Assembly (NCBI GenBank): GCA_021820465.1
Contig: JAKADP010000013.1
Span: 1-44,070, forward strand
DNA from: Bacillota bacterium
Lineage (GTDB): Bacteria; Bacillota; Sulfobacillia; Sulfobacillales; JAIMBI01
Reading direction: 5' to 3'
Length of the DNA stretch: 44,070 nucleotides
Position numbers and translations under genes: made by a program. Each line of letters starts with the position of its first letter. Position 1 is the first letter of the stretch. Positions 1-44,070 of this stretch are shown in pieces. The notes under the pieces were generated by a model. The model did no database searches. It was not told where the DNA came from and saw nothing but the letters and a program-made list of their open reading frames with translations.

Positions 1-1
1 C

Positions 2-892
2 ACCCGCGAGCTGGCCGACGCGCTCGCGGTGGACTATGACGTGCCGGTGGTGCCCCTGAACTGCCAGGAGATTCGGCAGGCGGACCTCGTGCACCTCCTA
101 GAGCAGGTGCTGTACGAGTTCCCGGTCAGCGATCTGTCCGTGGTGCTGACGGGCTGGGCCGCGGCGCTGCCGGACAGCCACTGGCTGGCCCAGCAGTACG
201 CCCGCGCCATGGAGGAAGCTCGCGCCGCCGTCACTCGCGTGCGGGATATTGAAGGGGCCGTGACTGAGCTGCGAGCCCGCGAGTCGGTAGGGGAGGTGCG
301 CCTGGATGCGTTAGAGTTGGGCACCGGGCGGGCGGCGATTCACGTGGCCGCCCAGGATGACTTGTTCTATCGCGTGCTGGGCGAGATGGCGGACCGGCAT
401 GTGGGGGACCGGGCGGACGTGATGAAGCTCTGGGGCGAGTTTGTGGCGGCCAAGGCCGAGTGGGATAAGGTGGCCGGCGCCATGGCGGAGGTGCGCGTCG
501 GCGGCTACGGCATGGTGGCCCCCAGCTTGGGAGAGTTGGACCTGGCCGAGCCCGAGCTGATTCGCCGTGGAAACCAGTTTGGCGTGCGGCTCCGCGCCAC
601 GGCCCCCTCCATTCATCTCATTCGGGCAGACATCGAGACGGAAATCACGCCGATCATTGGGACCGAGCGGCAGGCGGATGAGCTGGTGCGCTACCTGATG
701 GAGCAGTTTGAAGATGATCCGAGCCAGCTGTGGGGCACCAATCTCTTTGGCAAGCCGCTGCACGACCTGGTGCGGGAAGGAATTCAGCAGAAGCTGTTTC
801 GGATGCCAGAGAATGCGCAGGAGAAGCTTCAGGAAACCCTGCAGCGGATCATCAACGAGGGATCGGGCGGGCTCATCTGCATCATCATTTAG
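2..892 (+). CDS. spoIVA: Stage IV sporulation protein A (SpoIVA), C-terminal part
   Basis: SpoIVA is the ATPase that polymerises on the outer forespore membrane and forms the base of the spore coat. The frame is open at the left edge, so the N-terminal GTPase-like domain lies outside the window and about 296 residues are seen; the family protein is about 490. The visible part holds the middle and C-terminal domains, and the last residues, NEGSGGLICIII, match the strongly conserved hydrophobic tail that anchors SpoIVA to the membrane-bound peptide SpoVM. Other family-like stretches are YDVPVVPLNC near the start and DDPSQLWGTNLFGKPL near residue 240. The gene is convergent with the ABC transporter genes that follow. 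It marks the organism as an endospore former. The identification is firm; the true start cannot be seen. Confidence 0.95.
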   Translation, partial: TRELADALAVDYDVPVVPLNCQEIRQADLVHLLEQVLYEFPVSDLSVVLTGWAAALPDSHWLAQQYARAMEEARAAVTRVRDIEGAVTELRARESVGEVRLDALELGTGRAAIHVAAQDDLFYRVLGEMADRHVGDRADVMKLWGEFVAAKAEWDKVAGAMAEVRVGGYGMVAPSLGELDLAEPELIRRGNQFGVRLRATAPSIHLIRADIETEITPIIGTERQADELVRYLMEQFEDDPSQLWGTNLFGKPLHDLVREGIQQKLFRMPENAQEKLQETLQRIINEGSGGLICIII

Positions 893-931
893 CGGGTCGT
901 AACTGGCTATCAGCGGATTCCAGCCGAGAAA

Positions 932-960
932 AGTGGACCCCGGCCACGCCGGGGTCCACT
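932..960 (-). terminator. Rho-independent terminator between convergent genes
   Basis: A perfect 12-bp stem (932-943 with 949-960) closes a 5-nt loop. Read on the minus strand it is followed by UUU-C-U, so it best ends the permease operon. It lies 40 bp past the spoIVA stop and may also stop that transcript, although the plus side lacks a U tract. Confidence 0.8.
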
Positions 961-979
961 CTTGCGCGGGTGATGGGCT

Positions 980-1930
980 CTAGCCGTACGAGATGCGAGG
1001 GTCCACGAGCCCATACAGCAGGTCGGCCACCAAATTGCCAATGACCACCAAGACACCGCCGATGAGCACAGCGGCCATGACGATGGGGTAGTCGCGCTTG
1101 ATGGCAGCGTTGAAGGTCAAAAGCCCCATGCCCGGGATGTTGAAAATCTCCTCTACCACCAAGGCGCCCCCGAAGATGGTCGGGAAGAAGTATCCCAGCA
1201 GCGTGATAAGCGGGAGCACGGAATTGCGCCAGGCGTGCTTGAACAGCACGCGGGTTTCGGACAGGCCCTTGGCGCGGGCCGTGCGAATGTAGTCCTGCAC
1301 CAAGGTGTCGGTCATGGATGTGCGCATGTAACGCGCCCAGCCGGCCACCGTGCCAATGGTGAGCGACATCACCGGCAGCACCATGTGGTAGGCCCAGGTC
1401 CCCAGGTTGCACACCGTGTTGGGGTCGCAGAGGTTGCCGGTGGGGAACAGGGGAATGTCCACCGCAAACCACACCAGCAGCAGGATCGCGAGCCAGAAGC
1501 CGGGCATCGAGTACAGGAAGTAGTTGATGCTCGTGGTGCCGTGGTCGAACCAGCCGTTCTTGAAGTAGGCCTGGATGCTCCCCAGCACCACCGCGATGCC
1601 GTGGGCCAGCACGTAGCTGATGCCCACAATCGCGAGCGTCACCGGCAGGGCCTGCTCAATCAGGACCGTGACGGGTTGCAGGTAGAAGTAGGAGATGCCC
1701 AAGTTCAGGTGCAGCAGCTGCCAGGCCCAGATGCCGTACTGGTCCCACAGCGGCAGGTTCAAGCCCAGCGAGCGGTCGACGGCGGCCACGCGGGCGGGCG
1801 TCGCCTTCGGCCCCAGCATGGCATAGGCTGGCCCGCCGGGGGTGATATGGACCAACATGAAGCTCACGATGGTGAGCCCAATCACCGTCGGGATGGCCTG
1901 AATGAAACGTTGGAGAATATAGCGGCCCAT
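980..1930 (-). CDS. Peptide-type ABC transporter permease, DppB/OppB family
   Basis: Inner-membrane permease subunit of a family-5 (oligopeptide, dipeptide or nickel type) ABC importer. About 316 residues with the usual six membrane segments; the N-terminal YILQRFIQAIPTVIGLTIVS segment is typical of DppB/OppB. The cytoplasmic EAA loop that docks the ATPase is at about residues 215-245 (YIRTARAKGLSETRVLFKHA). The start was placed at the ATG at 1930, three codons inside the longest frame, because AAAGGAG lies 8 nt before it and would overlap the alternative GTG. It follows the DppC-like gene by 22 bp. This C-before-B order is unusual, and no ATP-binding subunit is encoded nearby. Substrate unknown. 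Confidence 0.9.
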   Translation of the reverse strand: MGRYILQRFIQAIPTVIGLTIVSFMLVHITPGGPAYAMLGPKATPARVAAVDRSLGLNLPLWDQYGIWAWQLLHLNLGISYFYLQPVTVLIEQALPVTLAIVGISYVLAHGIAVVLGSIQAYFKNGWFDHGTTSINYFLYSMPGFWLAILLLVWFAVDIPLFPTGNLCDPNTVCNLGTWAYHMVLPVMSLTIGTVAGWARYMRTSMTDTLVQDYIRTARAKGLSETRVLFKHAWRNSVLPLITLLGYFFPTIFGGALVVEEIFNIPGMGLLTFNAAIKRDYPIVMAAVLIGGVLVVIGNLVADLLYGLVDPRISYG

Positions 1931-1952
1931 TGGCGTCACTCCTTTCGCGTGA

Positions 1953-2861
1953 TCAGTTGCCCAAAAGCCGAGGATCGAAGGCTTGCCGGACGGCGTCGCC
2001 CAGGAAGTTCACGCCCAACTCAATAAACACAATGCAGAGCCCCGGCGGATAGATAACCCACCAAGCTCCTTGGAACATGGACTGCATGGCCGTGGACAGC
2101 TCGGCGCCCCAGTTGGGCTGCGGCGGCGGCAGTCCCAGACCCAAGAAGCTCAGCGTGGCAATGCCCAGAATGGCGCCGGCCACCTGAAACGTGGTCGTCA
2201 CGAGCACAACGCCCATGACGTTGGGCAACAGGTGGCGGAGCATGATGCGCCAAGTGCCGGCCCCCATGCTGCGGGCCGCCTCGACGTAGTCTCGGGTGCG
2301 GACGCTCAGCGCCTCGGAGCGCACCAGACGAGTGACGCCGAACCAGGCCGTTCCGGCAAAGATGGCCGTCAGGAGCACGGCGTTGGGGGTAAACATCGAG
2401 TCCAAGAGCAACAGCAGGAACAGGCCGGGAATGGCCAACAGCACGTCGATGATGCGCATCATCACGACGTCGGTGAACCCGCCGGCCAGGGCGCTGGCCA
2501 ATCCGTAGATGGTGCCAAACACCATCGAGAGCAGCGCGGCGATGAAGCCGATGATGAGGGTCAGCTGGCCGCCCAGCATCAGGCGGGCCAGCTCGTTCCG
2601 GCCGAGCGTGTTGGTGCCCAGCGGGAATTGCGCCGACGGCGGCTGCAGGATCTGCGTCAGATGTGGGGTGTAGGCGCTGGCGTGATAGACCAAGGGGCCC
2701 ACAAAGGAAAATAGCACCATGAAGGCGGTCAGGACGAGCCCAATCCAGGCCAGGGGGCTCGACCAAAAGATTTGCCACTGGCGGTTGCCGCGCGGGCCAG
2801 CATCAGGACCGAGCTGTGGTGCCGCCACTGTGGCAGTCATTGGAGTGGGTGGCAGGGCCAT
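1953..2861 (-). CDS. Peptide-type ABC transporter permease, DppC/OppC family
   Basis: Second permease subunit of the same importer, 302 residues. It has a hydrophilic N-terminus of about 30 residues, a first membrane helix at about 35-55, a periplasmic-side loop containing the DppC-like PLGTNTLGRNELARLMLGG, and the EAA loop YVEAARSMGAGTWRIMLRHL at about residues 193-212. The ATG at 2861 is preceded by GAGGAGGCG at good spacing. It sits between the binding-protein gene (139 bp upstream, with a terminator in the gap) and the DppB-like gene 22 bp downstream, so the two permeases are probably made at a lower level than the binding protein. Confidence 0.9.
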   Translation of the reverse strand: MALPPTPMTATVAAPQLGPDAGPRGNRQWQIFWSSPLAWIGLVLTAFMVLFSFVGPLVYHASAYTPHLTQILQPPSAQFPLGTNTLGRNELARLMLGGQLTLIIGFIAALLSMVFGTIYGLASALAGGFTDVVMMRIIDVLLAIPGLFLLLLLDSMFTPNAVLLTAIFAGTAWFGVTRLVRSEALSVRTRDYVEAARSMGAGTWRIMLRHLLPNVMGVVLVTTTFQVAGAILGIATLSFLGLGLPPPQPNWGAELSTAMQSMFQGAWWVIYPPGLCIVFIELGVNFLGDAVRQAFDPRLLGN

Positions 2862-2935
2862 GGCATTTCGCCTCCTCGCGTTTCGGTTTGGTTCAGTTCG
2901 GCGTCGTCACAAGAGACCGGGTCAAAAAACTTTAG

Positions 2936-2971
2936 GAGAGGCCCGGTGGGGCGGACCCCACCGGGACTCTC
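2936..2971 (-). terminator. Internal terminator between binding protein and permease genes
   Basis: A 10-bp G+C stem (2942-2951 with 2956-2965, loop CGGA) is extended by a GAGAG/CTCTC arm. On the minus strand it is followed after five bases by a run of six U (2924-2929). It lies 30 bp after the binding-protein stop and before the permeases, and probably ends most transcripts there, a common way to make binding protein in excess over permease. Confidence 0.75.
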
Positions 2972-3000
2972 GGAACCGAGTCAGCAACGGCGCCGTGTGT

Positions 3001-4725
3001 CTAGTCGGTCCAGTGGTTGTACCACTCGGCCGTAGTTACCGGGTTGTACGCGGACACCAAGCCCTTCAAGGTCTTGTTGCGCACGATGAACCCGTAGTCC
3101 TCCGGGGCGAAGATGACCGGCAGCTGCTCGGACGCAATGACCTGGTACTGGTCCAGGTTCTTCAGCGTGGCCGCCGGACTCGACACCTCGTAGGTCTTGT
3201 TGATGGCCGCTGTGAGCGCCGGGTCATTCAGCCCGCCGTAGTTGGCTGCCGAGCCGGGCTTGAACAAGCCGCCGCCGGTCGGGTAGTAGTCGGGCTCGTA
3301 GCACCAGCCGCCGCCCCACCAGATGAGCGCCCACTTAGACACCTGCGGTGCCGTCTGCGTGGCGTCGGCGATGGCCTGGTTGAAGGGCACCGTCTGAATC
3401 GTGACGTCGATGCCTTCCTTCGCCCAGTCCTGCTTCATGAGCTGAGCTTCGTTGGTGATCGTGGTGGAGCCGCTGACGATCTGGAACGGGAACGCCAGCG
3501 TCTGGGTTGTGCCGTTCTTGGTGCGCGTCATGACGCCCGAGCTGTTCTCGGTCCAGCCGTGCTGCTCCAAGAGCTTCTTGCCTGCCGCCGGGTTGTACCC
3601 GTAGTTTTTGGTGGCCGGGTCGTAGTACACGTTTTTCGGCGTGGCCGGGATGACCCCGTGAATCACCGAACCCGAGCCATCCTGCAAGTCCTTGATCATG
3701 GCCGGCTGGTCAACACCCATCTGGAGCGCCTGGCGGAAGTACAGCTTGTTGAACAGGCCGCCGATGCCTGCCGCCTGGGTGCTGAAGTTGGGCTGCATGT
3801 AGTTGAAGCACCACGACGGGACGCCGGGCTGCACCGTGTAGTACGGCGCCAGCTGCGCGCGGTCCTTGTAGAACGAGTTGGGCAGGCCGGCCTCCGGGAA
3901 CTGGTGCCGCCGCATGGCCGCAAACTGGGCCGCGCTCGACGTGAAGTACTCAAACGTGATGCTGGTGATTGTGGCCTTGGTGGGGCCGGTGTAGTTTTTG
4001 TTCGCGACAAGCTTCCAGTACGAGTTGTTCTTGAAGCCGCCGAACTTGTACGGCCCGTCCACCACGCTGAACAGCGGGTTGTAGGGCGAGTTGCCGTACT
4101 TCTGAATGAACTTCAGCTCGCTGGTCATGTTGCTGGAGTGGTTCCACACCTGGGGAATGGGAATGAGCTGACCTAGCGCGTTGTGCTCGAACCAAGTGGG
4201 ATTGACCGGCTTGGTCGTCTTGACGACGAACGTGTACTTGCCGGTGGCCGTGCCGCTCTTGATGTCCTGCGGCACGCCGCCAATGCCCGCGCCGCACTGC
4301 GTCCACACGGCGTTGCTCTGGCTGGAGGCCATCAGGATGTTGTACCCCAGCGCGACGTCTTGCGCCGTGATGGGCTGGCCGTTGGACCACTTCCACTTCG
4401 GGTTCAGCGTGATGGTGTACGTCTGGCCGTTGTTGCTGACCGCGATGCCACTGGCAATAGATCGGCCGTAGTCGATGCCGTCGGTCTTGGAAATGAACAA
4501 CAGCGGGCGGTACATCATGCCGTTGGTGTCCCCGTTGATCGTACTGCACACCGAGGCGGGGCTGATGGGGAACCACCAATTGGGCTCGCCCTGCACCGCA
4601 CCGGGCAGCGTAATGGACGTGACATTGGCGGTTGGCGTGGTCGCTGCCGCCGAGCCGCATCCGGCGGCCAGCAGCGAAACCGACGCGAGCGCCGCGCCCA
4701 TCCATCCGACTGAACGGAATTTCAT
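3001..4725 (-). CDS. Extracellular substrate-binding lipoprotein, SBP family 5
   Basis: Binding component of the peptide-type importer, 574 residues, in the usual 530-600 range of DppA/OppA proteins. The start was set at the ATG at 4725, not the longest frame (4791), because it begins a clear lipoprotein signal: MKFRS, a hydrophobic stretch and the lipobox LLAAGC with Cys23 as the lipidated residue. Family features include the GEPNWWFPISP region after the linker, the TYTITLNPKWKWSNGQPITAQDV block near residue 110 and the SYWKLVANKNYTGP block near 235. AAGGAGG lies 13 nt upstream of the start. The long upstream region (4726-5260) probably carries promoter and operator. The ligand cannot be told; peptides are the default for the family. 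Confidence 0.92.
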   Translation of the reverse strand: MKFRSVGWMGAALASVSLLAAGCGSAAATTPTANVTSITLPGAVQGEPNWWFPISPASVCSTINGDTNGMMYRPLLFISKTDGIDYGRSIASGIAVSNNGQTYTITLNPKWKWSNGQPITAQDVALGYNILMASSQSNAVWTQCGAGIGGVPQDIKSGTATGKYTFVVKTTKPVNPTWFEHNALGQLIPIPQVWNHSSNMTSELKFIQKYGNSPYNPLFSVVDGPYKFGGFKNNSYWKLVANKNYTGPTKATITSITFEYFTSSAAQFAAMRRHQFPEAGLPNSFYKDRAQLAPYYTVQPGVPSWCFNYMQPNFSTQAAGIGGLFNKLYFRQALQMGVDQPAMIKDLQDGSGSVIHGVIPATPKNVYYDPATKNYGYNPAAGKKLLEQHGWTENSSGVMTRTKNGTTQTLAFPFQIVSGSTTITNEAQLMKQDWAKEGIDVTIQTVPFNQAIADATQTAPQVSKWALIWWGGGWCYEPDYYPTGGGLFKPGSAANYGGLNDPALTAAINKTYEVSSPAATLKNLDQYQVIASEQLPVIFAPEDYGFIVRNKTLKGLVSAYNPVTTAEWYNHWTD

Positions 4726-5010
4726 AATGTCCTCGACTCCTCCTTGAACGGTGATGCGGTCGCTCGACCGTGACTTGGACCTCCATCGCATCCAATGTGC
4801 TCCACTCGCCTGACTCGGGTCGCGCCGGAGACGGCACTCTTGTCTCGCTAAACAGCCCTACACCCGACACGGACGTCGTGGCTGCGAAGCACGATGCAAT
4901 GACCGTGAGACCCAACGTCCCAGTGGCGCCGCCCATGAGGCCGCGGCCCCAGGCTCCACATCCTCCCGCGTCACGACACCGGGCATAATCATTCGCCACA
5001 AGTGCCGAAG

Positions 5011-5022
5011 TTCCTGCAGGAA
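5011..5022. promoter_or_regulatory. Perfect 12-bp palindrome, candidate operator
   Basis: TTCCTGCAGGAA is a perfect inverted repeat, loosely extended by GAAG on the left (5007-5010) and CTTC on the right (5025-5028). It lies about 285 bp upstream of the binding-protein start. It could be an operator for the importer operon, but no regulator gene is adjacent. Confidence 0.3.
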
Positions 5023-5061
5023 ATCTTCAGGAGGGCGCCGCCGACCTTCTGCGCCCGCCAG

Positions 5062-5081
5062 GATTCTTAATAGTAAGAATC
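5062..5081. promoter_or_regulatory. A+T-rich dyad GATTCTTA-N4-TAAGAATC, candidate operator/promoter
   Basis: Perfect 8-bp inverted repeat around a 4-nt centre in an A+T-rich island within very G+C-rich DNA. The minus-strand reading contains TACTAT, a possible -10 for the ABC importer operon, but I see no good -35. The symmetry suggests binding of a dimeric regulator. Confidence 0.35.
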
Positions 5082-5165
5082 ACGATTACATTACGTCGCT
5101 AAGCAAGCGGGTGTCAATGAGAGTCGGCCAAGGGCGCGCGCAAATTCACACCCAGAGCCAGAGAA

Positions 5166-5208
5166 GGAGGGAGCGACGGATGGACCGACGGAGGGAGCGA
5201 CGGATGGA
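5166..5208. repeat. Short tandem repeat, two 19-bp copies at 24-bp period
   Basis: Positions 5166-5184 and 5190-5208 are identical (they contain GGGAGCGACGGATGGA). The second copy ends 10 bp before the -35 box of tRNA-Pro. It could be chance slippage or an upstream activating repeat. Confidence 0.6.
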
Positions 5209-5218
5209 ACGGTTGCCG

Positions 5219-5248
5219 TTGCCGACTTCCTCCCCCATGCGGTATACT
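5219..5248 (+). promoter_or_regulatory. Sigma-A promoter of tRNA-Pro
   Basis: TTGCCG (5219-5224), an 18-bp spacer and TATACT (5243-5248). The tRNA begins 12 bp after the -10 box, so the primary transcript would have a very short 5' leader. Confidence 0.7.
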
Positions 5249-5260
5249 GCGTGTTGACAT

Positions 5261-5336
5261 CGGGCTGTGGCGCAGTAGGTAGCGCGCTACCTTGGGGTGG
5301 TAGAGGTCGTGGGTTCGAATCCCGCCAGTCCGACCA
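5261..5336 (+). tRNA. tRNA-Pro (anticodon GGG)
   Basis: A full cloverleaf can be drawn. Acceptor stem 5261-5267 with 5326-5332 (one G-U pair), D stem GCGC 5270-5273 with 5282-5285, anticodon stem CTACC 5287-5291 with GGTAG 5299-5303, loop TTGGGGT with anticodon GGG at 5294-5296, T stem 5309-5313 with 5321-5325 around TTCGAAT, discriminator A at 5333 and encoded CCA at 5334-5336. It reads CCC and CCU. The first pair is C1-G72 with A73, the bacterial tRNA-Pro pattern. Confidence 0.97.
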
Positions 5337-5362
5337 GTTTGGCTCCGAGACATGGCTCGTGC

Positions 5363-5390
5363 AAAGCTCCCGATTTGGTCGGGAGCTTTT
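5363..5390 (+). terminator. Rho-independent terminator of tRNA-Pro
   Basis: An 11-bp stem (5363-5373 with 5379-5389), loop TTTGG, ending in TTTT. It lies 27 bp after the tRNA 3' end and makes the tRNA a single-gene transcription unit. Confidence 0.85.
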
Positions 5391-5416
5391 GGCTGTCATG
5401 GGACACGCTATGTGCC

Positions 5417-6193
5417 GTGAGTGGCTTTGACCGCCTGCAGCGCCGGGGGCCGCGGCTCGGCACGGTGTGGCGCGATCGCGTGCGCGCCGACAGCGCCGTG
5501 GATGAGCCGCTGGGTTTGCCGTGGCACGCGGTGACCCTCACGGTCTGGGTGGGTCCGGCGCGGGGCACATGGGCCAGGGTCGCGTGGCGTCCCGGCCGCG
5601 TAGAGACTTGGCGCCCGGCAAGCTACCGCTGGTCCGCCGCCGACGCGGCGCCGGCCGGGAGCGCCGAGCGACTGGCGCGATGGCTGCTGGAGGGGATGAT
5701 GGAGGCTCGCGAGCGCTGTCTGGATGGGTGGGACCGGGAGCAGGCCGCCCTTGAGGCGCAGCTGGCTGACAACCCGCCGCTGGAGGTGCGCAGCGGGGCG
5801 TTGACCCTCCGGCGCGAGCTCTTGACTGCCCGCCAGTGGCTCGAGGCCGACCGCCGCGCGGCCCGGCGCCACCGGTCGGGCCTCGTCGAGGACAACTGCC
5901 AAGACCGACTGGCGGCCCAGCAGCTTCGCGTGGACAGCTTGCGAGAGCTGACGGCAGGTGTGCTCAACGCGTATTTTTCTGGGGCCAGCGCCCGGCTGAA
6001 CGAAATCGTGAAAACGCTGACGGTGGTGACCACGGTGATGCTGCCGGCCTCCTTGGTGGCGGCCCTCTATGGCATGAACTTCCGCGATTTGCCGGGTGCG
6101 GCGTCGCCGCAGGGGTTTTGGATCGTGGTGGGCGGCGTGGGAGCGCTCGCCATGACCCTGCTGGCGCTGTTTCGCCGGCGCCACTGGATTTAG
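5417..6193 (+). CDS. CorA-like divalent cation transporter, short form
   Basis: Magnesium/cobalt-type channel of the CorA superfamily. The C-terminal part is diagnostic: a long helix (about residues 140-195) leads to the first membrane helix (VVTTVMLPASLVAALYGMNF) with the GMN signature, then the second membrane helix (WIVVGGVGALAMTLLALF) and a basic tail RRRHW. At about 258 residues it is shorter than typical CorA (about 315); the N-terminal funnel domain is reduced and rich in Trp/Arg. The frame extends back through the tRNA, which cannot be coding, so the first usable start after the tRNA terminator is the GTG at 5417. It has no clear ribosome-binding site, so the start is uncertain. Confidence 0.82.
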   Translation: MSGFDRLQRRGPRLGTVWRDRVRADSAVDEPLGLPWHAVTLTVWVGPARGTWARVAWRPGRVETWRPASYRWSAADAAPAGSAERLARWLLEGMMEARERCLDGWDREQAALEAQLADNPPLEVRSGALTLRRELLTARQWLEADRRAARRHRSGLVEDNCQDRLAAQQLRVDSLRELTAGVLNAYFSGASARLNEIVKTLTVVTTVMLPASLVAALYGMNFRDLPGAASPQGFWIVVGGVGALAMTLLALFRRRHWI

Positions 6194-6262
6194 CCAGCGG
6201 GCGCGGGGGCGTATGATGCAGGGAAGGGTGGCGTGGGCGCCCAAACTTGCCAGCAGGGAGCG

Positions 6263-7567
6263 ATGCGCGTGGAGAAGCCAGAGGTCCGTGAGGCCGCCAG
6301 CCCCGGAGGGGCGGCCCCCGATTGGCTGGATCGGTTTGCCGCCACCATGAACCCAGGGTTGGCGCGGGTCTTCCGATTCATGGGCTTAGATGAAGTGGAA
6401 GCCACGGGCGAGGGCGCCGAACTGATTGATGCGGCGGGCCGGCGCTTCTTGGACTGCTCGGGGGGCTACGGGGTCTTTCTGCATGGGTATCGCCACCCGC
6501 GGCTCGTCGAAGCGGCCCGCCGGCAGCTGGACCACTTGGCGATGTCATCCCGGGTGCTGCTGAATCCGCGCACCATTGAGTTGGCGGAACTGCTGGCGCA
6601 AGTCACGCCCGGCGATCTCACGTACAGCTTCTTTACCAACAGCGGCACGGAGGCGGTGGAGGCGGCCCTGAAATTCGCGCGTGCGGCGACGGGGCGCACC
6701 CGACTCATCAGCACGTGGGGCGCGTTTCACGGCAAGTCCATGGGGGCGCTGGCCGTGAGCGGCCGCGCCCTGTACCAGGAGCCCTTCCGCCCGCTGATCG
6801 GGGACGTGACCCATGTCGCCTATGGGTCCCTCGACGCCTTGGCTGCCGAGATGGGGGACGACGTCGCGGCGGTGATTTTGGAGCCGATTCAAGGCGAGGG
6901 GGGCGTCATCGTACCGCCCGACGGCTACCTGGCCGGCGCCCGGCGCCTCACCGAAGCGTGCGGCGCGCTCTTGATTGCCGACGAGGTGCAGACCGGGATG
7001 GGGCGCACCGGCGATTTGTTCGCCGTCAGCCACGAAGGCGTGGTGCCCGACCTGCTGTGCCTGTCGAAGGCGCTGTCGGGGGGAATCGTGCCGGTGGGAG
7101 CCGTAGTCGGGCGGCCGGGCGTGTGGGAGTTCTTCAACCAAGCCCCGCTGATCCACACGTCGACGTTTGGGGGGAACCCCTTAGCCACGGCCGTAGCCGC
7201 CGAAGCTATTCGGGTCGTCCTCGAGGAAGACCTGGTGGGAGCCGCGCGCCGACAGGGCGCGTGGCTCTTGCCAGCGCTCCAGGACGTTGCCCGCGATTAC
7301 CCCACGGTGCTGAGCGCCGTGCGCGGCCGGGGCCTCATGATTGGCATGGAGACGGCCTCCACGGGCGTGGGCGGCGCCCTCATGAGTGAGCTGTTCCACC
7401 GCGGGGTGGTGGCGGTCTATACGTACAACAACGAGCGGGTGCTGCGCCTGCTGCCCCCGCTCGTCATTCGGCGGGACCAGCTGGAGCAGGTGGTGGACCG
7501 GCTCCGGGATGCGGCGGCGGCCGTGGCCGCCATGCACTTAGAGGAGGTGGCCGATGCCGCGCGTTAG
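6263..7567 (+). CDS. Class-III PLP aminotransferase, putrescine aminotransferase-like
   Basis: Transfers the terminal amino group of a diamine or omega-amino acid to an oxo-acid. From the ATG at 6263 it has 434 residues. Landmarks: SNSGTE-like SFFTNSGTEAVEAALK at 122-137 (phosphate binding), WGAFHGKSMGAL at 152-163, LEPIQGEGGV near 206-215, Asp240 in IADEVQTGMGRTG (pairs with the PLP ring nitrogen) and Lys269 in LSKALSGG (Schiff base). The run from LTPGDLTYSFF to the lysine resembles E. coli PatA (YgjG) more than ornithine or acetylornithine aminotransferases. A GTG at 6233 is an alternative start. It overlaps the next gene by 14 bp. The SAM decarboxylase 1.7 kb downstream supports a polyamine role, but GABA- or ornithine-type specificity is not excluded. 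Confidence 0.85.
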   Translation: MRVEKPEVREAASPGGAAPDWLDRFAATMNPGLARVFRFMGLDEVEATGEGAELIDAAGRRFLDCSGGYGVFLHGYRHPRLVEAARRQLDHLAMSSRVLLNPRTIELAELLAQVTPGDLTYSFFTNSGTEAVEAALKFARAATGRTRLISTWGAFHGKSMGALAVSGRALYQEPFRPLIGDVTHVAYGSLDALAAEMGDDVAAVILEPIQGEGGVIVPPDGYLAGARRLTEACGALLIADEVQTGMGRTGDLFAVSHEGVVPDLLCLSKALSGGIVPVGAVVGRPGVWEFFNQAPLIHTSTFGGNPLATAVAAEAIRVVLEEDLVGAARRQGAWLLPALQDVARDYPTVLSAVRGRGLMIGMETASTGVGGALMSELFHRGVVAVYTYNNERVLRLLPPLVIRRDQLEQVVDRLRDAAAAVAAMHLEEVADAAR

Positions 7568-8000
7568 CGTCGACAGCCTCGTGCACGCCGACCGTGACCG
7601 CGTGTACGCCGCGCTGTGCGACATGGAGCGGTTTCCCGAGTTCATGGCGGACGTGCAATCGGTGGTGGTGCTGGAGCGTGGGGAGGGCTACACCGTGACG
7701 GCCTGGACCGCGAAGCTGCGCGGGGTCAGCTTTCGGTGGACGGAGCGGGACCAGTTTCTCCCCGGGCGCATCGTCTATCAGCAAGTGGCGGGCGACTTAA
7801 AAAAATTCGAAGGCGAATGGCGCCTCGAAGACGTGGGGCCGGGGGTGGTGCGCGTGGTGCTGGAGACCGAGTTTGAATTTGGCGTCCCGATGCTGGCCGC
7901 GCTGTTAAACCCGGTGGGCGCCGTCATCCTGCGCGACAACGCCCGGGCGATGCTGGCGGCCGTGGGCGCCCTGGTGGACGCGCCCCCACCGGCGCCGTGA
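7554..8000 (+). CDS. START/SRPBCC-fold protein, Coq10/polyketide-cyclase type
   Basis: 148 residues, the usual size of a single helix-grip (SRPBCC) domain, which binds lipids or other hydrophobic ligands in a cavity. The N-terminal VDSLVHADRDRVYAALCDME and RFPEFMADVQSV are typical of Coq10-like members, as is the late EGEWRLEDV...VLETEFEF strand pair and the long C-terminal helix near 125-140. The start lies inside the aminotransferase gene, just after GAGGAGGTG, so the two are translationally coupled. The ligand is unknown. Confidence 0.75.
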   Translation: MPRVSVDSLVHADRDRVYAALCDMERFPEFMADVQSVVVLERGEGYTVTAWTAKLRGVSFRWTERDQFLPGRIVYQQVAGDLKKFEGEWRLEDVGPGVVRVVLETEFEFGVPMLAALLNPVGAVILRDNARAMLAAVGALVDAPPPAP

Positions 8001-9019
8001 GCGGGGCCGGCTCCCCTCCGCCGCTCCGACAGAGGGGGCCGGAGGGGCAGCGCATCCGCCTGGGACTCGTGGCAGGGCCCGAGCCGGAGGCGGCGTCGGC
8101 GCTGGCCGTGGTGCTGGCGCACTTGGAGGCGGACTGGTTTGCCGTCGATGTGCTGGCGGCCCACGATCCCCCCGAGCCGTGGGCCCGGTGGGCCGGCCAT
8201 GGGCGCTGGACGCGCGTCCCGTGGCGTGCCGGGTGGCGCGGGGTCGGGCGCGTGCGAGCGATCGCGGCCCAATGGGCCGCCGACCTGGATGTGTGTGCCG
8301 TGTGGGGCTTCTCGGCTTTGGCGGCGGCCCCGCCCCACCCGGTGCTGGTGTACGCCCGGACGGCCGAGCTGGTCCGGGGAGAGCCTGCGCTGGCCCGCCG
8401 CGCCGTGGCCGTGGTCGACGCCGCTCCCCCCGGGGGGGAGCGCGGACGGTCCGATCCCCGGGCGACGCGCGTGAACCTGGCGGCGCCGGCGGAGGCGGTG
8501 GCTCCAAGTCGGGCGCCGAGGGGAACCCGGCTGCTGCTGTGGGCCGGTGCCGGAGCCGCGCCAGAGTTGCTGGCTGACGCTCGGGCCGTGGCAGCGCAGC
8601 GGGGCCTGGCGTTGGAGCTTGTGGAGGATGTCGGCTCGAACCGTTGGACCGAGGCGCAGGTCGCCGTTCTGCCGCTGGCCGAGGCCCGCGGGCCTTCGGT
8701 GCTGGATGCGGCGCTGGCGTCCGGGGCGGCCGTGGTGGCGACGCGGATTCCGGGGGTGGTGGGCCGCGTGCGCTGCCCCGTGGAAGCTTTGCTGGTGGAT
8801 GGTGCCGACCGGAGCGGCTGGCGGGAGACCGTCGACGCCCTGCTGGCAGACGAGGAGTGGCAGCGAACCTTGTCGCGAGGCGCAGACGACTGGCGGCGCC
8901 GCGCAGGGGCCGCCGGTCAGGTGCGCATTTTGCAGGGCGTGTTCGCAGGGGCGCTGGCCGTGGCGACAGGACGGTGCCCGCTGTGCCCCCCCTCCGCCGT
9001 GCACGGCACTCCCGACTGA
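7997..9019 (+). CDS. Glycosyltransferase-like protein (GT-B fold), divergent
   Basis: 340 residues; GTG start overlaps the stop of the preceding gene (GTGA), so it belongs to the same operon. Residues 18-45 (IRLGLVAGPEPE) look like a first Rossmann strand. The C-terminal half has the order seen in GT4-type enzymes: a strand (TRLLLWAGAG), then VAVLPLAEARGPSVLDAALASGAAVVATRIPGVVGRV near 225-260, then LADEEWQRTLSRGADDW in a final helix. The E-x7-E donor-binding motif is not clear, so catalysis is uncertain. A CPLC pair near the C-terminus is unexplained. Its partners suggest a surface or lipid sugar, but this is inference. Confidence 0.55.
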   Translation: MSGAGSPPPLRQRGPEGQRIRLGLVAGPEPEAASALAVVLAHLEADWFAVDVLAAHDPPEPWARWAGHGRWTRVPWRAGWRGVGRVRAIAAQWAADLDVCAVWGFSALAAAPPHPVLVYARTAELVRGEPALARRAVAVVDAAPPGGERGRSDPRATRVNLAAPAEAVAPSRAPRGTRLLLWAGAGAAPELLADARAVAAQRGLALELVEDVGSNRWTEAQVAVLPLAEARGPSVLDAALASGAAVVATRIPGVVGRVRCPVEALLVDGADRSGWRETVDALLADEEWQRTLSRGADDWRRRAGAAGQVRILQGVFAGALAVATGRCPLCPPSAVHGTPD

Positions 9020-9054
9020 CGGCGCTTGGGAGAGAAAACCCGATTGCCGCTGTC

Positions 9055-9068
9055 CTAGGGCGCCCTAG
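9055..9068. promoter_or_regulatory. 14-bp perfect palindrome upstream of speD promoter
   Basis: CTAGGGCGCCCTAG lies between the glycosyltransferase-like gene and the speD promoter (65 bp before its -35). It could be an operator or, as a short hairpin followed by a few T at 9076-9079, a weak terminator for the upstream operon. Confidence 0.3.
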
Positions 9069-9132
9069 ACGGAGATTTTCGCGGGCTGCTGGGTCCTGGT
9101 TGGACGCCAGCCGCGATTACCGTGATATTTTG

Positions 9133-9160
9133 TTGACAGGCCGGAACCGTTTGGTAGAAT
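9133..9160 (+). promoter_or_regulatory. Sigma-A promoter of speD
   Basis: A perfect -35 TTGACA (9133-9138), a 16-bp spacer and TAGAAT (9155-9160). Transcription should start near 9167, giving a leader of about 80 nt before speD. One of the strongest promoters in the window. Confidence 0.85.
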
Positions 9161-9248
9161 GAGCATGGCCGTCGGGCCGGTGACGCGCACGCACTGGTGA
9201 CACGACGCCATTTGCTATGAAACGGGGCAAAAGGGGGTTGGTAATGCG

Positions 9249-9626
9249 ATGAACGCGTTGGGACGGCACATCCTGGCGGAAGTCCACGGCTGCGAGGCGC
9301 GGATCTTGAACGATATCGCCATGGTGGAGGACATCATGGTGAAAGCGGCCCTGCATGCTGGCGCGGAGGTTCGCGAGGTGGCCTTTCACAAGTTCAGCCC
9401 ACAAGGGGTGAGCGGTGTGGTGGTGATCTCGGAGTCGCATTTGGCCATCCATACCTGGCCCGAGCACGGGTATGCTGCCGTGGACGTGTTTACCTGCGGA
9501 GACAGCGTGGATCCTTGGCAGGCCTGCCGGTTCATCGTCGAGCGGTTTGGGGCCGAGCACTTTACGGCGTCAGAGACTTTGCGCGGCGTGCTGGTAGGCA
9601 AGGATGCCGAGCGCGCGGCGGTCTGA
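9249..9626 (+). CDS. speD: S-adenosylmethionine decarboxylase proenzyme
   Basis: Makes decarboxylated SAM, the aminopropyl donor for spermidine; the pyruvoyl cofactor arises by self-cleavage. 125 residues, the small class-1B form found in Bacillota and archaea. Cleavage is expected between Glu62 and Ser63 in [13 protein letters not shown], with His68 and Cys83 (VFTCGD) as processing and catalytic residues. The ATG at 9249 follows AAGGGGG at 9231-9237 and a strong promoter. A two-codon frame (ATG CGA TGA, 9244-9252) overlaps the start. No spermidine synthase gene is in the window. The by-product of the pathway, methylthioadenosine, is the likely substrate of enzymes encoded at 11.0-14.4 kb. 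Confidence 0.95.
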
Positions 9627-9691
9627 GCGCCCGCTGGGTGATATCCCCCCGAACAGCCGCCCCTAATGCCCGTAAAGAGAGAGGGATGCTG

Positions 9692-10123
9692 GTGTCGCGT
9701 ACATTTGTCATGGTCAAGCCCGACGGCGTCCGTCGGGGCTTGGTGGGGAGCATCGTGGCGCGGCTGGAAGCCAAGGGCTTGGTGCTGGTGGCCTTAAAGC
9801 TGGTGGCGGTATCCTCAGAGATGGCGGCACAGCACTACGCGGAGCACCGCGAGAAGCCGTTCTACCCGGAATTGGTGCAGTTCATCACGGCCGGCCCAGC
9901 GGTGGCCATGGTGTGGGAGGGCCGTGAGGCAGTGGCGGTCGTTCGAGGCTTGATGGGGGCGACGGATCCCGCCCAGGCGGCGCCCGGGACTATCCGCGGC
10001 GACTGGGCCCTCTCTATTACTGAAAACTTGGTGCACGGATCGGATGGCGAGGCGTCGGCAGATCGCGAGATGCGCATTTATTTTTCTGACGCGGAACTTT
10101 CCGCCGGCCGCCTGCGCGGCTAA
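9692..10123 (+). CDS. ndk: Nucleoside diphosphate kinase
   Basis: Transfers the gamma-phosphate of ATP to nucleoside diphosphates through a phosphohistidine. 143 residues, standard length. RTFVMVKPDGVRRGLVG at the N-terminus includes Lys9; the phosphorylated residue is His115 in NLVHGSDG. The start was placed at GTG 9692, giving MSRTFVMVKPD like most family members, because AGGG at 9682-9685 lies 6 nt before it; an ATG at 9686 is directly against that site. It lies 65 bp after speD with no terminator seen between, so it is probably co-transcribed. Confidence 0.95.
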   Translation: MSRTFVMVKPDGVRRGLVGSIVARLEAKGLVLVALKLVAVSSEMAAQHYAEHREKPFYPELVQFITAGPAVAMVWEGREAVAVVRGLMGATDPAQAAPGTIRGDWALSITENLVHGSDGEASADREMRIYFSDAELSAGRLRG

Positions 10124-10126
10124 GCC

Positions 10127-10924
10127 ATGGGGCTGTGGACGTGGGTGGTCCTGGCGGCCGCCGCGGTGGCCGCCTACGGGTTTCTGGTCGAGCCCTTTTG
10201 GATCCGCCTCGTGGAGTATAGGGTGTGGCATCCCGAGTGGCCGGCCGACTTGGCCGGCTTTACCATTGTGCACCTGTCCGACCTGCACGGCCGGGTGCAG
10301 GCGTTTCGTCGGTCCGACGTTCAGCGCTGGCTGGCGAACGCAGACCTCATCGCCGTGACCGGCGATCTGTTTTCTCCGACGCGCCCGCGCGCGCGCCTGG
10401 TGCGGTGCCTGGAGCGGCTGCCCGCGGAGCGCACCCGCTTTGTGTCAGGCAACCACGACTACCGCCGGCGCGTGCTGGATATTGCCCCGTGGGATCCTCC
10501 CCCCGCCGTGCGCTTGGACAACCGCTGGGAAGCGTACACGAGCCCCCAGGGGCGGCGGGTATGCCTGGCAGGGATTGCCGACTTGGGGCGGGGGCGGCCC
10601 GTGTGGCCGGCGGTGCCCGCCAGCGGTCCTGCGGTCCTGCTGAGCCACCGGCCCGACGCGATTCTGGAGCCGGGGGCTGCGGCCTGCCAGCTTGTGCTGG
10701 CCGGGCATACCCACGGGGGCCAGGTGGCGCTGCCGGGGATTGGGCCGATTCTCCGCCACAGTCGGCTCCGCCGCGGGCAGACGGCCGGCCGGGTGCGGTG
10801 GCCCGACGGCCGCACGTTGGTCGTGTCGCGCGGATTGGGCACGTCGGAGCTCCCGGTCCGCTTCCTGGCGCGCCCCGAGGTTGTTCGGGTGGTGCTGGCG
10901 CCTCCGAGCCCGCGAGGGTCTTGA
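10127..10924 (+). CDS. Membrane-anchored metallophosphoesterase, YkuE-like
   Basis: 265 residues. An N-terminal hydrophobic helix (residues 3-20) probably anchors it. The calcineurin-like metal motifs are complete: Asp52/His54 in LSDLHG, Asp80 in VTGDLF, GNHD at 108-111 and GHTHGGQ near 190. This pattern matches the YkuE group of phosphohydrolases often linked to envelope lipids; the substrate is not known. It starts 3 bp after ndk and is likely in the speD-ndk transcript. Confidence 0.85.
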   Translation: MGLWTWVVLAAAAVAAYGFLVEPFWIRLVEYRVWHPEWPADLAGFTIVHLSDLHGRVQAFRRSDVQRWLANADLIAVTGDLFSPTRPRARLVRCLERLPAERTRFVSGNHDYRRRVLDIAPWDPPPAVRLDNRWEAYTSPQGRRVCLAGIADLGRGRPVWPAVPASGPAVLLSHRPDAILEPGAAACQLVLAGHTHGGQVALPGIGPILRHSRLRRGQTAGRVRWPDGRTLVVSRGLGTSELPVRFLARPEVVRVVLAPPSPRGS

Positions 10925-10996
10925 ACGGCTACACTAGGGACAGCTGCCCGGCGCCGACGGCGGGCCGCGGCGGCAGGCGCGCAGGAGGTGGGGAGA

Positions 10997-11842
10997 GTGG
11001 GAAGTGCCCTAGGGAGTGCCCGAGCAGACAGCCCGCCGGTGGGCCTCATTGGCGGCACCGGTGTTTACGACCCCGTGCGGCTTCCGGGATTTGTGCGGAC
11101 GGGGAGTCGTCTCGTGGTTACCCCCTATGGGTCTGTGCCGCTGACCGCCGGAGAGGTCAGCGGGCGCTCGATTTGGTTTTTGAATCGCCATGGACCAGAG
11201 CACCAGATCCCTCCCCACCGGGTGAACTATCGCGCGAACGTGTGGGCTCTGTGGCAGGTGGGGGTCCGCGCCGTGCTGGCCACCGCCGCGGTCGGGTCGC
11301 TTGACCCGGCGCTGGCTGCGGGCACGCTGCTTTTGGCTGACCAGTTTCTGGACTTCACGCGTGCGCGGTGCGGCACGTTTTTCGACGGCCCCGGCGCGCC
11401 GCTGCCCGGAGTGCGCCATACCGACGTGACGGCCCCCTACTGTGCCGGATGGCACCGTGTGCTGATGGCGGCGGCCGATGGCGCTGGCCTCCAGGTGGTC
11501 CCCTCAGGCACCTACGTGTGCACGGAGGGCCCGCGCTTCGAAACGGCGGCGGAGATTCGCGCGTTTCACCAGCTGGGAGGTACCGTCGTGGGTATGACGG
11601 GGGTGCCCGAGGTGGTGCTGGCCCGCGAGCTGGGCCTGTGCTACGCAGCGGTCTGCCTGGTGACCAATTTGGGGGCGGGGCTCGGGGCCGGACCGCTGAC
11701 GCACCAGGAGGTGACGGCGGTCGTGGCCAGGCAGCAGCAGGCGATGGCCGACCTGCTGGCCGCCGCGCTGCCCGAGGGGGGGCGGGCGCCGTGCCACTGC
11801 CCCGGCGCACCGGAGCATTTGACAGGAGGTGGGGGCGCGTGA
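10997..11842 (+). CDS. MTA/MTI phosphorylase family (purine nucleoside phosphorylase class)
   Basis: Cleaves 5'-methylthio-nucleosides with phosphate to a free base and methylthioribose-1-phosphate. 281 residues, near human MTAP (283). IGGTGVYD at 18-25, NRHGPEHQIPPHRVNYRAN at 63-81, AVGSL at 98-102 and TEGPRFETAAEI at 176-187 are family signatures. At the base-reading site human MTAP has T219-D220-Y-D222; this protein has T223-N224-L-G226. Asn at this place is typical of 6-oxopurine enzymes, so methylthioinosine (MTI) or inosine may be preferred over methylthioadenosine. GTG at 10997 was chosen because AGGAGG (10983-10988) lies 8 nt before it and would overlap the GTG at 10988. It overlaps the SAH hydrolase gene by 4 bp. 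Confidence 0.88.
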   Translation: MGSALGSARADSPPVGLIGGTGVYDPVRLPGFVRTGSRLVVTPYGSVPLTAGEVSGRSIWFLNRHGPEHQIPPHRVNYRANVWALWQVGVRAVLATAAVGSLDPALAAGTLLLADQFLDFTRARCGTFFDGPGAPLPGVRHTDVTAPYCAGWHRVLMAAADGAGLQVVPSGTYVCTEGPRFETAAEIRAFHQLGGTVVGMTGVPEVVLARELGLCYAAVCLVTNLGAGLGAGPLTHQEVTAVVARQQQAMADLLAAALPEGGRAPCHCPGAPEHLTGGGGA

Positions 11843-13077
11843 CCACAGGGCGGGCCCACGAGGCCGAAGGACCGTGGGGGCTTAGGAAGTTGGAGTGGGC
11901 TCGCGCCTACATGCCGGTGCTGGCCGGGATTCGCGAGCGGTTTGTGCGGGACCGGCCGCTGGCGGGGCAGCGGATCGCCATGTCGCTGCACTTGGAGGCC
12001 AAGACCGCCATGTTGGCCTGGCTGTTGGTTGATGGCGGCGCCGAGGTGGCCATCACCAGCTCCAACCCGCTGTCGGCCCAGGATGACGTGGCCGCTGCGC
12101 TCGCGGAAACCGGCGTCAGCGTGCATGCCCGGCGCGGTTTGTCCGACGAGGAATACGATCGGCTGCATCACCGCGTGCTGGATATTGAGCCCACCTTGAT
12201 CGTGGACGACGGCAGCGAGCTGGTGTCGCGCCTGGTGGGGACCCGCCGCGCCCTGGCCCCCGGCATTCGCGGTGGCACCGAAGAGACGACGACCGGTGTC
12301 ACGCGGCTGAGGGCCCTCGTCGCCGCCGGCGCGCTGCCGTTCCCCATGGTGGCGGTCAACGACGCCGCGATGAAGCATCTGTTTGACAATCGGTACGGCA
12401 CCGGCCAGTCGACGTGGGACGCCATCCTGCGCCACACCAACCTCACGGTGGCGGGCGCCACCGTCGTGGTGGCCGGATACGGCTGGTGCGGGCGCGGTGT
12501 GGCGGAGCGCGCCCGCGGCCTAGGGGCCCGCGTCATCGTCACCGAGGTTGAGCCGGTGCGCGCCAACGAGGCCCTGATGGATGGCCACCGGGTGATGCCC
12601 ATGGCCGACGCCGCCCGCGAGGCGCAATTTGTGGTGACGTGCACGGGCTGCCGCGACGTGGTGCGCCCCGAGCACCTCGCCGTGATGAGGGATGGGGTGG
12701 TGCTCGCCAACGCCGGCCACTTTGACGTGGAGGTGGACGTCGCTTGGCTCAAGCAGGCCGCCGTGGCACGGGAGCCGGGTCGAGATGCGGACGTGGTGAG
12801 CTACCGCCTCGCCGACGGCCGGCGGCGGGTGGTGCTGGCCGACGGCCGCTTGGTGAATCTGGCGGGTGGGGACGGGCATCCCGTGGAAATCATGGACCTC
12901 ACCTTCGGCCTGCAGGCGCTAACGCTGGAGCGGCTGGCCACGGGCGATCGCCCCCCGGGGCTGTACCCGGTGAGTCCTCTGGACGACCGCGCCGTAGCGG
13001 AGGCACGCCTGGCCGCCTCGGGCGTGCGCATCGATGCGCTCACCGCGGAGCAGACCGCGTACTTGGCGGCGTTCTGA
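11839..13077 (+). CDS. ahcY: S-adenosylhomocysteine hydrolase family (possibly S-inosylhomocysteine type)
   Basis: NAD-dependent enzyme that splits SAH (or S-inosylhomocysteine) to homocysteine and the nucleoside. 412 residues, the shorter form known from Thermotoga and archaea. Catalytic landmarks are kept: DDG at 123-125, EETTTGV at 148-154, Lys179 and Asp183 in MKHLFDNRYG, the NAD loop GYGWCGRG at 213-220 and GHFDVEVD. In the substrate base pocket human His55-x-Thr57-x-Glu59 becomes His51-x-Glu53-x-Lys55 (LHLEAKTA), as in the archaeal/Thermotoga branch. GTG at 11839 follows GGAGG and overlaps the upstream stop (GTGA); the frame is open further upstream, but that part lacks homology. The deaminase gene next to it makes the inosine substrate plausible. 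Confidence 0.93.
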   Translation: MTTGRAHEAEGPWGLRKLEWARAYMPVLAGIRERFVRDRPLAGQRIAMSLHLEAKTAMLAWLLVDGGAEVAITSSNPLSAQDDVAAALAETGVSVHARRGLSDEEYDRLHHRVLDIEPTLIVDDGSELVSRLVGTRRALAPGIRGGTEETTTGVTRLRALVAAGALPFPMVAVNDAAMKHLFDNRYGTGQSTWDAILRHTNLTVAGATVVVAGYGWCGRGVAERARGLGARVIVTEVEPVRANEALMDGHRVMPMADAAREAQFVVTCTGCRDVVRPEHLAVMRDGVVLANAGHFDVEVDVAWLKQAAVAREPGRDADVVSYRLADGRRRVVLADGRLVNLAGGDGHPVEIMDLTFGLQALTLERLATGDRPPGLYPVSPLDDRAVAEARLAASGVRIDALTAEQTAYLAAF

Positions 13078-14387
13078 TGGAAGCGCGTCAGCCGTCTGCG
13101 GCGGAGGGCGCCCAGGTTCAAAGCGTCGTTGCCAGTCACGTGGTGACCGGCGACCGCGAGGGAACCGTGTGGGCCCCCGGGGAAGTGGTGTGGGCGGACG
13201 GTATCATCCAGTACGTCGGCCCGCCCGTGCGCCGGCCGGCCGGCCGGCGGATTGAGCTGGGAGAAGGGGTGGTGTTTCCGGGCTTCGTCAACGGCCACGG
13301 CCACGCGGCCATGACCCTGCTGCGCGGCTTTGCCGATGACTCCCGGCTGATGCCGTGGCTGACCGAGCACATTTGGCCCATCGAGAGCCGGCTCACCCCC
13401 GAGGACGTGGAGGTGGGGACGCTGTTGGCGGCCGCGGAGATGCTGCATGCCGGGGTGGTGGGGTTTGCTGACATGTACTGGCACACTCGGGCGGTCGTGG
13501 CGGCCGCGGAGACATCGGGCCTGCGGGCCGTGGTGGGTCGCGGCCTGACCGGGGGGGCGGGAAGTGCGGAGGCCGTCCGCGAGGCCGTAGCCCTCGCGCA
13601 GGAGCTGGCCGCCCGGGGCGGCCGCGTGGCGGGGTGGCTTGCACCCCACGCCCCGTACACGGTAGAGCCGCCGCTGGCGGCCCTCATTGCGGAGGCGGCC
13701 GCGGCTCACGAGCTCCCCATCCACATCCACCTCGCGGAGAGCGAAGACGAGGTGCGTCAGCTGCATGATCGGCTTGGCCTTTCGCCCATCGCCTGGGCAG
13801 ACGAGGCCGGCCTCTTGACCGCACGGACGGTGGTTGCGCATGGGGTGTACCTGACGGACGAGGACATCACGCGGCTGGCGGAGCGGGGGGCGGCCGTGAT
13901 CCACTGCCCCACGTCCAATCTGAAGCTGGGCAATGGGGTGGCCCCGATCATCGCCCTCGAGCAGGCGGGAGTGACGGTGGGCCTCGGCACGGATGGAGCC
14001 GCCAGCACGAACCGCCTCGACCCGTTCCAAGAAATGCGGCTGACGGCTTGGCTGCAGAAGTCCGCCACCGGTGATCCGGCCGCCTTCTCGGCGCGCGGGG
14101 CGCTGCGCCTCGCGACCGAAGGCAGTGCGCGGGCGCTGGGCTTTGGCGGCGGCGTGCTGGCCGTGGGGCGCTGGGCCGACTTGGCCGCGGCCAGCTGGTG
14201 GGCGCCGCACGTTGTCCCCCACGCGGATCCGCTGTCGACGCTGGTGTACGCCACAGGGCCTCAGGATGTTCGCTATACGGTGGTGGGCGGGCAAGTGGTG
14301 CTGGACGACGGGGTGATCACGACATTTGATGAGGGGGCGGTGCTGCGCGAGGGCATGGACCGCGCTCGGGCTCTGACCCAGTCATGA
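13077..14387 (+). CDS. mtaD: 5-methylthioadenosine/S-adenosylhomocysteine deaminase
   Basis: Amidohydrolase-superfamily enzyme that converts MTA to methylthioinosine and SAH to S-inosylhomocysteine; related enzymes also deaminate 5'-deoxyadenosine. 436 residues, standard. Metal and catalytic ligands are visible: HGH at 74-76 (NGHGHAAMTLLRG), His191 in APHAPYT, His218 and Glu221 in HLAESEDE, His255 in VVAHGVYLTD and Asp306 in GTDGAAS. The start codon shares one base with the ahcY stop (TGATG), indicating tight coupling. Position in the operon after the phosphorylase and hydrolase suggests it feeds both. Confidence 0.93.
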   Translation: MEARQPSAAEGAQVQSVVASHVVTGDREGTVWAPGEVVWADGIIQYVGPPVRRPAGRRIELGEGVVFPGFVNGHGHAAMTLLRGFADDSRLMPWLTEHIWPIESRLTPEDVEVGTLLAAAEMLHAGVVGFADMYWHTRAVVAAAETSGLRAVVGRGLTGGAGSAEAVREAVALAQELAARGGRVAGWLAPHAPYTVEPPLAALIAEAAAAHELPIHIHLAESEDEVRQLHDRLGLSPIAWADEAGLLTARTVVAHGVYLTDEDITRLAERGAAVIHCPTSNLKLGNGVAPIIALEQAGVTVGLGTDGAASTNRLDPFQEMRLTAWLQKSATGDPAAFSARGALRLATEGSARALGFGGGVLAVGRWADLAAASWWAPHVVPHADPLSTLVYATGPQDVRYTVVGGQVVLDDGVITTFDEGAVLREGMDRARALTQS

Positions 14388-14815
14388 GCGTCGAGCGTTC
14401 ACGAGAAAACCGATGTTGGGTGTGCGGCCCGGACCACCCCGAGGGCCTGCACGTGGCGTGGCACCTAGGCCGCCCGGTGACCGGAGAGCTGGTGATCCCG
14501 GCGCGCTACCAGGGATTTACCGGTGTGGCGCATGGGGGGACGATTGCCGCCATCTTGGATGATGCGATGTGGCATGCCGTATGGCATGAGACCGCGCAGG
14601 ATGCCGCGACCGTCGAGCTCACCGTGCGGTACCGCCAGCCGGTCATGGTGGGCGTGCCCATCGTCGTGGCGGCGTCGGCGGAGCCGTCGGCGCACCGGGT
14701 CGCGGTGGCGCGGGCGTCGCTGGCGCTGCCTGACGGGCGCGTGCTGGCCGAAGCGCGCGGCCGATTTTTGCCTGGCGGCTCTGTGCACCGCGCCGCGCGC
14801 CCGCCGAGCTCGTGA
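14384..14815 (+). CDS. Hotdog-fold thioesterase, PaaI/YbgC-like
   Basis: 143 residues. The N-terminal CWVCGPDHPEGLHV matches the CxxCG-N/H-P-x-GL opening of many small PaaI-like thioesterases, and GVAHGGTIAAILDDAMWHA is the central helix with the HGG and acidic residue used in acyl-CoA hydrolysis. The ATGA overlap with the mtaD stop places it in the operon. The acyl substrate and the link to SAM salvage are unknown; these genes may share only transcription. Confidence 0.82.
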   Translation: MSVERSRENRCWVCGPDHPEGLHVAWHLGRPVTGELVIPARYQGFTGVAHGGTIAAILDDAMWHAVWHETAQDAATVELTVRYRQPVMVGVPIVVAASAEPSAHRVAVARASLALPDGRVLAEARGRFLPGGSVHRAARPPSS

Positions 14816-15876
14816 GCCAGGCGCCGCCGTGGCATGAAGTCAGCATGGTCCTGCATGTCCACTCGTCCTTCTCCGATGGGCGCGGCACCGTCGCCGACAT
14901 CATGGCGGCGGCAGGGGCCACCGGGGCAGACGTGGTGTGGCTGACGGACCATGACACCCAGGCCGCGCGGCAGGACCCCGGCGAAGGGTATTGGGGGAGC
15001 GCGCTGCTGTTGGTCGGCCTCGAGGTGACGCCCGCGCAAAACCACTACCTGGCATTGGGCGGCACGGGGGTCCCGGACCGCCGTCTGCCGTTTGCCGAGT
15101 TTACGGCCGAGGCGGCAGCGCAGGGTCACCTGGGATTCGTGGCACACCCCGACGATCCCGGCAATCCGGTGCTGAAGCTCCCGTCCTACCGATGGGCAGA
15201 CCGCCAGGGGGACGCGTACACAGGACTGGAAATTTGGAACCACCTGTCCCAGTGGATGCGGAGTGTTCGGGGGTTGGCGTCTGGCATCGGGGCGCTTCGG
15301 CATCCGTACCGGGGGAGCGAACGGCCCACGGCCGCGACGCTGGCCCTGTGGGACCAGCTGGGCCAGCGCCGCCGGGTGGTGGGCGTCGCCGGGGTGGATG
15401 CCCATGCGGTAGTGCTGGGCAGGCCGCCCCTGGGCATCGTGGTGTTTCCCTACCGGGTGTCGTTCCAGACCGTGCGGACGCACGCGCTGACGCGGGCGCC
15501 CGTGTCCGGGGGGGCCGACTGGCGGGCCGACCGCGCGCTGGTGCTGGAGGCCCTGAGCGCTGGCCGCGTGCAGTGCCTGAGTGGCCAAGGGGGCGGATTT
15601 CCCAAAGGATTTCGGTTTTGGGCGAGCCGAGGCGAGGAGGTGTGGGCCATGGGGGAGGAGGTTCCCTGGCAGCCGGGCATGGCCTTGAGGGTGGAAAGTC
15701 CGTGCCCCGTGCAGCTGGCGGTCCTATGCGACGGGACCCGGGTGGCCCAGCACGAAGGGGTCGCTTGGGTCGGGGCCGCCGATCGGCCCGGGGTGTGGCG
15801 TGTGGAGGCCGCCCGCCGCTGCGGGCGGCACTGGCTGCCTTTTGTGGTCACTAATCCTGTGTACCTGCGCGCCTAG
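14812..15876 (+). CDS. PHP-domain metal-dependent phosphoesterase
   Basis: 354 residues. The first about 220 form a PHP domain: HVHSSFSDG at 15-23 (motif I), LTDHDT at 44-49 (motif II), the GLEVTP strand, AHPDDPG (motif III) and VAGVDAHA near 198-205 (motif IV). The C-terminal about 130 residues have strand-rich sequence with W/G repeats (FRFWASRGEEVWAMGEEV), as in the small beta domain attached to many stand-alone PHP proteins. GTGA overlap with the thioesterase gene. Likely hydrolyses a phosphate ester; the substrate is unknown. Last gene of the operon; the next gene points the other way. Confidence 0.82.
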   Translation: MSQAPPWHEVSMVLHVHSSFSDGRGTVADIMAAAGATGADVVWLTDHDTQAARQDPGEGYWGSALLLVGLEVTPAQNHYLALGGTGVPDRRLPFAEFTAEAAAQGHLGFVAHPDDPGNPVLKLPSYRWADRQGDAYTGLEIWNHLSQWMRSVRGLASGIGALRHPYRGSERPTAATLALWDQLGQRRRVVGVAGVDAHAVVLGRPPLGIVVFPYRVSFQTVRTHALTRAPVSGGADWRADRALVLEALSAGRVQCLSGQGGGFPKGFRFWASRGEEVWAMGEEVPWQPGMALRVESPCPVQLAVLCDGTRVAQHEGVAWVGAADRPGVWRVEAARRCGRHWLPFVVTNPVYLRA

Positions 15877-15886
15877 GCGCCGCGGG

Positions 15887-16249
15887 CTACAGCCGGCCGC
15901 CCGCCGTCTCGATGATCGCGGCCGCCCGCGCCCGCTCGGCGCTGGGCACCACGGCGGTGAGCAGTATGCCGCCGCCCAGGTCCAGCCCCCAGGGATTGGC
16001 CCACGCAGCAGCCGACGTCCACTTGTCGTCGGACGCCTCCATTTGGTAGCCATGCCGCCCCCACTCCACCAGGGGTTCCCCCGCGCGCGCACCGCTGCTG
16101 GCGCCGCTGTCCGCCACCTGCACGATGTCAAATCCCGCAGCGCGGAGCGCCTGCGCGGCGCGCTGCGCCGGCTCAGGCTCGTCGAAGCTGGCCAGCAGGG
16201 TCACTTCGCCTGCTGGCGGGGGGCTCGGTTCGCTGTCTGTGCCGTGCAT
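15887..16249 (-). CDS. Small hypothetical protein, stress-protein YflT-like pattern
   Basis: 120 residues from the ATG at 16249, which has GAGGTG 5 nt upstream. The sequence suggests a small alpha/beta domain: strand VTLLASF, helix EPAQRAAQALRAAGF, strand DIVQVA, and near the C-terminus ILLTAVVP followed by helix SAERARAAAIIETAGG. This strand-helix pattern with an 'AAGF' turn resembles heat-induced YflT-like stress domains, but the match is weak. Convergent with the PHP operon (10 bp gap) and divergent from dinG. Confidence 0.6.
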   Translation of the reverse strand: MHGTDSEPSPPPAGEVTLLASFDEPEPAQRAAQALRAAGFDIVQVADSGASSGARAGEPLVEWGRHGYQMEASDDKWTSAAAWANPWGLDLGGGILLTAVVPSAERARAAAIIETAGGRL

Positions 16250-16258
16250 GTCACACCT

Positions 16259-16390
16259 CGCTGTGGTGATATTTGGAGCGGTGTGGCCCCATCCGCCTGC
16301 CTCCCGTAGGGTGCCCCGACGGGTCCGTCGCATCCCGCACGGTACAATTGGAGCCAGGACGGCACGCGAGGCCGATTACGCTGTGGTGAT
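16259..16390. repeat. 12-bp direct repeat flanking the dinG upstream region
   Basis: CGCTGTGGTGAT occurs at 16259-16270 and again at 16379-16390, both soon followed by GGAGCG/GGGAGCG. The copies are 120 bp apart and bracket the divergent control region. They may be binding sites or a small duplication. Confidence 0.45.
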
Positions 16391-16403
16391 GGGAGCGTCG
16401 TTC

Positions 16404-19319
16404 GTGAAGGCAAGTCACAAGGACCGGCAGCCCATGGGCGCCGGGGGGGCCACGTGGACACCGCTGGTGGTGGAAGCCTGGGATCCTCGGCAGTGGAACC
16501 TTCCGCCGGCCGCGGCCCTGCTTGTTCGCCCGCTGGTGATTGTGGACCTGGAAACCACGGGGTTGGATCCGGTGCGCGATGACATCATTCAGGTGGCGGC
16601 GCTGCGGATCGATCCGGCGGCGCCTGAGCCGGTTCTGCAGATGGCGTCCAGTCTGGTGCGCCCGCGGGGGCCCATTCCCCCAGAGATCGTGCGTCTGACG
16701 CGGATTGACCCCGATGCCGCCCAGGCGGCGCCCCCCTGGAGCGCGGTGGCACCGGCCCTCCAGGCGTTTGTGGGGGAAACCCCGGTCGCGGGCCACAATG
16801 TGGCGTTTGACGTGAGAGTGCTGGGCGAGGCGGGCATCACGCTGGCCATCGGGCTGGACACCTGGGATTGGGCGCGGATTGCCTTTCCGACGCGGGCCAC
16901 CTACAAGTTGGCCGACTTGGCCCGGGACCTCTCCGTCTCGGGCACGTCTCACGATGCGCGCACCGACGTGGCCGCCTGCTACCACGTGATGGCGGCGGTT
17001 CACCGCCGCCTGGCTCAGCTCGGACCGGCGACCGCTGCGCTGCTGCGGCGCACCCTGGGGCCGGAAGCCGACTGGTGGAGGTGGGGGAGGCCACGGACGG
17101 GCGGGGAGGCGGCGCTGTTTCGGCCCCTCCCCGATGCCCCGGGAGTGTCCCTGGCCTCTCATGAGGTGGAGATGGGGCCCATTCGCGCTTGGTTTCAGCC
17201 CGGCGGGGCGCTGGCCCGCACGCATGCCGGCTGGCAGTCCCGGCCGGGGCAAGTGGCGATGGCCGATGCGGTGGAGCTCACGCTGGCGGACGGGCAGACC
17301 CTGGTGGCGGAGGCGGGCACGGGCGTGGGCAAGAGCCTGGCGTACCTGCTGCCTGCAGTCCGCCAGGCCGCCTGGGACGGGAGCCGCGTGGTGGTGGCCA
17401 CGCACACCGTGGCTTTGCAGGATCAGCTGTGGCAGAAGGACTTGCCCGAAGCCCTGCAGGCGCTCGGATTGGAAGGCCTGCCGCGTGCCCTGCTGAAAGG
17501 CCGGGCACGCTACGCCTGCCTGCTGAAGGCGGAAGAAGAGACCGGAGGGGTGGACATCGCGTGGAGCTGGGAGCAGCGCGTGGCGGCTGCGTCTCTCGTG
17601 GTGTGGCTGGTGGAGACGGAGTCTGGCGAGCGGGACGAGTGGGCGGGGGGGCGCGCCCCCGGCGCGCAGGACCTGTGGGAGGCGGTGGCGGCCGACCCCG
17701 ACGCGTGCCTCGGCGCTCGCTGCCGGTTTGCGGGCTCCTGCTACATGCGCAAGAGCCGGCGCCTCGCCGAAGGCGCCAACCTGGTGGTGACCAATCATGC
17801 GCTGCTGCTGGCCCACGCGGCGCAGGGTGGGGTCTTGCCTGAGTTTCAGCACTTGGTCGTAGATGAGGCGCACCACCTGCCGGAGGTGGCCGACCAGGCG
17901 CTTGGGCTGCGGGTGGACTTGCTGCGGTCGGCCCGGCTGTTGGCAGACTGGGCCAAGCCCCAGGGCATGCTGGGGAAGAGCCACGGGCTCCTGGGGGGCC
18001 GCGCGGACCGCGTGCGGGAGGCGCTGCACAGCAACAGCGTGTTGCTGCAGCAAGCCGCCATGGCCCTGGTGGAGGTGGGGCGCCGCCACCAGGCAGGCGG
18101 CCCGCCGCCCGCCGGCGCGACCTGGGTGCAGTCCCTGCGCGTGGTGCCCATCGTGGCCCAGGCGCTGGAGGAGAGCGGGGCCGCGGGGCGGCTGGCGGCC
18201 TCGGCCGACAGCCTGGGGATGGCCGCACGACTCCTGGCCGATGCCGTGGCGGAGGCTCAAGCCGACGATGCGGAGTCGGACGACCGCGCCGTGCGGTGGA
18301 TGCAGTTGGGGCGGGTCGAGCGCGCGGTCCAGGAGCTGGCCATGGCCCTGGCGGCCTTTACGGAGCGCGGCGACGACTGGGTGGACTGGTGGGAGTGGAA
18401 CGCGGCGGCCACTCAGGTAACCATTCGGCGCGCGCCGCTGAATCCCGGCCGCCTCTTGGACGAGAAGCTGTGGAGCAGGGTGGCGGGCGGGACCGTGCTC
18501 ACGTCGGCGACGCTGACGGCCGATGGGCGCTTCGATTACCTTGGGGGCCAGCTGGGCTTGGGCCCCGAGGTCACGGTCACGCCCTATCCGTCGCCGTTTG
18601 CCACCCACGACCAGTCGCTGCTGGCCGTGCCTTGGGACTTTCCCCTGCCCAATGACCGGGAGCATCTCGGACGGGTGGGCGACTTTGTGGCGGACCTGGC
18701 CGGGCGCCTGCACGGCCGCCTCATGGTGCTGGCTACCAGCCGGGCGGCGGTCCGCGCGTTGGCCGACCAGTTGGATGCGCCCCTGGCTGCGGCGGGCTTG
18801 GACCTGCTGGTGCAGGGTCTCCACGGGAGCCCTCACCAACTGGCGGCTCATCTGCGCACCCATCCCGCCAGTGTGTTGCTGGGCACCAGCGGATTGTGGG
18901 AAGGCGTGGACGTGCCCGGCCCCGCGCTGGCCGCGGTGGTGCTGGCCCGGCTGCCCTTTGGATACCCAGGCGAGCCGCTGGAGCAGGCGCGGGCGGAAGT
19001 GCTGGCCCAGCATGGCCGCTCGGCCTTTGCGGCGCGCTCGCTGCCGCAGGCCGTGCTGAAATTTCGGCAGGGGTTTGGACGACTGCTCCGCTCCGAGTCG
19101 GACCGTGGGGCAGTGGTCGTGCTGGATCCCCGCATTCTGCCCGCAGGAGCCGGGCCGCGCCGGCAGGGAACAGGGTACGGCCGCGCGTTTCTGGCGTCGC
19201 TGCCCAATCCGCAGCTGGTGATGGGCGACACGCCCACAGTGTTGGAACAGGTGGCAGCGTTTGCTGGGGTGGAGGGCGGCGCGGGCACCCGGTCCGGGGT
19301 TCGCCCGGCGCGCGAATGA
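16404..19319 (+). CDS. dinG: DinG-family helicase with N-terminal 3'-5' exonuclease domain
   Basis: About 971 residues. Residues 44-200 form a DEDDh exonuclease: Asp48/Glu50 in VDLETTGLD, Asp136 in GHNVAFDVRVL, His183 and Asp188 in HDARTD. The rest is an XPD/DinG superfamily-2 helicase: Walker A AGTGVGKS at 304-311, DEAH at 487-490, a late GTSGLWEGVDVPG block and a motif VI-like QGFGRLLRSESDRG. Four cysteines (372, 435, 440, 446) sit between Walker A and DEAH, the place of the 4Fe-4S cluster in XPD and Gram-negative DinG, which several Bacillota DinG proteins lack. GTG 16404 was chosen because GGGAG lies 8 nt before it; ATG 16389 is possible. Likely acts in DNA repair. Confidence 0.93.
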   Translation: MKASHKDRQPMGAGGATWTPLVVEAWDPRQWNLPPAAALLVRPLVIVDLETTGLDPVRDDIIQVAALRIDPAAPEPVLQMASSLVRPRGPIPPEIVRLTRIDPDAAQAAPPWSAVAPALQAFVGETPVAGHNVAFDVRVLGEAGITLAIGLDTWDWARIAFPTRATYKLADLARDLSVSGTSHDARTDVAACYHVMAAVHRRLAQLGPATAALLRRTLGPEADWWRWGRPRTGGEAALFRPLPDAPGVSLASHEVEMGPIRAWFQPGGALARTHAGWQSRPGQVAMADAVELTLADGQTLVAEAGTGVGKSLAYLLPAVRQAAWDGSRVVVATHTVALQDQLWQKDLPEALQALGLEGLPRALLKGRARYACLLKAEEETGGVDIAWSWEQRVAAASLVVWLVETESGERDEWAGGRAPGAQDLWEAVAADPDACLGARCRFAGSCYMRKSRRLAEGANLVVTNHALLLAHAAQGGVLPEFQHLVVDEAHHLPEVADQALGLRVDLLRSARLLADWAKPQGMLGKSHGLLGGRADRVREALHSNSVLLQQAAMALVEVGRRHQAGGPPPAGATWVQSLRVVPIVAQALEESGAAGRLAASADSLGMAARLLADAVAEAQADDAESDDRAVRWMQLGRVERAVQELAMALAAFTERGDDWVDWWEWNAAATQVTIRRAPLNPGRLLDEKLWSRVAGGTVLTSATLTADGRFDYLGGQLGLGPEVTVTPYPSPFATHDQSLLAVPWDFPLPNDREHLGRVGDFVADLAGRLHGRLMVLATSRAAVRALADQLDAPLAAAGLDLLVQGLHGSPHQLAAHLRTHPASVLLGTSGLWEGVDVPGPALAAVVLARLPFGYPGEPLEQARAEVLAQHGRSAFAARSLPQAVLKFRQGFGRLLRSESDRGAVVVLDPRILPAGAGPRRQGTGYGRAFLASLPNPQLVMGDTPTVLEQVAAFAGVEGGAGTRSGVRPARE

Positions 19320-19372
19320 GAAAGGACCAGAGAGGGCGTACAAGGCAAGGGCATGGAACGGGAGTGGATCGC

Positions 19373-20188
19373 GTGTTGATTTTGGTGACGAATGATGACG
19401 GCATTGACGCCCCGGGCATTCGAGCCTTGGCGCATGCCGTGCGGAGTCGGGGCGAGGTGATGGTGGTGGCGCCGGAGGGCAATCGCAGTGCCAGCGGGCA
19501 CGCCATTACGCTCACGCAGCGCATTTCCGTGGCGGCGCGGCCGGTGGAGCCGGGGGTGCGTGGCTTTGCCGTGGGAGGCACGCCGGTCGATGCGGTGAAG
19601 CTGGCCTTGGAGCAGCTGCTGCCCGGTCCCCCGGACCTCGTGCTGTCGGGCGTGAACCACGGATCCAATCTTGGCCGCGATGTGTTTTACAGCGGCACGG
19701 TGTCGGCCGCGATGGAGGCGGCGTTCATGGGCGCGCCAGCGGTGGCGGTCTCCCTGGCGGAGCGCGGCGGGGCTCACATGGAGGAGGCGGCCGCCTTTGT
19801 GGCGTGGTGGCTGGATCATGCCTACCGCCCGCTGCCCCGCGGGGTGTTCTACAACCTGAACCTGCCGCCGCTGGGCGCGGGGCCGCCGCCGGCGCTCCGC
19901 ATCACGCGGCTCGGGCAGCGGCACTATTTGAATGAATTTCAGCGGCAGCCGCCGTCTGGCGGTCGCGATTGGTACACGATGGCGGGATTGGCTGACGAGA
20001 CGGGGGAGGAAGCCGACACGGACGTGGCCGCGGTGGCAGCGGGCTTTGTGTCGGTCACACCTCTTTCCATTGACTTGACGGCCCGCGGGACCGAGGAGAC
20101 GCTGGCCCCGCTGGACCAGCTGCCGGTGCCGGCCGGCGCCTTCCGCATGGCCTCCCCTACGCCGGACACCCTAAGCCGCACGGAGTGA
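19373..20188 (+). CDS. surE: 5'/3'-nucleotidase SurE
   Basis: Metal-dependent nucleotidase that removes phosphate from nucleoside monophosphates under stress. 271 residues. LILVTNDDGIDAPG at the N-terminus gives the metal-binding Asp8-Asp9; NRSASGHAIT and SGVNHGSNLGRDVFYSGTV are the other signature blocks. The frame is open from the dinG end, but GTG 19373 gives the usual family N-terminus and has GGGAG 8 nt upstream. It lies 53 bp after dinG, probably in the same transcript. Confidence 0.93.
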   Translation: MLILVTNDDGIDAPGIRALAHAVRSRGEVMVVAPEGNRSASGHAITLTQRISVAARPVEPGVRGFAVGGTPVDAVKLALEQLLPGPPDLVLSGVNHGSNLGRDVFYSGTVSAAMEAAFMGAPAVAVSLAERGGAHMEEAAAFVAWWLDHAYRPLPRGVFYNLNLPPLGAGPPPALRITRLGQRHYLNEFQRQPPSGGRDWYTMAGLADETGEEADTDVAAVAAGFVSVTPLSIDLTARGTEETLAPLDQLPVPAGAFRMASPTPDTLSRTE

Positions 20189-20236
20189 CGGCTCGGCCAG
20201 GCCGCCCTCACGCATGGAGAAAGGCGGCGAAGACGC

Positions 20237-20491
20237 ATGAGGCAGGCAGGGGGCAAGCGGTGGCGCGTGCGGCGCTCGGCGCGCCCAGAGGCGGCCGGGC
20301 GCCGGGACGCGCTCCGCTCGCTAAAATTTGAAGTGGCCGAGGATCTGGGCTTACAGGACGACATCGCGGAGCGAGGCTTCGCCAACATGACCACGCACGA
20401 GGTGGGGGAGCTGGGTGGCCACATGGTGCGGCGTCTGGTGGCGCGCGGCCGAGACGCGATGGCACGCGATCGGCACCGGGGCGATGCCTGA
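20237..20491 (+). CDS. Small acid-soluble spore protein, alpha/beta type (divergent)
   Basis: 84 residues. The core LKFEVAEDLGL (residues 30-40) matches the start of helix 1 and the spore-protease site of alpha/beta SASPs (Glu-Val/Ile-Ala), and GELGGHMVRRLV matches helix 2 (G-x-x-GG-x-M-V-x-x-L). SASPs coat spore DNA in the A-like form and protect it from UV and heat. This copy has a basic N-terminal extension (RRSARPEAAGRR) and MTTHEV in place of the usual loop, so it is a divergent member. No clear forespore promoter was seen. It pairs with the second SASP gene at 20988-21218. Confidence 0.8.
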   Translation: MRQAGGKRWRVRRSARPEAAGRRDALRSLKFEVAEDLGLQDDIAERGFANMTTHEVGELGGHMVRRLVARGRDAMARDRHRGDA

Positions 20492-20572
20492 GCGGGCACG
20501 CGGAGCAAGAATCCCCCACCCGGCGGCTCTACCGCGGTCTACTCCCGCGTAAGGTACGCCGGAGGGGTAGCC

Positions 20573-20920
20573 ATGAGCCTGCGGGCGGTGGGCCGCGGCG
20601 TGGCGGCTGGGTTGGTGGTGGCTTGCCTGCTGGCGTTGGCCTTAGCGGTCACTGCGGATCGCGTCCCCCTGGAAGCGTCCGTGCTGGGGGCGGCGCTGTG
20701 GGTGGCGCGGGTCATGGTGAGCACGGGGGCCGGGTGGTTTGCGGGCCGCGCCAGTGACGCAGGGGCGGCGATCCATGGGACGCTGGCGGGCCTCGCGCTG
20801 GCGGTGGTGGGGAGCCTGGTGGCCGCCGAGACGGGGCTGCCCATGGGGCCGCTGGGCTGGGCGCTGGCCGCTGGCGCCCTGTTTGGCACCGCGGGAGGCT
20901 TTCTAGCCGCCATAGGGTGA
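20573..20920 (+). CDS. Small four-helix membrane protein, TIGR04086/YrzE-like
   Basis: 115 residues with four hydrophobic helices (about 10-28, 36-55, 65-84, 93-113) joined by short loops, with a Gly/Ala-rich sequence. This layout and length fit the TIGR04086 (YrzE) family of Bacillota membrane proteins of unknown function. It lies between two SASP genes, and convergent with the second. Confidence 0.65.
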   Translation: MSLRAVGRGVAAGLVVACLLALALAVTADRVPLEASVLGAALWVARVMVSTGAGWFAGRASDAGAAIHGTLAGLALAVVGSLVAAETGLPMGPLGWALAAGALFGTAGGFLAAIG

Positions 20921-20948
20921 ACGAGGCTGCGCGGGCCAAATGGAGAGG

Positions 20949-20979
20949 AAGGGTCGGGGAGACCGACCCCCCGGCCCTT
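20949..20979. terminator. Bidirectional hairpin between convergent genes
   Basis: An 11-bp stem (AAGGGTCGGGG 20949-20959 with CCCCGGCCCTT 20969-20979, one G-U pair); an alternative inner hairpin is GGGTCGG/CCGACCC (20951-20957 with 20963-20969). It sits between the membrane protein and the minus-strand SASP. T runs are short, so efficiency is uncertain. Confidence 0.6.
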
Positions 20980-20987
20980 CATCCGCG

Positions 20988-21218
20988 TCACTCGGAATGG
21001 GCCTCGGCGGCCAGGGCCTCTTCCGCTTGGCGAATCAACACCTTGACCATGTTGCCGCCAATCGCCCCGCCGATCCGCCCGAGTTCGCGCGTCGGCATGT
21101 CCGCCCAGCCTTTGGCTTCGATGTCATCCAGCAGGCCAAGCTCCCCGGCCACTTCGTACTTGAATCGGTCGCGCACGTGGTCCGGCATCAACGTCGCGCG
21201 GCGCGTCCCCTGAGCCAC
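20988..21218 (-). CDS. Small acid-soluble spore protein, alpha/beta type
   Basis: 76 residues. RFKYEVAGELGL carries the protease-site Glu-Val-Ala and helix 1; GAIGGNMVKVLIRQAEE is the conserved DNA-binding second helix. Closer to the family consensus than the copy at 20237. The GTG at 21218 was preferred over 21227 because GGAGG lies 8 nt before it and overlaps the outer start. A hairpin (GGCGGCG-TCA-CGCCGCC, 21243-21259) lies in the leader, and CACACTA at 21265-21271 resembles a forespore -10, but no matching -35 is evident. Confidence 0.88.
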   Translation of the reverse strand: MAQGTRRATLMPDHVRDRFKYEVAGELGLLDDIEAKGWADMPTRELGRIGGAIGGNMVKVLIRQAEEALAAEAHSE

Positions 21219-21323
21219 GGTCGCCACCTCCCTCGCTTTGGTGGCGGCGTCACGCCGCCGGTCCTAGTGTGCCCGGCGCGCCGAGTCGCCCGCCGCCCGC
21301 TTGCTGGCTGTGCGGGCAAGCGG

Positions 21324-21352
21324 TGGACGCCGGCGCGTGAAAATCCCATAAT
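21324..21352 (+). promoter_or_regulatory. Candidate promoter for the 21.4 kb operon
   Basis: TGGACG (21324-21329), 17-bp spacer, CATAAT (21347-21352). It would give a leader of about 40 nt before the small gene at 21400. Moderate match to sigma-A. Confidence 0.5.
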
Positions 21353-21399
21353 CGGCGTAGGCCGCTCGGCTCCGAGGGCGGTCCGAAAGGCGGATGGTC

Positions 21400-21597
21400 A
21401 TGACCGAAGTGCGGGCCGACCACGATGCGCTTCGCGTGCTGGGCACGCGCTGGTTTCAAACCTTTGAACCCAGTCACGTCGTGACATTTTTGAATCAGGT
21501 GCTGGCCGAGCGGGGCTTGGCGTTTGGCGTGCGCCTGCGAGACGACGGACACGAGCTGGCGGTCTATGACACCGCTCCGGCCGACGAGCGCCGTTGA
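21400..21597 (+). CDS. Small hypothetical protein, possibly YpmA/DUF4264-like
   Basis: 65 residues from ATG 21400 (an ATG at 21394 is alternative; GAAAGG lies 9 nt before the chosen one). The order 'HVVTFLNQVLAERGLAFGVRLRDDGHELAVYDT' resembles the short YpmA-type proteins of spore formers (helix, 'FG' turn, strand pair), but this is recognised by pattern only. The stop overlaps the TTG start of the Nudix gene. Confidence 0.6.
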   Translation: MTEVRADHDALRVLGTRWFQTFEPSHVVTFLNQVLAERGLAFGVRLRDDGHELAVYDTAPADERR

Positions 21598-22031
21598 CGG
21601 CCGTGGCGCGGCCCCAAGTGGGCGTGGCGGCGGTGATTCGCGACGGGGCGCGGCGCACCGTCCTGGTTCGCCGGGGGCAGGCCCCCTATGGGGGCCAGTG
21701 GGCCTTTCCGGGCGGCCACCTCGAGTGGGGCGAGCCGCTGGACCGCGGCGCGGAGCGCGAAGCGACCGAGGAGACGGGCCTTGCGGTGCTGGCCGGGGCC
21801 CCGCTGTTTGTGGGCGAAGTGCGGGCCACAGATGAGGCCGGGCGCCTTCAGCATCATTTTGTCGTCATAGACTTGGCCTGCGAGTGGACCGGCGGTGGGA
21901 CGCTGCGGGCGGCAACCGATGTCCAGGAGGCGCGTTGGGTCTCCGCCGGCGATATCGCTGAGCTGGCGCTGGCCCCGGGGATGCCGGAGTGTCTTCGGGA
22001 TCCGCGGATCCGCGCGTTTTTAGGATGGTGA
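21594..22031 (+). CDS. Nudix hydrolase
   Basis: 145 residues. The Nudix box is complete: Gly41, Glu47, then REATEETG at 55-62 with metal-binding Glu59/Glu60. FPGGHLEWGE is typical of MutT-like and ADP-ribose hydrolases. The TTG at 21594 overlaps the preceding stop (TTGA); a GTG at 21603 is an alternative. Specific substrate unknown. Confidence 0.88.
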   Translation: MTAVARPQVGVAAVIRDGARRTVLVRRGQAPYGGQWAFPGGHLEWGEPLDRGAEREATEETGLAVLAGAPLFVGEVRATDEAGRLQHHFVVIDLACEWTGGGTLRAATDVQEARWVSAGDIAELALAPGMPECLRDPRIRAFLGW

Positions 22032-22781
22032 GTGGTGCGGACACGATCGGCGTACTGGTTGGGGTTGGCGGGAGTGGTCCTAATGGCGGCCGGGTGTGGG
22101 CGCACCACGCTGCCGGCCGCGTCCAGCCAATTTGCCGCCGCTGGGCTCCAGCGCTGGCATCGCGCCAGGTTTGACCTGACGCGGGCCGCCTATGACCAGG
22201 AGCAGGTGGTCGCGCGCGATCCCCGGTCCGCGGCGGGCTACACCCGGTTGGCCCAGATTATGGCTGCCCTCGGACACGCTCGGAGCGCACTGGCCTTGGC
22301 CACCCACGCACTCCGACTGTCCCCCGCCTCCGCCACGCTGGAAAACAACGTGGGCTTGCTGGCGATGCAGGCGGGCCAGTGGAGTGCTGCGGGTCAGGCT
22401 TATGGGCGCGCGGTGGAGCGCCATCCCGCGGATTGGCTGGCCTGGGACGGCCTGGCGGCCGTGGCCGTCGAGCGGGGCCAGTGGCCCGCGGCGGAGCAGG
22501 ACCTCCGCCGGGCGGAGGTGCTGGGCGGCCCCGAAGGCGCGACCTACGATGAGTGGGGCCGACTTTTGCTCGCCGAGCACGAGGCGAAGGCGGCTTTGGG
22601 CTTCTTCCGCGCCGCGGCGCGGGTGAGCCCCGGGTGGTGGCAGCCGTGGTACGATGCCGCCCGCGCCGAGCAGAACCTGCACAACCTGGTGGCTGCACGC
22701 CGGGACGCGTCGGCGGCGCTGGCGCTGGACCCCGCCGGGGGGCCGGCCGTGGTGCTGCTGGCCACGCTGCCCGGCCGCTGA
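22032..22781 (+). CDS. TPR-repeat lipoprotein
   Basis: 249 residues. A lipoprotein signal ends in LMAAGC (Cys22). Behind it are five to six helical pairs with TPR spacing, e.g. AGYTRLAQIMAALGHARSAL, ATLENNVGLLAMQAGQWSAA and WLAWDGLAAVAVERGQWPAA. Likely a scaffold on the outer face of the membrane; partners unknown. GTG 22032 directly follows the Nudix stop. Confidence 0.8.
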   Translation: MVRTRSAYWLGLAGVVLMAAGCGRTTLPAASSQFAAAGLQRWHRARFDLTRAAYDQEQVVARDPRSAAGYTRLAQIMAALGHARSALALATHALRLSPASATLENNVGLLAMQAGQWSAAGQAYGRAVERHPADWLAWDGLAAVAVERGQWPAAEQDLRRAEVLGGPEGATYDEWGRLLLAEHEAKAALGFFRAAARVSPGWWQPWYDAARAEQNLHNLVAARRDASAALALDPAGGPAVVLLATLPGR

Positions 22782-22821
22782 CGCGCGAGGGCTGACGCAA
22801 CGTGACGGAAGGTGGTGCGCG

Positions 22822-24165
22822 ATGAGTCGAGACAAGCCGCCAGAACGGGCACTCCTGCTGGGGAGCTACGAGAAGCGAGGTGCGGGGAGAGCGCAGGCGC
22901 TGGCCAGCCAGGACATGGCGGAGCTGGGGTCCCTGGCGCACAGCGCCGGGGCGGTTGTCGTGGACACCTGGCTCAAACCTCACGACGGCGGCGGGCCGCT
23001 GGGTCGCGGCACTCTCGATGCGGTGCGGGACCGCGTGGCCGCGGACGGGCTGGACCTCGTCATTTGGGCCGATGAGCTCACGCCGCGGTGGGCCCGCGAG
23101 TGGGAGACCCACTTTGCCTGCCGCGTGATTGACCGCACCGAGCTGATTTTGGACATTTTCAGTCGCCGTGCCAACAGTCGGGAGGGTCGCCTGCAGGTGG
23201 AAATGGCCCAGCTCACCTACCGACTGCCTCGCCTAGCGGTCCGCCAGCAGGGACTGTCCCGCACCGGTGGCGGGATTGGCACCCGAGGCCCCGGGGAAAC
23301 GCGGCTGGAGGTGGATCGCCGGCGCGTGCGCGAGCGCCTGGCGGCGCTGGCCGGCGAGCTGGAGCGCGTGGGCGCCGAGCGGCGGGTGCGTCGGGAGCGC
23401 CGCGCCGCCGGACTGGTTCCGACCGTGGCGCTGGTGGGCTACACCAACGTGGGGAAGTCCTCGCTGTTCCGGATGCTCTCGGGCCGGGGCGCGCTGGTCG
23501 CGGACCAGCTGTTTGCCACGCTGGACCCCGGGGTGCGGCGCGTGCACGTGGCTGGCTTTGGCCCCGTGCTGCTGGTAGACACCGTGGGCTTTGTCCGCCG
23601 CCTGCCCCACGCGCTGGTGGCTGCCTTCACGTCGACCCTGGATGAAGTGCGGGACGCGGACCTCCTGCTGGTGGTGGTCGATGCCTCTCGGGACGGGGCC
23701 CGCCAAGAGGCGGTGGTGGATGAAGTGCTCGCGGAGGTGGGCGCGGCTGAGATTCCGCGGATCTTGGTGGAAAACCAGTGGGACCGCGTGCCCGCGAGCC
23801 AGCGCCCGCATGGGGTGCCGGTGTCGGCGGCGACCGGTTGGAATCAGGCGGAGCTGGTGGGCCACCTAGCCGCCGAGTTGCGTCGGGCCCGACCTCCCGT
23901 GGAGATCGCGATACCCTGGGCGGCGGGCGAGGCGCTGGGGTGGATCCGGGCAGAAGGCGAGATTTTGGACCAGCGCCTCACGGCCACGGGCGTCTCCGTC
24001 CGCTTCAGCGCGCCCCCGGCCGTCGTCAATCGGGTGGCGCGCCGGGTGGGTGGCGGCGGCGCGGTGCTGGACGCCGGTGGCACGGCCCGTGGTACCCTAG
24101 AAGGCGACCGCAACACGACGACGGCCGCTGGACCCGTGGCGCGGATAGGCAAGGGGGAGGGATGA
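22822..24165 (+). CDS. hflX: Ribosome-associated GTPase HflX
   Basis: Rescues or splits stalled ribosomes. 447 residues. The N-terminal HflX domain covers about 1-195, including the glycine-rich GGGIGTRGPGETRLEVDRRR at about 149-168. The G domain has GYTNVGKS (206-213), the FATLDP switch, DTVGF (253-257), and G5-like VSAATG. The G4 motif is NQWD (318-321) in place of NKxD, which may weaken guanine selectivity. ATG 22822 has GGAAGGTGG before it. The stop overlaps or abuts the miaB start. Confidence 0.93.
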   Translation: MSRDKPPERALLLGSYEKRGAGRAQALASQDMAELGSLAHSAGAVVVDTWLKPHDGGGPLGRGTLDAVRDRVAADGLDLVIWADELTPRWAREWETHFACRVIDRTELILDIFSRRANSREGRLQVEMAQLTYRLPRLAVRQQGLSRTGGGIGTRGPGETRLEVDRRRVRERLAALAGELERVGAERRVRRERRAAGLVPTVALVGYTNVGKSSLFRMLSGRGALVADQLFATLDPGVRRVHVAGFGPVLLVDTVGFVRRLPHALVAAFTSTLDEVRDADLLLVVVDASRDGARQEAVVDEVLAEVGAAEIPRILVENQWDRVPASQRPHGVPVSAATGWNQAELVGHLAAELRRARPPVEIAIPWAAGEALGWIRAEGEILDQRLTATGVSVRFSAPPAVVNRVARRVGGGGAVLDAGGTARGTLEGDRNTTTAAGPVARIGKGEG

Positions 24166-24167
24166 CC

Positions 24168-25568
24168 ATGGCCACGGCCCCACGGTACCACATCCGCACG
24201 TTTGGCTGCCAGATGAACGTGCGTGACTCGGAAATCATGGCCGGCGAGCTGGAGCAGATGGGTTATGAGCGGGCGCGCGGGGACCAAGACGCGGACCTGG
24301 TGGTGGTCAACACCTGCGCGGTGCGCGGCTCGGCGGAGGACCACGCGTTTGGCTACATCGGCGCCTTGAAGGCGATGAAGCAAGAGCGGCCAGACCTCAC
24401 AGTGGCTTTTGCGGGCTGCATGGCGCAGGAGCCCGGCACCATCGCGTGGCTCAAGCGCCACGCGCCCCACGTCGACGTGGTGTTTGGCACCCACAACCTG
24501 CATCAGCTGCCCCAGCTCTTGGAGCGGGCGGCCGGCAGCCGCGAGATGGTCGTGGATGTTTGGGACGCCTCGCCGGAGGTCCAGACCAATCTCCCGTCCC
24601 GCCGGGCCGATGGGGCCAGCGCGTTCGTGAACATCATCTACGGATGCGACAAGTTTTGCACGTATTGCATTGTGCCGTTTACGCGCGGCCGGGAGCAGAG
24701 CCGAGCGGTGGAGGACATCGTGGCGGAAGTGCGAGCGCTCGCCGCCCAGGGGTATCAGGACGTCACGCTGCTGGGCCAGAACGTGAACTCCTACGGCCAT
24801 GACTTGGACCCGGCACTCGATCTGGCCGATTTGCTGGCGGCGCTGGAGCCGCTGGACGGCGTGCGCTGGGTGCGGTATCTGACCAGCCACCCCAAGGATT
24901 TTTCGCAAAAGCTCATTGATACGATTGCCGCCAGCCGGAAGGTGACCCGGCACGTTCATCTTCCGGTGCAGTCCGGGAGCTCGGCCGTCCTAAAGAAGAT
25001 GAACCGCAAGTACACGCGCGAGCAGTACCTGGACTTGGTACACCGGGTGCGCCAAGCCATTCCGGACGCGGTCCTGACCACCGACGTGATTGTCGGATTT
25101 CCGGGGGAGACGGAGGAAGACTTTGCGGAGACCCTTTCGCTGATGGAGGAAGTGGCCTTCGACACCGCGTTTACCTTTATGTATTCGGCGCGCGCCGGAA
25201 CCCCCGCCGCCCGGTGGGAGGCGCGCAACCCCGTGCCCGACATGGCCAAGAAGGACCGGCTGAACCGCCTCATGGCGCTGCAGTACCGGATCAGCTTAGA
25301 AAAGAATCAGGCATGGGTTGGGCGAACAGACTTGGTGCTGGTGGAAGGGCTCAGCAAGAAGGACCCCAGTGTGTGGGCGGCCCGCTCGGGGACCAACAAG
25401 GTGGTGCTGCTTCCTCGCGAGGCGGGGGTGGACCTCGCGCACCGGTTTGTGCCCGTGCGCATCACGGGGGCGCGCACATTTTTCCTGACGGCGGAGCGGG
25501 CCGGGGATCCGGTGTCGGCCCCCTTGCCCGAACGGACCAGCCGCGTTCCGGTTCCGCTGGCCCTTTAG
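24168..25568 (+). CDS. miaB: tRNA-2-methylthio-N6-dimethylallyladenosine synthase
   Basis: Radical-SAM methylthiotransferase that makes ms2i6A37 in tRNAs that read U-initial codons. 466 residues. UPF0004 domain cysteines 14 (TFGCQMN), 50 (NTCAVR) and 84 (AGCMAQ) bind the first 4Fe-4S cluster; GCDKFCTYC (Cys160, 164, 167) binds the SAM cluster; VQSGSSAVLKKMNRKY and IVGFPGETEEDF follow; a TRAM RNA-binding domain ends the protein. ATG 24168 has GGAGG 7 nt upstream; ATG 24162 overlaps the hflX stop. This is also a SAM consumer. Confidence 0.95.
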   Translation: MATAPRYHIRTFGCQMNVRDSEIMAGELEQMGYERARGDQDADLVVVNTCAVRGSAEDHAFGYIGALKAMKQERPDLTVAFAGCMAQEPGTIAWLKRHAPHVDVVFGTHNLHQLPQLLERAAGSREMVVDVWDASPEVQTNLPSRRADGASAFVNIIYGCDKFCTYCIVPFTRGREQSRAVEDIVAEVRALAAQGYQDVTLLGQNVNSYGHDLDPALDLADLLAALEPLDGVRWVRYLTSHPKDFSQKLIDTIAASRKVTRHVHLPVQSGSSAVLKKMNRKYTREQYLDLVHRVRQAIPDAVLTTDVIVGFPGETEEDFAETLSLMEEVAFDTAFTFMYSARAGTPAARWEARNPVPDMAKKDRLNRLMALQYRISLEKNQAWVGRTDLVLVEGLSKKDPSVWAARSGTNKVVLLPREAGVDLAHRFVPVRITGARTFFLTAERAGDPVSAPLPERTSRVPVPLAL

Positions 25569-25593
25569 CGAAGGCCGGGCGAAGGAGGCCACC

Positions 25594-25875
25594 ATGAGTC
25601 TTACCGTCGGCCATGTGCTGGTCATTGCGCTCATGACCGCGCTGGGCGCGGCCGTCGGACGGCTCATCAAGGCCCGGTCGCCGCGCCTCCGCTACCTGAA
25701 CGAGGTGGCCCGGGCCGGACTGTTTCTGCTGGGCGTCATCGCGTCAGTGGCGCTGGTGGTGTGGTCGCCCGGCAGCGGACTGGACAAAGCGGCGATGGCG
25801 GGGCTCTACATCGGTGCCGTGTACGGCATGGTGGCTTCCGAGCCGCGGCGGCCCGCCCCGCCGCCGGCCCCCTAG
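25594..25875 (+). CDS. Small membrane protein, unknown
   Basis: 93 residues, two to three hydrophobic helices (about 5-24, 40-60, 66-82) and a Pro-rich tail. GAAGGAGG lies before the ATG. Not recognised as a named family. Confidence 0.7.
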   Translation: MSLTVGHVLVIALMTALGAAVGRLIKARSPRLRYLNEVARAGLFLLGVIASVALVVWSPGSGLDKAAMAGLYIGAVYGMVASEPRRPAPPPAP

Positions 25876-25926
25876 GGCGCGGAATGGAACGGACGCCCCG
25901 GGATACACTGCCGGTGGGGGAAGACG

Positions 25927-26394
25927 GTGGAACGGTCGTGGGGTTGGGGGCTCGCGCTGGGGGCCGCCGGCGTCTTGGCGGTAGAGGCGGCCCTGGCGCT
26001 GGCCACCTGGCGCGCGGGCCGGCTGGCCGTGGCCGTGGTGCCCCCGGGTCCGGGGTCCACGCACGGTTGGGTGCCGGCGGTCGCGGAGGCGGCTGCCGGC
26101 CACCTTCGCCGAACAGTGCTGGACGTCATTCGCACCACCCCGCTGACGGTGGACGGCATTCCGCTTCGGGTGCCGCCGGCGGTGGCGCGGCGGGTGGCCG
26201 CGGGGGTGGACGCACGCGTGGCGGCCGCGGTGGCGCGGCAGTTGGCCGCCACGTCCCGTGGGCGGGCGCCTCAGCTCGCGGTGCTGCGGGCGGTGAATGC
26301 CTGGCTGGGACACGCCGCCGTCTGGCTGTCGCTGGGATGGGGACACGTGTGGATCGCGCTGCGCGTGAAGCTGGTGCGCCCGCCCCGGCCGTGA
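25927..26394 (+). CDS. Hypothetical protein with N-terminal membrane anchor
   Basis: 155 residues. One hydrophobic helix at about 7-28, then an Ala/Val/Arg-rich domain (AAGHLRRTVLDVIRTTPLTVDGIPL) and a second weak hydrophobic stretch near 130-145. Codon use matches neighbours. Family not recognised. It ends just before the paired palindromes upstream of rpsB. Confidence 0.6.
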   Translation: MERSWGWGLALGAAGVLAVEAALALATWRAGRLAVAVVPPGPGSTHGWVPAVAEAAAGHLRRTVLDVIRTTPLTVDGIPLRVPPAVARRVAAGVDARVAAAVARQLAATSRGRAPQLAVLRAVNAWLGHAAVWLSLGWGHVWIALRVKLVRPPRP

Positions 26395-26396
26395 AC

Positions 26397-26426
26397 CTGG
26401 CGCGGCCGCGCCAGCGGCGCGCCGCT
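26397..26426. promoter_or_regulatory. Two abutting perfect palindromes before the rpsB promoter
   Basis: CTGGCGCGGCCGCGCCAG (26397-26414, 18 bp) and AGCGGCGCGCCGCT (26413-26426, 14 bp) share two bases. They end 21 bp before the rpsB -10 box and overlap the -35 area. They may be operator sites or a terminator without a U tract for the upstream gene. Confidence 0.45.
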
Positions 26427-26453
26427 GTGGGCCCGAGTGCTCTGTGCTATACT
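26425..26453 (+). promoter_or_regulatory. Extended -10 promoter of the rpsB operon
   Basis: TGCTATACT is an extended -10 (TATACT at 26448-26453); the -35 (CTGTGG, 26425-26430) is poor, as expected for an extended -10 promoter. The leader of about 110 nt before rpsB is G+C-rich and may fold, which would fit S2 autoregulation; this is inference. Confidence 0.65.
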
Positions 26454-26570
26454 ACGCGGGGCCATGAGCCCACGCACTTCGCACGCCGGGGAGCTTCGGG
26501 CCGGTGCCTGCTGCGGCGGGTCACCCGAGCGATGAATCGGCGGCGGCAGCAACCGGAAGGAGATTGAACC

Positions 26571-27317
26571 ATGCCCGTGATTTCGATGAAGCAGCTACTG
26601 GAGGCCGGCGTCCACTTTGGGCACCAAACGCGCCGGTGGAACCCGAAGATGAAGCCGTATATCTTTACGGAGCGCAACGGCATCTACATTATCGATCTTC
26701 AGAAGACCGTCCGCAAAGTGGAAGAAGCCTATGCTTTTATGCGCCAAGTCGGAGCCGATGGAGGACATGTGCTGTTCATCGGCACGAAGAAGCAGGCCCA
26801 GGACGCCGTGAGCGAGGAGTCGCAGCGGAGCGGGCAGTACTTTGTCAACCAGCGCTGGCTTGGGGGTATGCTCACCAACTTTGCCACGATCAAGCGGCGG
26901 GTGCGCCGCCTCACAGACCTGAAGCATCAAGAGCTGGATGGCCAGTGGGAGCGCCTTCCGAAGAAGGAAGTGAGTGCGCTCTTGCGGGAGAAGACCCGTC
27001 TGGAAAAGTATTTGGGTGGGATTGAGGGCATGCGGGATCTCCCGCAGGCCGTGTTTGTTGTCGATCCGCGCAAGGAACACATTGCTGTGACAGAAGCCCG
27101 CAAGATGGGCATTCCCGTCGTGGCCATCGTAGACACCAACTGCGACCCGGACGAGGCGGACTACCTCATCCCCGGAAACGACGACGCCATTCGCGCCGTC
27201 CGGCTCCTGACCTCGCGGATGGCGGACGCGCTCCTGGAGGGTCGCGAAGGCCAGTCCGATGTGCCAGACGCGGCGCCTCCGGCGGTCGTGGTGACACCCG
27301 CGGTGGTGGGCGAGTAA
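26571..27317 (+). CDS. rpsB: 30S ribosomal protein S2
   Basis: 248 residues. [28 protein letters not shown] and YIIDLQKT are diagnostic, as are [14 protein letters not shown] and [34 protein letters not shown] lies 8 nt before the ATG. First gene of the large translation/envelope operon; tsf follows after 34 bp, the universal order. Confidence 0.97.
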
Positions 27318-27351
27318 GCGCAGCCCCGAACTCGATTCCCATGGAGGCAGC

Positions 27352-27942
27352 ATGACGACAGCGAAGCAGGTCAAGGAGCTCCGGGAAATGACCGGAGCGG
27401 GCATGATGGAGTGCAAGCGGGCGTTGGAGGAAACCGACGGCAACACCCAAGCGGCCATGGAGTGGCTGCGGGAGCGGGGCGCGCTGGCTGCGAAGAAGCG
27501 GGCTGACCGCGATGCGCGGGAGGGGCTGGTCGACAGCTACATCCATCCCGGCGGTCGGGTGGGGGTGCTCGTCGAAGTGAACTGTGAAACCGATTTCGTA
27601 GCGCGCAATGACCAATTTGCGGCGCTGGTGCATGACGTGGCGCTGCACATCGCGGCCATGGCCCCGACCTGGGTCGAGCGCACCGACGTGCCCGCCGACG
27701 AGGTGGGGCGCCTGTCGGCGGCCTGGGCCGCGGAGGCGGCCGAAGCGGGCAAGCCCCCGCACATTGTTGAGAAGCTGGTGGCTGGGCGGCTGGAGAAGTT
27801 TTATCAAGAGCAGTGCCTCCTCGAGCAGCCGTTTTTGAAGAACGCCGACCAGACGGTCGGCGATGCGATTGCTGAACAGGCGGCGCGGCTGGGCGAACAT
27901 GTGCGCGTGCGGCGGTTCGTGCGCTTTGAACGTGGCCTGTAG
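27352..27942 (+). CDS. tsf: Elongation factor Ts, short form
   Basis: Nucleotide exchange factor for EF-Tu. 196 residues. The N-terminal UBA-like part VKELREMTGAGMMECKRALEE and the core CETDFVARND that opens the EF-Tu nucleotide pocket are present. Much shorter than the about 290 residues of B. subtilis; it keeps one core repeat, like the Thermus protein, which acts as a dimer. GGAGG precedes the ATG. Confidence 0.96.
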   Translation: MTTAKQVKELREMTGAGMMECKRALEETDGNTQAAMEWLRERGALAAKKRADRDAREGLVDSYIHPGGRVGVLVEVNCETDFVARNDQFAALVHDVALHIAAMAPTWVERTDVPADEVGRLSAAWAAEAAEAGKPPHIVEKLVAGRLEKFYQEQCLLEQPFLKNADQTVGDAIAEQAARLGEHVRVRRFVRFERGL

Positions 27943-27969
27943 CAGCGCCCGGCGGGCAAGGGGGGCATC

Positions 27970-28725
27970 GTGCTGAACGAACGGCGGGAGGGGACCGGGC
28001 CGCGATACAAGCGGGTGGTGCTCAAAATTTCCGGGGAGGCGCTGGCCGGGCAGACGGGCTTCGGCATCGATCCAGGAACCGTGGACAGCGTGGCGCGCCA
28101 AATTGCCGAAGTGCTGGCGCTGGGAGTCCAGGTGGGAGTCGTCGTGGGCGGGGGCAATTTTTGGCGGGGCCTGGCGGGCAGCTCGCAGGGGATGGATCGG
28201 GCCACCGCCGATTACATCGGGATGCTGGCGACGGTGATGAACGGGCTCGCTCTCATGGACGCGCTGGAGCAACATGGGGTGGCGGTGCGCGTGCAGACCG
28301 CGATTGAAATGAAAGAAATCGCGGAGCCGTACATTCGCCGCAAGGCGCTTGCCCACTTGGAGCAGGGCCGCGTGGTGATTTTCGCGGCCGGCAACGGCAA
28401 TCCCTACTTCTCGACCGATACGACGGCGGCGCTGCGGGCGGCGGAGATCGAAGCGGACGTCATGCTGAAAGCCACCAAGGAGCCGGGCATGTTTGACGCA
28501 GATCCCCGGACGCATCCCGGGGCGAAGCTCCTGGATGAAATCGCCTATCTTGATGTATTAAAGCAGAATCTGCGGGTGATGGACGCCACCGCCATTTCGC
28601 TGTGCATGGACAACCAGATCCCGATAATTATCTTCGATCTCAACGTGTACGGCAACATTCGCAAGGTGGTCTTGGGGGAGAGCATCGGCACCTTAGTGGG
28701 GTCGGGAGATGATGGGCATGTCTGA
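27970..28725 (+). CDS. pyrH: UMP kinase
   Basis: Hexameric bacterial UMP kinase (UMP + ATP to UDP). 251 residues. [37 protein letters not shown] and the late GTLVG are family signatures. The usual TKVDGVYD segment reads [14 protein letters not shown] start with GGGG upstream. The stop lies within the frr start region. Confidence 0.96.
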
Positions 28726-29269
28726 GGCTTCTCGCCTGGAGGGCGCCGAGGAAAAGATGGCGCGCACCCTTGAGTTTTTCCAGCGGGAGCTGCAGGGCAT
28801 GCGGGCGGGGCGGGCTCACCCGGCTCTCTTAGACAAGGTCATGGTGGAGTATTACGGCACCGCCACGCCGCTGCCCCACCTGGGCCAGGTGGCGGTGCCG
28901 GAGCCGCGCCTGCTGGTCGTGCAGCCTTTTGACAAGGGAGCGGTTCCCGCCATCGAGAAGGCCATCCAGAAGGCGGATTTGGGGCTGGGCATTCGCGTGG
29001 ACGGGTCGGTGATTCGGCTGTCGGTCCCAGCGCTGACGGAAGACCGGCGCCGAGACTTGGTGCGCCAGCTGAAGCGGCGGCTGGAGGATGAGCGCGTGTC
29101 GCTGCGCAACGCGCGCCGCGAAGCTCAGGATGCGATCAAGGCAGATAAGTCCTTGCCGGAAGATGAGAGTCGGCGCCTGTTGGAGCAGTTGCAGAAGCTG
29201 ACGGATCGGTACACGCACCAGTTGGAGGAGTTGGCGGCTGCGAAAGAACATGACCTGCTCAACCCCTAG
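28718..29269 (+). CDS. frr: Ribosome recycling factor
   Basis: Splits post-termination ribosomes with EF-G. About 183 residues. [24 protein letters not shown] and [15 protein letters not shown] are typical, with the long three-helix bundle ([17 protein letters not shown]). Three ATGs are in frame (28709, 28712, 28718); GGGAG at 28704-28708 best fits the last. Overlaps pyrH by 8 bp. Confidence 0.96.
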
Positions 29270-29447
29270 TGGGGGACCGCAGCTTGGCCAGGCGGTGGCT
29301 TGGCCGGCGATTCCGACTCGCTGGACCGTAGAGCGGACAGGCGTAGCCATGGCGGGTCGTCCCTTGGCGAGCCCCGTGTGGCGGGTGGTGCGCGTGCGCC
29401 CCAGCGCCGAGGGCTGGCTGGTGACCGTGGCGGCCTTTCGGGCGTGA
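29250..29447 (+). CDS. Possible small protein between frr and uppS
   Basis: 65-residue frame overlapping the end of frr by 20 bp and filling the 193-bp gap to uppS. Codons have the G/C third-position bias of real genes, mainly from the internal ATG at 29349 (MAGRPLASPVWRVVRVRPSAEGWLVTV). No family recognised and no clear ribosome-binding site, so it may be only the last 33 codons or none. Confidence 0.4.
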   Translation: MTCSTPSGGPQLGQAVAWPAIPTRWTVERTGVAMAGRPLASPVWRVVRVRPSAEGWLVTVAAFRA

Positions 29448-29462
29448 GGCACCGGGGGGAGG

Positions 29463-30212
29463 ATGCGGCCGAGAGTGGATGGAGTGACACAAGATCATGA
29501 CGCCGGCGGCTCGGCCCGGGCCCGGCACGTGGCCATTATCATGGACGGCAACGGCCGATGGGCGGCCAAGCGGGGCCTGCCCCGCGAGGCGGGCCACCGC
29601 GCGGGGATCGAGGCTTTGCGGCGCGTGGTGCGCGGAGCGCCGGACTTGGGTGTGGAGATGTTGACCGTGTACGCGTTTTCGACGGAGAACTGGCGGCGGC
29701 CGGCGGAGGAAGTGTCGGCCCTTATGCGCCTGCTGGTGGAATTTTTGGAGAGCGAGACGCCCGAACTGGCCGCTCAAGGGGTGGCGCTCGCCACCATCGG
29801 CGACCTGTCCGTGTTGCCGCAGGAGTCGCAAGCGGCTTTGCGCCGCGCATTGGCAAGCACGGCGGGCGGCGGGCGCCTTTTGCTCACCTTGGCGCTAAAT
29901 TACGGCGGGCGTGCAGAGATTGTGCGCGCGGCCAAGAAGTTGGTGCGGATGGTGCAAGCCGGCGACGTGTCGTTGGATGACGTGGATGAAGCGGTGTTTG
30001 CCCGGTTGCTCGACACCCATGCGATGCCGGACCCGGACCTTTTGGTGCGTGCCAGCGGCGAGGAGCGGCTGTCCAACTTTCTCTTGTGGCAGTCGGCCTA
30101 TACCGAACTGTGGGTGACGGAGACGCTGTGGCCGGACTTTGGGATGGAGCATTTGCAGCAGGCGCTGCGGGCTTACGCGGGCAGGGATCGGCGCTATGGC
30201 AGCCACTCCTGA
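29463..30212 (+). CDS. uppS: Isoprenyl transferase (undecaprenyl diphosphate synthase type)
   Basis: cis-prenyltransferase that makes the C55 lipid carrier for peptidoglycan. 249 residues. HVAIIMDGNGRWA carries the catalytic Asp; VYAFSTENWRRP, ALNYGGRAEIV and RASGEERLSNFLLWQSAYTEL are signatures. GGAGG directly touches ATG 29463, so a GTG a few codons inside is possible. The next gene overlaps by 17 bp. Confidence 0.95.
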   Translation: MRPRVDGVTQDHDAGGSARARHVAIIMDGNGRWAAKRGLPREAGHRAGIEALRRVVRGAPDLGVEMLTVYAFSTENWRRPAEEVSALMRLLVEFLESETPELAAQGVALATIGDLSVLPQESQAALRRALASTAGGGRLLLTLALNYGGRAEIVRAAKKLVRMVQAGDVSLDDVDEAVFARLLDTHAMPDPDLLVRASGEERLSNFLLWQSAYTELWVTETLWPDFGMEHLQQALRAYAGRDRRYGSHS

Positions 30213-31014
30213 GGCGGGGCGGTGGGCGGCGCTGCGGCGCCGGTTCATCACCGCGGGCGTGGGCGGGCCCGCGCTGTTGGCGCTGGTGTGGCTTGGGGGG
30301 TGGCCCCTTTGGCTTTTGAGCTGGGCGCTGGCGCTGGCCATGAGTTTTGAGTTTTCGGGCCTGTTGATGCGCCGGCGCCTCGAACTTCCCATCTGGGCCC
30401 TGGGCACGCTAGTGACGGGTCTCATGGCGGCGGTGGCGTTCCGCTGGCCTCTCCTTCCGGTAGTGGTGGGCCTGTTTTTCCTGGCGGCGCTGTTTGGACT
30501 GGGCGGTGATGACAACCAGCGGGGGTTTCTCACGGGGCAGAGTGCGGTGTTTGGCGCGCTGTACATCGGGGCGCTCTTGTCTTTTCTGCCGCGCTTGCGG
30601 GAGTTGCCGCACGGCCTGCCCCTGACCGTGTTTGTGCTGCTCACCGTGTGGGCCACGGATGCCGCCGCGTATTTTGTCGGCAACAGCTTTGGGCGGCGGC
30701 GCATGTTCCCCCGCGTCTCGCCCGGCAAGACGTGGGAGGGATCGCTGGCCGGACTGGGCGGTGGGGTGGTGGCTGGTGGACTGCTGTCCACCTGGCTCGT
30801 GGGCGCGCTGGGTCCGGGGCTGGTGGTGGCGCTCGGTATTGCCGTGGCCAGCCAGCTGGGCGACTTGGTGGAGTCCAACCTCAAGCGCTTTGTCGATGCC
30901 AAGGATGCTGGAGGCATTCTGCCGGGCCATGGCGGGGTGTTAGACCGGCTCGACTCGGCCCTGTTTGCTCTGCCCGCTGCATACTACTTGCTGAGGGGGA
31001 TGGGCCTCAGCTGA
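30196..31014 (+). CDS. cdsA: Phosphatidate cytidylyltransferase
   Basis: Makes CDP-diacylglycerol for phospholipid synthesis. 272 residues from ATG 30196 (AGGGA upstream), with seven to eight membrane helices. The signature block near the end is DLVESNLKRFVDAKDAGGILPGHGGVLDRLDS, plus SPGKTWEGSLAG. Overlaps uppS. Confidence 0.95.
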   Translation: MAATPEAGRWAALRRRFITAGVGGPALLALVWLGGWPLWLLSWALALAMSFEFSGLLMRRRLELPIWALGTLVTGLMAAVAFRWPLLPVVVGLFFLAALFGLGGDDNQRGFLTGQSAVFGALYIGALLSFLPRLRELPHGLPLTVFVLLTVWATDAAAYFVGNSFGRRRMFPRVSPGKTWEGSLAGLGGGVVAGGLLSTWLVGALGPGLVVALGIAVASQLGDLVESNLKRFVDAKDAGGILPGHGGVLDRLDSALFALPAAYYLLRGMGLS

Positions 31015-31046
31015 GCTGAGACGTCGCGAGCGTAAGGGGGGACGTC

Positions 31047-32093
31047 GTGGGGGCAGACAGCCAGCGCTACCTGAGGGCCCTTGCGACGTGGGCACTCTTG
31101 GTTCTGGCTGCATTTGTCTTTTGGCGGTTTGTCGTGCCGTACACGGTTCCGTTTGTGATTGCCGCGTTTCTGGCGGCGCTGCTGGACCCGGTGGTGACCC
31201 TTGGCGAGCGCCTCGGGTTCCCTCGGTGGCTGGCCACGGTTGTGGCGATGACGGCCGTGCTGGGTGGGGCGCTGGCGGGTCTGAGCCTTCTGGTGACGGT
31301 GCTGGTGCGCGAGCTGGCCAGCTTGACCACCCAGCTGCCAGGCTTGGTGCGCAGTGCGCAGCCCGTGGTGGATGGGCTCGTTGACGATCTAGGGCGGGCA
31401 GGGCACTTCAAATTGCCGAGCGTGCAGTCGCTGGTGCACAGCCAAATCACGACGGCGTACAAGATTACTGCCACGGTGCTGCACGCCTTGCTGGTGGTGC
31501 TGCTGGGTCTGCCCAATGTGCTGCTGGTGGCGGTCCTCGCCGTCGTGGCCGCTTTTTTCCTGATTCGCGACAAACGCGTAGTGGGGGCTATGCTGGAGTG
31601 GCTCTTGCCGCCCGGGATGCGCCACCGCCTGCCGACGCTCCGCACGGAGGTGGTGCGAGGCACGCTGGGCTTCCTGCGGGCCCAGCTGTTCCTCGTGGCG
31701 ACGACGGCGGCGGGGACCACGGTGGGTCTGCTCCTGTATGGTTCGCACTACGCGGTGCTGCTGGGGCTGGTGGCGGGCCTGTTGGACCTCATTCCGTTTT
31801 TGGGGCCCACTGCTTTGTTGGCGCCGTGGGCGGCCGTGATGTTCATCATCGGCCAGCCGGTGGCGGGCTTGGAGCTGCTCGTGGTGCTGGCGGGGGTTGC
31901 GCTGGTGCGTCAGCTCATTGAGCCGCGGCTGTTGGGGTCCGGGACGGGATTGCATCCCTTGGCGGCGCTGGTGGCGTTGTATGTAGGGATTCAGCTGTTT
32001 GGGCCCATCGGGTTTGTGGTGGGGCCCATCACCGCCGTGGTGCTCAAAGCGGCGGCGCGGGCGGCTGGCCTGCCGCCGTTTGTGAAAGCCTGA
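31047..32093 (+). CDS. AI-2E family membrane transporter
   Basis: 348 residues, about eight helices; early helix pair (VPFVIAAFLAALLDPVV), a middle hydrophilic loop, and the conserved late LLDLIPFLGPTALLAPWAAVMFIIG and QLIEPRLLGSGTGLHPL. These are the hallmarks of the UPF0118/AI-2E exporter family, which includes sporulation YtvI and sodium/proton antiporters. GTG with AAGGGGGG upstream. Its place between cdsA and dxr is unusual. Confidence 0.9.
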   Translation: MGADSQRYLRALATWALLVLAAFVFWRFVVPYTVPFVIAAFLAALLDPVVTLGERLGFPRWLATVVAMTAVLGGALAGLSLLVTVLVRELASLTTQLPGLVRSAQPVVDGLVDDLGRAGHFKLPSVQSLVHSQITTAYKITATVLHALLVVLLGLPNVLLVAVLAVVAAFFLIRDKRVVGAMLEWLLPPGMRHRLPTLRTEVVRGTLGFLRAQLFLVATTAAGTTVGLLLYGSHYAVLLGLVAGLLDLIPFLGPTALLAPWAAVMFIIGQPVAGLELLVVLAGVALVRQLIEPRLLGSGTGLHPLAALVALYVGIQLFGPIGFVVGPITAVVLKAAARAAGLPPFVKA

Positions 32094-32118
32094 TGGGCTG
32101 TGTGAGGAGGTGGAGCGT

Positions 32119-33291
32119 GTGAACGTAGTGGTGCTGGGGGCGACGGGCTCCATCGGGCGGCAGACGGCCGACGTGGTGGCGGCGCATCCAGACCGCCTCC
32201 GCGTGCGGGGGCTGGTGGCGCACCGGGACGTTGACGGGATGGCGGCCCTAGCGGAGAAGCTGGCTCCCGCCTGGGTGGTGCTGACCGACCGCGAGGCGGC
32301 CGCACGCCTCCAGAGCCATGTGCCGCGGGGCACCGTGGTGGAGGCGGGCATGGACCGCGCCATCGCGCGCATCGAAGACGAGCCGACCGCGACAGTGGTG
32401 GCGGCCATGAGTGGATTTGTGGGTCTGGCCCCCACCCTGGCGGCCGCGGAGCGCGGCCATCGGCTGGGGCTGGCCAACAAGGAGACCATGGTGGCGGCCG
32501 GAGCTGCCATCCGGGCCGCTGTGAGGCGGGGGGGCGGCCGCCTGCTGCCCATGGACTCAGAGCACTCGGCGATTTTCCAGGCGCTGGGGGAGCCGGCTCG
32601 GCCGTTCCAGCGCCTGATTCTCACGGCCACGGGCGGGCCGTTCCGCGGCTGGGACCGCGCGAGGCTTGCCCGCGTTGAGGCGGCGGCCGCGCTGAACCAT
32701 CCCGTGTGGCGCATGGGGCGCAAGAACAGCATTGACAGTGCGACCCTGATGAACAAGGGCTTGGAAGTCTTAGAGGCGCATTGGCTGTTTGACGCGCCGC
32801 TGGACAACATTGACGTGGTGGTGCATCCCGAAGCCGTGGTTCACTCCCTGGTGGAGTATCCGGACGGCGCGATGCTGGCGCAGCTAGGCATGCCAGACAT
32901 GCGGGTCCCCATTCAGCTGGCTCTGACGTGGCCGGAGCGGTGGGAGGTGGCGCAGGTGCCTCGGCTGACGCTGGCCGCCGTGGGACGACTGACGTTTGAG
33001 GAGCCGGATCACGAGGTGTTTCCCGGCGTCGCGCTGGCCCGCCGTGCCGGTGCGGCGGGGGGGAGCGCCCCGGTGGTGCTGAATGCCGCCAACGAGGTGG
33101 CGGTGGAGCGCTTTTTGGGGGGGACCCTGCGGTTTCTGGACATTTGCGATCTTGTCGCCGACGTGCTGGATGGCCACGCTCCCGCGCCTGTGGAGAACCT
33201 GGAGGACATTCTGGCCGCGGACGCCGAGGCGCGCGCGGCGGCCCGGGGCTGGCGGCCTGGCGGTGGGGAAGGGCGGCGGCGCCATGGATAG
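32119..33291 (+). CDS. dxr: 1-deoxy-D-xylulose 5-phosphate reductoisomerase
   Basis: Second step of the non-mevalonate isoprenoid pathway (DXP + NADPH to MEP). 390 residues. NADPH loop LGATGSIG, then MDSEHSAIFQ, ATGGPFRGW, GRKNSIDSATLMNKGLEVLEA and HPEAVVHS. GTG 32119 chosen because AGGAGG (32105-32110) overlaps the outer GTG at 32110. Supplies precursors used by UppS in the same operon; overlaps rseP by 8 bp. Confidence 0.96.
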   Translation: MNVVVLGATGSIGRQTADVVAAHPDRLRVRGLVAHRDVDGMAALAEKLAPAWVVLTDREAAARLQSHVPRGTVVEAGMDRAIARIEDEPTATVVAAMSGFVGLAPTLAAAERGHRLGLANKETMVAAGAAIRAAVRRGGGRLLPMDSEHSAIFQALGEPARPFQRLILTATGGPFRGWDRARLARVEAAAALNHPVWRMGRKNSIDSATLMNKGLEVLEAHWLFDAPLDNIDVVVHPEAVVHSLVEYPDGAMLAQLGMPDMRVPIQLALTWPERWEVAQVPRLTLAAVGRLTFEEPDHEVFPGVALARRAGAAGGSAPVVLNAANEVAVERFLGGTLRFLDICDLVADVLDGHAPAPVENLEDILAADAEARAAARGWRPGGGEGRRRHG

Positions 33292-34309
33292 CGTCCTGGG
33301 ATTCCTGGTGGTGTTTGGCGTGCTGGTGTCGGTGCACGAGCTGGGCCACTACATTGTGGCCAAGCTGGTGGGCGTCCGGGTGGACGAGTTTTCCCTGGGC
33401 TTCGGCCCGGCCCTCGTCACGCGCAAGCGCGGCGAGACCGAGTACGCGGTGCGCGCGATTCCCCTGGGGGGCTACGTGCGGATGGCAGGGATGGAGCTGG
33501 ACCAGGCGCCGTCGCACGACCCGCGCGCGTTTCCCAACAAGCCGCGCTGGCAGCGCTTTGCGGTGATTTTGGCCGGGCCGGCCATGAATCTGGTGCTGGC
33601 GGCGGTGCTGTACATCATTATTTTTGGGCCACTGGGCATGCCCACGCCCACCACCACCATTGGAGTCGCCATGGCCGGGTATCCGGCGCACGCGGCCGGG
33701 CTCCGGGCGGGAGACCGTGTGGTGGCCGTCGACCATCAGCCGGTGCACACGTGGACGCAGCTGTCGAGCGCCATCGTGCGGCACGACCACGCGGCGATGG
33801 CCATCACCGTGCGGCGGGGCGCGGCCACACGGACGGTGACGGTGCGCACGCGCTACGACCGCGCAGCGCACCAGCGCATCATCGGCATTGAGCCGGCGTA
33901 CCGCACAACGCACCAGCCCATCTTCACCGCGATCGGCAGTGGGGCGGCTGCTACGGTGGCGTTTACCGGCGCGTGGTTTTCGCAGCTGGTGCAGCTGGTG
34001 ACTGGCCGGCTGGGCCTGGCGGTGTCCGGCCCGGTGGGGATTGCCGTCATGGTGGGCCAGGCGGTGCAGGCGGGCTGGCTGGCCATCTTGCTGCTGGCGG
34101 CCGCGCTGTCCGCCAACTTAGGGCTGTTTAACGTACTGCCCATTCCCGTGCTGGACGGCAGCAAGCTGTGGCTCCTCATCGTGGAGGCGATTCGCCGGCG
34201 ACCGCTCGACCCGGTCAAGGAAGGCATGATTCACATGGTGGGGTTTGTGTTCCTCGTCCTGTTCGTCCTCTTTGTGACCTATCACGATCTGTTACGATTA
34301 GTCCATTAG
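33284..34309 (+). CDS. rseP: Site-2 zinc metalloprotease, RseP/RasP family
   Basis: Intramembrane protease that cuts anti-sigma factors and signal peptides. 341 residues. HELGH at 18-22 (zinc and catalytic Glu), RAIPLGGYVRMAGM, a PDZ domain at about 110-190 (AHAAGLRAGDRVVAVD) and the third zinc ligand in NVLPIPVLDGSKL. ATG 33284 lies inside the end of dxr. Confidence 0.95.
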   Translation: MDSVLGFLVVFGVLVSVHELGHYIVAKLVGVRVDEFSLGFGPALVTRKRGETEYAVRAIPLGGYVRMAGMELDQAPSHDPRAFPNKPRWQRFAVILAGPAMNLVLAAVLYIIIFGPLGMPTPTTTIGVAMAGYPAHAAGLRAGDRVVAVDHQPVHTWTQLSSAIVRHDHAAMAITVRRGAATRTVTVRTRYDRAAHQRIIGIEPAYRTTHQPIFTAIGSGAAATVAFTGAWFSQLVQLVTGRLGLAVSGPVGIAVMVGQAVQAGWLAILLLAAALSANLGLFNVLPIPVLDGSKLWLLIVEAIRRRPLDPVKEGMIHMVGFVFLVLFVLFVTYHDLLRLVH

Positions 34310-34320
34310 GGGGTGGCGCC

Positions 34321-35403
34321 ATGACGCGAGCCGTTCAGGTTCGGGATGTGCAGATTGGCGGCGGGGCGCCGGTGGTTGTGCAGGGCATGACCAAGAGCGA
34401 CACGCGCGACGTGCGGGCGACGCTGGACGAGATTGCTCGGTACGTCGACGTGGGGTGTGAGATTGTCCGTGTGGCGGTGCCGGATATGGAGGCCGCCCAA
34501 GCCGTTGGCCCGATTGTGCGGGGGTCCCCCATCCCGGTGGTGGCGGACATTCACTTTGACTATCGTCTGGCGCTGGAGGTCATGCGTCAGGGCGTCGACA
34601 AGCTGAGGCTCAACCCGGGGAACATCGGGGAGAAGAGCCGTGTGGAAACTGTGGTGGAAGAAGCCCGGGCACGGTCCATCCCCATCCGGGTGGGCGTGAA
34701 CGCCGGGTCACTGGAGAAGACGCTGAAGCTGGATCTGGGACGGACGGCCGAGGCGCTGGTGAAAAGTGCGCTCAAGCACGTGCGCATCCTGGAGGAGCAT
34801 GATTTTCATGACATCATTATCTCGCTGAAGGCGTCGGACGTCCCCACTACGCTGGCGGCCTATCGCCTGATGGCGAAGACCGTGGACTACCCGCTGCACG
34901 TAGGGGTGACCGAAGCCGGCACCCAGTTTGCGGGAGCCATTAAGTCGGCGGTGGGCATTGGCACGCTCCTGGCTGAGGGCATTGGGGACACGATTCGCGT
35001 GTCCCTGACCGGACCTGGCGAAGAGGAAATTCGGGTGGCGTGGGAAATTCTCAAGTCGCTGAAACTTCGTGAGCGGGGCGTGGACATTGTCGCGTGCCCG
35101 ACGTGCGGGCGGATTCAGTTTGACATGTGGCCGGTGGTCGAGCAGTTGGAGCGCCGGCTGGCGACGGTGTCGGACCCGCTGACCGTGGCCATTATGGGCT
35201 GTGCCGTGAATGGGCCGGGGGAAGCGCAGGATGCCGACGTCGGCATTGCCGGCGGCAAGAACATGGGCCTCCTGTTCCGGAAGGGTGAAAAGGTGCGCCG
35301 GGTTGAGCAGGCCACCATGGTGGACGAAGTGTGGCAAGAGGTTCAAGACGTATTGGAGGAGGCCCGCCTACGTGGACCGGGTTCTGAAGGACATCACTCC
35401 TAG
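34321..35403 (+). CDS. ispG: 4-hydroxy-3-methylbut-2-enyl diphosphate synthase
   Basis: Fe-S enzyme of the MEP pathway (MEcPP to HMBPP). 360 residues. PVVVQGMTKSDTRD, KLRLNPGNIG and VGVNAGSLE form the barrel; the 4Fe-4S ligands are the cysteines of CPTCGR and of MGCAVNGPGEA plus a Glu. 11 bp after rseP; the proS start lies 32 bp inside its end. Confidence 0.96.
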   Translation: MTRAVQVRDVQIGGGAPVVVQGMTKSDTRDVRATLDEIARYVDVGCEIVRVAVPDMEAAQAVGPIVRGSPIPVVADIHFDYRLALEVMRQGVDKLRLNPGNIGEKSRVETVVEEARARSIPIRVGVNAGSLEKTLKLDLGRTAEALVKSALKHVRILEEHDFHDIIISLKASDVPTTLAAYRLMAKTVDYPLHVGVTEAGTQFAGAIKSAVGIGTLLAEGIGDTIRVSLTGPGEEEIRVAWEILKSLKLRERGVDIVACPTCGRIQFDMWPVVEQLERRLATVSDPLTVAIMGCAVNGPGEAQDADVGIAGGKNMGLLFRKGEKVRRVEQATMVDEVWQEVQDVLEEARLRGPGSEGHHS

Positions 35404-36826
35404 ATCCGAAGACTTTTCGCAGTGGTACGTCGACGTCGTTACGAAAGCCGACCTGATCGACTATGCCCCCGTGAAGGGCTTTACGGTGCTAAAGCCGTAC
35501 GGATACCGCATCTGGGAGTTGATTCAGGGGTTCATGGACGCCCGGTTCAAAGCCACCGGGCACCAAAACGCGTACTTTCCCGTGCTCATCCCCGAAAGCC
35601 TCCTGCGGAAGGAGGCGGACCATGTCGAGGGGTTTGCCCCGGAGGTGGCGTGGGTCACGCATGGCGGCGACGAGCTCCTGGCCGAGCGCCTGGCGGTGCG
35701 CCCCACGTCCGAGGCGATGATTGGGGCCATGTACAGTCGATGGGTGGAGTCGTATCGCGACCTTCCGCTGCTGATCAATCAATGGTGCAGCGTAGTGCGG
35801 TGGGAAAAGGCCACCCGGCCCTTTCTGCGAGCGCGGGAGTTTCTGTGGCAGGAAGGGCACACGGCGCATCGGACCCAGGCGGAAGCCGAGGCCGAGACGG
35901 CCCAAATGCTGGCGGTGTACCGCGAGACCATCGAGCAGGAGCTGGCCATTCCCACGGTGGCTGGGCCCAAGTCCCCTGAAGAGCGATTTGCCGGTGCCGT
36001 CAACACCCTGACGCTGGAGGGCTTGATGGGGGACGGGCGGGCACTGCAGCTGGGAACGTCGCACTTTCTCGGGCAAAATTTTGCGAAGGCGTTTGACATC
36101 GGGTTTCTGGACGAGGACGGCGTGCGGCGGCACTGCTGGACCACGTCGTGGGGCACGTCGTTTCGGCTCATCGGGGCGCTCATCATGCTGCACGGCGATG
36201 ACCGAGGGCTCAGGCTGCCGCCCCTCGTCGCGCCGGTGCAGGTCGTGATTGTGCCCATCGGCAAAGGGGCGGATCGCGAGCGGGTGAGCGCGGCCGCCGA
36301 GGCCCTGAAGACGGAGCTGGCGGGATGGCGGGTGACCGTGGACGATCGGCCGGAGTATACGCCAGGGTGGAAGTACAATGACTGGGAGATGCGAGGGGTG
36401 CCGCTGCGCGTGGAGCTGGGCCCGCGGGACTTGGCCGCCGGGTCGGTCGTGCTGGCGCGGCGCGATACGGGGGAGAAGCAGAGTGTCGCGCGAGACGCCC
36501 TAGCCGGACCGGATGGCGCGGTGGCGCGGACCCTGGCGGACATTCAAGCGACCCTGTATCGGCAGGCGGAGGCGTTTCGCGCCCGCAGCAGTTCCGTCGT
36601 GGCCGACTGTGCGGACGTCCAGAAGCAAGGCACCCGGGGCCTGTTTTGGAGCCACTGGTGCGGCGACGCCGCCTGTGAGGCGCGTGTGAAGCAGGAGACC
36701 GGCGCCACGATCCGCTGCCTGCCATTTGGCGGGGAATGGGCCCCCGACGGGGCCCAGGCCGATGGGCCGTGTTTGGGGTGCGGCCGGCCGGCGGACGTCA
36801 CGGCAGTATTTGCGCGAGCGTATTAG
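35372..36826 (+). CDS. proS: Prolyl-tRNA synthetase, archaeal/eukaryote-like type
   Basis: 484 residues. Class II core: DYAPVKGFTVLKPYGYRIWE, RPTSEAMI, then FLRAREFLWQEGHTAH (motif 2) and GTSFRLIGALIMLHGDD (motif 3). The bacterial INS editing insert of about 180 residues is missing, and the C-terminus has a zinc-type domain (CGDAACEARV...CLGCGRP) ending in ARAY. Both are marks of the archaeal/eukaryote-like form, as in Thermus. GTG 35372 follows GGAGGAGG at 9 nt. The locus is where Bacillus carries the longer bacterial form. Confidence 0.95.
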   Translation: MDRVLKDITPRSEDFSQWYVDVVTKADLIDYAPVKGFTVLKPYGYRIWELIQGFMDARFKATGHQNAYFPVLIPESLLRKEADHVEGFAPEVAWVTHGGDELLAERLAVRPTSEAMIGAMYSRWVESYRDLPLLINQWCSVVRWEKATRPFLRAREFLWQEGHTAHRTQAEAEAETAQMLAVYRETIEQELAIPTVAGPKSPEERFAGAVNTLTLEGLMGDGRALQLGTSHFLGQNFAKAFDIGFLDEDGVRRHCWTTSWGTSFRLIGALIMLHGDDRGLRLPPLVAPVQVVIVPIGKGADRERVSAAAEALKTELAGWRVTVDDRPEYTPGWKYNDWEMRGVPLRVELGPRDLAAGSVVLARRDTGEKQSVARDALAGPDGAVARTLADIQATLYRQAEAFRARSSSVVADCADVQKQGTRGLFWSHWCGDAACEARVKQETGATIRCLPFGGEWAPDGAQADGPCLGCGRPADVTAVFARAY

Positions 36827-36841
36827 AAGGGTGGCCCGAGC

Positions 36842-37486
36842 ATGGCGAACTCACGTGAGCGCGTGAGCTTGGTGATTCCGGCCTACAACGAGGCGGACAC
36901 CATCGGGCCCGTCTTGGACGTCGTGCGCAGCATGCCGGAGATTGACCAGGTGATCGTGGTGAGCGATGGCTCAACTGACGCCACGGCGGTGGTGGCCCGC
37001 ATGGCCGGGGCGCGGGTGGTGGAGCTGCCGACGAACCAAGGCAAGGGCGCCGCCATGCACATGGGCGTGGAGGCGGCCCAGGGCAGCGACGTGATCGTCT
37101 TTCTGGATGCCGACCTCGTGGGCCTAACCCCGGCCCACGTGCGTGCCCTGCTGAGCCCCGTGCTGTCGGGGGAAGTGGAGGCGACCGTGGGCGTGTTTGA
37201 GGGCGGTCGGGTGTCCACGGATCTGGCCCTGGCCCTAGCGCCGTTTCTTTCGGGCCAACGGGCGCTGAGACGCCATTTGCTGGAGAAGGTCGCCATCGGC
37301 GACAGCGGCTTTGGCGTGGAGCTGGCCCTCAATCGGGCGCTGAAGCGGCGTGGGGTGTCGATTCGGGAAGTGGTGCTTCAAGACTTGTCGCAGGTGATGA
37401 AGGAAGAGAAAATGGGGCTGGCGAAGGGATTGGCGGCCCGGATGCGCATGTACTGGGAAATTATTCGCGAAATCCCTCGGATCTGA
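36842..37486 (+). CDS. Family-2 glycosyltransferase
   Basis: 214 residues, a compact GT-A domain. SLVIPAYNEADTIGPVL at the start, VVSDGSTDAT for the nucleotide, and DADLVGL as the DxD metal motif. KGAAMHMGVEAA is typical of GT2 enzymes that make glucosyl-glycerate or polyprenyl sugars. The C-terminal part (MGLAKGLAARMRMYWEIIREIPRI) has no membrane helix. Inserted between proS and polC; acceptor unknown. Confidence 0.88.
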   Translation: MANSRERVSLVIPAYNEADTIGPVLDVVRSMPEIDQVIVVSDGSTDATAVVARMAGARVVELPTNQGKGAAMHMGVEAAQGSDVIVFLDADLVGLTPAHVRALLSPVLSGEVEATVGVFEGGRVSTDLALALAPFLSGQRALRRHLLEKVAIGDSGFGVELALNRALKRRGVSIREVVLQDLSQVMKEEKMGLAKGLAARMRMYWEIIREIPRI

Positions 37487-37548
37487 GAAGCGCGCCCCGG
37501 CGACCCATTGGCGGCTGGCGGGCGCAGGCAGGGTGAGGAGGCCACACA

Positions 37549-40500
37549 GTGACAGCGGACAGCCCATGGGCCGCATTCTGCCGCGATCACCCAGGACTGG
37601 CCACCGTGGTCGCCGTCACGTGGAGCGCGGACTTGTCCGAGGTGTCGGTGGCGGTGCGGGTGAGCCCTGAATGGACCGACGCGCTGGCCGCGCTGGCGGC
37701 AGACGCTCTGTCTCAAAGCCTCGCGGCCCGGGTTCGGCTGTCGGTCGCGCCCGAGGCGCCCACGGCTCCCGATCGAGTGCGCGCGGCTTTGCCTCGGGGA
37801 TTGGTCGGCGACGGCGGCGTCCGCGAGCAGGCTGATGGCACGCTGGTTCTTACCGTGTCGGGCAGTGGCGGCGCCGCGATCTGGCAGCAGTGGGGGGGCG
37901 AGGACCGCCTCCGCCAGCTGGTGTCAGACATGCCGCCCGTTCGGGTGGAGGTGGTGGCACCCACGGAAGAAGGCCCCCGCGCCGTCGCACTGCCGCCCCT
38001 GCCCCCGGCCCCGCCCCGCTACGGCGGAGCGCCGGAGGGGACGCCCGAACCTCTGGAGCGCGTGGAGGCCGGCGCCAGCGCGACCACAGTCGAGGGCAAG
38101 ATTTTCTCGCGAGAGGAGCGCCTCCTGCGCGACGGGCAGCGCCTGCTCTTGCTGGGCATCACCGATTTCAAGACGTCACTCACCCTCCGGCTCTACTTGT
38201 CCCGCAGCGATGACACCGCGACCGCGCCGTTTGCCGTGGGGCGCTGGGTGCGGGCGGACGGCCCCGTGGAGCAGGACCGGGCGGGCGAGCCGGTCTTGAA
38301 AGTGAGGCACCTGGAGGTGCGGCCAGATCCGGTGCCGGACGACGAGGCCGATGTGAGTCGGGTGGAGTGGCATGCCCACACGAAGATGAGCGCCATGGAT
38401 GCGGTGATGGATGTGTCGGCGCTGGTGGGCCAGGCCGCCGCGCTGGGCCACCCGGCGGTGGCGGTGCTGGATCATGGCGTCGTGCAGGCGTTTCCCGAAG
38501 CGGCCGAGCAAGGCCGGCGGCACGGCATCCGCGTGCTGTACGGCATGGAGGCCTACGTGGTGGACGACGACGTCCAGGTCCTCATCGGCCCGGTGCCGGA
38601 TGGGTCCTGGCGGGACTGGCCGCTGGTGGCCGTCGATATTGAAACGACAGGACTGTCCCCTCTGACTCAAGACATCGTCGAGCTGGGCGCCGTGCGCCTC
38701 GAGCACGGCACCATCGTCGGGCGGTTTTCCCGGCTCATCCGCCCGGCCCGGCGGCCGATGTCCCAAGCGTCCCAGGTCATTACCGGCATCCGGCCGGAAG
38801 ACTTGGCCGACGCCCCCGAGGTCGGGACGGTGTTGGCCGAGTTTCGCGCGTTCTGCGCCGGTGCCGTGCTGGTGGCCCACAATGCCGCGTTTGACTATGG
38901 CTTTTTGGCGCCGTGGCTGGAGCCGGGGCACGGGCCGTGGCCCCTCCTCGACACGCTGGGCTTGGCGCGGGCGGTCCTGCCCCTCCAGCGGCAGTACGGG
39001 CTGGAGCCACTGTGCCGCGAGCTCAAAATCTCTCTAGACCAACACCATCGCGCGGAGTCGGATGCCGAGGCGTGCGGACAGCTGGCCCTGGCCCTGCTGG
39101 CCCGTGCGGAGGGGAGCTCGCTGGCGGATGGCGGGCTTTGGCGGCGGGTCCCGATTCCGGTGGCCGCGGCCCGGCCGTACCCCGTGCTGGTGTATCCGCG
39201 CCACGCCCAGGGACTCTTGGCCCTCTACCGGGCGGTGTCGGCCGCTCACGTGGAGCACTTTCACCGCGTGCCCCGGCTGCCGGCCTCGGTGTTGGCAACC
39301 CACCGCGAGGACTGGCTGGTCGGGGCGCCGGCGCTGGACGGCGAGCTGACGTCCGCCCTGCTGCAGGGACGAACGGCTGAAGAGCTGGGACCGCTGGTTG
39401 GGCGCTACGACTTCTTGGAGGTGGTTCCGCCCGCGGCGGCGCGGGACTGGGCCGACGACGGCTGGCTCGGTGACGCGGAGGCCGTCGAGCGCCTGCTGGC
39501 GGAAGTGGTCTCCTTGGGCGAGCGGTACGGCCGGCCTGTGGTCGCCACCTCCGACGCGCATTATCTGCTGCCCGAGGATGCGGTGCTCCGGGAGATTTTG
39601 GCCGTCACCGCCAAAACCGAGCTGCATGCGCGGCGCGGAGCGGTGCACCTGCGCACGACCGGCGCCATGCTGGCGGAGATGGCCTTTTTGGGGCCCGAGC
39701 GGGCGCAGCGGGTGGTGGTCGCGGCCCCCCGGGCTCTATTGGAGGAGCTGACCCCGCTCGAGCCCATCCCCGAGGGCCTGCACAGTCCCAATCTGCCGGA
39801 GGCGGAGCCCACGGTCTCGACCATCCCGTGGGAGCGAGCCCGGTCCCTCTACGGCGACCGGGTGCCGGACTTTGTGGCCCAACGGCTCGAGCGGGAAATC
39901 AGCGCCATCTTGGAGCATGGGTACGCCAGCGTGTACTACACGGCGCACCGTTTGGCGAAGAAGACGATCGAGGATGGCTACCTCGTGGGCAGCCGAGGGT
40001 CTGTCGGGTCGTCCTTGGTGGCCACGTATCTGGACATCACGGAGGTGAATCCGCTGCCGCCGCACTATCGGTGTCCTGGGTGCCGGTGGTCGCGGCTGGC
40101 GGACGAGGCGGACGGCTCGGTGGGATCCGGGTTCGACCTGCCCCGGCGGGACTGCCCCCGCTGCGGCACCCCGTTGGTGGGCGACGGCCAGGACATCCCG
40201 TTTGAAACCTTCCTGGGGTTTCACGGGGAGAAGGTGCCCGACATCGATCTGAATTTTTCCGGCGACTACCAGGGCATCATTCACCGCTATACGGAAGAGC
40301 TGTTTGGCGCGGGGCAGGTGTTTCGCGCGGGAACCATCGCTACCGTCGCGGAGCGCACGGCGTTTGGGCTCGTCAAGGCGTGGTGCCGGGAAGCCGGGCG
40401 CGAGCTGCGCGCGGCGGAGGTGGACCGCCTGGTGTTGGGCCTCACGGGGGTGAAGCGCACCACGGGCCAACACCCGGGTGGGCTGATGCTGGTGCCCGAC

Positions 40501-41661
40501 GGCGACGATATCCACCACTACACGCCGGTGCAGCGGCCCGCCGACGCCGCGACCACCGACGTGCGCACCACGCACTTTGACTACCACGCCATTGAGGGCC
40601 GGCTCTTGAAGCTGGACCTGCTGGGCCATGAAGACCCGACGACCCTCCGGCTGCTGACGGAGCTCACGGGGCAGCCGATTGAGGAGGTGCCCTTTCAGGA
40701 CGCGGCGACGATGGCGCTGTTTTCGGGGACCGCGAGCCTGGGCCTCTCGGAGGATCAGCTGGGCACCGGGGTGGGGACCGTGGGCCTGCCCGAGTTTGGC
40801 ACGGCGTTTGTGCGCCGCATGCTGATGGATACGCGCCCCCAGAGCTTCAGCGACCTCGTGCGCATCTCGGGGCTCTCGCACGGCACCAATGTGTGGGCCA
40901 ACAATGCGGACGCCCTGATTCGTGAGCGGGTGGCGTCCCTCTCCGAGGTGATCGCCACGCGCGACGACGTGATGACCTACCTAATCCGCCGCGGCATGGC
41001 GCCCGCCGACGCGTTTGGGATCTCCGAGCATGTGCGCCGGGGCCGGGCGCTGTCGGACGCGGAGCGCACGGCCATGCGGGCAGTGGGCGTGCCGGCCTGG
41101 TACATTCAGTCCTGCGACCGCATTACCTATTTGTTCCCGAAGGCGCACGCGGCGGCGTACGTCACCATGGGTTGGCGGATCGCGTGGTTCAAGGTGCACC
41201 ATCCGCTGCCGTACTACGCGGTGTACTTCACGCTCCGGCGGGACGACTTCCGGCCCGACCTGGCGCTGGCGGGCTTGGCGGCCGTGCGGCAAGAGCAGCG
41301 GCGGCTGGAGGGCTTGGCCACTGAGGCCACGGCCAAGGATAAGTCCCGGGCCGCGGTGCTGGAGGTGGTGGCGGAGATGTTGCTGCGCGGCTTTCGCTTT
41401 TTGCCCCTATCCCTCATGGAGTCCCAGGCCGACCGATTTGGCGTCGTGCCCCCCGACGGACTCATGCTGCCCTTTGGGGCACTGCCCGGGCTGGGCCGGA
41501 CGGCCGCGGCGCACATCGTGGAGAGCCGGCGCGCCGGACCGTTTATCTCCGTGGAAGACTTGCGCGAGCGAGCCCGGCTCACCAAGCCCGTGCTGGAGCT
41601 GCTCCGGCAGTACGGCGCGCTGGACGACCTCGGCGAAACTCGGCAGCTGGCCCTGTTTTAG
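37549..41661 (+). CDS. polC: DNA polymerase III PolC-type alpha subunit
   Basis: Replicative polymerase of low-GC-type Gram-positives, 1370 residues (B. subtilis 1437). N-terminal and OB regions to about 260; PHP domain begins with EWHAHTKMSAMDAV at about 273-286; the 3'-5' exonuclease is inserted in it (DIETTGLS near 362, AHNAAFDYGFL, HHRAESDAEA). Zinc-type cysteines lie at about 843-872; catalytic Asps are in PDIDLNFSGDYQ near 896; then HPGG, RISGLSHGTNVW, and the tail DLGETRQLALF. GTG with GAGGAGG upstream. Normally rimP follows; here nusA does. Confidence 0.97.
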   Translation: MTADSPWAAFCRDHPGLATVVAVTWSADLSEVSVAVRVSPEWTDALAALAADALSQSLAARVRLSVAPEAPTAPDRVRAALPRGLVGDGGVREQADGTLVLTVSGSGGAAIWQQWGGEDRLRQLVSDMPPVRVEVVAPTEEGPRAVALPPLPPAPPRYGGAPEGTPEPLERVEAGASATTVEGKIFSREERLLRDGQRLLLLGITDFKTSLTLRLYLSRSDDTATAPFAVGRWVRADGPVEQDRAGEPVLKVRHLEVRPDPVPDDEADVSRVEWHAHTKMSAMDAVMDVSALVGQAAALGHPAVAVLDHGVVQAFPEAAEQGRRHGIRVLYGMEAYVVDDDVQVLIGPVPDGSWRDWPLVAVDIETTGLSPLTQDIVELGAVRLEHGTIVGRFSRLIRPARRPMSQASQVITGIRPEDLADAPEVGTVLAEFRAFCAGAVLVAHNAAFDYGFLAPWLEPGHGPWPLLDTLGLARAVLPLQRQYGLEPLCRELKISLDQHHRAESDAEACGQLALALLARAEGSSLADGGLWRRVPIPVAAARPYPVLVYPRHAQGLLALYRAVSAAHVEHFHRVPRLPASVLATHREDWLVGAPALDGELTSALLQGRTAEELGPLVGRYDFLEVVPPAAARDWADDGWLGDAEAVERLLAEVVSLGERYGRPVVATSDAHYLLPEDAVLREILAVTAKTELHARRGAVHLRTTGAMLAEMAFLGPERAQRVVVAAPRALLEELTPLEPIPEGLHSPNLPEAEPTVSTIPWERARSLYGDRVPDFVAQRLEREISAILEHGYASVYYTAHRLAKKTIEDGYLVGSRGSVGSSLVATYLDITEVNPLPPHYRCPGCRWSRLADEADGSVGSGFDLPRRDCPRCGTPLVGDGQDIPFETFLGFHGEKVPDIDLNFSGDYQGIIHRYTEELFGAGQVFRAGTIATVAERTAFGLVKAWCREAGRELRAAEVDRLVLGLTGVKRTTGQHPGGLMLVPDGDDIHHYTPVQRPADAATTDVRTTHFDYHAIEGRLLKLDLLGHEDPTTLRLLTELTGQPIEEVPFQDAATMALFSGTASLGLSEDQLGTGVGTVGLPEFGTAFVRRMLMDTRPQSFSDLVRISGLSHGTNVWANNADALIRERVASLSEVIATRDDVMTYLIRRGMAPADAFGISEHVRRGRALSDAERTAMRAVGVPAWYIQSCDRITYLFPKAHAAAYVTMGWRIAWFKVHHPLPYYAVYFTLRRDDFRPDLALAGLAAVRQEQRRLEGLATEATAKDKSRAAVLEVVAEMLLRGFRFLPLSLMESQADRFGVVPPDGLMLPFGALPGLGRTAAAHIVESRRAGPFISVEDLRERARLTKPVLELLRQYGALDDLGETRQLALF

Positions 41662-41694
41662 GTCCACCCCCCCGCGGGCGGCGCGGGGCGCCGC

Positions 41695-41724
41695 TTGAGT
41701 TGGCGACGGCGCCTGTGGTACACT
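41695..41724 (+). promoter_or_regulatory. Promoter of the nusA operon
   Basis: TTGAGT (41695-41700), 18-bp spacer, extended -10 TGGTACACT (TACACT 41719-41724). Start expected near 41731, giving a leader of about 178 nt before nusA. Confidence 0.75.
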
Positions 41725-41781
41725 CGGCATGGAATCCGACCGGGCCGTGCATAAGCGTGCACCATCGGTGCCAAGCGATCG

Positions 41782-41805
41782 GAGTGGGTGTGGGCCCACT
41801 CTTTT
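41782..41805 (+). terminator. Probable attenuator in the nusA leader
   Basis: GAGTGGG (41782-41788) pairs with CCCACTC (41795-41801) around a 6-nt loop, followed by TTTT. It lies 50-75 nt after the predicted start and before nusA, so it can stop transcription early. A GTGCA/TGCAC pair (41747-41751 with 41758-41762) lies upstream. It could also be the end of read-through from polC. Confidence 0.6.
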
Positions 41806-41908
41806 CACATGCCGGGATGTTCCGCTCCCCTCGGGGCGCGGTTGGTTTGGTGTGAGATGAGGCGGGCGTGCGATACCCGAGTGGAGTTGCTAGGAGGTCG
41901 TTGGCAGG

Positions 41909-43012
41909 ATGAACCCCGAATTTCTCGGAGCGCTTTCCGACTTGGAGCGCGATCGGGGGATCGACAAAGAGATTTTAATTCAGGCGATCGAGGCAGCACT
42001 GATTTCGGCCTATCGCCGGCACTTCGGCATGACCCAGAACGTGCGTGTGGAAGTGGATCGCCAAACGGGCGAGCCACAGGTGTTTGCCATTAAGACCGTG
42101 GTGGAGTCCGTGGAGGACGAGCGCACGGAGGTGTCCCTGGCAGACGCGCACCGTGACAATCCGACGCTGGATCCGGGCGACGTGGTGGAATACAACGTGA
42201 CCCCCAGCACGTTCAGCCGCATTGCGGCCCAGACGGCCAAGCAGGTGGTGATGCAACGCATCCGGGAAGCTGAGCGGGGCCTCATTTATCAAGAGTTTTC
42301 GAGCCGTGAAGGGGACGTCGTGAGTGGGGTGGTCCAGCGGGTTCAGGGCAGCACGGATGCCGCCGGCCGGGACTTGGCGGACTTGTTTCGGGGTGCAGAC
42401 TCGCATCAGCGGCTGTTTGTGGACTTAGGGCGCACGCAAGCCATCTTGCGGCCGGCAGACCAGGTGCCCAGTGAGGACCTGCGCTCCGGCGAGCGGGTGC
42501 GTGCCTACGTCGTGGAGGTGAAAAAGGCGGCTCGCGGGCCCGAAATTTACGTGTCGCGGACCCACCCGGGCTTGCTCAAGCGCCTATTTGAATTGGAGGT
42601 GCCCGAAATCCACGACGGTCTGGTGCACATCAAAGGCATTGCTCGGGAGGCCGGGTATCGGTCGAAAATTTCTGTCTGGGCTGACGATCCCGACCTGGAT
42701 CCCGTCGGCGCGTGCGTCGGCCCGCAGGGCAAGCGCGTCCAGGCCATCGTGAATGAGATCCGGGGCGAAAAGCTGGACATTATTCACTGGGATCCGGACC
42801 CAGCTGTGCTGGTCGCGCACGCGCTGTCTCCCGCGAAGGTGGTCTCGGTGGACATCGACGAAGAGACCCGCCATGCCCGCGTCGTCGTTCCGGACTACCA
42901 GCTGTCGCTGGCCATTGGCAAGGACGGGCAAAATGCCCGGCTCGCCGCCAAGTTGACCCAGTACAAAGTGGACATTCGCTCGGAGTCACAGGCAGGAGGC
43001 GGAGCATGGTGA
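41909..43012 (+). CDS. nusA: Transcription termination/antitermination factor NusA
   Basis: 367 residues. N-terminal RNA polymerase-binding domain (about 1-130), S1 domain (about 135-205), two KH domains (GACVGPQGKRVQAIVNEIRGEKLDII and LAIGKDGQNARLAAKLT). No acidic C-terminal repeats, as in Bacillota. The S1 domain has an insert of about 20 residues at 148-167 (STDAAGRDLADLF). AGGAGG lies 8-12 nt before the ATG. Own promoter and leader upstream; overlaps ylxR by 7 bp. Confidence 0.97.
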   Translation: MNPEFLGALSDLERDRGIDKEILIQAIEAALISAYRRHFGMTQNVRVEVDRQTGEPQVFAIKTVVESVEDERTEVSLADAHRDNPTLDPGDVVEYNVTPSTFSRIAAQTAKQVVMQRIREAERGLIYQEFSSREGDVVSGVVQRVQGSTDAAGRDLADLFRGADSHQRLFVDLGRTQAILRPADQVPSEDLRSGERVRAYVVEVKKAARGPEIYVSRTHPGLLKRLFELEVPEIHDGLVHIKGIAREAGYRSKISVWADDPDLDPVGACVGPQGKRVQAIVNEIRGEKLDIIHWDPDPAVLVAHALSPAKVVSVDIDEETRHARVVVPDYQLSLAIGKDGQNARLAAKLTQYKVDIRSESQAGGGAW

Positions 43013-43326
43013 CGAGAGTGCGGGAGCGGCGGCGTCCCATCCGGTCGTGTGTCGCGTGTGGCCGATCCGCGGACAAGCGGGAGCTCATCCGCGTGGTGAG
43101 AAGTCCCGATGGCAGGGTGTTCGTGGACACCACGGGCAAGCAGTCCGGACGCGGGGCGTATCTGTGCCGGATGGAGGCCTGCTTGGACGCCGCCTTGAAG
43201 AGCCGCCGTCTGGAGCGAGGCTTGTCCCTGCCGGCGCCCGTTCCCGAGGGCGTTGTCGCGGCGCTGAGGGCAGCGATGGCCGAGGGGGCGGTGCCCTCGG
43301 TCCGGGGAGGAGCCCCCCATGGCTAG
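43006..43326 (+). CDS. ylxR: YlxR/RnpM-like RNA-binding protein (DUF448)
   Basis: 106 residues. SCVACGRSADKRELIRVVRSPDG and TGKQSGRGAYLCRMEACLDAA are the DUF448 signature; the family member RnpM binds RNase P RNA. AGGAGG lies before ATG 43006. It keeps the standard nusA-ylxR-ylxQ-infB place and overlaps ylxQ by 8 bp. Confidence 0.94.
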   Translation: MVTRVRERRRPIRSCVACGRSADKRELIRVVRSPDGRVFVDTTGKQSGRGAYLCRMEACLDAALKSRRLERGLSLPAPVPEGVVAALRAAMAEGAVPSVRGGAPHG

Positions 43327-44070
43327 CGGCCGGTGGACGGACTGGCTGGGATTGGCCAAGCGCGCGGGGCGGCTGGCGCCCGGCGACTCCCAGGTGAGGC
43401 GGGCGCTGCAGGACAATCGCGCGCGGGCGGTGGTGGTGGCGGAGGATGCAGGCCACTCGGTGCGACGGCGGTACGAGAGCTGGGCAGACGAGCGTGCGAT
43501 CCCCCTGGTTGTCCTCGGCACAAAGGAAGAGCTGGGAGTGGCGATTGGCATGGGCCCGCACGCGGTGATGGCCGTTACGCAGAAAAGTTTGGTGAAGGGA
43601 TTGCTGGGAGCCATCGCGGAGAGCACGGGGAGGAATTATCTTGGCAGAGAAACCGAGCAAGGCGGACAGCGACAAGACGGAGAAGAGCGAGAAGGATCGC
43701 GGCATACGCGTTTACGAGCTGGCGAAGGAGCTGAAACTCGACAGCCGCCGCCTCATCGACCTCCTGCACCGGCTGCAGGTCGAAAATATTCGCAACCACA
43801 TGAGCACCGTCGAGCCGGGCCCGGAGCGGATCGTGCGCGACATTATGCAGGGCAAGCTCCCTCCGACCGGCTCCGCGACGGCCGCGCCAGCGAGCAGCGG
43901 GCCGGAGGTGCCGACTTCGGACGTGGCCAGCCCCGCGGCCCCCGCTACGGCGGCGCCCCCAGCGGCGGCGCCCACCGCGAGGACGGGCGTCGCCCCAGCC
44001 CAGCGTCCGGGCGTCCCGACGCCCGGAGAGCGGCGCACCCCTCCGCCCGCGGCGGGTCCGTCCCGACCAG
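43319..44070 (+). CDS. ylxQ: YlxQ, L7Ae-family ribosomal-type protein; frame still open at window end
   Basis: ATG 43319 opens MASGRWTDWLGLAKRAGRL, followed by a kink-turn-binding L7Ae-like domain (VVVAEDAGHSVRRRYESWAD, IPLVVLGTKEELGVAIG, VMAVTQKSLVKGLLGAI) to about residue 105. The family ends there, near 43640, where infB starts in another frame. In this sequence the frame has no stop: it runs at least 430 nt through infB, giving a 145-residue Arg/Pro/Gly-rich tail typical of an out-of-frame reading. Either the protein really has a long overlapping tail, or the true end is beyond the window, or a base error removed the stop. The core domain is certain; the tail is not. Confidence 0.75.
   Translation, partial: MASGRWTDWLGLAKRAGRLAPGDSQVRRALQDNRARAVVVAEDAGHSVRRRYESWADERAIPLVVLGTKEELGVAIGMGPHAVMAVTQKSLVKGLLGAIAESTGRNYLGRETEQGGQRQDGEEREGSRHTRLRAGEGAETRQPPPHRPPAPAAGRKYSQPHEHRRAGPGADRARHYAGQAPSDRLRDGRASEQRAGGADFGRGQPRGPRYGGAPSGGAHREDGRRPSPASGRPDARRAAHPSARGGSVPT
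43641..44070 (+). CDS. infB: Translation initiation factor IF-2, N-terminal part
   Basis: TTG 43641 follows GGGGAGG at 7 nt. After a charged opening (AEKPSKADSDKTEKSEKD) comes the IF2N helical domain IRVYELAKELKLDSRRLIDL...VENIRNHMSTVE at about 26-62, then a low-complexity Ala/Pro-rich linker to the window edge (143 codons). IF-2 places initiator tRNA on the 30S subunit. The GTPase domain lies outside. Confidence 0.93.
   Translation, partial: MAEKPSKADSDKTEKSEKDRGIRVYELAKELKLDSRRLIDLLHRLQVENIRNHMSTVEPGPERIVRDIMQGKLPPTGSATAAPASSGPEVPTSDVASPAAPATAAPPAAAPTARTGVAPAQRPGVPTPGERRTPPPAAGPSRP

Follow-up and report, generated by a model that had tools for sequence, protein, structure and literature searches.

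What does an attenuator-like leader do directly in front of nusA in bacteria that appear to have no RimP? The question arises from a 44,070-nt stretch of DNA (the window; all features described below lie on its + strand) from a member of the Bacillota belonging to the order that contains Sulfobacillus. A sequence-only reading of this stretch had noticed a short hairpin with a UUUU tract ahead of nusA and had suggested that NusA could limit its own synthesis through it. Our analyses show that this class of attenuators is known and that its setting here is unusual, since it is kept directly before nusA without rimP. The putative stop signal is nearly unchanging, is common to many Firmicutes and probably lets NusA limit its own production.

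Organization of the nusA leader

The upstream neighbor, polC (37549-41661; PF07733, PF00929, PF02811), is separated from nusA (41909-43012; NusA_N PF08529, KH_5 PF13184) by a gap of 247 nt (polC end 41661, nusA start 41909), too small for rimP. With rimP missing, nusA, preceded by a ribosome-binding site recognizable in the sequence (AGGAGGT, 41892-41898), is expected to be the first gene of the transcript. It is followed by ylxR (43006-43326; PF04296), by a gene for a ylxQ-like L7Ae-family protein (43319-43660; PF01248; these limits are those of the scanned stretch, the frame being open beyond) and by the start of infB (43641-44069; PF04760), which runs off the window. The hairpin GAGTGGG-TGTGGG-CCCACTC occupies positions 41782-41801, 120 nt 3' of the polC end, and is followed by TTTT at 41802-41805, a short U-tract in the transcript that a C interrupts at 41806. 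Its stem, GAGTGGG/CCCACTC, comprises 7 bp around the loop TGTGGG, or 8 bp if an inner U-G pair is counted. The 7-bp hairpin with UUUU thus exists as first described, and the distances originally given for it are correct, the predicted start near 41731 lying some 50 nt and nusA roughly 100 nt away. From the end of the stem at 41801 to the nusA ATG at 41909 there are 107 nt, within the 4-130 nt range published for the rimP-leader (PMC2965389). Upstream of the attenuator, GTGCA (41747-41751) and TGCAC (41758-41762) delimit another small hairpin (41747-41762). A second small hairpin, CCGC..GCGG, is found after the attenuator at 41822-41841, and in other genera the stretch from the U-tract to the ribosome-binding site seems, by eye, to carry small hairpins too, though differing ones.

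Between polC and the hairpin lies a promoter-like site, TTGAGT-18-TACACT, with TG ahead of the second hexamer (41695-41724). Its -35-like TTGAGT (41695-41700) follows a pattern common to the leaders of the order, and its extended -10-like element TGGTACACT (41716-41724; TG at 41716-41717, TACACT at 41719-41724) agrees with the TGnTAnnnT of its relatives, placing the expected start of this predicted nusA promoter near 41731. The pattern TTG(N3)-16..19-TA(N3)T, ending 51-89 nt 5' of the hairpin, occurs in 37 of 40 leaders of the order, a raw count without shuffled control. TTGAG[TC] is present in 7/7 genomes of the window's family and TGnTAnnnT in 38/40 leaders of the order, where the matches of G010 and G017 lie nearer the hairpin and are probably wrong. 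A strict sigma-70 scan found no promoter in the gap. The sequence TTGACA, located 3' of the U-tract, was considered as a promoter and dropped because no -10 was seen by eye.

The hairpin is well above chance. Of 5000 dinucleotide-Markov sequences modelled on the polC-nusA gap, 3 contained a perfect 7-bp stem followed by TTTT; the + strand of the window, cut into 178 successive 247-nt stretches, gave 2, one of them holding this very hairpin. The exact stem pair with a loop of 3-20 nt occurs at a single site in the 2.88 Mb genome. A generic terminator scan did not list it because that scan asks for five T and the hairpin has four. Compared with shuffled sequences, the fold of the leader was unremarkable (z -1.26 at both lengths tried), so that the case rests on conservation among relatives. 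In searches with the covariance models of Rfam 15, only a tRNA-Pro reached the gathering threshold in the window, and only two weak matches, far below gathering, were obtained in 41650-41920 with E up to 10.

Conservation of the hairpin within the order

We examined 61 genomes, 42 of which belong to this order, and found nusA in 40 of these 42; the two genomes without a match, G039 and G041, have completeness values of 59% and 61%, respectively. In all 40 leaders GAGTGGG(5-13 nt)CCCACTC, with three or more T behind it, is located 67-128 nt 5' of the matched nusA start, and all 14 stem bases are identical, although 39 of the 40 leaders are distinct. Conservation in relatives had been named by the sequence-only reading as a check on its proposal, and within the order it is complete (40/40). 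A comparison of the window with the 33 genomes of the order that do not belong to its family gave 100% identity for the stem, against averages of 29% for the 40 nt located 5' of the stem and 57% for the 18 nt located 3' of it. The U-tract is conserved as well, with T at +1 to +3 in 40/40 leaders and at +4 in 38/40, and several positions beyond it are fixed or nearly so: C at +7 (40/40), T at +9 (40/40), G at +10 (39/40) and G at +15 (39/40).

These near-fixed positions define a conserved stretch 3' of the U-tract, corresponding to 41806-41819 in the window. In most of the order (for instance L009, L014 and L027) this stretch is a near-fixed CTTGACARGGGC, which differs in the window's family. 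We considered a boxA-like reading of CTTGACARGGGC, which has only partial likeness to the CCTTGAAAACT of the rrn leaders of the order and to the CCTTGACAACTG of the window genome's own rrn; we do not claim it because the window's nusA leader has CACATGCCGGG at this place. Mimicry of rRNA was also rejected, as none of five rRNA loci holds both exact arms.

Apparent loss of rimP

Profile searches indicate that the order appears to lack RimP. RimP_N matched in 0/42 genomes of the order, in 17/19 genomes of the class outside the order, where rimP lies directly upstream of nusA, and in 385/398 genomes of a phylum sample, three of the 13 misses belonging to the order; control genomes matched in 10 of 14 cases each time. 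RimP_C gave no match over the cut-off in the 42 genomes of the order. Weak RimP_C matches, not tied to nusA, were seen at L205:509-769 (G008; 87 aa) and L206:514-834 (G027; 107 aa). In these two small proteins RimP_C (their best Pfam match) and DUF2642 stayed below the cut-offs and RimP_N was absent, and we set them aside as RimP candidates. A literature search for Sulfobacillus together with RimP yielded no paper.

Ten rimP-less genomes of the phylum fall outside the order, and nusA was found in six of them. In G154, a genome outside the class in which no rimP was detected, the stem is still found before nusA and is followed by TTAAA. The stem of G308 is longer and lacks a U-tract, and this genome could accommodate a diverged rimP. 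No leader hairpin was found before nusA in three genomes of genus g49 without detectable rimP, and the idea that the leader always survives the loss of rimP is thus not borne out. In this genus (L111, L112, L118), nusA is located close behind a gene that, named by eye, is mgtC-like. G280 was unreadable, its nusA being at a contig edge. In G386, one of the four genomes without nusA match, the hairpin is seen by eye at the end of the contig, which means that rimP may be missing there because of a gap in the assembly.

The hairpin precedes rimP outside the order

Of the 19 genomes of the class that fall outside the order, 18 gave a nusA match, and [AG]AGTGGG..CCCACT[CT] stands 506-618 nt 5' of it in 16 of these 18. 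In G046 the hairpin was seen in a longer stretch, 667 nt 5' of nusA, and G053 was unreadable because its contig begins 181 nt 5' of nusA. A near-same stem is present in 17/17 readable genomes, which are the 17 with a RimP_N match.

We also inspected the best 80 of at least 584 matches to the NusA protein (named loci). Among these best 80, the hairpin is present in 71 and absent from 9: it occurs in 9/9 loci assigned to the order, at -66 to -130 (apparently genomes already counted within the order), and in 62 of the 71 others, at -540 to -822. Using a profile made from one rimP frame, a rimP-like frame was detected upstream of nusA in 71/71 of the named loci outside the order and in 0/9 of those of the order, and it sits between hairpin and nusA in 62/62 of the non-order loci with hairpin. 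As controls, the 900-nt stretches downstream of the nusA start gave the hairpin pattern in 0/80 named loci, and Markov sequences gave it in 1/1600. Of 20 further genomes of the phylum, chosen from the best rimP matches, 16 have AGTGGG..CCCACTNTTT on the same strand as the RimP_N match and no more than 200 nt upstream of it, and 4 lack the pattern. A reversed control pattern gave 10 matches in 8 of 30 phylum genomes, and five rimP-less phylum genomes and some others hold AGTGGG..CCCACTNTTT matches elsewhere in the genome; since the reversed control also matches, it is the position before rimP that constitutes the evidence, not mere presence. As the genome and locus sets overlap and the genomes are related, these counts are not independent events.

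GAGTGGG/CCCACTC is near-fixed across the Bacillota sampled. In three genomes (L144, G048 and G050), the closing pair has changed from G-C to A-U, which supports pairing. Among the named loci with hairpin (from the best 80 of at least 584 matches), the T-run is 3-4 long in 68/71 and 0 or 1 in three; its length is 4 in 8/9 loci of the order and 3 in 52/62 others. At most two T follow the stem in the class relatives G042, G044, G047 and G056. Extended stems without a real U-tract were also observed in class relatives, GACTGGAGTGGG/CCCACTCCAGTC in L045 (G047) and L113 (G308), and GAAGAGTGGG/CCCACTCTTC in L057 (G044) and L046 (G056).

Relationship to published leaders

Judged by its sequence and position, the hairpin studied here looks like the known rimP-leader element with rimP lost. 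In their account of that attenuator, Naville and Gautheret (2010, PMC2965389) describe a conserved GGGc(...)gCCC stem with a T-stretch, located 4-130 nt from the gene and without visible antiterminator, and give NusA as the best effector candidate and RimP as a possible alternative. The leader of the order shares with that description (PMC2965389) the G-rich 5' arm and C-rich 3' arm (GGG...CCC), the T-stretch that follows, the conservation of the stem sequence, the location in the leader of an operon containing nusA and infB at no more than 130 nt from the first gene, and an antiterminator that is not visible. It differs in the absence of rimP, the first gene here being nusA, in the published inner pair c-g (GGGc..gCCC), which is U-G in the window, GGG...CCC being invariant in the 40 leaders of the order, and in the longer near-invariant block GAGTGGG/CCCACTC of the genomes compared here.

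Other systems were compared by their published descriptions. A review reports that NusA of Bacillus subtilis controls its own synthesis by stimulating termination in the leader (PMC12288461); both leaders have a terminator ahead of the nusA operon, stimulated by NusA there and presumably here, and rimP (ylxS) is the first gene in B. subtilis (PMC2965389), unlike in the window. For the rimP-nusA-IF2 operon of Streptococcus agalactiae, NusA negative feedback was proposed from a mapped short RNA (PMC4448216), and that leader, like ours, has a predicted intrinsic terminator, whereas rimP is present there and termination was mapped 31 nt after the start, versus the roughly 80 nt expected here. The metY-nusA-infB operon of Escherichia coli is likewise repressed by NusA, according to both PMC2965389 and PMC4448216. 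NusA-dependent terminators show distal U-tract interruptions (PMC8060035, citing Mondal et al. 2016), and the suboptimal U-tract of the window, four T and then C, is in line with this feature, which is a tendency and not a requirement.

A probable NusA-responsive attenuator and its alternatives

We consider it likely that the leader is a NusA-responsive transcription attenuator that would provide NusA feedback. RNA polymerase would start near 41731 and form the GAGUGGG/CCCACUC hairpin about 50 nt later, where the U-tract alone is probably not long enough to release the transcript efficiently. At high NusA levels, polymerase-bound NusA would favor hairpin closure and pausing, and transcripts would end near 41808-41810, a release site that we infer by counting 7-9 nt from the stem, the spacing rule given in PMC8060035. 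When NusA is scarce, the polymerase would read through into nusA-ylxR-ylxQ-infB. An antiterminator would be unnecessary in such a mechanism; the NusA-autoregulated leader of B. subtilis is not known to have one. The element itself would be the rimP-leader of other Firmicutes, left directly before nusA after the order lost rimP. The original suggestion of an attenuator-like leader with NusA feedback as its most likely purpose is therefore strengthened, both by the conservation in 40/40 leaders and by the like element and mechanism published for other Firmicutes.

Equilibrium folding predictions, made on the segment that begins at the predicted start and extends 8 nt beyond the stem, gave a mean pair probability of the terminator stem of 0.84-1.0 in 39/40 leaders of the order (1.0 in the window) and of 0.67 in one, with hairpin energies of -10.3 to -13.8 kcal/mol and no competing fold predicted among the 40. 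The start was assumed to lie 60 nt before the stem in G028 and G035 and is probably placed too near in G010 and G017.

These predictions bear on an antiterminator/terminator switch, in which GTGCA/TGCAC would take part in an alternative fold, as the sequence-only reading had suggested. The pair does exist, in the window it can fold into the upstream hairpin, and other small upstream hairpins seem, by eye, to occur in further genera, but a role in a competing fold did not hold up. The pair has no overlap with the terminator, whose stem reaches near-full probability in the window and at least 0.84 in all leaders except the one at 0.67; the 40 nt before the stem average 29% identity outside the family against 100% for the stem; and the general form of the rimP-leader has no antiterminator in the description of Naville and Gautheret (PMC2965389). 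Inspecting the 40 leaders by eye, we saw the pair in the four genomes of the window's genus, with its inner pair broken in G002, and not in the sister genera. Folding and this genus-only occurrence lead us to reject such an antiterminator, and a switch is very unlikely. A terminator of the upstream gene, or an insulator, would agree with the end of polC 120 nt before the hairpin in the window and appears even less probable. A promoter-like site intervenes, and the upstream neighbor in the 28 genomes of the order with enough sequence is the polC end in 5, another frame in 19 (membrane-protein-like by eye) and uninformative in 4, with the hairpin present in all 28. These two observations reject a polC terminator and, as the neighbor varies and the hairpin stays, the element goes with nusA. 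At the DNA level the element is an inverted repeat, as a palindromic operator for a repressor would be, but its arms are spaced by 4 to 13 nt, hardly tolerable for a dimer operator, and the T-tract is on the nusA side in 40/40 leaders of the order. With such variable spacing we reject this operator, which is scarcely credible. Sensing of the leader by RimP, a reading invited by the name rimP-leader, has next to no probability. The element does precede rimP outside the order (16/20 phylum genomes, and 62/62 of the named loci with hairpin among the best 80 of at least 584 matches), but RimP_N was found in 0/42 genomes of the order and the leader in all 40 with a nusA match, and the stem likewise persists before nusA in G154, a rimP-less genome from beyond the class. 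The weak RimP_C matches of G008 and G027 call for some reserve here. Because the leader stays before nusA in an order without detectable RimP, RimP is unlikely to be its regulator there, and sensing by RimP is refuted for this order unless an unrecognized RimP exists.

The sequence of the stem sits less easily with the preferred NusA-responsive attenuation. For intrinsic termination the strength of the stem matters and not its exact sequence, nor is NusA known to require a particular stem sequence, so that the invariance of the stem is not explained by NusA stimulation alone. The absence of the hairpin from the three rimP-less genomes of g49, from 9 of the best 80 named loci (of at least 584) and from 4 of 20 phylum genomes with rimP also speaks against the preferred reading. 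A stem kept with at most two T, or with a T-run of 0 or 1 as in three named loci, hardly fits a plain intrinsic terminator, and the invariance of this stem, kept in some genomes without U-tract, hints at sequence-specific reading. We tentatively propose, as a possibility, that GAGUGGG/CCCACUC may be a sequence-specific regulatory RNA and not a generic terminator stem; its reader, either NusA within the elongation complex or a different operon protein, would adjust how much nusA-infB transcript is made through both pausing and release. Alternatively, a protein different from NusA (YlxR, the L7Ae-like YlxQ or another factor) might recognize the hairpin by its sequence, as RNA or within the transcription bubble, termination being only part of what the element does. 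Such a reader would account for stem bases that are near-invariant though any G+C-rich stem could terminate and for a stem that survives without a real U-tract in four genomes of the class, and ylxR and ylxQ do belong to the operon. Against it, the literature examined offers no specific binding partner, Naville and Gautheret favor NusA as the best candidate (PMC2965389) and NusA feedback is reported for B. subtilis (PMC12288461), and we regard a reader other than NusA as rather unlikely.

Implications

The order represents a natural rimP deletion, which separates the two hypotheses left open in 2010. Since the leader outlives rimP, its most likely target is nusA or the genes that follow, and the natural loss of rimP favors NusA autoregulation. 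At the same time, the near-unchanging stem points to an unexplained sequence requirement in a terminator hairpin, a structure usually regarded as indifferent to sequence. Cultured Sulfobacillus species make the question of what this leader does testable.
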